Of a stretch of 64,000 nt of DNA, positions 1 through 64,000 are shown piece by piece. Each line of letters begins with the position of its first letter. The stretch's first letter is position 1. A program made the translations under genes and the position numbers. The notes under the pieces were generated by a model, which worked only from the letters and a program-made list of their open reading frames with translations, did not search any database and was not told the origin of the DNA. The stretch comes from Caprimulgus europaeus (taxonomy: Eukaryota > Chordata > Aves > Caprimulgiformes > Caprimulgidae), in NCBI GenBank assembly GCA_907165065.1, contig OU015550.1, forward strand, positions 5,181,501 to 5,245,500, in the 5' to 3' direction.

Positions 1-348
1 AATTCAGGTTATGTGCAAAAATAAATTCCAGAGAAATTCTGCAACCCAAACAAATCTCTATCACTACAGAGCTAATTATGACAGACATCACAACAATTGT
101 CCTGGTTTTAGGGAACCAACTGACACTAGGAACAGCTGAAGTGAAAAGACATTCCAGACCTTTGGCAATTGTCCCTTTACTGGGGACTGCATTTCTGCTC
201 TTCATAGTAAGCTACAAACTTCAGCTTCAAATATATGAGGGGGATTTGCAAAACACTCTAAATACAATATGAAAAAAGAAAGTCACATATCAGTGACTTA
301 GCAGTCTGCTTGACCACCTTCAATGTTAGATGACAGGGAAAGTCTCAC
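1..348 (-). other. PM20D1 intron 6 (partial)
   Basis: AT-rich sequence directly after the exon 6 splice donor (GTGAGA on the minus strand, 343-348). No further PM20D1 exon is seen; the remaining exons must lie left of the window. Confidence 0.75.
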
Positions 349-3300
349 CTGGACATCGCTGCTGCAAGAATGCCAATACTTGTCTCCTTAGGAGGAAAGG
401 ATGAATGTCCTGGCTCTTTTTCCACAGTGAAGTTCAGTGTTATTGAACCCTTTTCTGTGATAGCAATTCTGGTCAATGGCAAATAAATAAATGAATAATG
501 GAACTCATGTGCACAGACTATAGGTAAAAAGAGTAACTCTGCCTATTTTTAGTATTATTAAAAACACACCAAAGAAGCAGCAACAACAAATCCTTAACAC
601 AATCTTTAAATGTTTGGAGGACTGATGTCTTGGCTGCTTCCCCAGTGAGCAGACTCTCCAGCATACAATTAACATGCTTGCACTGGCTCAGTGGAACGTT
701 CTGCTGCTGTCAGCATGGCTGTGATGGACAGCAAAGGAAACGCTGAAGGTCCTTTGCTCGCGCTTTGTGCCACCGCCGTAGCTTTAGCAACACCAACGCT
801 GCCACATTCTTTGAAAATATATTTTATTGACATTAGCAACACCATTTCTCACAGATTAGTTATTGAAAATGGATCACTTTCATCGTGGTCAGTTGTGTCC
901 TCTCTTACTTACAAAGCCACTGGCTTTTTCACTCCCGCAATGATGCCATCCAGTATTGCGCTGCCCTCGTCCAGCAAGAAGGAGAGTTTCACCCCTCTAG
1001 CTTCCAACAGAGCTGCCATCTTCATTGCTCCCTTCCGACCAGACACCTGCGAGAATCCAGTCAGAGGAGCTGGTCAGATTAAGCCATACCATTGGGAAGA
1101 ACACTGGAAATCACCCTGCTGTTGACAGGGACCAGAAATCCCCCAGGGAACAGCTCTGGGTCTGCGAACAGCCCAGCAGCAGATGGATTCACATCCCCAC
1201 TGAGGGATGCTCTCATACACGAGGCACTGAATGTTGCTTTGAATCCTGCTAATTCTTGGACATAATGAAACCTCAGAGCTATAAACTCCACAGATTAATT
1301 AGTCATTTTAAAGAAGCATTCATTTTAACTATTAACAATTTTTGTCTTTATATTTTGGAAATGACTAAACAAAACCACCTCATCTATCTCTTTGTACCAT
1401 TTTCTAATGGGCATACCCACAAAAGCAGAACATTTTTGTTAGCTCTTCCTGATCATTTGGAACAACCATGTAAACCTTAAGAGAGCTTTTCATGTACCAG
1501 ATACACACCAAAACGTGACTCCTGCTGCACCTTCCATGCAGAAAAGAATCTGAACTAACACACTACTGTGCTCTTTTCTCTTTGCTCATCACACCAAACC
1601 CTTTGTCAATGTCACTTAAAGCCAAACAATCAATATAGAACTATGACCACGTGCCTGACACGGTATCTACCCACATAACCAAGAAAAACAGGAAAGACTT
1701 TCTAGCTAAACAATGTTTAAAAATTAAGCCTTGTTACATACATGAACAATGCAAACCACTAGTTGTTTTGATGAAAGGCAAGAAAATACCTCTTCATCAT
1801 GTCCAATGCCAACATAGAAAGATCTGCGGGGTCTGTAATTTCTTCTCAGCAAAAATTCTAGAGCTTGCAGAATACCCTGCAGAAAGAAAAAAAAGCAAAA
1901 TATATTGTATTATTCTTGTGTGTTAGGAAGGAGAATAAATGTAAAAGAACACCAAGTAACATAAAAGAAATATGAGGCATTCACAGCCCTTAAGGAGACT
2001 TTGTCTTGTTCACAGTTGAGCTTTTATTTCTACAGCTCCTACTGGTGATATTCACATTATCTGGAAAACACACAGCAATAGTCTTGATCAATAATGCTTC
2101 AGACTCAGTGTGCTACACAGTGTCAGTGCACACACACTAAATAGAGTGCAGGCTTGTTCTTGCTACTGAGGAAGTCAGGGACAAACTGCACAGGAAGCAG
2201 GACAGAGTTATAATTATCCAAGGAATTCATGGCTCCTTTAAGCTGCCTGTCCTACACACAGTTTGGCTCTGACTTGAGCTACCAAATCAATTGATTTTAA
2301 TGAGTAGTATATTTTCTAAAAAAAGTGCTAAGATGACAGAAAGAGAACAAGAAACTTAATCTGAAGAATGAGAAATTAAATGTACTGTTTGCTATATTAT
2401 TCCATCTCACCCGTGTTTTTCAATTTCAGCCAGTTAATATTTCACATTTCAGCAGAAATTATATCACCTCTACCTTGTCAGCACCCATTTCTGCCATGTT
2501 AACTGAAATTGTTGATTTTTATTGTCCATTTGTGGAGTTACTTGTGCAATTCACAGTAGAGGGAAGCACCAAAACAAAGTTTTAAGTTGCAAGGCTTTCA
2601 AATCGATGATTAAACAAGCTGAAGAAACTTTCTATGAGTGTGGCCTCTGCTGCACTGAGCAGCCTCAGCATCTGTGCCACTGGTTTGCTAAACAGCTGCC
2701 ATGAAAGTCATCTTTGGGAGCCACAAAGGGCTGCTTATTAATTTTTCCATCAACCTTTTCCCAGATGATAAGTGTTTCACAGATCAATCTTTTTTTTGTA
2801 CTGTAGTCCTCACAAATGTACTTAGCACAACAGCTCTTTGTTCTGCCACAGACTAGGTAAAAGATACGTTATTTGACCATAATATTAAATAAACATTATT
2901 TAGAAACTCAAACCTTTTCAAAGGGTGAAGTTTGTCTTTAAATGCCCATATGACACCTGGGAAAAAGTAAAAGGTCTATCCTTGATTTCAAACACAGCGT
3001 TTGACATGGAATTTAAATACAGCATTTAACTGAATCACGGGATCACAGACTGGGGGGGTTGGAAGGGACCTCAGGAGATCATCCAGTCCAAACCCCCTGC
3101 CAGAGCAGGTTCCCTACACCAGGTTGCACAGGAAAGGGTCCAGGTGGGTTTTGAACATCTCCAGAGATGGAGACTCCATACCCTCTCTACATCTACATCT
3201 ACATCTGTGAACATGTTTTTTCTGTATCTTCCACGAGAACTCTGCTTTCTTCAGTAATAAATGATCACTTTATCTCTAGAAAAAGTTGGGAGAAAACTGC

Positions 3301-5997
3301 AGGGCTTAGGAATTTATCACAAACATCCTGCATTTAAAGAGGGGCAAGAGAGACAATACAGTAAATTTCAAGAGAATAGATTCCTCCAATCTGGCTTTTT
3401 CTCTCTCTGAAATGGTATTACCAGGACCACGTACTATGGCAGAGTTTTTGTTATCCAGCGTTCCTCGTCCGTAGATGAAACCTTCATGCTCTGCAGCTGA
3501 GAAAGGAGGGAAATCCCAGCCCTCCGGGGGGGCAGGCACAACATCCATGTGTGCAAGCAGCATATAGGGCAGCAGCTCAGGGTCAGAACCCTGAACAGTA
3601 AAGAGGTGGCTGTATTTCCCAACAGTTTCATGTTGAATGAACTTTGAAGAAAATACAGCCGGGAAGACTGTTAAGAAAAAAATTAAAAACACGTGAAAAA
3701 GAAAAATTAACAATAATGTCCAATTTTATCATTATACACTCCATAGAGAAGTCACCTGTTTAGCCTGAAGGGGAGCACTGCAAATAAGACCTGACCACAA
3801 CAAATTTGCTTCAGGAAGCAGATGTGCAGCTTCAGTCTCACACTTCTACCAATCCATTTCGCTTTGTATTTAAGACTTTCCTAAGCAAAACCAGGATCTG
3901 TGGTTCACCTGCAACAGTTGTTCAGCGTTACAGCTGTTTTACAGGAGCAATGATGGACTGCCAAAGAAGAAGGCTGAAGCAGGGGTTGTCTTCCTCTTTT
4001 TTCTCCTCTTTCCTTTTTTTTTTTTTTTTTAATGGCAAGGTCATTTAATTATCTCAAGGACCAAAACCACCATTGCAAAAATACATTTAAACCTTCTTTG
4101 TTCTATCTTTGGCCAGTGCTACACCAAATACAGTGCTGCAGAGGTGACTTTATGCATGCCATTTTTAACAGTCCTTTCTGGAGGAAAAAAAAATTAAATT
4201 AAATCTGTTCCACTGCATTCCAAGAACCATAAATACTCTCTTCAGTTTGTTGACAAAAATACAATGGAGCAGCAGAGATTGCTAAGAATGAAAGTTGAAT
4301 ACCTTCCTGAATGTAATTCCCAAATTCTGCCATGGCAGTTGTATTCAAGTCCTCTGGAGATATGGAAACAGTCGGGATTTTAATAGCACCTTCAATAAAG
4401 TACAAACCAGAAATCATTCAACACTGAAATCAGTCAAACAATACTTGAATTGCATTTCAAAAGTGAAAGTAGTACTTATGCTCCTGAATATTTTCCAGGC
4501 TTTGAAGATTATTTCACAGGGAAGTTAAGAGCTGCCGCTATCAAATAAGATGGATGTACTTCAACTGAGCTGTGTGCATGCAGCACACCAGTACTTCCTT
4601 CCAGTTTCAGCCAAGGTATTTCTCTGGATACCTCAACTCCATTTTTTATCCTGAAGTGTTGAATTATGTCATTAGAAATGCTACTGTCCAGAAGGAGCTG
4701 CATTTTGCTAGGGTGAACTGATGCCTCATAGTCATAAACTATTCTGGCAGCTAAGTAAGCAGCTTAGTTGTCAGTTCAAGGTTATTTTTCAGTAGTTAGT
4801 CAGGTTGTGACGGCAAGACTGTTATAGCTTCTTGTTTCATACTGCTCCAACCCTTAAAGACATATAAACAGACAGGGCTTTTGTTGCTCTTTCTAGTCTG
4901 CTCTGTCATCTAAACGGGGTCAGACGAGGCTGCGTTCCAACACCAAGTCACCATCATGCAAAATACAGGTATAACTTAGTCCCAGTCACAACTGCCTTTG
5001 CTAAGAGCAGCTGACAAGTGAGGTTACAGATTCTTTTAAAGGTCATGTTATTTAAGAAGAAACCCAAAAATAAGTATCTCTTGTACCCCTGCATTTTCCC
5101 ATTAAAAAGGTATGCAAACAGAATTTGCTGGGCAATAGCAATACCAGCAATGTACAAGATTTTCAGAACCCAATGCCTACTAGAACAGTCACGGACTATT
5201 GCTTCAAGCCAGACTGTGACTTCCTGCAAACCACCAACCCTCCGCAGATGGAAATATCCTGTCTTCTGCAGAAGACTGTGTCAGAGAGCACAAACACACC
5301 CTGACTTGTTACAGACAGGATGCCTGCAGTGAAGTGGTGAGTAAGGTTTCAGCCACCAAGAAAGGAAACAAAACCCAACCATGATGTACCCAGTGGGCAC
5401 TGGGATGCCCAGCAAATGCAGTCACAGGGTGCTCAGAGCGTTCTGGATGTACGAGAGGGAAACACTGAAGAAAATCAACACGGGAAGAAAGCTGCCTTCA
5501 GGAGAACAAACAGCGGGCTTCCTCCAAGGGGAAAGCACCTGGGGAAGTGCCCTTCTTCACTGCTGCCCGAGTCCCACCCGTGCCCCACAGCCGGCCCTGG
5601 ATGCCAGCCTCTCTCCCCGCAGACTGGGCTGCCACGGCCACAGGGCCAGCTCGGGACGCCCCAGCCGCGACGCCGGGGAAACAGGGAGCCGGGAACAACC
5701 CCCGACCCGGGGGTGGACGGGGACACACAGGCTGCAGGCCGCCGAGGAGGCCCGGTGAGCCGCGAGGGTGAGGTGGGCCGGCCGGGCCCCCTCACCTCGC
5801 AGCGCCTCCTTCATCTCCAGCCTCTCGCCCGCGCTGAAGGCGGCGATACCACCGCGCCGCGCCCACAGCTGCGGGATCGCCGGGGCGCGCAGGACGTAGG
5901 CGCGGAGCAGCACGGAGGCCACCAGCGCCAGCAGCACCGCGCACAGCCCCAGGCCCGCGGCCCAGGCCGCCGCTCGCCGCCCGCCGCCGCCCGCCAT
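349..5997 (-). CDS. PM20D1: PM20D1, secreted N-acyl amino acid synthase/hydrolase (exons 1-6; 3' part beyond left edge)
   Basis: Peptidase M20-family enzyme that, by family knowledge, makes and hydrolyses N-fatty-acyl amino acids outside the cell. Six coding exons on the minus strand, all with GT/AG borders and a continuous frame: 5796-5997, 4303-4389, 3435-3667, 1790-1876, 913-1046, 349-468, giving about 287 of roughly 500 residues. Exon 1 starts at the ATG at 5997, giving MAGGGG and a hydrophobic stretch at residues 16-34 (signal peptide or anchor); an in-frame ATG at 6075 exists but the shorter start fits the family. Metal-site and catalytic residues seen: H136 and D138 ([11 protein letters not shown]), D168 (GRGTLDNKN), E202/E203 (GHDEE), D229/E230 (LLDEGS). 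Exon 6 enters the lid domain ([15 protein letters not shown]). The last metal-binding His lies in the missing part. Introns hold one CR1 copy (3034-3188) and little else. Identification is very secure. Confidence 0.95.
3034..3188 (-). mobile_element. CR1 LINE 3' fragment
   Basis: Carries the standard avian CR1 3' segment in reverse orientation (GGAAGGGACCTCAGGAGATC, then the TCCAGAGATGGAGACTCC block). It lies in PM20D1 intron 3 and is 5'-truncated, as most CR1 copies are. Confidence 0.9.
3187..3206. repeat. Short (CTACAT)n microsatellite at the CR1 end
   Basis: About three copies of CTACAT directly at the truncated end of the CR1 copy, where the element diverges from the consensus. Confidence 0.7.
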
Positions 5998-6180
5998 CCC
6001 CGGCGGACTTCGGCCGCCGCTGCCGCCGCCTCCCTGCGCCCCGCTGAGGGGCGGACGGGCGTGGCCGAGCGCCAATGGTCACGCACCCGCCCGAGGCAGT
6101 GGCCAATGGGAAGCTTGGACCCGCCCCCTCCGCCAGCGCTGCTGGCAGTTGTAGTTCTGCGCAGCCGCACAGTGCAAATG
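5540..6180. promoter_or_regulatory. CpG island spanning PM20D1 exon 1 and promoter
   Basis: Dense CpG and very high GC around PM20D1 exon 1, falling back to ordinary composition on both sides. It includes a CCAAT motif read in both directions near 6073 and 6104 (GCCAATGG on the plus strand). It is the likely PM20D1 promoter. The long open frames across it on both strands reflect GC-rich, stop-poor sequence and are not genes. In humans the PM20D1 promoter is known for methylation-dependent expression; whether that applies here is unknown. Confidence 0.7.
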
Positions 6181-9100
6181 GCGGCGGGCGGGGTGTGGTG
6201 GCTCCCTGTCCCCTCCATTAAATCCCCTGTTTCTTGTCTCGTCCCCTCCATGAAATCCCATGTTTCTTATCTCGAGGTGACGTTTAGCAGCCATGGGGAA
6301 CAGTGTCTGTTACCCACAGCAGCAAGAATAATAGGAATGTCCCCTCACCCTGGCGTGGGCTGTGCCTGGAGCTTGCTGGGAGGCTGAGGGCGCTGGGACT
6401 CGGGGTGCTGCTCCCATAATGGTGGGGTGCTTGAGGGGGAAAAAGGGGTCCCCGTGGGGAATAACCACCCCCAGGTGCAGGGGGGCCACAGGTGAGGCAG
6501 GAGAACGCTGGTCAGTCAGGGACAGGCCTGAGGTGGGCACGGTGGTGTGCCCTGGGGTGTGCTGGCCCCACTCATGACGAGAGTTTAAATCCACTTTTTT
6601 TCCCCAAACACGTTACTTCTTGCCTGGTTTCACCAGGGAACACGATGGAAAAATTATTATTCCCTTCTTTACAGCTGTCTTGTCTTGTATTTGAATATTT
6701 ATCCCATCTTCCCATGGCATAAACTGTCTGGAGATGCTTAACACCAGATAGGAGCTGCCATGGAAACCTGCTCTCGAATCAGCAGATGAAGCAGATGATT
6801 GTTCACACATTCTTTATTATCAAAAAAGAACTAAACCAATATTAAATTAAATAAATTACAAACATTTCTGAGCTGGTTATACATCATGCATTTATCAAGT
6901 AAGGCTTCAGAGCCATTTATGCATCAACATCACCGTTACTTTAAGAGCAATAAAGGGACAATGGAAATTAAATTTTTTTTCTACCCCAGTGTGAATTTGA
7001 GCATCTCTAATTCTCTCACCCAGACACTTAGAAATAAAGACTCTGAACTGGCCACATTGAGCCTCCAGCAATGCCATTTGCCCACTGATGTTACATTTAT
7101 TGCCAGAATTGGCCCGTGGCTGCAGAAATGAGATCTCCTTCTTCGTGGGTCGTCAGAATCGCAGAGCATATAGTCACTGCTGCTACTTTCAAGCCATTCC
7201 TCTTGACATCCCATCCATTATGTTTGTAGGAACGTCAAGAAATAATACAATTTATTTTTTAGACATGGTCTGTTGCACTGAGGCTTTTCCTGTGTTGGTC
7301 TGTCAAGCCCTGAGACGGTGAAATCAGCCTCCTGTAGTTAAACTCTGAATGAAGAACTGGAAATTCACATTTTCCTCATTTAACGTGATGGCACCTCAGA
7401 GATACAGAAATATTGATTAGCTGCTGTAGGATAGCTTCTCGTTCTGGTGCACCAATTTCCTTGTTGCTTTTTTTCAAATGAGCAAGTAAAAGGAGCACTC
7501 AGGCAGTAACAAAAGACCATGAGTAATCACCCTCAAAGATAATTTAAGAGAATTAATCTCTTGATTTTACCTTATAGAACAAGCTATACATGGTTCTGGA
7601 AAAATCACTGCTGTTTAAGATTAAAATAAGTAATAACCGGTAGTTAGTGGGTTTTTCCTTTTGGAAACTAACCTCCTTTGGTTTTATTATTCTCTCCTGC
7701 ATCACATAATCAGAAACTGAGGTAGAGAAATGGTGACTTAGTTAATGAGGTGTTACATAAAGCCAAACTGGCACGGTCCTGATGTTGTTTCCTTTCATGG
7801 TTGTCTAGCTATGATGGTTCAGGAAGCTCCATTTTCCTTAAAAACGGGACATCTGGGAGCTGTAGGAAAGCCCCACTTTCTCTCCCCAGAAAGCTTTCCA
7901 GCAATCTGTGAGTGAATCAGCTCAAATAATGTATATGTACTTCAAAACCGTAAAGCTTGTTAATATTTTTAATATCTTAGAGTAATAAAATAGAAATAAC
8001 TTTTAAAAATATAATTTACTTTCATTATTAAGGCCACTCTTTATTTTTTTTGCATTCATGGAAAGATAACAGACTGTCCACTTTTACTTCCATTACTGTT
8101 CAGTTTTCCTTGCATTTTATCCCAGTGCTGTAAATATTTTGTAGGCAGATTTGAAATTAAAACAAAAGAAATGGTTTTCATTGCAATTGAAGACATACCA
8201 GTATGTGTCTTTATCTTAAATCTTTTATAACCTTACTTTCATAAAAACCATTTTTTTAGGTTGAAATGTACTGAAGAAAGAAAGGTCCCTTTAACCCTTG
8301 GTTTACACTTAGATTTTTCAGGCCTTATATTGTCAGCTTGTCATTACTGTCACAACATCAGCACTGGGTAAGAAGGGAAGGCATCAGAAAAGGAAACTAA
8401 AATAGCAGTTGTTATTAGCATCACTCAAATTCAAAAGAATGTCAGACTTTAGAAATGATGGAGATCGCAGCTGTCTGTCTCTGGGTGGGTGAGGCAGGCT
8501 TGTTTGCCCGAGAGGTAGATGGTCCTGGTAGCATCACTCTGTGGTGAATTTTACTGAAAATCATCACACATGGAGTAAAGAATTTTTATGGCAATATCAC
8601 ACACTAGACAAGAGTTTTCTCTTGCTGCACAAGTGACCATTTGAGAGCTTGTCACCAGAAGCTCTGTATAGCACAGGGGGTCACTTGGGATGGCTATTCC
8701 CTAGTTGCAGGCATAAAATACACTCAAACTTCAGTTTTACTGCTCTGGATCGATGGCACAATGACAAGTGTACAGAAGGAGCTTCCTTCCCTGTCCCTGA
8801 ATTTGCTACTTGTGATCAAAATGATTTGGGAAAAACCTCTCTCTCCAAAGCACTCATCCATGTTCTGGATTAAATCTTTCAGTTGTTCCAGTCAGCAAGA
8901 GGATGGAAAGAGTCAGAACACCCTTAGGATAAATGCTCCCACGCCATTCACAGCCTAAAAGCCTTATCTGAAGCACCGTTCAGTCAGCAGAAAGATCCCT
9001 AAAAAACCTCTGAGAGGATCTGAACTGGACCCTGGGTCTTTTGAACACGTACTCAACTCACTGGGCTGGCAGGACAGTGTGCATATAACACACAGGAACA

Positions 9101-9913
9101 AGGAATTCTTTTTTTCTGATTACAAACTAGTCCTATTTGTAAGGAAAAAAATAAAATCCAGTAGTCCAGAAAATAACCCTATTGAGAGAGATTACCGAGG
9201 TCTTTGGGGTATCAGAAATGCAGCAGTGGTTGGAGGCAGTGGTTTCTGCTGGGTCACAGCGAGAGCAGTGCAGGGGGTCAGAGGAGAGGGGCCACAGAAA
9301 GGCAGAGGTGGAGCTACCCAGACACGGGGGGGAATTCAGGGCCTTGCACTTTACCGTGCAGACACCCCAAAGGTCAGTGCACGTTTTAGAGCAACGTTAC
9401 CTTACAAAGCCGCGTCGCCGCGCCTTGCAAGAGTTGCTTTTGCTTGTGAATCAAAGCCATGAAAGGCTTTTGATATTTGCTTGTGTTTCACTTCATCAGG
9501 AAAAGAGAGAGGAAGGAAAAAAAGAAGGGGGATGCCCAAATTACGTAATTCCAGTGTGGGCAGAAGGGTGCAATTGTGTGAGACAAAGGAGAGCACTTGG
9601 CAATGGTGACTAATCGTCCCATGCGTTAAGGCACCTGCCCTCAAATGAATTCGCTTCTCTTCTGTAATTAATGAGATGGCATTTCCTGAGTTCCTGCTTC
9701 TGTAGGATTCTGTTGCCTGCTCCAGAGTCCCTTGCTCTGAACACCAGAAGCAGAGCAGGAAGGAGGGAGGGATTTATCAGTTCAAGAGGTGTGATGGCCT
9801 CTTGCTTTGCAAACTTATTGTATCCCCAGGTAGAAGTGCAGCTCTTCACGAAGGGATAGGAGAGAGGAGTCTGTTCGGGAGGGTTTGCCCGCACGCCGAT
9901 GCTCCCTGTGCCC
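6181..9913. other. Interval between PM20D1 promoter and SLC26A9 stop; likely contains SLC26A9 3' UTR
   Basis: No coding exon is recognised. The part next to the SLC26A9 stop is plausibly its 3' UTR, since the first minus-strand AATAAA lies at 8040-8045. The stretch 6800-8300 is unusually AT-rich for this window. No CR1 copy was noticed here. Confidence 0.5.
8040..8045 (-). terminator. Candidate SLC26A9 poly(A) signal AATAAA
   Basis: First AATAAA met downstream of the SLC26A9 stop when reading the minus strand, implying a 3' UTR of about 1.9 kb. Other hexamers at about 7250, 7096 and 6811 could serve instead. Inference only. Confidence 0.35.
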
Positions 9914-12900
9914 TCACAGAGCTGTCTGGGTCTCTGAGTGGAACATGCTTCCGAACATCTCCTGAAGGGCACACAAGACATGCTGGGTTAGGGCTGATGC
10001 CATGGTACAAACCCAGCAGTGTGGCTCAACAGTCATTCAGTCACACAAAGAAATGCCACCAGCATCTCCAGCCCTTCCCAGCCATCCTCCGCAAGGGAAA
10101 TCTGGTGTTTGGGAGGTTGCTCAGCTTCCAGCTGTGCATGGACAGCATGAGGAAGGTCAGCATTGGATGGTATCTCCTCCCAGGGATCTGGGTTCAGTGG
10201 GTGCAGATCACTTCAGCATTAATAAAGTCTGTGCTGAAAAACGTGACCTGAGACCCTCCTTTTGGGCTTGAGCTACATCTGGCTCTCCAAGTTCACCCCA
10301 GTGTGTGGAGACCATAAGTCTGACTGTGAACCTGAGCTATGAGGCCCAGAATGGATTAAAGGATTCCCCTGGGAGGTAACCTACCTGCTCCTTCATCCAG
10401 GAGCCTGCCAGAACTCCTCATAACTGCTATTCTAAATTATTTTTGCAACTAACTTTTCAAAGCATTACTGTTGCCAGCAGTTTGCCTGGCAGTGGCACTT
10501 CCCATCTAATCAATCCCAACCATGACTTCTGATTTCCAGCTTATGTCCATGGCTGAAGAAGTGACCCTGGCATTAGGACTAACCTCCTCCAAGTTCTTGA
10601 ACTCTGCACAGCTTTCATCCACACACTCGTCATAAATGGAGAGCTCTGTCTGATTCGGCCTCTGTGCAGGAAAGAATCAAATCCACAAATTAGCAGAGTG
10701 CAGGGTTGAAAGAAATGAAAAAAAAAAATCACTAACCCAGGCTTAAAACATCACTCGTGCTCGAAGGGAAGCGCCTGAGAAGAAGGGGCACTGAAGGAAT
10801 CCTCTTTCCATTGTTTATCTCCGCTGACTGAGCTGGCAGTTACCTATCTCTCTGCCAGGATACGAGATACCTTAACTTATTCTCATGAGATAACGGACTG
10901 ACACTGCCCTGGCTCCAACTCCAATTATCATGCAATAGACCTACTCACATTTAGGGGAAAAGCCTATCAGCCCCTGTGTTGTCAGCATGTGCCACATGTC
11001 CTGCCTCAGCCTTTTCTCCTCCCTCCAAGGGAAGCGTTCATGGATGCTGGAGCTATTCAAGGACAGGGGCATGTGCTTTGCCTTCATTCTGCCTTTATGT
11101 GCAGCTGCATGTTCCTGCCAACACCAAACTGAGGGCATAGTGCTGGAACCACTCTTTAGACTTCTCCAGTCTGGGACAACATTTATCTCCCAGCTAAGGA
11201 GTTTGCAGAAGATAGTTGTACTTCTGCATTCCCACTGAAATCAGTTCACTCAGTAGGTACTTGGTCCATACGTGAGAATTAGGAGATTAAATATTTTGTT
11301 GGAGTTAGACCTTTACCACTTGAGATAAATAATAAACTTTATTAGGTGCAGTATTGAGTTGTTATTCTCCCTGTGTGCTGACGCAGCGTTGAAGCTAATA
11401 GTGCAGCACTGAGAGCTGGAGAAAGGCTGAGGAGCAAATTTACCTCTTCTAAGATGGGCGGGTGGACAACTTCTGTGATATTTGCCAGTGCAAACAAAAC
11501 AGCATCATGAATCGTCAAGAAGATGTGACTTCGGTCCAAGCCTCCTTCCTCAAAGACTCCACCTGTGCTAATGTCATTGTACACCTGGGCTGAAGAAAGG
11601 AAAAGCACATCAACAAGAAGGAAACCAAAGAAGGAAGCCTATGAAAGTGCACACAGCTGACAGCGGTCCTCTGAGCTAAAGCAGGGCTGGGATGCGTAGG
11701 GAAGAAGCAGGTTTCCTGCAGAAATGAGAGTGTAGGGATCTGTTTTTCTACATGTTAAATGTGGAGATGTTCATCATGTCATGTCCCAAATAAAAAGACC
11801 TGTTTCACACACAAAGAACAGTGTTTCTCCTTCCTTCCTTCTGTTCTTTTCTTTCATCTGTTCTGGCTTGGTCTAACAAAAGGCTGACAGCTCTCACAGT
11901 TTGCATAAAGAAAACAAAAAGATCTGTCTGTCAGGAGCACATAAATGGGAGAAGATCACATGGAAATGTGTTCTTCACAGATTCTTACCATGCACGTTTG
12001 CCAAGAACACTTTAATCCCAATCTTCTGATAACTGGAACACAACTATAAGGGAAGATAGGAAAGAGAGAGGATTAATAACACTGCTGCTCCAGCTTCGTG
12101 TTTATCCATAAAGTCTTTTATCCAGGGCTTTACACGTGTCCTGGCAATGCTGAAGGAGAAAGCCACACAAACCTTCTATTGAGGAGGGTAAACATCTTTA
12201 TCTGAGCTGCCCAAGAAAGTAGAAGGTACCTGAGTGATATGTTGCTTGGTTATGTTTGTAGTAGGGAACTAACCTTGCCCAGTGCTTTTGTGCCCATGAG
12301 GTCAACAAAACACACTCCACTCATGTCCAAGATGATGGTGTGAAAGCTGATGTAGGGTGGTGCCGTCATCACAGGGTCAACATCCGCTGTAGGCATGACA
12401 CTGAAAGTGCTTCCTTGCAGAGTAGTGGTGCTGCCCAGCTCACCGGGGGCGTGCACCCGCCCAGCACCATTGGCAGGTTGACGGAACGTGACGTAGGAGA
12501 TGCTGGCACCATTAGAAGTTGTCTGATTGTTATTGGTATCTGTTGGAGAGGTGCTTTCAAAGTCTTTCTGGAGCTCTTGCAAAGACAAGGTCTACAGCAA
12601 AGCAGAAATGCACAGTCAGGGCAGGGCACAGCTATCAGCACAAGCTGAGATCCTGACATGTGAATGCACAAAGTGTTTTAATTTGAATTAACCCCAGGTT
12701 GGTGCCAGACTGAATGTCCCTTGGTGTCGGAGTACGTTAGGTTAATGTTAAATGATCCCTGTTCACATGCTTCAAGACTGCTCAGCAACACAAAGCAAAT
12801 GAAACTGGGATGACTGGAAAATGTGCTTCAAAAGGGCACTTTTGAAGTGAAATGCTGACAGAGATGCATCTGTAGAGAGAGAGAGCACGCCCACTCTCTA

Positions 12901-15900
12901 GCAAATTGTTCATCATGTTTCTGTTCCAGCCATCTCTATGGCTTTCTTGTTCCAAGCCATTTCCAGTGCTCCTGCATCTTAAGGTTTTGGCTACTGGGAC
13001 AAATGGTGATGCAGGTGGGAAGGAAAGGAGGCAAGAAGTGGTAAACATGGCTAGGAAGACAGTGTGGAAAATCCCACATCAAGAGGAGCTGTTAGATGGG
13101 GACTTACTCACCAACACAGCAACCCAAACTGAGTTACCTTGTTCTGCCTCAATAAGAACTTCGGGAGCTTTGTTGGTGGTGGTGCTGTCCCCTTCTCCTG
13201 CCGTTTCACATACTTCTTCCTGGCCAAGTACACTTTACCAGGATCCACCCCAGTCTGTGGAAAAGAGAGAGAGTTTTCTTTGAAACAGACTGTTCAGCCC
13301 CGCCCTAAGGGGCTGCTATTTCTTTCCTGCTCTTTCCCAGCCTGTGGCACGTGGCACAGGAGGACAGCACCAGCTGTACACCGGAGTGAGGTGATCCTGA
13401 TGGCAACCAAACAACAACATGCTCAGTAATTCAGGGTACCTGCACATGCAGGGAGGAGAGACTTGCAGTAGCAGGATGACTCTGCTTTGGCAGAGCCAGG
13501 ATTCAGGCATAACCTCTAAAATAAGATCTACAAACAGTCCTGAAGATCAGGGAGAAAAGGATGGAAGAGTAGAGGATGGATGTGACCATCTTTCATCATC
13601 ATCCTAGGCTTAATTATCATCATGTAGCAATATAGGAGAGAGCAAGGGCCATTTGGGATTGGCTGCAAGCATAAATTTCTTAGGGCATTGCTCACCTTGG
13701 CTATAATCTTCTCACGGAATATCTCTGAGTTGGCAAAATACAATGGCGAGCAGTAGGTCACAATTTTAATCCCATTAAGTTCATGTACCTGCAACAGAGA
13801 CCAGAGCTCAAACTGTGTGTGACAGGGACCGTGTGGGGTGCAGGGCAGGTGGGGGTTTGGGCAGCAGATAACTGGGAAGGTCAAGCTGAAGAGCAGCTCT
13901 CCTGCCACCCCTGAAACAAGCAGCAAACAACAGCAGCAACATCCAGATCACATTGGGTACCAGTGGCAAAGAAGAGCATTTTCTCTGAGTATACTTGAGC
14001 TTCTGCTCACCTTGTTGTAGGCTTTAGGGTTCTTGTAGATGTCAGTGGAAGTTACTTGGCCCAGGGCAGAGCCGTTACGGCTAGGAGAAAAAAGGTGACC
14101 AGAATTAGAGTAAATCTTGCAGGGCAAGAAAACTGCTTCACTTCACATTCCACACCAGGATTTGAAAATTTGCTTTATGAAAACTCTTAGATTCCATCCC
14201 TGCAGAGTCTACAGGGCAAAAAAGAGTCAGCAGTTTGAGATCCCAGACTGGGAAATATTAATAAAGGGCTTTGATGGATTAAAAGTGGTGTGTCAACTTC
14301 ACACCAGTCTCTGCACATATCCAGGGCTCTTTCTTTTTATGAGCAGGATTTTCTGCTGTGGACTATGCAGGTAGCTTTTTCTGCTGAAGTAAATACCTTC
14401 TGGCTTCCCCTTGCCTTGGGATATGCACATCTCTGACCGTGAGCAGGAGTGGGAATGCAGGCAGTAAATTAGCGCCTGCCATTCCTGTTTGCACATTCCA
14501 GGGGCCGGGGAGGACACCTGCACTCCCCCAGGCTCCTACCACACGTTCCTTCCACACACAGGCCAGAGGTCAGTTATAAAAATAATCTATCACTTATTCT
14601 GCAGCTGAGAGATTTTCCTTCTCTTTTGGATTTTGTAGCTACATCGGTACTTACAACTGGGTATGGAAAACCACGACCAGCACGGAAAATCCTACACCCA
14701 CAGCGACTCCGTAGGGAAGGCTCAGGAAGAAAGCAGACAAGAAACTCACCAGCCAGACCAACTGCAGAAAGAGAAGAACACGTCAGGCCATTTTAGTCTA
14801 CCATGGCTGGAGCGCAGTGATGGATGGAAAATGGCTCTGTGGTGCTATTCTGGACCCCAAGAACTACACAGCTGAGGATCAAAAGACCAAGGCCTGAATT
14901 CTGCAGTTATTCTAATTATACAGTTTATTGCATGCTTTTGTGTGAAACACCATTGCTGGGAAGCTCGCCAGAAGCCCCAGTTTTTCAGCCATAAAAGCAG
15001 CCAGTGCATTTCTTCACAGCCACATGAACACTCACACCACTCATCCGGTTCAAAAAGTACCAGCCTATCTAGTCAAGAAAAGGCTCCTGCAGATCAGCCC
15101 ATCTGCTGCTCAGTAACTGCTCCCAGCCCCAAGGAAGCTCCTGCTGTCAGTCTGAGCATTTCAGAAGGAATGAGCATCTATCTGAAAACTGCCTGAGCAC
15201 CTACTATAAATGACCTGCACACACAGCAGATTTGATGACAAAGTATGACAGAGCATACCAAAACCTGCTCCACCTCTCAGCTCAGAGCTCTGTCATTTGT
15301 CATTTTTATAGATGAGCACTTGAGCATCTCCCTCCATATGAAATTAGTCCTGCCTAAGCATAGAAAAGTGCCCTCTGAGAGTCATTATCAGGTTATTATA
15401 ATCCCATCCTCAAGACTGATAAAACCTAACTTTGACCTTGGACAAATCAGGGTAACTTTGATAACTTTAGCATCTTAATTTATATGCATGGTGCATCTAA
15501 AAGGCAAGTAAGAGCTTCCCTCCATCCAGACTTCACACTGGCCTTTATCTGGGGAGTGATCCCTGTAGTTAGCACTGAAACACTTGACGTAATGAACACT
15601 CATGGTCTGACATCACCCAGAAATGGTTCCCTGTTTTGGGACAGGACACTGAATCTAGTTCAAATTCCAGGGAGATTAAGGTCAAGGCAATGTAGTTCAC
15701 TCCACTGGCATCTGCCTGGTCCCCACGCTCCCTGCACCCATCCAGAGGTTGCTGGTGGGAAGAGCTTTGTTCCAGCAGCTCATTGGAAACACAGCACAGC
15801 GGGGGAATGGGCCTGGCTGTGCTGTGAGGTCAGATGATTCACATGGGCCAAACCAGAGAGGTTTCTGATGGCTGTTCACCTCTGCTGGGGTGAACTTCAC

Positions 15901-18900
15901 CTGCCCTATATGAACTGCTAGAGCCACCCAGACCTTCCATCCTACCCACCAGGCATCAGCAGAACCCATTCAGAGAGGTGCTTAAATGGCTGTAAACAAT
16001 TCCCAACGGAGAACTGCATCTTCCCATCAGTGACTTTCCCTCTCTGCCAGTTCTTCTCTGCATAACCATGTCAGCTCAGACCTCACATGTCTCTGGTCCA
16101 GTCCTTCCCAGAGGCTCAATCCTAGGCACGGACCGTTTTTTCTGTAGCTCATGCCTTGTGCTAGAGTGTGCCTTCACGTCATGATCACACCCCTGTGAAA
16201 TCTCTGCCTGGGCTGCTCACCCATCTCTTCTCCAGCACCTGTTTGAACAGTATTTTGGGGAAGCTCTTGATGACTCAGGTCAGCCCCTTTGGACTCCTGA
16301 TTTCTCCGATAAGGCGGTTTGTGGAGACCTGACAGGATATTGGCTGGGTGTCCACACACAGCACTCAGCCGTGGGAGCCCTGTTCAAACACTGTCTTTTT
16401 ATGTCAGACATTTCCAAATTCCGTTCTCACTCCCCCGCACCCCCTGCCTGGGTTTATACATCAACCAGTGCCTGGAGTCCTTATCGCTCTGAAGGGCTCT
16501 CCTCACCCTGGAGGGCTATTGTGTGAGTTTTTAAGTCATGACTCCCAGATATTGAGCAGGGCCGGTTTGGCTAGTTCTGGGCAAACAGGCTCCCACAGGT
16601 GATTGGCATTTAAACAGAGCAGGTAATAGTTCAGCCTCTCGGATATGTGCGCTAAGCATGAGAGTGCTCCGCTGGGCAGGACAGGCTCTGCCGCTGCTCA
16701 GGACCTTCTTGGTGAGGGGTTGGAAGCACAGCCACATTGAGAGAGTCAATCCCACCTTCTGCAAGGGACTCACATAGTCCTCCTGCCCCCAAAAACCTGC
16801 TGGGGGGCTGCCTGCTCACCCTGCTCACTCTGCCTCACATAGCCCTGGGCTGAGCTGCCAACACAGGATCCCCAGGCCACCCATCCCCAGGCACTCACGC
16901 AGTCCAGCTTGCTCTTCTTCCACAGGTAGAAGGGATCAGCCAGCTGCTTGAGGGAGTTTTTCAGGTTCACTGCGATGAGGGCTCCCAGGACAGACTGTGG
17001 AGGAGAGGGGATCGTGTCAGCGAGGATGGGGGTGTGCAGTGTGGATGTTTTGCAGCAGATGCTTTCTGCAGCATCTGCCTTCCTTGGTCCAGTTACCACA
17101 AGGATGACACTCACAAAGATCTCACTTGGATCTGAACATGACAATTTAGACTGTTCCTGCTGCCAGAGACTCAGCATAGACAGGACTCCAGGCAGGCCAG
17201 GAGCAAACAGTGCTGTGCAATGGTTTGTACTTGGGTTTTTTGGAGCAAGGCTGTGCCTTGGCTTGGGTGTGTAGAATATGTGACGCAATGGCTGTTTGCC
17301 CAGAAGTTTGTGTTACCTTTGGAAGAGGTTCGAGGTAGATCCCCAGAGCCAGCATGGTCACCATTACCACCAAGGCCACACAGAGACTTGACACCTGCAA
17401 AAAAGAAATAAATCACTTCAGCAAACATCAGGATCTTCCTACCTCTCCTCTGAGTCTCTCCTCTCCTGCTGCTTCAGCCAACAGCACAACTGGTCACTGT
17501 AGTATTTTATGTGAGCAGGCACTTGCCACTGAGAAATCAGCTAGGATGTTGCAGATCACAGAGGTAACCCCAAAATTCCCTCATGTGATAGCTCTGCTCA
17601 ATCAAGGGAGCCAGACTGAGAGTGCAGATTCACACTCTACATCTGTGACCAATCCAAAGAACCCTCCAGGGAAAAAAATGGGGTTGAGGAGGGAGGAAAT
17701 TCTGCTTTGACAACAGCAATGTGAAGCACTCATATATGGAGCTGCTCCAGACCTACAGCAGCAATGTCAGGCTGGCAGCACGCAGCAGCTACAGAGGTTT
17801 GTGTCAGAGTAGGGTCATGTAGAAAAGAGAAGAGGAGGAGGAGATACTAACTTGTGATTTCCCTCCTGCCCCATCCACAGCGAGCGTGACGGAGAGAGCA
17901 CAGCAGATCACGTGGATTTTGAAGAAGGATCCAAAGAAGTTGCTGCAGCCCAGGGCCAGCATTTCCTGTGGAGATGAGGGAACATGGTCATCAGCAAGGA
18001 CAGCTGCCCATCCTGCCCTGCCAACGTGTGTGAGCTGCCAGGCAGGAGCGCAGGTGCCCAAATCTGGGGTCTGTGTGGCCAGGGAAGGGACCTGGGTTCC
18101 CTGCAGTGTGTCCCAGACCCTTTCCTTCCACTAAGAGCTGGGACAGGCTTTGGTATAGCAGGGAAACCTGGAAGCACAATTCCACATAAACACGTTGTCA
18201 TCTGTTGACACACTAAGGGCAGGGCTTCATGTGGTATGTTTGGCTGTTATTTAAAGCTGCCACCGTGCCAGTGATGACAGAAGAGGATTATTTAATGTCC
18301 TGCCTCTCACAGTATCTAGGTGACACACCAGGAATCCAGGTCTTTCTCTGCTCAGTGAGAAATACATGTGCCTCGTTGTGCTCCAACAACCTGCAAAAGT
18401 ACCCTCTATGCCAGCACTCAGGGCTGAAGCCTCAGGTCTGGAGGGAGACCAAAGCAAAGAGCTCAGCCTAAGGCTTTCTTCCCTTTTGCAGGCTCTCTCC
18501 AATCCATGGGAGATGGATCTGCCATGTCCTTTCAACCCTGACATGGCAAGCTGCCACGGGAGCCTGCATGCGTGGGAGCAGCACGTCTGGTTTATGCAGA
18601 GCGCGTTTGAAAGCTTCCCATTCATGCAGCGAGGTTTTCCTTTCACGCCTGAGAGCAAGGGGAACGGTCCTTGACTGTGTCCTTCCAGACCAAGCGTTAC
18701 CTGGTTGGGGTCCACGTCGTAGCCATGCTTGGCTGCCAGCGTTCTCCCCATGGCTAGGTTGATCACGTAGCTCACGATGGCGAGCGAGAAAGCTGTGCCG
18801 ATCATGTCTTTCCACTTGTTCACCAGGGGCAGGGTTGGTGCTGGGAACCTGCACTCAGAGCAGAGGTGAGAAGCAGTTGTGACACCAGTGTTTGGGGGCT

Positions 18901-21900
18901 GGTGAAGTGGGTGAGGAGCTTGTGCATTCAGGAATGACATGATCCATGTCTACACTGTGGACAGCTTGAGTGGATGGTGACAGTTGTGTAATGGGGAACA
19001 GCGGTGCTGCGTGAGAACCCTGGAAGGGGACTGTCATACAGCGGGGAAGAGTGAGGTGTTTTCCAGGCTGCAGGAGGAGAAGGAGGAGGAAGGAAAATTA
19101 TCTGGAAGTTGAGTCAGACCTGCACAAGCACTTACCCCATGCTAATCTTCCCAACTACTGGCATGCCGTACTTCTCGGGCATGTTAAAGCTGCCAGAGAT
19201 CGCAGTCGCAACTATTACCTGAAAGTACAGAGAATAAAAGCGCAGTGAGCAGAAAGAGCATGAGCTCGCTCACAAACACTGAGCTTGCTGTGCTCCTGGG
19301 GCTGACAGGAGAAAATGAACACCAAATTTGGGCTAGGAAAGGAGAGAACCTCCCCAGAATGAGTTATATTCCTCATCCTCAGCATCACCAGGAGGCAGGT
19401 ACAGTCTAACAGAACAAGCTGGGTGTCAGAGGTATCCTCCATGAGGATGACCCAGTTTCTGACCCCAAGTCATGTGGGGATCATGTCATATTCACTGTAC
19501 AGATGCTCTACATGATGGGCCCTCTGTGAGCAGAAGCAGGTCTCCCAGGACTGTTAGGTGAGGGACTGTCTCCCAGAAGGTCCAAGGGACAGCTCGTGCA
19601 CCACTTACGATGATGATCTCCATGGGGATGGGCATCCGGATCTTCTTCATGTACTTTAGGTTGAGCTCCTTGACGATGATCAGGAGCACAGCACTGACCA
19701 AGGCATAGACCAGGGAGGCCACGTTGGTCTTGGGCAAACCTTTACAAATATCAATGAATGTCTAAAGGGGAGAGAAGAGGAGAAGGTGTCATGGGGAACC
19801 AGAGTCTCTGGACAATATGGACAGTACAATGGAGAAAGCATGTTACCATAATGACTGCAAACACCTTGAGGTGTGATGAGGACTGTCTAGGGTGAGAGAA
19901 GTGCTGAAACCCTTCTGCTGGGACAGCAGCATCCAGCCCTGGGTCTGCACTCTTTGGTCAGATGCAGTTCTAGCTGCATCCATGGAGGATGCAGAAAAGC
20001 TCAGGAATGGGTAAACTTGCTCATAGGAAAAGTTTCTGTTGCTAACACTTGTGCAAGACTCCTGCTGTAAAGCAACAGAGCTGATATTCTCTCCAAATCC
20101 CAGACCCATTTAATTATTTCTAATTAGATACTAGCGGCTAAGGGCTCGGGTAACGCTGTGTAGGAAATACGATGTCAGCAGTGCAGGTGTGTGGGCTGGG
20201 AGTGTGCAGACAGACATATTTCCCCTCCCTCCACTCCAAGAGGTGCAGAGAAGGTCCCTGTCCAGAGCACCCACTTACATAGACGATAGCTAAGGGCCCG
20301 GTGTAAGATGGGACTGTCAAGCCGAAGACGTACTTGAGCACGGAGATGAGGATCTGCAACCCTGCTGCTGTCATGAAGCCCCTGATGAAAGACTCTGAGA
20401 GGTAGATGGCAACAAAGCCAAACTGCACGAATCCCAGGCACAGCTAGGGCAGGACAGACAAGGTGTTATTAGAAGCATGCCAGCCTGGAAGGGCGAGGTC
20501 CAGAGCCTGAGCCTGCCCGTGTCGGGTCGGCTGCTCCTCTGGGAGAGAGGGAGCATCCCTCCCACACAGCCGCGCACGGGCTGGGCTGAGCAGACTGTCC
20601 CAGAGCAGGGATGGGGAGAGGAGAGCTGCAGGGTGCTGGGGTGTCATCACATCACTGGCTGCCAGCCTGCCCCAGGGGCTGGTCTCACCCTTGGCCAGAC
20701 CATTTGGAGAATTTCACATCAAGACTGCAGCTGGGGCGAGTTCCCCCCAAAAAACTCCTTTCTGAGGCATCATCCACTTAGAAGTGGAGCCTCTTCCAGC
20801 ACCTGCTGCCACCATCTCTGCTCCAGGGACAGAGCTCAGCTGACTCTGTGAGGGTCAGCTCTGGCCAGAGGACACAGCAGAGGTGGTGCAGCAAGTCCTT
20901 ACCTGTATGATGGCTGTCAGGCAGGCTAACGTGGCAGAGATCTCCAGCCTGGCCGCTTCCAAGGCTGTGGTGTTCACACTGGTCTCATTGGTGGTATGGT
21001 TGAAGTACTGGAAGTCCGACTCTGGAGCCAACTCATTGCAGACGTTGCCAACAATAATGCTGATGACTGCAAAAGTACCTACAGCACAACACAGTGATGT
21101 CAGTAGTTTTCTCTAGAGAGCATCCTGTCCTGGAAGGCACTTGGACAGGTTGGGCTGTCTAGACAGAGTCACCCAACCCATCACTGCAGCCAGCCCCATG
21201 GCAGGATACAGCAGCGTTTCATTGGGGTGTGATCCTGCTGTGCAGCCAGAGTGAGGGATCCTGTAGACCCCTGACAGACCAAACATGCCCAAACATCTCT
21301 ATTCTGGGACATATTGAGCATTCCCAGCCAACATTTAACAGCCTTGTGCAGACAAATGCTCTGCAGACTCTTACCTGGGACCATCTGATGGATACCACCA
21401 AGGAACAGGTATGTTACCAAGGGGAAGAAGGATGAGTAGAGCCCGTTGACAGGAGGCAGGTTGGCCAGCAGAGCGAAGGCCATCCCTGGAAAACATGAGG
21501 GAAATGGGCAGGTCACCCAGATCTGTGCAGCTGACATCAACTCCCTGCCCTGCTCACCCTCATGTCAGCTCCCAGAAGATGCTGTGGTCAGCACAGGGTG
21601 CTGCTTTCTGGGCAGGAGAGGCCAAAGAGGGCAGGGAAGGGCACCACAGAGAAATATAGAGACAACCTGGTCAGAAGTAGAGCTCGGGCTGATACATGTC
21701 AGCAGTAAAGGTGGCTAACCCCCCAGACTGGACATCAGCTCTCATCTGCAGACCTTTACTTGAACTGGCAAAGTGTTCAATGTCTTGGTGACCCAGAAAG
21801 TCATTGCATCTCACCTTGTGGCACCTGAATCGTCCCTGCACTGAGCCCACCGAGAACGTCCGACAAAATGTAGTCCTTAATTTTATACTTGGGAAGCCAC

Positions 21901-23078
21901 ACGAGTATTGGGAACAGGCTGAAGAGGATGAGTTTGAATCTGGAAGCTGAACATCTGGAGAAGATAAAAAAACAATGCAAATAAGTAAAGGAGGAAGGAA
22001 GTGAGCTGGGAAGTGAGCAAGCAAGGGAGCGAGGAAGGATCTTCCTAGGAATGTCTCAACCTTTCTCCCACACCAAATCCTGAGCCCAGTGCTGGATGCA
22101 CAGCCCTTCCCTGCAAGTGCAATGTGGTTAACTAGCTGGACACGCTGTGGAGGACCTTCCTGACTTGGGAGGTCCCCACTGCTGCCACAGCGGGGAGGAG
22201 AACATGCACAGAGTGAAGGATTTATCTCCCCAGTATCTTGATACCCTTCAGGTAGGGGACAGCTGAGCTGTAGGGAGGACACACAGCTCCGAGGTCCATG
22301 GGGCAGTTGCACAGAGCCAAAGATGAACTTTTTCAGGTGCTTGGTCAAAAAAAAACCCAAGTGTGTCTGAAAGAAGATTGCTTCTGGGTTGACTCATGTG
22401 ATATCTCACATCTCTGCCCGCTAACACAGATATTCTCTCTTTCCTATATTACTACCTTCCGTTTTCCAAGGAGTGGAGCTAGATTTCCAAGACAGTAATC
22501 AGCAGGATTATTATTCTTTATCTGCACAATTATTAATCTTTCTTTAAGGAAAGCCAGTACTATTTTTAATCAGAAAGCTGATAACAGGAAATCCGAGCTG
22601 GAAAGCGTAAAGAAATAACCCACACACCCACACCTACATCACCAATTGCACCTTTTTCACTGTTAAAAAAAACCCTTGGGAAACAGAACCCCAAATCCCA
22701 AATGCCCTTAGAGCAAATGGTTCTGTTTATTGGCCTCACAGCCCAACAGCTGAGGCACTGAAAAGAGTAACCAGGCTCCCTTGCTTCAGTACCATTTGCA
22801 TTTCTCCTCTGCCCTTCATCTATCAAAGCCCTGAAGATCATGGGGAAGGTTTCCCAAGATAAAAATGGGAACTATATCCCCAGGTCCGAATTCTATCCCA
22901 ATTCCAGATCAAATCTGGTTTGCCTGTGTCCCAGTTATATCATTCTATGTTACCTGAAAAGGTTTTTCAATTTTTCCCCAACGGGATAACTTCTGCTTTT
23001 CTTCTCAAACTCTTCATCGAAGAGGCTGACTGAATAGGCAGGACGTTCGACGACATAGCGAGGCCTGGTGTGGTTCAT
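9914..23078 (-). CDS. SLC26A9: SLC26A9, SulP-family chloride transporter/channel (complete coding sequence)
   Basis: Twenty coding exons on the minus strand join without a frame break into 806 residues (human about 791): 22954-23078, 21815-21954, 21375-21485, 20903-21078, 20279-20443, 19609-19761, 19136-19218, 18701-18848, 17852-17965, 17317-17394, 16899-16994, 14655-14761, 14011-14080, 13696-13788, 13138-13254, 12274-12591, 11989-12043, 11444-11589, 10584-10661, 9914-9961. The start is [16 protein letters not shown], two bases after a splice acceptor, so a noncoding first exon must lie upstream; I could not place it. Residues to about 490 form the membrane transport domain ([47 protein letters not shown]). 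Residues from about 515 form the STAS domain, with a variable insert in the 318-base exon 16 and the conserved [14 protein letters not shown]. The protein ends SETQTAL, a class I PDZ-ligand shape. By family knowledge it acts at the apical membrane of epithelia (airway, stomach), conducting chloride. The introns contain no recognised feature. Confidence 0.97.
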
Positions 23079-26000
23079 CTCTGGAGCATTCAAATTTTTC
23101 CCAGAAAAAAAAAGAAAAAGCAAAGCCAAGAATGTGACTGGAGCTGGCCCCACCTGCAGTATAACAGACCGGACACCTCCAGCGTCTGGGAGCCCTCCCC
23201 GAACATCTCCACCCTAAATAGTTTCCCCGTGGCGCAGAGGCAGGTCCTGGGAGTGGCTTCTGCCAGCACTGGGGGCTGCTGCTCCCCAGCTCAGGGAGAT
23301 TTTACCAACTCTTTTGGGATGATGCTAATGAGCGATGCCGCGTGAAGGGGACCGGAGCGCGTCCGGGATTGCCTGGCAGATGAGCAGGGGTGTTATCTTA
23401 GCTCTGCCAGTGACTGCCTTTTTGCCTTGGGCAAGTCACTTGACCTTTCTCATGCCTCGGTTTCACCATCTGACAGTGAGGTTGGCAAGACTTGGCAACG
23501 CTGGGCAGCCCTGACACAGTTTGCAATGGTAGATACTGGCACCATGATTAGAGACACATCCAAGGTGTTCCTGCTGTGCTGCAGAGTGGTCTCACTTGCA
23601 TTCCTGTTTCTCTCTTTCCCATGTTTGATGCACAACCCTTCCCTGTAAGCGCTGGGACGAGGCTGTGGACGAGTCCTTGGTTTACTCTAGGAAGTGATGT
23701 GGAGAAAGATAACAGTTGCTAGTACATTGCAGTGATGAAGATGCCAAAACATCTGGCTGGACTAGTCCCGCCCAGTATCTGGGTCTCACCAGAGAAAGAT
23801 GATGAACTTCAGAGAGCCCTTATTTTACTGTGACCAGCGGTGCCTGGGAAGAGGGGACAATCATTGCAAACTGGGGAGGCTGGGAGTGGAGAGAGGAAGT
23901 GGTCAGATATAAAACAAGGTTCTTGGTAATTATTTATGGTATGGCATGTATCTAAGTGGGTCATTGCCCAACACAGGAGTAAAAGAGGGGGTGGAAAAAG
24001 GTGGTGATTCAGGCAGGAGAACATAGCAAGAAACAACATCCAGGTTTCTGAGAGCTTATGGAGTGGTTTGAATGTGCCTCCTCTGCCCTTTTGGCACTGT
24101 GGGTGCTGCTGAAGTCAGTGTTCACCTCGACACTGAGTGCAGAGGAACCAGGATGAGCTAAATGTCCATCCCCAGGACTCATGTCAGTCCTCAGTGATAA
24201 GCAGTTACCTCGGAGTGGGGGCTGGAAGACACGAGTAATACGGAGCGTAGTGGCCCAGCAGTCCAGGGCAGGAAGGAAAGTATGATGCAGGCAGCCAAAA
24301 CTTTTGGGAGAATTTAGGTCAACAGAATCGTTACGCAAATTGGGGCTAATGGGTTTAGAAAGGGAGGTCACCGAGCCCGCTCCTGCAGTGGATGTTTTCA
24401 TGATCACAGGGGCAATCCAGTGCAGTTTGCTGTAAAACAGCTCCAGCAATGGTGTGTTTCTGGTTCCAGGCTCTGATCTGCACCCACGCTGACTCAGGAG
24501 GGACCCCAGCCTGTTCTTTGGGGGGCTGGCTGGGTGAAAGAGGGGGTGTGCCCCCCTTCCTGCCTTACCAGGTGCTTAACCCCGTGCCCTCAGTGGGCAT
24601 GCACACACTGACACCCCTCCAGCTCCTTTTCAGATAGAGATCCCCTTCCAAGAGCAATGACAAGCTTTACCTTATGGAGGATTGGTGCAGGCCAAGACTA
24701 AGCAGTGTCCTCAGCCCTTTCCCAGTCCCTAGGCTCACGCCAGAAGCCCATCTGATAAACAGTCATTCCCCACTTTTCCCACATCAGTCTGCACAAGTCT
24801 TGTCCCTGCCTCCAGATCCCACTGCTGAGGAGGTTCCCAGCGTGCCCAGCCTTTCTCCAGGTCCAAGCCCCACAACTCTGCTCTAGATTTCCAGTTCTCT
24901 CTTGTGAATATTTTGTAGCCCAGGTCCAGTCTCAGCAACAGGCTTCTAAGGGGTGATAAACCCACCAGAGTTTCTGGTTTAAGAAGCCTGTCTTAGCTCT
25001 ATTTCTGGGCTCCATCACTTGCCGAGCAGCGTGCCTGCCATCAGACACTCTGAACCAGCCAATTATATCACAGCTCTTTAATGAATTTCCCCTGCTGAGC
25101 GAAAGAGCTGGCAATCAGGGAAAATAATAAACAAGGCAAGTATAGAGGGAAAAATATCCCCATGATTAAATTCCATCTTAAACAAACAGGCTAATGATGT
25201 CAGCATCTTGGACAGAGTCAAGTTCTTGACTTGGCTTATCACTGGCCTTGCCCTAGATCAAACAGCAGGTTAAACCTTTGAGATTTGGGAATTAAAGAGA
25301 ACGAGCTGTGTGACTGCTCCTTGAACAAAAGGCAAAACCAGCTGTCCTGGTGTTGATGGGACAAGACCACAGCAAGCTGCAGAGCTGGTTTAAATCCTGC
25401 AGCTGGGGCAGGATGCTGAAGCAGTGCACGTGTGTGGAGAGAAAAGCAGAGAGCCAGCAAGTGGCTGTGTTGGGACCAGGTTTTTCAAGGGCTCTTTTCC
25501 ATGGAAATACAGGTCTAGGGGAAGAGCTCCAAGCTCAGAGCCCTTGTTCCAAGGTTTTCAGGAAGCCCATTCCTCCAATGTGTTGGCCAGAGTGGATGAT
25601 GCTGAGAAATGTGAAGTTTGGCCTCACTGATAAGTCTCCAGGAGAAACTGTGACACACTGAGTACATAACTGCGATGCGATACTCGCAGCAAGCAACAAA
25701 TAAAGGCAGAACTGCTTCACTCCAAGAATTTGATGTGGGTGAAAGATATTGTCCCAGTAGGTCATCAACTGTGCGTCCCATCAGTTAATACCTGGCTGAT
25801 CCCTGCCCTGCCAGTCTCAACCCAGCCTGTGCATGCCAAGCACTGACCTTTTTTCCAGTGTTCATCTTGCAAAAGGACTTACTAAGCTCTTATCTTCTGG
25901 CCCTGTGCTGGTGATAGCTGTGTTTGGGAAGAGGAAAGTCACATTGAGGTTTCTGGCTAGTGTTGATAGGAGCCATTGGCATAAAGCCACTTTCCTCTGC

Positions 26001-26691
26001 TGACGTAGGCACCGAAAAGGGACTCCAGTCTGAGTCAAAATTTAGTGGGAAAGCAATCAGATCGCTGCCTTAGGTGTGATATAGGGACCCAATCTGATCC
26101 CAGTGCAAGAGCTGGACATTCAGGGAATGCCTCTGCGCTGTATTTTAGGGAGAAAAATTCAGTGCTCTGGAAATATTGTTTCCTCCTTTGCCTGCCCCCT
26201 CTCCATCCCCCCTTCTCCTTGCACAAGGCAGCGCACACGCAGATCTCCTTGCTGATTACTTCTCAGCTGATGGAGTTCAGAGGTCTGATCCCTTCCAAAT
26301 CCTGGGTGAATCTTCATTAAAAACATGTCTCTCCCAGCTCCATTGCCCAAGAAAGAGTGATAAAAAGCAACTCTCCCCTACCCCAGGGGACAAGGTCTGC
26401 CCGGAGAAGGCAAGCACAGGTGCAAGGGTTTGGTTGCGACACCAGGACAAGGTCTTGACTCCTGTTGCCCCAAATCAATGCCTTCAGCACCGCGTCCGCC
26501 GCGACTCCTCACCCCCGGCTCCGGCTGCAGGTGCCATGGGAGCCCTGGGGCAACACGGTGAAAGGGCTCAAGTCTTGCAAGGTCAAGTGAGGAAGCCATC
26601 ACCTCCTCCCCTGAAACCTCTGCTGTGCTTCCTCACCGAGGCGTGGCATGGGGAAGGACAGGGCGGCTGCAGGGCCAGGCTCTGCGGTGAT

Positions 26692-26990
26692 GGATGCTGC
26701 AGTATTGGGTGCTGTGGTGTTGGGTGCTGTAGTGTTGGGTGCTGTGGTGTTGGATGCTGTGGTGTTGGATGCTGTGGTGTTGGGTGCTGGGTGCTGTGGT
26801 GTTGGGTGCTGCGGTGCTGGGTGCTGTGGTGTTGGGTGTTGGGTGCTGTGGTGTTGGGTGCTGTGGTGTTGGGTGTTGGGTGCTGTGGTGCTGGATGCTG
26901 TGGTGTTGGCTGCTGCAGTGTTGGGTGCTGCAGTGTTGGGTGCTGTGGTGCTGGATGCTCCAGTGCTGGGTGCTGTGGTGCCGGATGCTT
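26692..26990. repeat. Minisatellite, 15-bp unit GTGCTGTGGTGTTGG and variants
   Basis: About 300 bases of tandem, slightly degenerate GTGCTGTGGTGTTGG, with some shortened units (GTGCTGG, GTGTTGG). The unit length is a multiple of three and stop-poor, so long open frames run through on both strands, giving Cys/Val/Gly-rich and Gln/His/Ser-rich peptides. These are artefacts of the repeat. Confidence 0.95.
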
Positions 26991-29900
26991 CCCCAGACTG
27001 AACTCTGCCTCACCCTCCCATCACACACCCGCTTCCCTCTCCCTTTCACGCCTCTGGTGTCGAGCTGGGCTGGCGAGCACACAGGCAGGAGGAAAAGGAG
27101 GTTTCTGCTGTCAATCAGTTCAGGTATTTCAGAGGATGTTGTATAATTCACCTCTGCTATCGGGCACCAATCAGCCCAGCGGATCCGCCCCCGCTCTCCT
27201 GGGTTGTTCACTCTCTCCAACCTCCTGGCATCAGGGACAGGCCAGGACCGAGTCCAGCTGATGTGCCACACCAGGAGCTCGTCACCAAGGGACCCCTGAC
27301 ACGTGCATTCAGGTTAGCAGCTTCAGCCAGGCCGTTTGGCTGGGCACACCTTCTTGTTCATGATTAAAAACGCATTGCTCTGATTTAGTTTTGGTTTACC
27401 TTTAACTCTGAATTGCCATAGGGTTCATCTACAAATGAATTGATTTGTGAAGAAAGCACCTTGTGGTGGTAAAGCCAGATCTATAGTCCCACATCTCTAG
27501 CACAGGTGTATTGATAAAAACATCTTTCCTAGTGATCCAGGGAAGGGGAAGAGGCAGAAGCAGGGACGCGGTGGGTGTGTTTCAGGGGCTGAGCAGCCGG
27601 CTGCACACTCGGTGCCACACACAACATTTGACCTTGGGGTTTAACTTTTTCTTAACCTCTGCCCTTTGGAAATAGAAGAGGCTGATGCTAGGAGAGCAAT
27701 CTAGGTCAGTTATGAAAAACAGCCTCTCCCTAAAATGGCTTTTAGCCTCAGAAAAGGCAAAACGCCAGAATCTGTAAAGTTCAGTAAAAATGTGGCTGTT
27801 TCAATCAATTTTCCACAAGCAACCGCTGTGATGGCTGGTGGAATAAAAGCCAAAGAGAGAGGGAGAGGGTAAAGAGGGGAGAGAGGTGCCAGGAGGTGCT
27901 GATCGTGTTGGGGGCCGGGAGGAGACATCTCTGCTTCCCTCCAGCTCCCACCTTCCCACCTCCTCACCCCGTGCTGCAGCCTCGGCTCTAATGTCCCCCT
28001 CGGGAGCACCCATCCCGTTCCTCACTCTTGCACTTTTGCCACGGAGCAGCCCCAGGCATTCAATCAATGTTTTCTTTTTGTTTAGATTAAATATTTGGAG
28101 TGTTAAATAGGTGATTTCCATCAGGCAGATGGCTCTTTTCTTGTTTGAAGCGACCCAGCCCAGCACAGGCACCGGGCAGGAGCGCTGCACTGTGCTCTTG
28201 TTCTGCCGTCGCTGGGCCGGTGCCAATGTTTGATGTACCACTTCACACGAGTTTCTAACCAAACTAGCTCTGTGCTTGGTAACCAGAATAATAAGATCTG
28301 CAGACATCTGCCAGCTACTGAAGGTGAAGCCAAAGTGTTTGGCTCAAAGGGTGTTTATGAAGTGAAATGCTTGTATTCAGCAGTTCGGCTTCTGCTCTTT
28401 TTAATGCTGTTGTAAACACAGCAAATGCCATGGGCACGAGGGATCTGCTCTGCACTGATACCGGGGTAAGTGAGCCCAGATTTGGCCTGCTCTCTCTCTG
28501 ATTTGTTTGATTAACCCACTTGTTCTCAACCCCACCCTAACTCTCCAGTACTTTCGGAGTCGCATCCAGCGCCGTACCTCGCCGAGGGAGGGCTGGGCTG
28601 GGGTGAGGCAGCAGGGGCATGGCCCGGGGTGCTGCAGTCTGGGATGTAGATGTGATCCCATCATAGTCCTCTGAAAGCCACCAGCTGCCCTGACCTGCAG
28701 TCCCCTGGAGCTGTCACCTTGCTGAGTGTGGCACAGCAGTGCTGGGGTCAGGCTGCCGGCTCCTGATTGTAACGGCATCTGAGTCTGTCCCCTGGGAAGC
28801 GGTGTGTCCATCCTCCCCATCCCCTTGCCGCTCCCTGGGCGTACAGAGCCGTTGGGATGGGGAGGAGGGAAGGTTGGGAAGTGCACTTCCAAGAAGGAGA
28901 AGTGACACTCTGGCATCCCTCACCACCGTGAGTCTCTGCTCTCCACATGCCTCTGACACAGACCTTGCCCTCCTCCTTTGAAGAGCAGGTGGGCAATGCA
29001 AATCCCAAGGAATTAAAAAGTTTGTGGACTGCAGCATTCTTGCACTGCCTGCAAACTCTTATCCGGGATGCCTGCTGAGAGCTTCCTCCTGCACTCCCTC
29101 CCCGCCCCTGAGGATTCGCTCTCAGAGAGGGAAAAACACCTCTGGGGTCACCCAGTCCGTCCTCCCCAGAGGAAGACGATGGAACAGCGTTTCTCTACTG
29201 GAAACCTCCGACCTGAGGCAGAAATACTGCATGGCCAGCAACAAATGTCACTCCAAGGACTTATCTTCAAGGGAAAGAAGGACAGGTCCCCAACTTAAGT
29301 TTTCAGCTTGCTTACAAATAAGGTGTGGGCAAGTTTTATCAAGGCAGTGCAGAAAGCATCCCAGCTGCACGAACCGCAGTGCACGGCGACGGAGCGGGTT
29401 TATGGGGATGCTTTCTCTTGCTTGTAGATGAGATTGTCTGTGCAAATGGACTTAAACAAAACTGGACCCGAACATCCCATGAAATGGCATTGGGTGAAGC
29501 TGGAGACCCTGCACCCAGTCTGACAGGTCTCAATCTGGGACCACTTCTCATTCCCAGCTTTAAAATTCCCTCCTAATCCAATTGTGTGCCCACAGGTGTG
29601 CATCCATGCACCAGGATCTCCAGTGCCTCGGTTAGATCCCTGTGCACAACCACTGCTCCTCAAACATTGCCTACAGGCACTGGGCTCCTCATCCTTCCTC
29701 TCTATTGCCTGTATGTGCAGAGTCTAATTTGGGCTGCAACATCCTCAGGGCAGGGACTACTTTACCTAGTCCCATGCACAGAAAGTTCTGATCAAGGCTC
29801 CAGAAACAGAGGGTCTCTCATCAGTGTTGCCTCTCCTATAGCAGACAAATCCCCCCACAGATCTCAGCAGGAGCCAGCCAGGATAAGATGGCAGGATTTA

Positions 29901-30039
29901 TTCTAGCAATAATTAATTCACATATTTGGCTCTTCCAGCCTCTCTTCATAAATCAAGCTCTTGGATTGTTGGTGTTGCTAATTCCTGAGTAAATCTGCTG
30001 CTGTAAATCCCCTTTGCAAAAGGAGGGAGAAAAAGAGAA

Positions 30040-30084
30040 GGGGGGGGGGGATGAGGGTGCATGAGAAAGAAAAAAAAAAAAAAA
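30040..30084. repeat. Poly-G run followed by poly-A run
   Basis: An 11-base G run at 30040-30050 and a 15-base A run at 30070-30084. Such tracts are prone to length variation and assembly error. Confidence 0.85.
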
Positions 30085-33000
30085 GAAGTACCAGTTCTCC
30101 AAATACTGAAACTCACACCCAGTGGCTGTGCAACCAGAGTGTAAATCCCCCACGCCCACCCAGACAAAGAGCACGATTGTTGGAGCTGGGTTACCTGCGC
30201 CTCGCCGGGCGGAGAGAGGGCCGATTCTGCGAGGGGAGCTGCAGATGTGGCAAGAAAGCCCAGGCAGAGAGGTGCTCCCAAGGAGGTGTGCAGAGGTCTG
30301 TGCTCAAATAAGCCAGTGAGTCATTTATAAATCACCTCAGTCAAGGGGACCGAGGGCTGTGCTTGGCGCCTGATTGGCTTGTAGGAGGTAATTGCAAGCA
30401 AGTACACCCAGGCTAAGCCCAGGAGATAGCTGGGGAGATAAGGAGAGATCTGAAGAGGGACAAGGACTTTTTTGGATGTCCCCCCTCACCCCACCCCTTC
30501 CCTCTCAGGCTTGGGTTGTTTGATCACCTTTGCGGGTCCCTCCATGCTCCTGGTGACAATAGCTCATATTCACCATCACCCCCGGCCCCCTCCCTCACCC
30601 GCTTCGGACTCGGGGCAGGAGAAGATGCTTTTGTTGGCCTGGGCGAGCTTCCCGGCGCGGTGGGTCGCGTCTCCCCGGCCTTTGTGCTCTGGCCGAGTCT
30701 CCACCTCGGGAAGGGACAATGGTGCGCTTTGTGCCAGCGCCAGACCCCACCGCGCGGGCTCTGAGGACGGGATTGGCAGGGGAAAGCAGTTTCTTTCTTA
30801 TTTCCAGGTTCAAAGGGACGAGAGGAGTGGGAAAGAGAGGTGATGCCCCTGCTACCTGCCCAGGAGAGAGGGCGTGGGCTCCGCTCCCCTGCGCGGGGAT
30901 GAGGCTGAAGCCCTCAGCACGTGGGGATGTGCTGGTGTGGATCAGGCTGGGCTATCTGTCATCAGCCTGGTGGGGACGGTCCCCAGGCGGGAGCCACACC
31001 TGCACCACGTGCTCGTCCAGAGGAGAGTTTGGGAAGCTCTTTGGATGCCTCTGTCAGTGGACAGGGATGGAGTGGGGAAGAGCTGGGATGGGCCACCCAG
31101 GAACTGCAGGCTTGGGGGCCACCCCCCACAGGTATCAGTCAACCTCCTGGCCTGGGAATTTGCTGATGTCTTGGGGAATACAGTGTTTTCAGCTGAAAAA
31201 GGCACTGGTGTGACATGTGTGTTGGCAGAGAGCAGCCAGCTCAGACTCAGGGAAAGGGCTTGTCCCCTCCTGCCACCATGTCCCCAACCTGCACTGGCAC
31301 CAGTGTGCTGAGCTGTGTCCAGGCTCGTGGTCTCCTCCTCCCAGAGGGATTTGAGAGTGAAGGAGCCAGGTACCAGCTAGGATGTCTCAGATGATGAGAT
31401 GGATAGGGACATCAGCAGGGGACATCACTGAAGGAACAGGCCACCAGAAGGAAGCTGTAGAGGGTGATTTGCTGTGGAAAGAATTGATCTTTCGTGTTCC
31501 CGTTGTCCCCAAGGACAGCTCCACATGAGCTGTTTACAGGGGACAGCTCTGCCGTCCTCCCTGCTCTGGGTATGAGCCCAAAACACAGACACAGAGTGGG
31601 TGGGATGTGCTGCCACTTTGGAGTGTTTGTTGGGCTGGGAAAGTGATGGTGAAAGGGAGAGAGGAGAGAGGGCAGGGGACTGAGAGAGGGGGGAGATGGA
31701 TGGAGACATGGTTGGGGTGGGAGGAAAGGAAGAGGCAATGATGTGGCCTTTGCTTGCTCCCAGAGGCTGTCAGAGTGAAAATCTCTGGTACCTTCTCATG
31801 CATAAGGCATCAGTGTTTGCTGCCAAGAAACCTCATCTTATGAGAATCAATCGTTGTGTCCGGAGCATGCCAAAGGAACACCCTGCCAGAGGGTGCCAGA
31901 GGAAAGGGTGCTGATTCATTGTTGTCTGATAGATAGAGGTAATAATTGCCAAGCAGTTATCCTGTAAATATCATTAATAACCCCTATCAAGTGTTTTTTT
32001 AAAGGACAGCCTGATATGCCTGGAGCCCTTTGAGACGGAAACGCGTGACACGGCAGGAGGACCAGCCCACAAGTGCGTGTGGTGGTCCCTGCCACGGGGC
32101 AAATCCAGGGAACCCAGAGCACCAGCACCCAAAGGTCCCAGCCACAGGGGTCCTGCTCACAAGGCACCACAGAAGGAGAGGAAACAGCATCTCTGCTGCA
32201 GGGGCGATGCTGGCATTGCTAAACTGCTGGGCAATCGGCTGATGCTACAAGGGACTTTTTTTTGCCATCATTAAATTGGCATTTTTCCTAGCAGAGCTCC
32301 ATCAATGCAAGATTTTCTTCCCCTGACATCCCAGAGCTGTGGAGCTGGAGAAGTGGGTATGGGCATGGTGGGTAACTGACTTGTTTGAGATCAGTATCAG
32401 AGCTTGGAATGGGACCACAGAGCCCTGAATTTAAGCTTCTGCTCTATTCACAGCCACCTGCCTTTGAAAAAGAGAAGCTGCCAAGCAGAGGGGCATGTGC
32501 AGCCAGTCTGTACACATGTGCCCAGAGCAAGGTGTGTGGCAGAGGGGACAGGTCTCACCTTGGGGACCAGCCCAGCTCTGAGCTTTGGGAACAACAACAG
32601 CTTCATTTCAATCCATCTGGTATAAAAAGTAAAATCCCAAAGCTGCCACACTGCAGAGTGGAATAGGAACAGCTCCAGGCAGGGAGGCTCCTGGTGCTCC
32701 TTGTCCTCCCAGCTCTCTGCTCTGGACAGACTCATTGTGTAGGACCCAACGAGGTCAGCAGTGGAGATGCCAGGTCCAGGGGAGTGTCCCTCAGGCAGAC
32801 AGACTGTAAAATGCAGTTACACTGGGATGCAAAAGCAAACTGGCCAAAGGGACCCAGTGGTGCAGTTGCCTGGGGCTTGGGCTGGGACACTGGAAGTCCA
32901 GCTGGGTGGGTTTGTTGCCCACTCAGCACTGGCAAAACCTGAGGAAGTTCTCAATCCTGTGCAAGGTAATTTGTCCACAGGGGGTGACTTACAGGGGACC

Positions 33001-35404
33001 TTCAGGCTTGCTCTGTCCCCCTCAAACCTAAATGTCCTTCCTGCACAGACACTCACCGCCGGCTCCTGCTGTGTGGGGACAGGAGAGCTCCTGGGGAGGG
33101 CTGGCAGCTCCCCGTTGCAGGAGCTGCTATTCCAAAGTCCTGGTGGGTGTGATCAGGGAACTGCAAGGTCTTGCCCTATAGAGAAACCAGCCCCATACAG
33201 CCACCCATGGTCCTTTGGCATTTCTTGCAACGAAAGGTGCAGTCCTGGTCAAATTCCAATTTCAGCAACTATAAATATAGCTCTGATTCTGCCTCCTTCT
33301 GCTTTGGCCAAACTCTCCGTGTGTGCCCCGAGCCATTCTGCAGGGATGTGTCCACCAAGAGACCAGCCAGGACGATGTGCAGGACAGGGATGAGTGTCCA
33401 GGGAACATCGGGGCTGCCTAGAAATCTGGGAGGCACTGGGAGATGGAAAGACACCGTAGGGACTTCTGTGAGTCAAACATGGAGCCCTGGGAGCACGGAC
33501 TGCTGAGCTCTTTATCTTCTGGTCCGATAACAGCATACCAAGTGCTGGAATGTGTGGATTTATTTGCAAATGATTAATATTAGCACATATATTGCAGTTA
33601 ATGAGGGTAATAATTCAGTGGTTATTTACTGCTGGAAATTATATGAAAGCTTCCTTGGAGCCCTGAGGTCAGAGTCAGTGTGGAAAGGCAGCGCGTCCCC
33701 CGGGGTGGAGGGGGCTGGTTCCTGGGAGCTCTGCTGGTGGTGGGTCCCTCAGGCAGCCTTCCTCCCTGCCTCCATCCCTCCATCCTGCCCTGGGACCTGT
33801 GACCAGAGCTACTTCTTGCTTCTGGACGGTTTTGCCAAGGAAACGGGGCTGGTGCATGGGTGAGAGCCAGGATCTGGGATGGAGATGCTGCAGGTGGAGC
33901 GGGGCAGACTTTGTGGGGAGAAGCTGGTGCTTCCAGGTGGATCTGGGAGGTCCTGAAGGGCTGCGGCTCCCCGGGGCTCAGGCTGTGACAGTTAGGTGGA
34001 GTGTCCTGCTTCCCTGCCTGTCTGTCCCTTCGGGAGCTTTTGGAATCAGTAGGGTACCTCAGCCAGATGGGAAAGCAGAGATTTGGGCTGGCAAACTCCT
34101 GCAGGAATGAGGTGGCCATTCCTGGAGGGGGGTGTCGGACATACCCAGTTCTGGAGGATGCTCTGGTCTGCCAGCTGTGAGCAGAGGGCTGGCAGGGCTT
34201 GGTACCCGGGGCACAGCGAGCACTGTCACCCATGAGGACCATGTGTCACCACACAGAGCCTGGCTGGAGCAGTGAGATTCCCAGGGCTGGTTATCGTCGT
34301 TTCCTTCTCACCCAGGAGCGCTGGCCGAGCCGCCGGCTCCGCGGTGCCAGGCGATGGAGACACAGGTCTGGCTTGAAAGGGAACCGCCAACTTTTAACAC
34401 TTCCCAGGCTTTCCCCTTTGCTGCAGGGACATGTGGTTGGTCTCACCAGCTGGCACAAGGGTCAATGACTTTTTATCCGGGGAGGAATGAGGAACACAAT
34501 GTCCTAGAGGGAGACAACAGGATTATTTACAGCACCAAAATAAAAGGTGGAATGCAGGAAGGTGTTGGGAGGTTCAAAGCTGCCCCTATGGCTCAGTGCT
34601 GCGTGGATATTTCATGCATTTTATTTCATGGTGTGAATTTAGAGGTGGGGAGAGGCACGACAGCTTTCTGGTTATCTACTGGAGGGAATTGCCATGTCTC
34701 ATCTGCTCACAGCCTTTACAACCTGCCTGAGCCCTGCAGGAACACCTCCAGAGGCAAGGGAAGAGGCAGACTCCTGATGAGACTGAGTTCCCTGTATGTG
34801 TCTGTTGAATAAGTCCTATCACATCTGTGCTGACCCTTCTCATCAGAGGGAGATCTCCTCATGGGAGAGCCCTGGACACAACAGCAGGGCTGGCACGAGC
34901 AGACTGTGCAAGTGCATCCCCAAATTGAAGGCTTTGCAGCCTAAGCTTGGGGAGCAGAGCCCATTTTGTTGGTTAGAGTCAACCCCACCAGCTCTGAGCT
35001 CCCTCTGCAGCACAGCCAGGGCCTCCAGAGCAAGTATGACCCCTGAGCAGACCCCACCCAGCGCAGGAGCAGCTCCAGGAGAGCATCATGGGCTGTGTGT
35101 GACCAACACGGGGCTGTTTGTCCTCAGCAAAGTGCTGAGGCTGGACAGCCATCTCCTGACAGCCCTCGTCCCAGCTCTGCCTCCGGTGACCTTGAGCAAG
35201 GGCTGTTATCTTATTTGTAAAATAGGTGCAAGATATCTGCCTTCTCCAGGGCACGCAGGAGGAGTGCTCAGCAAGGGCTGCCCAAGGCCCAGAAACATGA
35301 GCAGAGCTCGGCAGCGGGGTGAGCTGCTCCCGGGGGCTGGGTGGGGAGCAGCCCCAGCCCACACCTGCCACCAAAAATGCACCAAGTCCCAGCGGCTCCG
35401 TGCC

Positions 35405-35420
35405 GGGGGGCGGGGGGGGG
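35405..35420. repeat. G-run pair, possible G-quadruplex
   Basis: GGGGGG-C-GGGGGGGGG on the plus strand; enough guanines for a G-quadruplex, but no gene context is seen. Confidence 0.6.
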
Positions 35421-38062
35421 CTCACCAGCAGCCGGATCACCCCCAGCCCCGCAGGCTGCCATGCCTGGAATCTGGGCTGGCTCCAGGCTCTGCCTCCCCC
35501 CACCACTCGTTGTGTCCCCCCTCGAGGCTTTCAGCCCACTCTTTGAATTAGGAGAGTCAACCGAAATGGGGCTTTTTCGCATAAAGAATCGAATTCCAGT
35601 AAAGGGAGGGTTTCCAATTAAAAAAAAAAAAAAGAGGAATCTTTCCCCCCAAAAATGTGGGAAGGTGTGTGGAGGAGTTTGGGAGAGGCTCAGCAACACA
35701 CAGCTTCTCTGTCCTTTACACCAGCATCCGTGCAAGGTGGTGCAAAGCCAGGGAAGCCGAAAGCCAAGGAAGCTGCAGGAGCAGGGGGTGTGGGTGAAAA
35801 GTGAACGTGGTCCAGATGGGACAGAACCCTTCGCTTTGCAGGTCCCTGCCTGCTATGTGGCCTTGGGCAACTCATTAAGGCCCAAATGCTCAACCCTCAG
35901 TGATGGGAGATAAGCTGTGAAATAAAACGTCTCATTGTTCAGGGCTCTGAGGTCAATATCTTCAGAAGTACTCAGGTGGTTGAAGTGAGGACGGCTTCCA
36001 CGGAGGTCCTGCTGCCCCTGGTGAGGGAGATCAGGATCCAGCTTTTAGATGAAAGAGCCAGCAGCTCGGTTTGCATTTTTCAGAAGTTTTCGGCAGGGTG
36101 TTGCCGTGCTGCCCCGATGGCCGGGTGCCGGTGGCATGAGGCCAGGAGCCAGCCCGGGCTGCTAGCCTTGCCCGCCTGCCTTGAAAGAGTCAGCGGGCAG
36201 CAAGTGTTTAAAGCTGAATAAATCCTGTTGGGCAGAGGGATGCTGTGTCGGGGTGAATTCTGGTGGGAGTGCAGTTCCCTGCCCCTTGCCCAGGGCTCGG
36301 AGGGAGGCTGTAGCCCTGCTCCACACATGTCCTGGCTCCTGATCTGCTCTGGCCCTGTCCCCCGGGATGCTGGTGGCCTCATGCTGTCTGTGCTTTGCAA
36401 GACTCAAGGGCGCTCAGCCAGAGTGCAGGAAGCAGCATGTGTGCGCTTTGCCTTCAACCAGCACGAGGGAAAGGTTGCAAGTCACCATGGTTCACATCCA
36501 TCCATGCTCTGAGGAGCTGCTCGCTCATGCAGGACAGAGTCCAGCCCATTTCAAGCTAAAAGCAAGGGAATTAGGGGGTGGTGAGCTGCTCATCAGGCAG
36601 CTCACCGGGAGGATGAACCTGCTCCGGCTCTCCAGGTGCTGACAGCACCAAAAAACCTTAGTGAGGACAATGTCCACCCCTGTGCAAAGAGCCACATCCA
36701 CCCATGGTGAGCATCCCTGCTTTGGTCACCACCGAGCTGCCCACCACGCTGGCACCTGGCCTTGGGCTGGCCCTTTGCCCAGGATCAGTCCCACCCTGGT
36801 GAATCCAGTCCTTCCCGCATCTCTCCAAGGTGCTTTTGCTGCCGTTACTCCTGTCCATGCGCTGCCCGTGGGTCTGGCCCATGCACAGGACCCTTCTCCA
36901 CAGCACTTGGCATTTCTGGAGGGCTTTGCAAAACAAGAGGTGGAAAACCCTCCAAGCAACAACCCTCCAACAACCTTCTGCTTGTTCTCCAAGCAGAACA
37001 CTACTCCCCATGGGACCACGGTGCAGCCCCGTGCCAGGCTGGCTGCAGCAAACCCGCCGGTCCCAGCAGATGACAGGCAGCAGGCTGCACTTTGCTGCTG
37101 TCCCACACGCGGTGGGGAGGACGCCTGAGGCTCAGGCTCACTGCTGACTTCAGCATGTACCTTCTCTGACCAGGGGACCAGCCACAGCCCCTAATCCTCT
37201 CTACGTGCCGGCTCGCAGACCTGCCACGTCCCCCGGCCACGCCACTCGCAGCCCCAGGGGTGACAGAGCCCCACGGCCCCACATGACCCCACACGTGGAC
37301 ACTCGCCACAGCTGGGACATGGTGACAGAAGCTCCTGTGTGATGGGTTTGAAGGAGAAGCATCAATATTTGCTGTGAGCAGGTGGACAATGAAGCAGAGG
37401 GTGAGTGGATGGTGCCTGCTCCCACCTGACCGTGCTTCAAGCAGGGACTAATTGCACGTCCCTGGCAATCACGATGGGGACAGTGACACAAATCCCATTA
37501 GTGTCACCCACAAGGGGCTCACTGCTGGTCGGTTGAAGTGGAATAATGGGGCAGTGATCGAGGGAACAAAGAACAGCCATTCAAGTAATTAACAGCATCA
37601 TCAGTGCTCGTGTAAAGAGGTGCCAGGGCGCAGCGGGATGCTCTGGCACTGCTCGGTGCCCACCCATGTGCCACGCCACGACACCAAACCCTCCGTTAAT
37701 GGGTGCACGGTGCCCGGCACGGGGCTGGTGCTGCCACACGTGCCAGGGGCCAGGCACATCCAAGCACGGCACACGCAGCCTGCAAAACCATGGGCTGGCA
37801 CGCTCCCGACGCAGCTTCATACCTGCTGCCCGGTGGCACTAGAGGGCAGAGGTAAGGCTTTGCTTGATGCCATGGTTTTTATTTTTCATGTTTAAAGGTC
37901 TTAAAAGGTTACCTGTGACTTTGAACCTCTGGGGTTTATCACCTTTGCTTTTAAGACTAATATCTTGAAGTGGCTGAAATCACGGAGTTAATCCAGCTCT
38001 GGTTTAACAGGGATTCTCCTTTGGAATAGGAAAACTTGTTTTTTAAAAATCTACTTTACAAA

Positions 38063-38127
38063 TTTTAAGCTATTTATTTTAACTGTTTTTAAGCTACTTG
38101 AGCATTTTAAGCTATTTTATTTTAACT
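38063..38127. repeat. AT-rich near-duplication (TTTTAAGCTA... x3)
   Basis: TTTTAAGCTATTTATTTTAA at 38063 recurs with one added T at 38105, and a shorter TTTTAAGCTA lies between them. It sits in an AT island inside GC-rich surroundings. Confidence 0.8.
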
Positions 38128-38301
38128 ATCACAAATTAATTAAGAGGATTTAATTCCACCCTCGCCAGGTGCTGCAGGCTGGATGTCCCCAGGCTGCTGG
38201 GACGTGTTTGCAGGCAGGAGCTGCCGAGGAGCCGCTGCCTGTCAGTCCTGCAAAGGAACCGTTTGCAATGCAAATCCCCAGGCTCCAACCAGACTCCCAG
38301 A

Positions 38302-38339
38302 CCTGGAACCAGTCAGAACTCAACCAGTCTGGTTCCAGG
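38302..38339. repeat. Perfect inverted repeat, 11-bp arms, 16-base loop
   Basis: CCTGGAACCAG (38302-38312) is mirrored by CTGGTTCCAGG (38329-38339). It could form a hairpin; no gene association is visible. Confidence 0.85.
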
Positions 38340-39257
38340 AGATAAAACGGGAGCTCACGCTGCATTTTTAAAGCACATGGGATGGCGGAGGGTGGAAGAG
38401 CTGTTAGGAGTAATTAAAGCTCAGAAGCACAGGGCAGCTGGGAGTGGAGGATTTAGGGTGAGTGTCAGGCACTAAGTCTGCAAACACCAAGGGCAGCTCT
38501 CTCTGTCCGTGCCGACAGCACAGGGGTGGCTTCTGTTTGGTGATCAGCATCCTCAGGTTGGGCTTTTACCAGTTTTTGTGTGTAGCTTCTATCAGTGAAT
38601 GGAAATGTGTAAAAGCAGAGGTGCAGCCTGGCTGGGCTGGCTCAGCTGAGTGAAGCACAGAGCCCAGGGAAGTGTCTCTGAGTCCTTAAACACGGCGTGT
38701 GGGGCAGGACAGCGGCAGCTCAGGCTGATTGGGTTTCTTGACTGTTGCCATGGGCCAGGCTGTCTGTCGGGATGAGGAGCTGGTACCGCTGGCTGCACAG
38801 GAACTCACTGAGTCACACAAGGCAAATATTTTTTCCCTTTGATTTTCACCCTGAGAAAGTCTCCAGCTGACCTTGTTAATCCTACACCTCGCAAACCTTC
38901 CCCCCCACGGCCTTTATCACGTTTCGGCTGCTGGATTGTATTACCAGCTTAGCACCTCTGGCTGCTCCTGCCAGCATCCTGCCTGGCACAGTGCCACCCC
39001 ACTCACTCTCCCAGTCTTCCTGGAGGGATTCCCAGTATGATCCTGACCATCCCAGGGCTGCTGAGCCGGCAGGACCATGCTGGTGCTCCTACCCAGGGGG
39101 GATGGAGGGAGAAGAGCAGCTGAATGGGTGTGGGCGGCTCCAGCACATCTGCAAGGTGTGTTATCTGGGGTCTCTATATGGGGTGGTGATGCCACTAGAT
39201 CCTGCCAGCTCCCAGGGCTGTGATCTCTTACACAGTCTTAATTCCTGTGTCTGGAAT

Positions 39258-39408
39258 GATAGTAGTGATAGAACAAGGGGTAATGGGTTTAAACTGGAAG
39301 AGGAGAGATTGAAATGAGACCTGAGGAAGAAATTCTTTGCTGTGAGGGTGGTGAGACACTGGCCCAGGTTGCCCAGAGAAGCTGTGGCTGCTCCTCCCTG
39401 GAAGTGTT
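39258..39408 (+). mobile_element. CR1 LINE fragment (internal 3' region)
   Basis: Matches the CR1 segment AACAAGGGGTAATGGGTTTAAACTGGAAGAG ... in sense, continuing through the GTGAGGGTGGTGAGACACTGG and GTTGCCCAGAGAAGCTGTGG blocks. The extreme 3' end is missing. Confidence 0.85.
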
Positions 39409-40431
39409 CTCGGTGATGCTCAGCCCAGAGCTGCATCCTACAGGTGATGCTGGGCACACGGGGGGCTCCGTGCAGGCGAGGAGCCCAGCTGGGGCTGGGG
39501 CTGCAGGTGGTGGGGAGATGCCGTTGTGCGGCTGCCTCAGGGATACAGGGGAAAAGGGCGTGTGGAGCTTGGATAGGAAATAGTTAATGCCCCTCTCCTC
39601 CCAATATTAAGGGACAAATCCTCTCCCCGGCCTGGTGCCCAAATAAACAGGCTGAGTGTTGCATAAGGAGGAGGGTGGGAACATCTCTACGTGCCTCTCC
39701 GGAGGCTGGCGGGTCAATTACGGCACCGTTACCCCCCGCGCCCCCCGTGCCGAGCTCTCCCGCAGGTTTCACCCTGCCCGCACGCACCCACTAACCCCAA
39801 ACCCTGCCACCGGTGTGGGTGGGTGCTGTCCTCAGCTTGTGTCACGGCTGGGTGGTCCTGGGTGGGGAACAGCCACAGTGGGGCTGTTGCTCATGGCGAG
39901 GTCTGGGTGATGCCAGGGCAAAGCCCTCACTGCCCCTGGGAAGCTCTGAGAGACCACTGGGGTCAGTGTGGATGGGTCTGGAGAAGGGTGGCGAGAGGAC
40001 AGGAGGTCCCATTGAGACCTGCCATGGGGCAGGGTGCACGGTGAGGGTCTCCCCAGGTCCATCCAGCCCTACAGCTCTGCAGTGAGCAGGGTGCTGCAGC
40101 CCAGGGATGTGGCTCCGGAGGATGCAGGGAAGGTGGCACAGGGTGGCCATTCCCACCGCTCTGCCCAGCCCCAGCCTGTGCCTGGGTGCAGCTTCTGGAA
40201 GGTGCCTGAGCCAGAGTGGGATGGATGGAAGAAGGGAAATGGTTTCTCGGCTCCCAGCGGGCTCCCTCTGCCGACAGCCACCCCGGCCAGGCCCTCACGC
40301 CACCACCGTGCACCCACTTTACACGATGCCCAGAGCCTCCTCTTTCCCCTGTAAAAAAAAATCCAGCCCCCAAATCCATCTTCCTGCACTGAGAAGCTGG
40401 CACTGGCTCAGAGCTGCTGGCCTGGCCGGGG

Positions 40432-40506
40432 GAAAGTGATGGTTGGAGTTGATGATCTTAGAGGTCTTTTCCAGCCTTAATGATTCTGTGATTTTATGAT
40501 TCTATG
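40432..40506 (+). mobile_element. CR1 LINE 3' end, short diverged copy
   Basis: GATGATCTTAGAGGTCTTTT, then the terminal ATGATTCTGTGATTTTATGA series typical of CR1 3' ends. Confidence 0.85.
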
Positions 40507-40605
40507 AAAATCTAGAGCATGGCCCATGGGACACCCCACCCCATCCTCCTGCTGCCAGACCACAGGAGCATTTTGTGACACATATATATAAATAAAAATG
40601 AAACA

Positions 40606-40611
40606 TTTAAT
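40606..40611 (-). terminator. Candidate RAB7B poly(A) signal ATTAAA
   Basis: ATTAAA on the minus strand about 590 bases past the RAB7B stop, followed by T- and GT-rich sequence. No AATAAA is seen between the stop and this point. The adjacent T run (poly-A on plus) makes the area ambiguous. Confidence 0.3.
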
Positions 40612-41197
40612 TAAAAAAAAAAAAAGAATCCCTGACAAAGTGCTTTACTGAGGATCCTCACCAGTGAGGCGGGCGGTGGAAGGTGTTTGACAGGAAGGGT
40701 GCATGACACAAGGGGAAACTGAGGCACAGAACAGTTCAATCCACAGCAGCTGACCCTGGCTGCTTTCAGACCTGTGCCGTGGCCACCAGCCCCACTCCTC
40801 CCCAGCGCAGCCTGTACACACCATGAGCACCACGGGGCCACCAGTCCGTGTGCTGGGAAGGGTCACCTGCGGGGACAAAGTCATGGCTTCTGGCAAGGCA
40901 GCAGGAGCACCGCACCCTGGCACTGTCACCGCAGGGGCATTGCCTGCTCGGGTGCCACGCGGCAGTAGATCGAGGGGGACAGGGATGCTGCTGGTTTGGG
41001 AGAGCAGCTCTGGAGATGTGGGGAGCAGCAACCCCCAGGATGTGCAGCCAGCTGGCCCCAGCATGCCAAGAGGTGGCCATCGTGTGCCTTGGCTTGGCCA
41101 ACATCTGCGGGGTGGGGGGCACAGACCCCCCGGGCTGGGCTCCAGCCTCAGGCATTGTGGGTGCAGGACAGCCTGGAGCTCAGCAGCATGTCCAGGG

Positions 41198-43450
41198 TCA
41201 ACAGCAGCTCTTCTTGGGCTTGTCGTTGGGAGTGAGTTTGATGGAGTCGGTTAAATAACTCTCAAAAATCCCTTTATACTGGAAAAAAGCAGAGAAGAGA
41301 AAAGGGGGAGTGATGCTGGGTCAGAGTCAGCCTGAGCTGAGTGGGGAGCAGAGGATTTGTGATTAATGACAAAATCCAGGGAAAAGCCACTTGGCTCAGC
41401 CGAGGAGCAGGGCCACCTCGCTCGCTTGGCTCGGGGACACGAAGGTCCCCATGGGATGGCCACTAGAGGACAGTGCTGGCGCACTGTGCAGTGCCACACA
41501 CCCATTCCTGTCACCACGGGCAAGGAGAAATGCCAATTCCTATTCTTTTCGAACTTGTTTTCGATCTATTTTAAGAAATCAAGCACTGATGCGTTTCCCT
41601 TCCCTGGGGGCTCTCCCACACGGCATAAACAGATGTTGTGCATCACCGGGAGGGTCTGTCAGACCAGCTCCAGCGGTGCTGAGGGGGTGATGCTCACCGT
41701 TGCTAACGCCTGCTTGGCCAGGGTCTCGAAAGCCTCTGCCACATTGATGTTGTTCTTGGCGCTGACTTCAAAATAAGGGATGTCTTTCTCCTTGCACCAG
41801 GCTGAGGCCATCTCCCTGGGTACCTGCGGGAGAGGAGGATGGAGCCACCGTACAGCCCTGCACAGGGCTGCCCAGAGCTGCTGGAGAGTTGGCAGAGGGC
41901 ACCCTCCTCGCCCATCCAGGTGCTGCTGGGTGCTGGCAGGTATCTGAGATGTTTAATTCCTGCTGCCTTCAGTGAGCACAATCTCTGCTGCAAAGGGCAG
42001 TGAGGGGATGCTTATGCCCTCAAAGAGGCACAAGGGAGGTGGCACCCAGCATCTCCTTGCCCAGGAGCTCTGATTTCCATGTGAGCAGCAGCAGAAGGCT
42101 GCTTCTGCAGAAGGATCAGCACTCACAAACCACTGGGGCACTGAGACATCCCAGTCCATGCAGCCCACTCATCCTCCACCACCCTTACCTGGCGATCACA
42201 GATGTCTATTTTGTTCCCCAGCACGACCATGGGGAAATCTTGCTCCCTTGGAATGACCTTCTCCAGGAAGTCATCTCTCCAGTTGTCCAGGGCCTCAAAG
42301 GACTCCCTGTCCGTCACATCGAAGGCCAGCATGCAGCCATCTGAGCCTTTGTAAAAGGTCGACACCATGGACCGGAATCGCTCCTGTCCCCCCGTGTCCC
42401 AGATCTAAGGCAGAGAAGGGCACAGGTACAGACACACGCCACGAGGAGCGCGGGCGTTGGCAGCCCTGGGCTGGGTTGAGCTTCGGGGAGTACTGATCCC
42501 CAGAACTCATGTGGCATTTCAGTCCAGTTCATGGACACTCAGGGCTGCTGAAAATCAGCTCCTGCAAATCTAGCCCCGCATATCATGACACCAGTAAGTA
42601 CGTGGGGACAGCAGGACATGGTGGGACACAACGTGCCCACGGGACTGGGACAAGCACCCTGGGTGGCCCCAGCCCTGCTCACCTGCAGTTTCAGGGGGGT
42701 GCTGTCCACTGCAAGGACTTTGGTCAGGATGCTGGCGCCCAGCGTGGTGCGATAGTCTTCGTAGAACGTCTTGTGCACGTACTGGTGCAGGAGGGAGGTT
42801 TTGCCCACGCTGGTGGGAGGGAAGAGACGTGGGTGAGGATTCACATAGCAAAGCCAGGCTTGAGGGGTCAATCACAGCATGGACAGGGGCTGTGCACCCA
42901 CAGGCTCCCAGGCCAGCGCACACATAGAATCATAGAACAGTTTGGTTGGAAAAGACCTTTGAGGTCATCAAGTCCAACTGTACCTGTCCACTGCTAAACC
43001 ATCTCTCTGAGCACCTCATCTACCCGGCTTTTAAACACCTCCAGGGACGGGGACTCCATTATTTCCCTCAGTAGCCCATTCCAGTGCCTGAGAACCCTTT
43101 CAGTGAAGAAATTTTTCCTGATATCCATCCAATCTGTACCTCCCTGGCACAATTTGAGGCCATTCCCCCTTGTCCTGTCACTTGTTACTTGGGAGAAAAG
43201 ACCCACCCCACCTCTCTACACCCTCCTTTCAGGGAGTTGCAAAGAGCCAGAAGGTCTCCCCTCAGCCTCCTTTTCTCCAGGCTCAACACCCCCAGTTCCC
43301 TCAGCCGGGAACTCAGCACACTTGTGCTCTGGACCCTTCCCCAGCTCGTTGCTGTTCTCAGCAGGGCTCCCCTCCCATCACCAGCGCCACGCCTTACCCC
43401 AGAGCTCCTATGATAATTATCTTCAGATCCACCTTCTTGCTGGCATCCAT
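41198..43450 (-). CDS. RAB7B: RAB7B, late-endosomal/Golgi small GTPase
   Basis: Five minus-strand coding exons (43398-43450, 42683-42809, 42189-42404, 41698-41823, 41198-41278) join in frame into 200 residues (human about 199). Visible GTPase motifs are the P-loop GALGVGKTS (15-23), switch [13 protein letters not shown] (62-72, with Gly replacing the usual Ala of WDTAGQ, as in mammalian RAB7B), GNKID (123-127) and EVSAK (151-155). The C-terminus SCC supplies the double cysteine for prenylation. By family knowledge RAB7B controls transport from endosomes to the trans-Golgi and dampens TLR signalling in myeloid cells. The start [10 protein letters not shown] aligns with the human start, but an upstream exon offers an in-frame earlier ATG (see 44495). 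Intron 1 contains a 450-base CR1 copy. The Rab7b-specific sequence [18 protein letters not shown] separates it from RAB29 and RAB7A. Confidence 0.96.
42924..43372 (-). mobile_element. CR1 LINE, longer 3' copy in RAB7B intron 1
   Basis: Starts ATAGAATCATAGAACAGTTT and continues through the TTGGAAAAGACCTTTGAGGTC, CTTGTCCTGTCACTTGTTAC and CCTTTTCTCCAGGCTCAACA blocks, all in reverse orientation. This is the longest CR1 copy in the window. It ends about 25 bases before the RAB7B exon 1 splice donor. Confidence 0.93.
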
Positions 43451-44494
43451 GGACAGGCCCTGCGGGACAAGAGAGGGTCACCCCGGCTGAGGGGATGGGA
43501 CCGGCTCCCACCAAACCCCACGGTGCTGGCGGAGGTGTGGGAGCAACCGCTGCTCCCCACAACCTCTCCCTGCTTCCCACCCCAGGGTCCCGGACTCTGC
43601 CGTGTCCACACCGTGCCAGCACCGTGTCCAGGCTGTGCCAGCACCCTGCTGAGCTCGTGTCCCGGCAGTGGTGGGGGCAGAAACCCCCGTGCTGAGCTCA
43701 GCCCACGTCCCCGCCCGGGACTGGCTCCCGAGGTGCCGGTGCACGTCTGGACTCGCCAACTCATCACCACCGAAAGCTGCTGCGAGCAACTTCCCTGCCT
43801 CTCCCTCTCCCTCTCAAGTGCAATCCCTCCCCTAAACCTGGTGCACACCGGGGGTCTTGGGGAAAATTACGTTTATTAAAGAAGACCACAGCTGGCTGGA
43901 CTTTCCTTAGTGCCCCAGGGGTGCCACCCAGCCTGGGAACACCCCAAAAAGCTACGTTCTCACCATGTCCTGGTGTCCCCACGTGCTCTGTTCCCATCCA
44001 TCCCAAGGCAGGACCCCCAAGCACCTCCAGCAAACCCCCTCCCCAGGCAGGAACGAGCATCCTGGGGTGGTCTCAGCAGCCCCGTCCGTGTGGCAGCCTC
44101 AGGCACGGCAGCGGCCGCGGCGCAGATGGAATCGCTCCCTGTGAGCCTCAGCTCTGCATTTTTCCCCGATGCGTTGGCCAGTCCTGTGCTGCTCCCCCTG
44201 GCACATCACCCTGCCAGGGCGGCTCTCGGCCGGGGGCTCCAGCCTCTCCTGCACCCCCTCTGCCACCCCAGCCCGGCCGTGGGCAGCATCCTTGGCACGG
44301 GCAGAGCCTCGTGTCTCCACATGCACAAACTTTCCAGTCCTTTTGCCAGCACCACACAGTTTTTTTTCCAAAGCCAGGCGGTTTCAAACACAAAATGGAG
44401 TTTCCCAACATTTTTGCCTGTTGGCTGTTGCTCTGGGGGTCCCTGCTCAGCCGTGGTCTGCGGGGCAGAAGGGGTTGGAGGACAACACACTCAC

Positions 44495-44620
44495 CTGCCA
44501 GGGCATCCGTCTGCCGGGCGGCCGAGGCTCTCGGCTCCGTTCCAGCCAGCGTCCCGGGGTGGGAAGAGGAGAGAGAGGAGGATCCAAGAGCGGACGGCCA
44601 GCCCCGGCGCTGATTCCCGC
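44495..44620 (-). other. RAB7B: Probable 5' exon and CpG-rich promoter of RAB7B
   Basis: GC-rich sequence ends in CCCTGGCAG followed by the consensus donor GTGAGTGTG (donor 44489-44494). The next exon begins at 43459 after a good acceptor (CCGCAG). Splicing these joins an ATG at 44506 in frame with the RAB7B start, adding MPWQGLS before MDASKK. The transcription start is not visible, so the right boundary is a guess. Confidence 0.45.
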
Positions 44621-45248
44621 CTGCCCGGGGAAGGCGGCTGCGGGGCCCCACGCCGTGACATCAGCAGAAAGGGGCCGAGATCCCGCGGAGCTGGCGGAGG
44701 AGCTGCGGGCGGGCGCTGGGATGTCACCACGTTTCCTTCAGCTCTGGGGTTCTGCCAGACACTCCCCAGATCAGGGTCTGATAGGGGAAGGAGAACAAGG
44801 CTCTCCTCATCTCTGGGGTCTGGGGTTGACTTTTGACCACTTGGGCTCCCCCGGTACCTTTGACCCATCTCCTGGGGACCCGTTATCTGCGTTCCTGCCG
44901 GGGGGGTTATTTAGGGCTGAGAACAAAACCGCGGTGGGGCTGTGGGCAGCATCCCCAGAGCCCACGGGAGCCGCCCTGGACTTTGCTCAGGCAGCTCCGA
45001 TAGCATGGGATGGGATAAGTGGCTTTGGGAGCTGGGGACAGTGGGGGGACAATGAGCAGAGAGGTGGGGCTGGGGGCTCAGTCTGGCAGAGAGGGGGGAG
45101 CAGATGGGCAAGGGTCCCTTTGAGGGGGCTGGGGGCTCTGTGTGGCTTCGTCTCCTTTTGCAGGCAGGAGGAGAGGGGCAAGGTGGGAAGCAGGAGCGTT
45201 TGCAGCCCCTCAGTACATCGTGTCACATCTCTGAAACCCCCAGCCATT

Positions 45249-45314
45249 TTTTGGACACTTTTAAGATTCATTTTAAACACTTTTAAGATTAATTTTGGAC
45301 ACTCTTAAGATTCA
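45249..45314. repeat. Three tandem 22-bp units abutting a CR1 copy
   Basis: Units at 45249-45270, 45271-45292 and 45293-45314, consensus TTTTGGACACTTTTAAGATTCA with one to four changes each. The third unit runs directly into the CR1 sequence. Confidence 0.95.
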
Positions 45315-45430
45315 GCTGGACAGGGTGCTGGCCCATCTTGTCTAGACCACGTCTTTGCTGTGCTTTTGACAAAAAAGGTTGGACCAGGTGATTCTTAAGG
45401 TCCCTTCCAACCTATGATTCTATGATTCCA
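45315..45430 (+). mobile_element. CR1 LINE 3' end
   Basis: Sense CR1 tail: GCTGGACAGGGTGCTGG, GTTGGACCAGGTGATTCTTA, AAGGTCCCTTCCAACC and the terminal TATGATTCTATGATTC. Confidence 0.92.
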
Positions 45431-46292
45431 GTCCTTAGAGGCTCCCACCCAGCACCCATGGCCACAGCCAGCATCCCATGGGCACCCCAAAAGGAGGGAA
45501 TCATGTCAGGATGGGAACCTCAGTAACCAGAGCTGGTGGCATCTCTGAAGGAGACATGTTCAGCTGGTAAGTGGGATTTTCGGGATCTCTCTGCCTCAGT
45601 GGAGCAACTGAGGAAGCCTCTCTGAGCATTGGGCCAGTGGCCACAGCTGTTTGGCACAGGAAAACCTGCCCAGCCGCGGCTGCAAAGGCAGAGCTGTGCT
45701 CCTCAGTGTGCAAGGGCAGGTCCTCAGCCTTTGCCAAGCATTTGATAGGATTTGAGGTTTGCAGCAGGAGTGAGGTGTCCCCCCCTTGATCTATGAACCC
45801 TCCTGGCTCCCTCACCCTGAACAACAAGCACTGATGGCTTCAGAAGGACCCCACCCCTGGGGACATAGTAGGGAGGTCCCTCTGAGGCCACCAGCTTTGG
45901 CTTTTCTACTGGTTGCCCTAATTTTTGTAGATTTTTTTTTTTTGCTGTAGACTTCCCTTATGGGATCTCAGGGAAGATCTCTGCACTCAGCAGGACAAAC
46001 CCTCCCCCTCCTCCTTCCCAGGTGCAATTTTGGGACCTGTCTGGCCAGAAAAATCTGTTTTTTCCCCCTACGGGGCAAGTGCAGGGAGGAGCTGGGATGA
46101 GGCAGGAGAAGCACCTGAGCCAGTTCTCACCGGCGGTGGGTAAAAGGCTGATGTTTCCCTGGAGCAGATCTCTCCTTAATCCCTGTTTTCAGCCTATTTT
46201 CCTCGTGCTGCTTCACCTTTGCCCTTGCAGTGAGACTTCACTGTCCAACCTCTCCCCTGACTACTTCTGCCCTCGTTCCTCTCGACACATCC

Positions 46293-46357
46293 CTCCACGC
46301 CGGTGGGATGGACATTGCTCACCCGGTCAGATGATCGATGCCTCTCCACGCCGGTGG
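46293..46357. repeat. Duplicated 14-mer CTCCACGCCGGTGG
   Basis: Identical copies at 46293-46306 and 46344-46357, 51 bases apart. Each has CCAC/GTGG arms, so it is partly palindromic. Confidence 0.8.
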
Positions 46358-48158
46358 AGATGGGATTTGTGGTTGTGCTGCTACAGCTGACGCCTGCAGC
46401 CACTTCTGCTTTCAGGCTGTGCCCATCAGGGTGCCCAGCCTGGGCTCAGCGCCAACACCAACTTTCTTTTATTAGATTTCACAAGAAAAGGGATTTTCCC
46501 AAAGCTCCTGCTCTTATAACCACTCCTGGTGAGAGCTTCTCCCTGGATGAAGGCAGTGGGAGTGATGGTGTAGAGGGGTTGATGGCCAAGATGTTGCTCA
46601 GCAGCTCCTGCAACCACATCTACAATCCTGTCCCCATTGCTTCACAAAGTCAGCAATTCTGAGGAAAAAAAAGTGTGTTTTTTGTTCCCTGTGACTATGA
46701 GGAAGATCTTGCAGCTAGGAGATGATGAAACACAAACCCAGGGCTGCCACGGGCAGAGGAAAGGCTCGTGTGGACAAGGAGGGGACGGGCTGTTCCCTGC
46801 AGAAGGCTCGTGGGGCAGTGAGAGTGAGGGAAGGGGAAGAAAGCAAAAGGCACCCAAGTGACGAGAGTGTTCCCTGCAGCTGATGGGCCACCTCTGCTCC
46901 CCAGGGGACAGAGGGACCCCAACGCTCGCTTTTGGGGTGCTCAGTGTTTGCTGGAGCAACGTCCCCTGAGCATCCCCCATGCACAGGGAGAGAGGGGCTG
47001 GAGGTGACCCCTATGAGACCTGCCAAGAGGACATGGGATGCTCTGGGACCCCAAGAGCACATGGCAGCAGAGCAACCCTGGTCAAGTCCAGGCTGGGCCA
47101 CCTCTTGCTGTCAGCCAAGTGGTTCCTCGTCATGCTGGAGAAGCTGATTGCAGCCCTACTGCCTACAGCCACGGTGATGGGCTGGTGCCCAGCAGCACCT
47201 TGGTGTGCAAAGAGTTAAACTGGAGGAGGGAGAGACCTTTGTCCAACTGCCCCCACACCTTATCTGCCCGGTGCCTGGGGAAAGCACAGCTGAGGTGAAG
47301 TCAATACAGGAACCGGTTACAGAAACCATATGTTGGTCAGTGGCACAATCGATATTTCTAAGGCAGGCAGAGATTTTCTTTTATTGCAAACGACAAAGCT
47401 GAGCTGCAAAGTTTCCAACCAGATCTGAATTTTCCAGCACTCTCAATCCCAGCCCTGAAGTCTGCTCTGGTCTGGGAAAGATGCAGCAGGCACAAAGCCT
47501 GGATCCCACCTCAGGGACCCCAGCACCCCCTGCCATGGGGCTTTGCTTCAGTGCTAGCCAGGGAAAGGCAGCGAAGGCACAGACAAAAATAACCCTTCTC
47601 CGAGCTTCCCTTTCTTGCTGCCTTCCCTGCGACGCTCGGGGTGCATCATGCATGAGCCACCATCACTCATGCTTTCTCCCACATCCCTTGCACCATCAGC
47701 AAGTCACATGCAGTGACTCATGGGGACCCCCATGGCCAGCAGCTCCCCACTGTTCCCCCCCTCACCCCCAGCCTGTGGCCACTGGCTGCCAGCCTTGCTG
47801 GTTGATTTGCCCTCTCTCACTTCATGTACCCACCAACCACATTGTCTTTGCAAGTGCCCAGGGGGATCCAAGCAAAATTCACTGGAAATCACCAGTTGTT
47901 CTGGGATTTTTGAGGCAGAGGAAGAGCCCCAGGGTCTCTCCAGTCTCCTCGGTACCTTCCTGTGTACCAGCACCAGCTCAGCCGCTGAAGGGACACGTTT
48001 TCCCAGTGAACTCGCTGCTCCCCCAGCCCCAGCCCTGCCCCTGCCCGCAGCCCTCGCCCAGGGCTCAGCGGGGAGCTCGGGGATGTCCACAGCCACCTCC
48101 TGGGACTCTCTTTTCTCTGGAATGACACGAGTGTGACAGGTTTTGTTGTATTAAAGCT

Positions 48159-48164
48159 TTTATT
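48159..48164 (-). terminator. CTSE: CTSE poly(A) signal AATAAA
   Basis: GTCAATAAAAGC on the minus strand, about 235 bases past the CTSE stop, followed by T/GT-rich sequence suitable for cleavage near 48140. Confidence 0.8.
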
Positions 48165-48398
48165 GACCCCTGTTTAAAAAAAGAGGATCTGCAAAGCAGA
48201 TCACAAAACTGCTCGAGACATTTTCTATTCATTATGAAACATCTTCCCAGTGTGGACTGAACTTCTGCTGGGCTCTGCAGCCGCAGCCCCCGGGTGTCTT
48301 CATCACCTCCAGGGACACTGATGCAGCGGTGAAACCTCCTGCCCTGCTCCAGGGCAGCAGCTTGGTGGCTCCATCCCCCTCCTACCCCAGCCACAGCC

Positions 48399-52614
<4,216 letters not shown>

Positions 52615-52666
52615 GTCGGTGGCTTTGGCCGGGCTGTGCGGGTGCAGGCAGCGCCGCGGCGTTGTT

Positions 52667-52672
52667 CTTATA
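52667..52672 (-). promoter_or_regulatory. CTSE: CTSE TATA box
   Basis: GGTATAAGAAC on the minus strand, 53-58 bases before the CTSE ATG. This places transcription start near 52640 with a very short 5' UTR, consistent with a tissue-specific TATA promoter. Confidence 0.65.
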
Positions 52673-52942
52673 CCAACAGGTCCACCCTCAGCCCGCGGCG
52701 CCCGCGATAACGCCCCTCTCAATGTCAACACGGGGCTCTGGCAGTGGGAATGAATCACTGGCCACGTCCCAGGCGAGGCAGAGCGAGTGTATCGGGGTCA
52801 AGTTTGTTTTTGTGGGCGAGGGGCTGGCAGTGGCAGAGCAGGATGGTGTGTGGGGACCTGCTGGGTGCTGGGCAGAGGGGTGGGTCACCCGCTTTTGGGG
52901 TGCAGAGAAGGTCCCGCAGCAGGAACAGAGTGGGGTCTCCAT

Positions 52943-53012
52943 GGAATCCCAGACTGGTTTGGGTTGGAAGGGACCTTAAAAATCATCCAGTTCCAACCCC
53001 CCTGCCATGGCA
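52943..53012 (-). mobile_element. CR1 LINE 3' end, short
   Basis: GGAATCCCAGACTGGTTTGG, then TTGGAAGGGACCTTAAAAAT and the CCAACCCCCCTGCCATGGCA block, reverse orientation. Confidence 0.85.
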
Positions 53013-53590
53013 CCAGCCCATTACCCACTGGAAATCACCAGTTGAGCTGGTGGAAATTCCCCCAGATGCTCCAGGTGAGCATTTCCCTTTTCCTTTGCCC
53101 CACAGCCACCCCTGGGGACCTGGCTATGGCCATGGGGTCCCTCACACCCTGACAGCTGCCCAGGCAATGCAGGACAAGGATGTGTTTCCCAACATTGAGC
53201 AGCTGCCAAACAAATTTTAAAAGGCAAAGACTAATTAGCAGTGATGAACTGCTCAGGAATCTGGAACTTTCCCTTTTAAATAGCAGCCAGTGTCATCAAA
53301 GCAGGTCGAGAAGAAGCAGCTTTGCGTGGGAGACAGTTACATGTCACCTTACAGCCACTAATGGGCTCTTCCCCTTCCGAGTGGCTGATTTTTGTTTAAC
53401 ACAGGATGGCTGGCTCATTAAGCCTCTGGGAATGCAAATAAAAAATGCTAATGAACAAATAAAGCTTTGAGATAGGGAGGGGAGGGGAGTGGGGGAGGCA
53501 AGTGGGGTGAGCGAAGCTTTTCCTGCTGCCACCATCTCTCAGCCACGGATGCTGTGTTGTCCTTGGGGTTGTTTTCCATGTTTACATGGC

Positions 53591-53630
53591 ATAACTGTAA
53601 ATAACTGTAAATAACTGTAAATAACTGTAA
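53591..53630. repeat. Four tandem copies of ATAACTGTAA
   Basis: Exact 10-base units, with a partial fifth (TAACTGG). Confidence 0.95.
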
Positions 53631-56600
53631 TAACTGGTGATGGTGGCACAAAGGGAGGCTGTTCTAATCACATTTCCGTTTATCCCAGTTAGTCCATTTT
53701 ATCTAATTAAAGTCCTCGCCCTGGGAAATTAAAAGTCCTTGCCCTGTGAGGTGCAGGTACAGAGGGGCACTGAAAGCCCAGGCTGATGGGGGGGAGCTGA
53801 GAACGAGCCAACTCGTGTCTCCTGCTCTGGGGTCTGCTCTCTCCATCCCGGGGAGCTGCTGCTGGGCTCCTCCTCTCTCTTCGTAAGGAGATTAAGCTTA
53901 AAAAAAAATCTCATCAAAGGTTTCTTTGCTGTGACAGTGGGGACACTGGTCATGCCAGATTCGACACAGGTGGCTGCTGCAGCTGCTTTTTCCAAGTCAA
54001 GTGCAAATTCCCTGCATTTCCCCCTGCCCAGGTTGGTGTCTGGAATATTTTTTACTAGTAGCTTTTATATGAATTTATTATCTATTTCCCTTTTAAGATG
54101 CAGTTTAATGGACCAGCCTCTTTTCTCATCCTAATTTATTCATAGAAGGGATTTAAAAAAACCCCAACAAACCTTCCTAAAACAAAACCAAGTGCCAGAT
54201 CAGCCGAAAGCAGCACGTCCAATGCTAGGGACATGGTTTATAACCCGAAAATCCTGTAAGAAAATCCAGCCTGAGGGGTCATTGGGCTGCTGAGATAAAC
54301 GTGAGCATCAGCTGTAGCACAGACAAGCTGAATACTTTAAGCTAAATAGTTTATTTAGTGGAAAAGATCCCCAATTGGATCATCATAATCTGCAAACTCG
54401 TGACAGTAAATTCAGCATTAAAATATGAAGATTAAAGAAATGAAGAGGCCAAACCTTTCCTTTAGAATTTTTTGAAGTTAAGCAGATCTATTTCTACTTT
54501 AATTTAGCTATTTTAAAAATAATTTGACAACAACAAACTCTTAAAAGAAAACGAAAATTTTATTTCAAGTCTAAGAAAATGGGCTTTTTCTGTTTCTTTC
54601 GAGAGCCAAGCAAGGCTTGGCCGTATTTGTCGAGAAAATTGGGAAAATATATTTATTTCTTATGCATGTTCAGCTATTTGCCCGTGTTTGAAATGCAGTG
54701 TGTAGTCTGCATCATTGACAATTCACAGTTCCTCACCTCAGCAAGGCTCAGCCGTGGTGCTGCCCGTCCCTGCCTGCGCCCAGGGTGTGGGTGCAGCCTC
54801 CTGGCACCTCCTGATGTGGCAGAGACAGCCCAGAGTGCTGGAGCCAAACATGCAGGATTATTTATAAGGCTGGGGTCCTTTGGATCCATCTTGTTAATAA
54901 AACAGTAGAAAAAGCCTTTTTATTCAGTAGAAATGTAATGAAACGTGACTGCCAGCTACTGGAACATCCCTGGTCTTATAAGTAATATATGGTCACATAG
55001 TCCTGTGTCACTGCCAGGCAGTGGCTGTCACAAAGCCTCTCTTACCCCATCCAGCTTTACACATTTGCCCTCAGAGACATTAGAAATAGGTTATGCACCT
55101 CGTGCAGAGAACATGCCTCTTGCTGGCTCAGCTTATGGCACTTTACTCATTTTAAGAAACCTGCTTTCAGGCTAAAAATATATTATCTGGGGTTTTTTTC
55201 TGTTGTTGTTTTGGTTTTTTTTAAATTTCCTTTAGTTTAGCCACTTCCACGACTAGCTCTGATTCACATCACACCCAAGTGGCGTGTTCTGAAAAGCTTT
55301 TTTGCTGTTTATCAAATACTCCTTCCACCTGTTAATCTGTTTATGCATCATCGAGCACTTGAAAGAGCGAAACCCTGCAAGAGCAAACGCTCACTTTTAC
55401 AAAAAAATAAACAAACAAACCCAAACCCAAGCAAGTCCCAGTTCAACATCTCCCCCCGGCCCAGCAGCTGCGGGGGAAACTGAACCAAAATCCCCCTGAG
55501 GTGGAGCTGATGGATGGATGGTCCCCGTGGTACCAGGGGATGCGGGGGGATGTGGGCAGTGACTGACCCCCAGCATGGACCTGGCAGGGGACCCCAACTC
55601 AGGATGCAGCTCCTGGGGGTGAACCCCGACAGAGACGGACGGCTGAGGGTATGTAGAGATTCTCTGGAAAGTCCAAGGGCATCACAGAGGTGCTGGGATG
55701 TTATTTCCCTGGGAGAGGGTTGCTGTGGGAGCCAGGGGTGGTGGAGATGTTTAAACGGCAGCAGGCACCATCCTCAGAAGTCAGAGACCCCATGGGAAAG
55801 GGGTCCCCTGGCCCATCTCCTGCCAAGGAAGAAGCTGAGGAGATGTTGGGAGGATGCAGGGCACCTCCAGAACCAAAATCCTCTTTCAGCTCCAGAGCTA
55901 CAAAACCAGTTCCCATGGAGTGGTGGCCCAGTGATGCCCAAATCTGCTGTGACCCAGCAAGCGTGGCCCTGCCAGTCTGCCCCTTGCACCTCGCCATTAC
56001 TGGGTCATGCCACAAACTGTCACCCACCAGGAAATTGTTCCAGACAATGGGCAGGAGGAGGCCAGTCCATCACTCCCACTGCTCACCCCCCAGCAGACCC
56101 CAAGCCATGCCAGGCTCTTGGCCCCTCTCCCTTAGGATTTAAAATGTTTTCCCCCTAGAGAAGACTTTTTCTTGGAAGCACCCAGAGCACTTTTTGGGTG
56201 GCAGCTCCCTGCTTTTGGGAATCTCTTGGTTCCTCTGAAGCTCCACTGCAATTTAGCACAAAACTGCTGGAAGATGGAGCACGAGGGAGAACTGCCCAGG
56301 GGGATACAATGTCCCCAGCCCTGGAGCAGAAGTGGCTGCAGAACAGCAGAGAAACACCCAAATGCATTTAAATGAGGCAGATGGCAGAGACGAAGCGTCA
56401 TGGAACCTCGTGTGGGCTCGTTCCTGCCATCACCATTGGGGTAGAGCGTGACCGCATCCGGCGCCCGGCCGGTGAGCGCTTCTGCACCGCTGGACCCCAA
56501 AACTGCTGCTGAAACGTCCTTGGCTCCTGCTCCTTCCAAGGCCCTGGCTGCTCCAGTCCTGTGGGAAAGGGAAGGTGTGGAAAGCCCCGGACTCCAGGTA

Positions 56601-57442
56601 AACCACCGCTGGGTGTTGAGCTCCTCCAGCCGTTGCCTTGTGAAGCGGAGGGGTCGTACATCAGGACGAGAGCTGGGTTTGGTGTCCGTGTCTGAGGGGT
56701 GCCTGCAAGCCCATGTTGCTGCCAGCCTGAGCTTTAGCCTCAACCTGGGGCAGCAAAGCCTGGCTCAAGCGGGATTAAAATAATTTGAGGCATTCCCATG
56801 ATTTTGCTTACCTGGATTGAGCGTAGACATCCTGAACGCACCACTCGGTACCGCTCGAGTAGAAGCTCTTTACAAGCCACCATGTCCACAGAGCATCTTG
56901 CTTGGCAAAGGGTTAATACCCTGGGGTCTGGAGGGAGGGAGGCTCAAAGCAAGTTACCTAAGACACCAAAAAAGTACATGTGCTGCAGTATCTGACTGGT
57001 GGTTATCTTCAAACTAGATATTCAACGCGCGTCCGCCTATCAGCTCTTCGATCTCGCCATACCCCGTCTCAGCAAAGAAGCTGCCTGCTGCTGATATTTG
57101 GATTTGGGTCTTATTTTGCAATTTCCTTTTGAACAGCTCATTTTTCAGATTGTTATCTGCTGCAGCAGCATCTCCTGCCCCACAGTAAGAAATGAGGCAT
57201 TTAAGAATGACAACCATTTGAGAAGGATATTTGGGGACAGATCAGTTCAATAAGGGAAGGGGATAAAATTCCAGCAGGAAATGGACTTTTAGCTTGGCAG
57301 TTGCCAAAATGTTTGGGTAAGGGGAATTTCTCAGGAGATTGGTGAGGCTATTGGAAAAGCTTTTGATGAATTACTCTTAGAAATATGTCATAGAGGAAAT
57401 TATAGAGTCTGACCCCTAGGATGGATAACGCCTTTGCTCTAA

Positions 57443-57471
57443 CTATCGATCTATCTATCAGTCTATCGATC
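57443..57471. repeat. Imperfect (ATCT)n tract
   Basis: CTATCGATCTATCTATCAGT and continuation; a degraded tetranucleotide microsatellite. Confidence 0.7.
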
Positions 57472-58402
57472 ATATTATTATGACTCCTTTAATCATCATA
57501 CCAAAGCTTTAGTTGAAGATAAATCCCCTATATTAGCCATTTATAAGCAGTAAGTCCATAGGCTTTGAGTGAAAATTTAAAGTGCTTTTTTTGCAGGTGA
57601 AAGCTCACCAAGTGAACGCCCCCGATCGCCGCCCTGTATCAGAAATCTCCTGAATATTATGGCCAAGAGACCCAAGGGGTCCAGTTCAAGTGTATATGTT
57701 TTCTAGTTATGAACCTTAAATCCCCTTGATTTCGACAGGATTTAAGTGCTCACCCAGAGTTAAATCTGAGGTGTTTCAAATGCAGAGGTGCTGAAGGGCC
57801 CCTGATCTTTCAGGCTGGATCTTGACTGATGCAAGAGCCCTACACCCAACCCATGGCCTTCTTTTGGTTACTTTCTTCTATAAAGTTTTATATTTTTCCT
57901 GGATTATGGTTACAAATTGGTTATCAGATTATGGTTATCAATCCACAATTTTTTTTTTTGTGGATTTACAAAAAAAAAAGAAAATAAAAGAGATGTGAGA
58001 GAGGATTAAAGCGAGAAGAATAAATTTCAGTTCTTGTTATCATCAGCACCATGGTGGAGCCCAGAAGCTCCAGTCAAGTATCAGATATGACTGAGTGTAT
58101 AAAACCATTCAGCTCAGTGATAAGGGCAGGGAGAGTCTGTGCCTGGGCCCGGGGAGTGTCCCAGAAGGACTGGCACATGCAGTGAGAGCCTCACATGGAG
58201 AGAAGCCCAGCTGCCCCTCTGCAATGGCAGAGTGCTGCTTTCCATTGATGAGCTTGATCTTCACTTGATGTAGAACAGTGTGACACTCAATGAGACCTTT
58301 TGGTTGGTTGTCACCAGGACTAGCTGCCTCTCTCTGTCCCCTCCAAGACCTCCAGCGTGTCACTGGGTGCCCCACCGCCCGCCGAGACGCCTCGCAGGGG
58401 GG

Positions 58403-61400
58403 ATGAGCGCTTGCGAGTGGTGAGTACAAGAGATGGGAGGGTGACCACTGCCATGGGGCACCTTCCTGCTGGGCTTCTCAGCCCTCACTTGGCCAGGCTC
58501 TGACTGTGGGGATGCTGTGCTGTGTGTCCAGGAGCAGTGGCAGAGGACGGGGATGCTGTGGCTCCTGGTGCTGGTGACACCACGTCTGCTTTTTACTGCG
58601 CTGGGGGCAACTGCACCTTGTCACTATGGGCACGTTGGGCCAACACACACACACACACACGAGTCCCAGAACTGGCTTGGGATTGTGGTAGGAGCCATAT
58701 CTGTAACTCTGCTCTTCCAACGAGCTCTGTGCAACCTCCCACTGGTAATGGGGCTTCCGAAAACCTTTCTTAAGAGGGGCACCCAAAAATGAAGGGTAAG
58801 GAGCACTAGTCATTTCTGAAAATGAAGCCCCAGATTTTTGGACACATCACCTTAAAGACAAAAAAAACCCCAAAACCTAGAAGTGAACCAGCAAAAATTG
58901 GTCTCAAACATGCTTTGAAGCAACGGCTGCCAAACAGCACCTGAAAGATTTAAACTAATTTGGTTATTTCTTTCACTTAGACTAAATATTTTTCTCTTGT
59001 TCAGGTGGGTGCTTGTTGCCACCTCAGCTGTCACCTTGATCCTCTACGCTCTCCTCTTGCTGACACTTTACATCATGCTCAGCAGGAAAATAGGTGATTT
59101 ACTGTCTCCTTGGCTTTGCCTGTTGCATTCCCCTTCTCACTCGCGGGCGTCCAGTTCAGAGTTTGCCCAAAGCTTCGACCTCCCCGGTGTGTGAAACACA
59201 ACCAGGTCCTTGTTCTGGGCCTGGGTCTTGGGGAGTGATCAGTGCCACTGTAGAGCCCACGAGTGCGGCAGCTGGGACCCCCTCACACCCTCCAGACCCC
59301 TCTGTGTGCCATCGGCGTGGGGTGGGGATGGGTCAGGACAGGGATCATCCAGGGCCGGGCTGTGACCGGGGGGCTGCCCCGACCGAGCGGCTCTGAGTGC
59401 GGTGGGCAGTGCTGGATGGGGTTATACAGACTTTTATTGTTCCAAAAGCATTTTCTTTTATTACTCGTGTTAGTAAAGTGATGGAAAAATACCATCAGCA
59501 TCAATTTGTAAAATATTAATTCAGATGAAGCTCCAATTTCCAGCAGGAAAACCTTTCACACAGAACTGCTGCCCACGTTTATACATAAACAAGCTCTGCT
59601 TGGCCCCGTGGGTCAAACTCATTTCGAATTTGTGCAGGAAGAGGCTCTGGTGGTGCCATTAACACCAGAATCCTTCATTGTGGGAGACCAGGGCCCTCAC
59701 TTCATCACTGCTGTAGTTGAATTGATCGATATTTGCCTGCTCCAATACAAAACAATAATTATTGCTGTGCCAGTGGCTTGTGCTGAACTGGCTTTGCTGT
59801 GGGGCAGAGCTGGGGTGTGGGGAGCGGGTTTGGGGTTTGTGGGACATGGGTGCACTGGACATGGTGGGTTGGGGTCCGTGTGGCCCTGCGCATGGGGTGC
59901 ATGGGACACAGTGGGTGGGGGTGCATGGGACACGGTATTTGGGGTGCATGGGACACGGTGGGGGTGCATGGGACACGGTATTTGGGGTGCATGGGACACA
60001 GTGGGTGGGGGTCCATGTGACACAGTGTTTGGGGTGCATGGGACACAGTGGGTGGGGGTCCGTGTGACACAGTGTTTGGGGTGCATGGGACACAGTGGGT
60101 GGGGGTCTGTGTGGGACCAGCCGCTGTCCCGGGCTGGAGCAGGGCTCTGACTCCCCTCTCGGTTGCAGCCCGGCATTCCCGCAGCGAGCGGGCGAGCAGC
60201 AGCCCCGCGGCACAGCAGGCTCCGAGCTCTTCAGCGGGAGGGGAAGGGGTGCAGAGACCGACCTACGCGGGTAAGGGGGGCTCCCGCAGCAGCGGGGGTT
60301 TTCCTGGCACGTGAATATGACGGTGTGGTGCTGCATTTGTGCAATACTCTGTTCCTTAAGGAGCTGTGGGGACCCAGAGCTGTTGGCCTCGGGGTGGAAG
60401 AGGCAGCAAGCAGCCGGGCGATGGGCAGGCACCCACTCACGATCCCAGCTGCCTCCTGCCTCTGTGGGGCTGTCTCTGCCTGGTTCCCCACGGGTGGGTG
60501 GGTGGGTGAAGCAGGGTGGGATCACACTGGTGCTTTTTGGATTTTCAATTTTCATTCTCGAGCACATTTACTTTTTCTCCCTGTTTTTTTTTTATTTTCC
60601 TTTAACCCCCCCCAAGCGGCCATGGAAGGGGTAATGTTTCCTGTTTTTAAGGGAGCAGTGACACGTCTTCAGAGACCTCAGAGGACTCGGACAGCAGCCC
60701 TTCCCGCCCCCAGGTACAGCCATGGGCAGAGGCCCTTTGCCAAAGGCAACCACAGCCACAGCACCGGAGCTGCCAGCACCGTGTCCATGTGGCTCCTGCC
60801 CACCCTGAGACCCACAGAGCAGCAACGGGGGGGCAAAGACATTGAAATATCAGCGGTGAGGGTGGGGTGATGGTTGTCACTTGCCATATACAACATTCCC
60901 ATTTAGATGGAAGCATCCCCAGGAGCTGGGGAGACCACAGAATCCCAGAATGGTGGGGTTGGAAGGGACCTCAGGAGATCATCCAGTCCAACCCCCCTGT
61001 CAGAGCAGTTTCCCTACACCAGGTTGCACAGGAAAGTGTCCAGGAGGGTTTGGAACATCTCCAGAGATGGAGACTCCACACCCTCTCTGGGCAGCCTGTC
61101 CCAGTGCTCAGAGATCCCTGGGCACATCCCAGGCATCTTGAACAGACACTCACCTTCGTGTGGATTCAAGGGCAAAGCTGCCCCAGGGGGATGCCAGTGC
61201 CTGACCTGGGGTTTGTATCTGCTTCTGCAGGGTCCTTGCTTGGAAGAAAACCTCAATTACACATCCCTGGTCTTCCCAGGAAAAAGCCGTGGGCCAAGCT
61301 CCACCAGGGACTACGAGAACATGAAGACTGGGGCGGATTATGTCAACGTGGACCCCAAAAAGAGGAAAGTGGATTTCTGGTCCTGCTCCAGCCCTGTGGC

Positions 61401-61437
61401 ATCCAAGTCCATGGAGTACACCGAGGTGAAGCTGTGA
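58403..61437 (+). CDS. RHEX: RHEX-like single-pass membrane adaptor with GRB2-type tyrosine motifs
   Basis: Five plus-strand exons (58403-58419, 59005-59093, 60169-60270, 60652-60713, 61231-61437) join in frame into 158 residues (human RHEX about 172). Residues 7-31 form one membrane helix (WVLVATSAVTLILYALLLL...), with only about six residues outside. The cytoplasmic tail is Ser-rich (SSDTSSETSEDSDSSPSR), then carries tyrosines Y100 (LNYTSLVF), Y118 (RDYENMK), Y127 (ADYVNVDP) and Y153 (MEYTEVKL-stop). This follows human RHEX in order: helix, Ser/Asp-rich segment, DYENI-x-DYVNV, FW, terminal EYxxV. Human RHEX binds GRB2 through these tyrosines in erythropoietin signalling. The position beside CTSE also fits. 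Exons 3-5 are secure by frame and similarity. The 17-base first exon (MSACE, donor GTGAGT) is the best fit but least certain, and a noncoding exon may precede it. No clear AATAAA was seen close downstream. Confidence 0.8.
58642..58660. repeat. (AC)n microsatellite in RHEX intron 1
   Basis: About nine CA units between CCAA and GAGTCC. Confidence 0.95.
59845..60113. repeat. Minisatellite in RHEX intron 2, about 47-bp higher-order unit
   Basis: Repeated GGGGTGCATGGGACACAGTG and GGGGGTCCGTGTGACACAGT halves, with a period of about 47 bases at its right end and shorter units at its left. It ends about 55 bases before the RHEX exon 3 acceptor. The open frames it creates on both strands are artefacts. 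Confidence 0.93.
60936..61112 (-). mobile_element. CR1 LINE 3' fragment in RHEX intron 4
   Basis: CACAGAATCCCAGAATGGTG, then GGAAGGGACCTCAGGAGATC and the CCAGAGATGGAGACTCCACA block. It is antisense to RHEX and about 120 bases from the last RHEX exon. Confidence 0.93.
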
Positions 61438-61839
61438 CCCCCAGGATGCTGCTGGTGGGGTTTGGGGTCAGACCACTGCTGTGATGGGGAGATGCCCAAA
61501 GCCCCTGGCAGCCGCACGACCAGAGCTTCCCCTTCTCTCCCCTCGCCCAGTGCCTGGCACAGGCTGGTGCCTGCCAGCTTTGCTCCCTGTGACACTCACC
61601 CGCCGACATCATTCACTTGGTATTTCACTTAAATGCATCTCTGTTCCTGGAGGCTGCTGAGCGTGGGATGGCAGGGGGAAGTGTTCCTCCTGCCCAGGCT
61701 GGACTGTGCTCTCCAGTTTTGTGTGACAGCCCCTTTTTCAAATGTCATGAAAGCAAATGAAACACCCCCTCCTGCCCCTCAAAATGGGATGTAGTTCTTG
61801 GAGGGAAACGCCGTGGTCTTCAAAATACCCATCTGAACT

Positions 61840-61881
61840 GGCTGGCATCTCCTCTGCACCGGCTGGCATCTCCTCTGCACC
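61840..61881. repeat. Exact tandem duplication of 21 bp
   Basis: GGCTGGCATCTCCTCTGCAC followed by C, present twice in a row, probably within the RHEX 3' UTR. Confidence 0.95.
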
Positions 61882-63786
61882 ATGCTTTCTCTGCTGATCA
61901 CTGTCATAAAATCCTTTTAAACAGAGTTTTTTAAGCACTGGCCTTCCCCTCGCTGCCCTGATCCATCGCCCTCCCCTGCACTCCTTTTCCTCTGATGCTC
62001 AAAATCTGTCCAAGTCCCCATCACCCTCAGAGCTGTCGCTGGGGTTGGGTTGGCTGCGTGGGTGACTGACCCCGCTCCAGGCATCGGGGGGATGTCGGGG
62101 CTGGGGAAGGACGGTGGCCCCACCAGGGATTTTCCTCCCCCAGCTGAAGGCCATTAACCATCAGCCCAGCTGGGAAATGACCCAGGGGATTTATATCCCC
62201 CCTCCTCAGAGGGAGGACCTGGCCTGGCTGCTGGTCCTGCTGGGCTGTGAGGGGTGCAGGACTGGCCCCCAGGTCTCCAGGTGAGTGCAGGCAGGTCACA
62301 TCCCTCTGTGTCATGTGGGGAGGGATGATATTCCCTGTCTCCCATCTTTTGCTTTTCCTGCTTTGTTCCTCCACCCAATGCCCTGCGTGTAGGAGTTGGC
62401 TTCTCCCCACTGAGTGATACCCAGCAGAGCTTCAGAGGGGGGTCAGCACCCTGGGCTGGGGCACATGTCACTGTCCCCCTGTGATCTGACACCACATTTC
62501 ACATTTTCCTGAGGAATTGGTTTAATTCCCAATGGATTCAGTGTACAGTGCTGCAATTTTCTCTAACAAAATTGAGTTGGGGGCTCTCCAGCTTGCAGAG
62601 ATAAGCTTGGGATTGTGAACTGGTTATGCTGGGAAGGTTGTTATTTTCTCAGAGGTGCTGCTTTCCCTGCTGGGCAGTGATTATATTTGTCAAGTCACCT
62701 TCATGCTCCTGAGATCCAGGAGATCCAGTGCCCAGCCAGCCCTGCCTGTGGCTGGGACTCGCTGTCCTCACTCTGCTGCAGCAAATTGCTGCTGTAAATG
62801 GAGCCGGTTCCTTCCCCTCACTCTGCATTTTAATACTTGTGATTTTTTTAAGAAATAATACTTCAAAGTGCTGGGGAAGAGAAACCATGTGAGAGCTGGG
62901 AGCTCTGTGAGGGGGATGGAGCTGCTGCCTCCCAGTACAACCCCCTCCAGCAGGGATGGAGCTGCCCCAAGTGCATTTCAAATCAGCTCCACAGCGATGG
63001 GCTTTAATGAAAGGTTGTGAGACCATTGATTTGGTATTGATCCTGGGGGGGTTGGACACTCCTGGTTTTATGACCTTGATGTGCAAATCTGGCCTAATTT
63101 GAGGGATGCATGAAGGAAAATGTTAAAAAAAACCCACAACAAACCCCAAATAATGTCTGGGAAATGTTGCTAGAGGCCAGGAGAGGTGTCTTTATGGAGC
63201 TGGAGATGGGTCATAACCAGCTGGTGGGAGCTTCTGGAAAAACTGATTCAAATGCTTGGTGATAAAAAGTGAAAATAATTTAAGATTTCAAAATGCTTTA
63301 CTCTTAATGTCTTATTTTTACAGATTGAGCCTGTGATAATAGAGGGAATAACACACCTTGCTTGCAGGGAGCTCGGTACCTTCGGTGTTCACTGGGGCAT
63401 TTGTCCATCCCGCATCAGCAGCTTCTGTGCTTGACTCCCAGCGCAAACAGATGCTCTTGCCTCCCCCACCCGTGCTTCCTGCCAGCTTTGAGGAGCCCCA
63501 CCCCACCCAGGGAGAGGGGCAGGGGCCAGGCTGGGACTGCGAGGCCATGGCTTGTTCCCTGCTGCTGGCTGCCCCTGCTCTGTGCTCCCAAGTTCTCTGG
63601 AGCCATCTCCAAGCTCTGGGTGGTTTCCACACTCTGATCTCTGCTAAATAAGACAAAAGCAGCAGCGATTTGCCAGCAGCTCTTTAATGGGATGCAGCAG
63701 CTGCTGAACAGCGTGGAGCAGCCCTGCACGGCAGCGGGGGTGCGAGTGACACTGGTGGGAAGTGCTGGGACATGGAGGGAGGCAGG

Positions 63787-63985
63787 ATCACAGAATGACA
63801 GGGGTGGGAAGGGACCTCAGGAGATCATCCAGTCCAACCCCCCCTGCCAGAGCAGGTTCCCTACAGCAGGTCACACAAGAATGTCCAGGAGGGTTTTGAA
63901 CATCTACAGAGATGGAGACTCCCCACCCTCTCTGGGCAGCCTGGCCCAGGGCTCTGACACCCTTACAAAGGTTCCTTCTGCAAAG
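63787..63985 (-). mobile_element. CR1 LINE 3' fragment at the right edge
   Basis: GATCACAGAATGACAGGGGT, then GGAAGGGACCTCAGGAGATC and continuing past the CTCTCTGGGCAGCCTGGCCC block. It may run beyond the window. Confidence 0.9.
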
Positions 63986-64000
63986 GATCTGCAGTGTACA

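Follow-up and report, generated by a model that had tools for sequence, protein, structure and literature searches.

A five-exon gene of 158 codons followed by TGA lies on the forward strand at positions 58403–61437 of the window, the whole 64,000-nucleotide stretch of the Caprimulgus europaeus genome analyzed here (C26:5181501–5245500). The exons joined from the window sequence contain no internal stop. The coding part of exon 1 (58403–58419, +) encodes MSACE plus 2 nt and ends at the donor gtgagt of a phase 2 intron. Exon 2 (59005–59093, +) encodes a single predicted transmembrane helix and then basic residues (LSRKI), and exon 3 (60169–60270, +) encodes a weakly conserved linker. Exon 4 (60652–60713, +) continues with a Ser/Asp-rich linker (SSDTSSETSEDSDSSPS), and exon 5 (61231–61437, +) carries NYTSL (Y100), YENM (Y118), YVNV (Y127), FW, and EYTEV (Y153) before the TGA stop codon. 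As stated in the original prediction, the gene has five exons, and all four introns are GT...AG and consistent in phase; the exon lengths of 17, 89, 102, 62, and 207 give intron phases of 2, 1, 1, and 0. The start codon is the less certain part of the model. Upstream of the ATG at 58403, the frame stays open as far as 58274 and contains no other in-frame ATG, and there may be a further 5′ exon. When four splice positions were moved by one base and the resulting joins were translated, many joins were likewise stop-free, but the shifted joins broke GT/AG and were rejected; among the joins tried, only the chosen one keeps GT/AG at every intron. Because so many other joins are stop-free, the open frame is by itself weak evidence, and the family match is the argument for the gene.

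Repeats are found in two of the introns. Intron 2 holds a tandem array at 59848–60107 (period 47, 5.6 copies), overlapped by a second tandem repeat row at 59893–60104 (period 23, 9.2 copies). Intron 4 holds, close to exon 5, an interspersed repeat read from the sequence at approximately 60938–61160, which we take to be CR1-like. A second CR1-like stretch lies at about 63800–63960, and the translated string PQEIIQSNPP is common to both.

The whole model matched the Pfam family PF15763 (RHEX; DUF4692) with an E value of 1.5e-29 and 104 bits against a cut-off of 27. The match spans residues 6–157 (152 of the 158) and profile positions 2–166 of 167. When the exons were searched as three pieces, exon 5 alone (profile positions 104–166, E 5.9e-19, 69.6 bits) was the only one above the cut-off. 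Exons 1 and 2 (positions 2–31, E 0.013, 16.4 bits) remained below the cut-off of 27, and exons 3 and 4 (positions 50–98, E 0.24, 12.3 bits) were not significant alone. These two pieces carry weight because no family other than RHEX appears at E up to 1 for any of the three pieces and because the pieces are collinear with the profile. For the whole model, four other Pfam families appeared at E up to 10, a range in which the HMMER filters lose most matches above about 0.1; the best of them (0.038) is below its own cut-off, and none is a tyrosine adaptor. Against the PDB, the complete model had only weak similarities: TFIIE alpha in three of five matches (best E 0.026), the helix region of the oxytocin receptor (E 1.9), and an RNA helicase.

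The genome searched comprises 1,177,730,439 bases in 121 contigs. At E up to 0.001, with the best candidates scored, the protein search gave four matches, all within the RHEX locus, and the PF15763 search gave a single match, which is exon 5 (two candidates scored). No second copy of RHEX was thus found in the 1.18-Gb genome among the best candidates scored in the protein and Pfam model searches. Likewise, no PF15763 match was found among the best candidates scored in 14 control genomes. In viral contigs, six stretches fit the pattern of exon 5, and none was confirmed as a relative.

The gene lies between neighbors that are in keeping with this assignment. Exons of CTSE (cathepsin E) occupy 48402–51055 on the reverse strand (ORF boundaries, not gene boundaries), divergent from RHEX. 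The joined pieces have Cathepsin E (1tzs, E 7e-168) as their best PDB match, and PF00026 was found in four scanned ORFs. On the other side, beyond the right end of the window, a vasopressin V1-type receptor is encoded on the reverse strand (L005:1694–2890), convergent with RHEX. Its best PDB match is the V1a receptor (3e-103), and no V1b chain is among the 12 matches with E up to 1e-40; the name AVPR1B follows from the position in the gene order. A possible last piece of this receptor (L005:553–1170) matched 7tm_1 at E 0.01, below the cut-off. Farther out, beyond the receptor, lies an exon with a PF14976 match (L007:5645–6025, E 3.6e-19), which we take to be FAM72. In human, CTSE is followed by RHEX, AVPR1B, and FAM72A; CTSE and RHEX are transcribed divergently, RHEX and AVPR1B convergently, and the bird order fits this arrangement. 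The adjacency to CTSE that had been claimed from the sequence, as in human, is therefore borne out; of the proposed CTSE–RHEX–AVPR1B synteny, CTSE, a V1-type receptor, and a FAM72-like exon are in place, and the paralogue name AVPR1B is given by position only. Based on the family match, the search for a second copy, and the neighbors, the earlier assignment as an ortholog stands: the predicted gene is very probably bird RHEX (C1orf186), with a general role as a membrane adaptor, and the case for this identification from sequence is strong.

For the alignments, a human RHEX sequence was assumed. Its residues S56, S80, S128, Y132, and Y141 fall at the numbers published in two papers (PMC10177086, PMC11518702), which supports the assumed sequence. 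The local alignment of the bird and assumed human proteins scored 173, and 1000 shuffles averaged 30.5 and did not exceed 59. Identity to the assumed human sequence amounts to 52 of 154 aligned residues. It is distributed over exons 1–5 as 1/6, 9/29, 6/34, 9/21, and 27/64, exons 1–4 being poorly conserved. The bird protein (158 residues) is smaller than the human one (172 residues), and its linker is shorter and diverged. Shared with the assumed human RHEX are one helix, the Ser/Asp-rich linker, the YxN pair, and Yxx(V/L) motifs both upstream of the pair and at the C terminus. The single N-terminal helix is clearly predicted, as had been claimed: the best 19-residue Kyte–Doolittle mean is 2.36 (residues 8–26). 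If translation starts at the ATG at 58403, windows above 1.6 are confined to residues 4–36, and there is no long ectodomain.

Five of the six cytoplasmic tyrosines of the assumed human RHEX pair with bird tyrosines (human–bird: 84–68, 113–100, 132–118, 141–127, and 167–153), so that Y68 and also Y100 (in NYTSL) are aligned as well; the remaining one, Y155, corresponds to a bird Ser. The motifs DYENM, DYVNV, and EYTEV occur in the predicted order. Bird Y118 (YEN) and Y127 (YVN) are GRB2-type YxN sites equivalent to human Y132 and Y141, with the spacing of nine residues kept; when the cytoplasmic part of the bird protein was shuffled, 7 of 100000 sequences had such a YxN pair. In the alignment, bird LNYTSL (Y100) stands opposite human VDYTQV (Y113), a candidate ITIM position under the consensus [SILV]xYxx[ILV]; this loose pattern also fits human LDYENI and, by chance, ILYALL in the bird helix.

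The ligand and receptor with which human RHEX is connected also appear to be encoded in this genome. The single EPO_TPO family match, at 29.3 bits (cut-off 25), is an EPO-like last exon (L010, C57:15096–15218) on an 83.6-kb contig; the 3.1 kb around it have a GC content of 65%. Only two PDB entries were listed for it at E up to 10, and both are erythropoietin (best E 0.0013). This exon fits the GC-rich “hidden” avian EPO of the literature. EPOR-like exons (L016, C26:870813–870941 and downstream; 69% GC in the 3.1-kb locus) share a contig with RHEX, about 4.4 Mb apart. Their second exon piece matched EPO receptor chains at 1.5e-12, and the first matched the thrombopoietin receptor weakly (0.009). 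Thrombopoietin receptor-like exons were observed at about 12674203–12674832 (minus strand) of contig C11 (L012/L014), and we take these to be MPL. An 82.6-Mb contig carries four EpoR_lig-bind matches, presumably the prolactin receptor on the avian Z. The EPO-like and EPOR-like exons are in line with the first report of chicken EPO and EPOR in 2015 (PMC4539667) and with a list of hidden avian genes that includes EPO (PMC12954441). The former also reports that primary chicken erythroid progenitors are not EPO-dependent (PMC4539667). A crude count of GATA sites gave no erythroid regulatory signal in the CTSE–RHEX interval, the introns, or the downstream region, as WGATAR occurred near expectation: 15 observed versus 12.3 expected in the interval, 0 versus 3.7 in sum in the four RHEX introns, and 3 versus 3.9 downstream. 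E-box/GATA-like composites numbered 11, a count without a control.

Here, we propose a mechanism for bird RHEX by analogy with the human protein. In published work, EPO or SCF induces phosphorylation of Y132 and Y141 in human RHEX, which binds GRB2 (PMC10177086, PMC11518702); human RHEX supports ERK activation with EPOR (PMC10177086, PMC8307237), and in human mast cells it dampens ERK and p38 in the KIT pathway, possibly by diverting GRB2 (PMC10177086). Bird RHEX would be a small single-pass membrane adaptor with a very short N terminus, a helix, and a Ser-rich tail, which the basic residues directly after the helix suggest to be cytoplasmic. Y118 and Y127 would most likely be phosphorylated by a receptor-associated kinase, either JAK2 on EPOR or KIT itself. 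GRB2 would dock at the phosphorylated YxN sites through its SH2 domain, and the RAS/ERK output would thereby be tuned. RHEX kept at its receptor, as with EPOR, would raise this output, and RHEX that diverts GRB2, as has been suggested for KIT in mast cells of human, would lower it. The orientation in the membrane, the phosphorylation, the binding of GRB2, and the receptor partner are all inferred here from the human protein. Because the docking sites are kept on a membrane-held tail, a human-type mechanism is the best guess, most likely with bird RHEX providing GRB2 sites at the membrane for EPOR/JAK2 or KIT. The GRB2 step itself probably operates in birds.

A short N terminus, one helix, and several Yxx(V/L) and YxN motifs are also the layout of other transmembrane adaptors, and the protein might resemble RHEX through short tyrosine motifs only, being in fact LAT, LAT2/NTAL, PAG1, LAX1, SIT1, LIME1, TRAT1, or a relative of HGAL/GCSAML. 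LAT, LAT2, and PAG1 would have, like bird RHEX, a membrane-held tail with phosphotyrosine docking sites, and HGAL and GCSAML (C1orf150) are described together with RHEX as EPOR- and KIT-modulated adaptors in a review (PMC11518702). However, neither group is represented among the five Pfam families listed for the bird protein, where RHEX stands at 1.5e-29 and none of the other four is a tyrosine adaptor; for adaptors that have a Pfam model, no family is thus a better match. The Cys residues of the bird protein are at positions 4, 93, and 142, so that it lacks a juxtamembrane CxxC just inside the helix, which we take to be the motif of the LAT/PAG type. With CTSE as the neighbor in addition, such an identity is hardly credible. 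Strongly diverged linker exons and a CR1-like repeat beside exon 5 would suit a decaying RHEX pseudogene that is intact in this bird by chance. Against this, all splice sites are GT/AG, neither a stop nor a frameshift is present, and the tyrosine motifs have been kept since birds and mammals split about 320 million years ago. Unconstrained sequence should not stay alignable over such a time, and decay is very unlikely.

If the gene is a working RHEX adaptor, the receptor that it serves is a further question within that explanation, not an alternative to its identity. Bird RHEX may serve cells driven by KIT or antigen receptors, such as mast cells and gamma-delta T cells, and not the EPOR of red-cell precursors; its erythroid role would then be a human specialization. 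Pig RHEX is reported to be high in CD2-negative gamma-delta T cells, and a goat TRDC+ T subset is similarly named by RHEX. The restraint of KIT signaling in human mast cells (PMC10177086) and the reported EPO independence of chicken erythroid progenitors (PMC4539667) point in the same direction. The EPO-like and EPOR-like exons in this genome and the action of human RHEX with EPOR (PMC10177086, PMC8307237) speak for the erythroid receptor, and we regard the two possibilities as nearly balanced, with the KIT or antigen-receptor assignment slightly the less probable.

A 2023 paper places RHEX in primates, describes it as absent from rodents and lower vertebrates, and calls in vivo study in rodents impossible, the gene having emerged later in evolution (PMC10177086). 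A 2024 review likewise describes RHEX as absent from mice, rats, and lower vertebrates (PMC11518702), and it is from these two papers that the loss in rodents is taken. The original prediction had treated a bird ortholog as a surprise for a primate-restricted gene. That restriction is indeed in print, and it was already contradicted by work on pig, goat, and horse (for the horse, a table row) in which the gene name RHEX is used; the surprise is smaller and the novelty weaker than had been hoped. Among the literature matches listed, titles and the beginnings of abstracts gave no description of bird RHEX, and none under the name H1orf186. Public annotation presumably already lists the bird gene. 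A paper considered as a source for chicken RHEX (PMC11401434) was rejected, as “RHEX” there is a protein motif.

The syntenic ortholog in bird and human supports, by inference, the earlier claim that RHEX goes back at least to the ancestor of amniotes. It reverses the reading of a late emergence: RHEX predates the split of mammals and birds, and mouse and rat, if they lack it, have lost the gene or let it diverge beyond recognition. A broader proposal joins this ancient amniote RHEX to the retention of EPO, EPOR, RHEX, and the GRB2 sites in birds, with mouse and rat as the odd ones out, to a coupling of EPOR or KIT to GRB2/ERK in blood cells, and to a possible phosphatase-docking brake at bird Y100 and human Y113. 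As a whole, this proposal is tentative and on balance somewhat doubtful; if it is true, the brake may explain the opposite effects of RHEX on EPOR and KIT. Chicken EPO and EPOR were first described only in 2015, and it has been doubted that chicken red-cell precursors depend on EPO; the presence of RHEX in a bird therefore makes the question of its receptor directly testable. Bird RHEX adds a member to a known gene family, and the find itself is real. It contradicts a published evolutionary statement on RHEX in a way that bears on the choice of models, and this gene could then be studied in birds, pigs, and goats.
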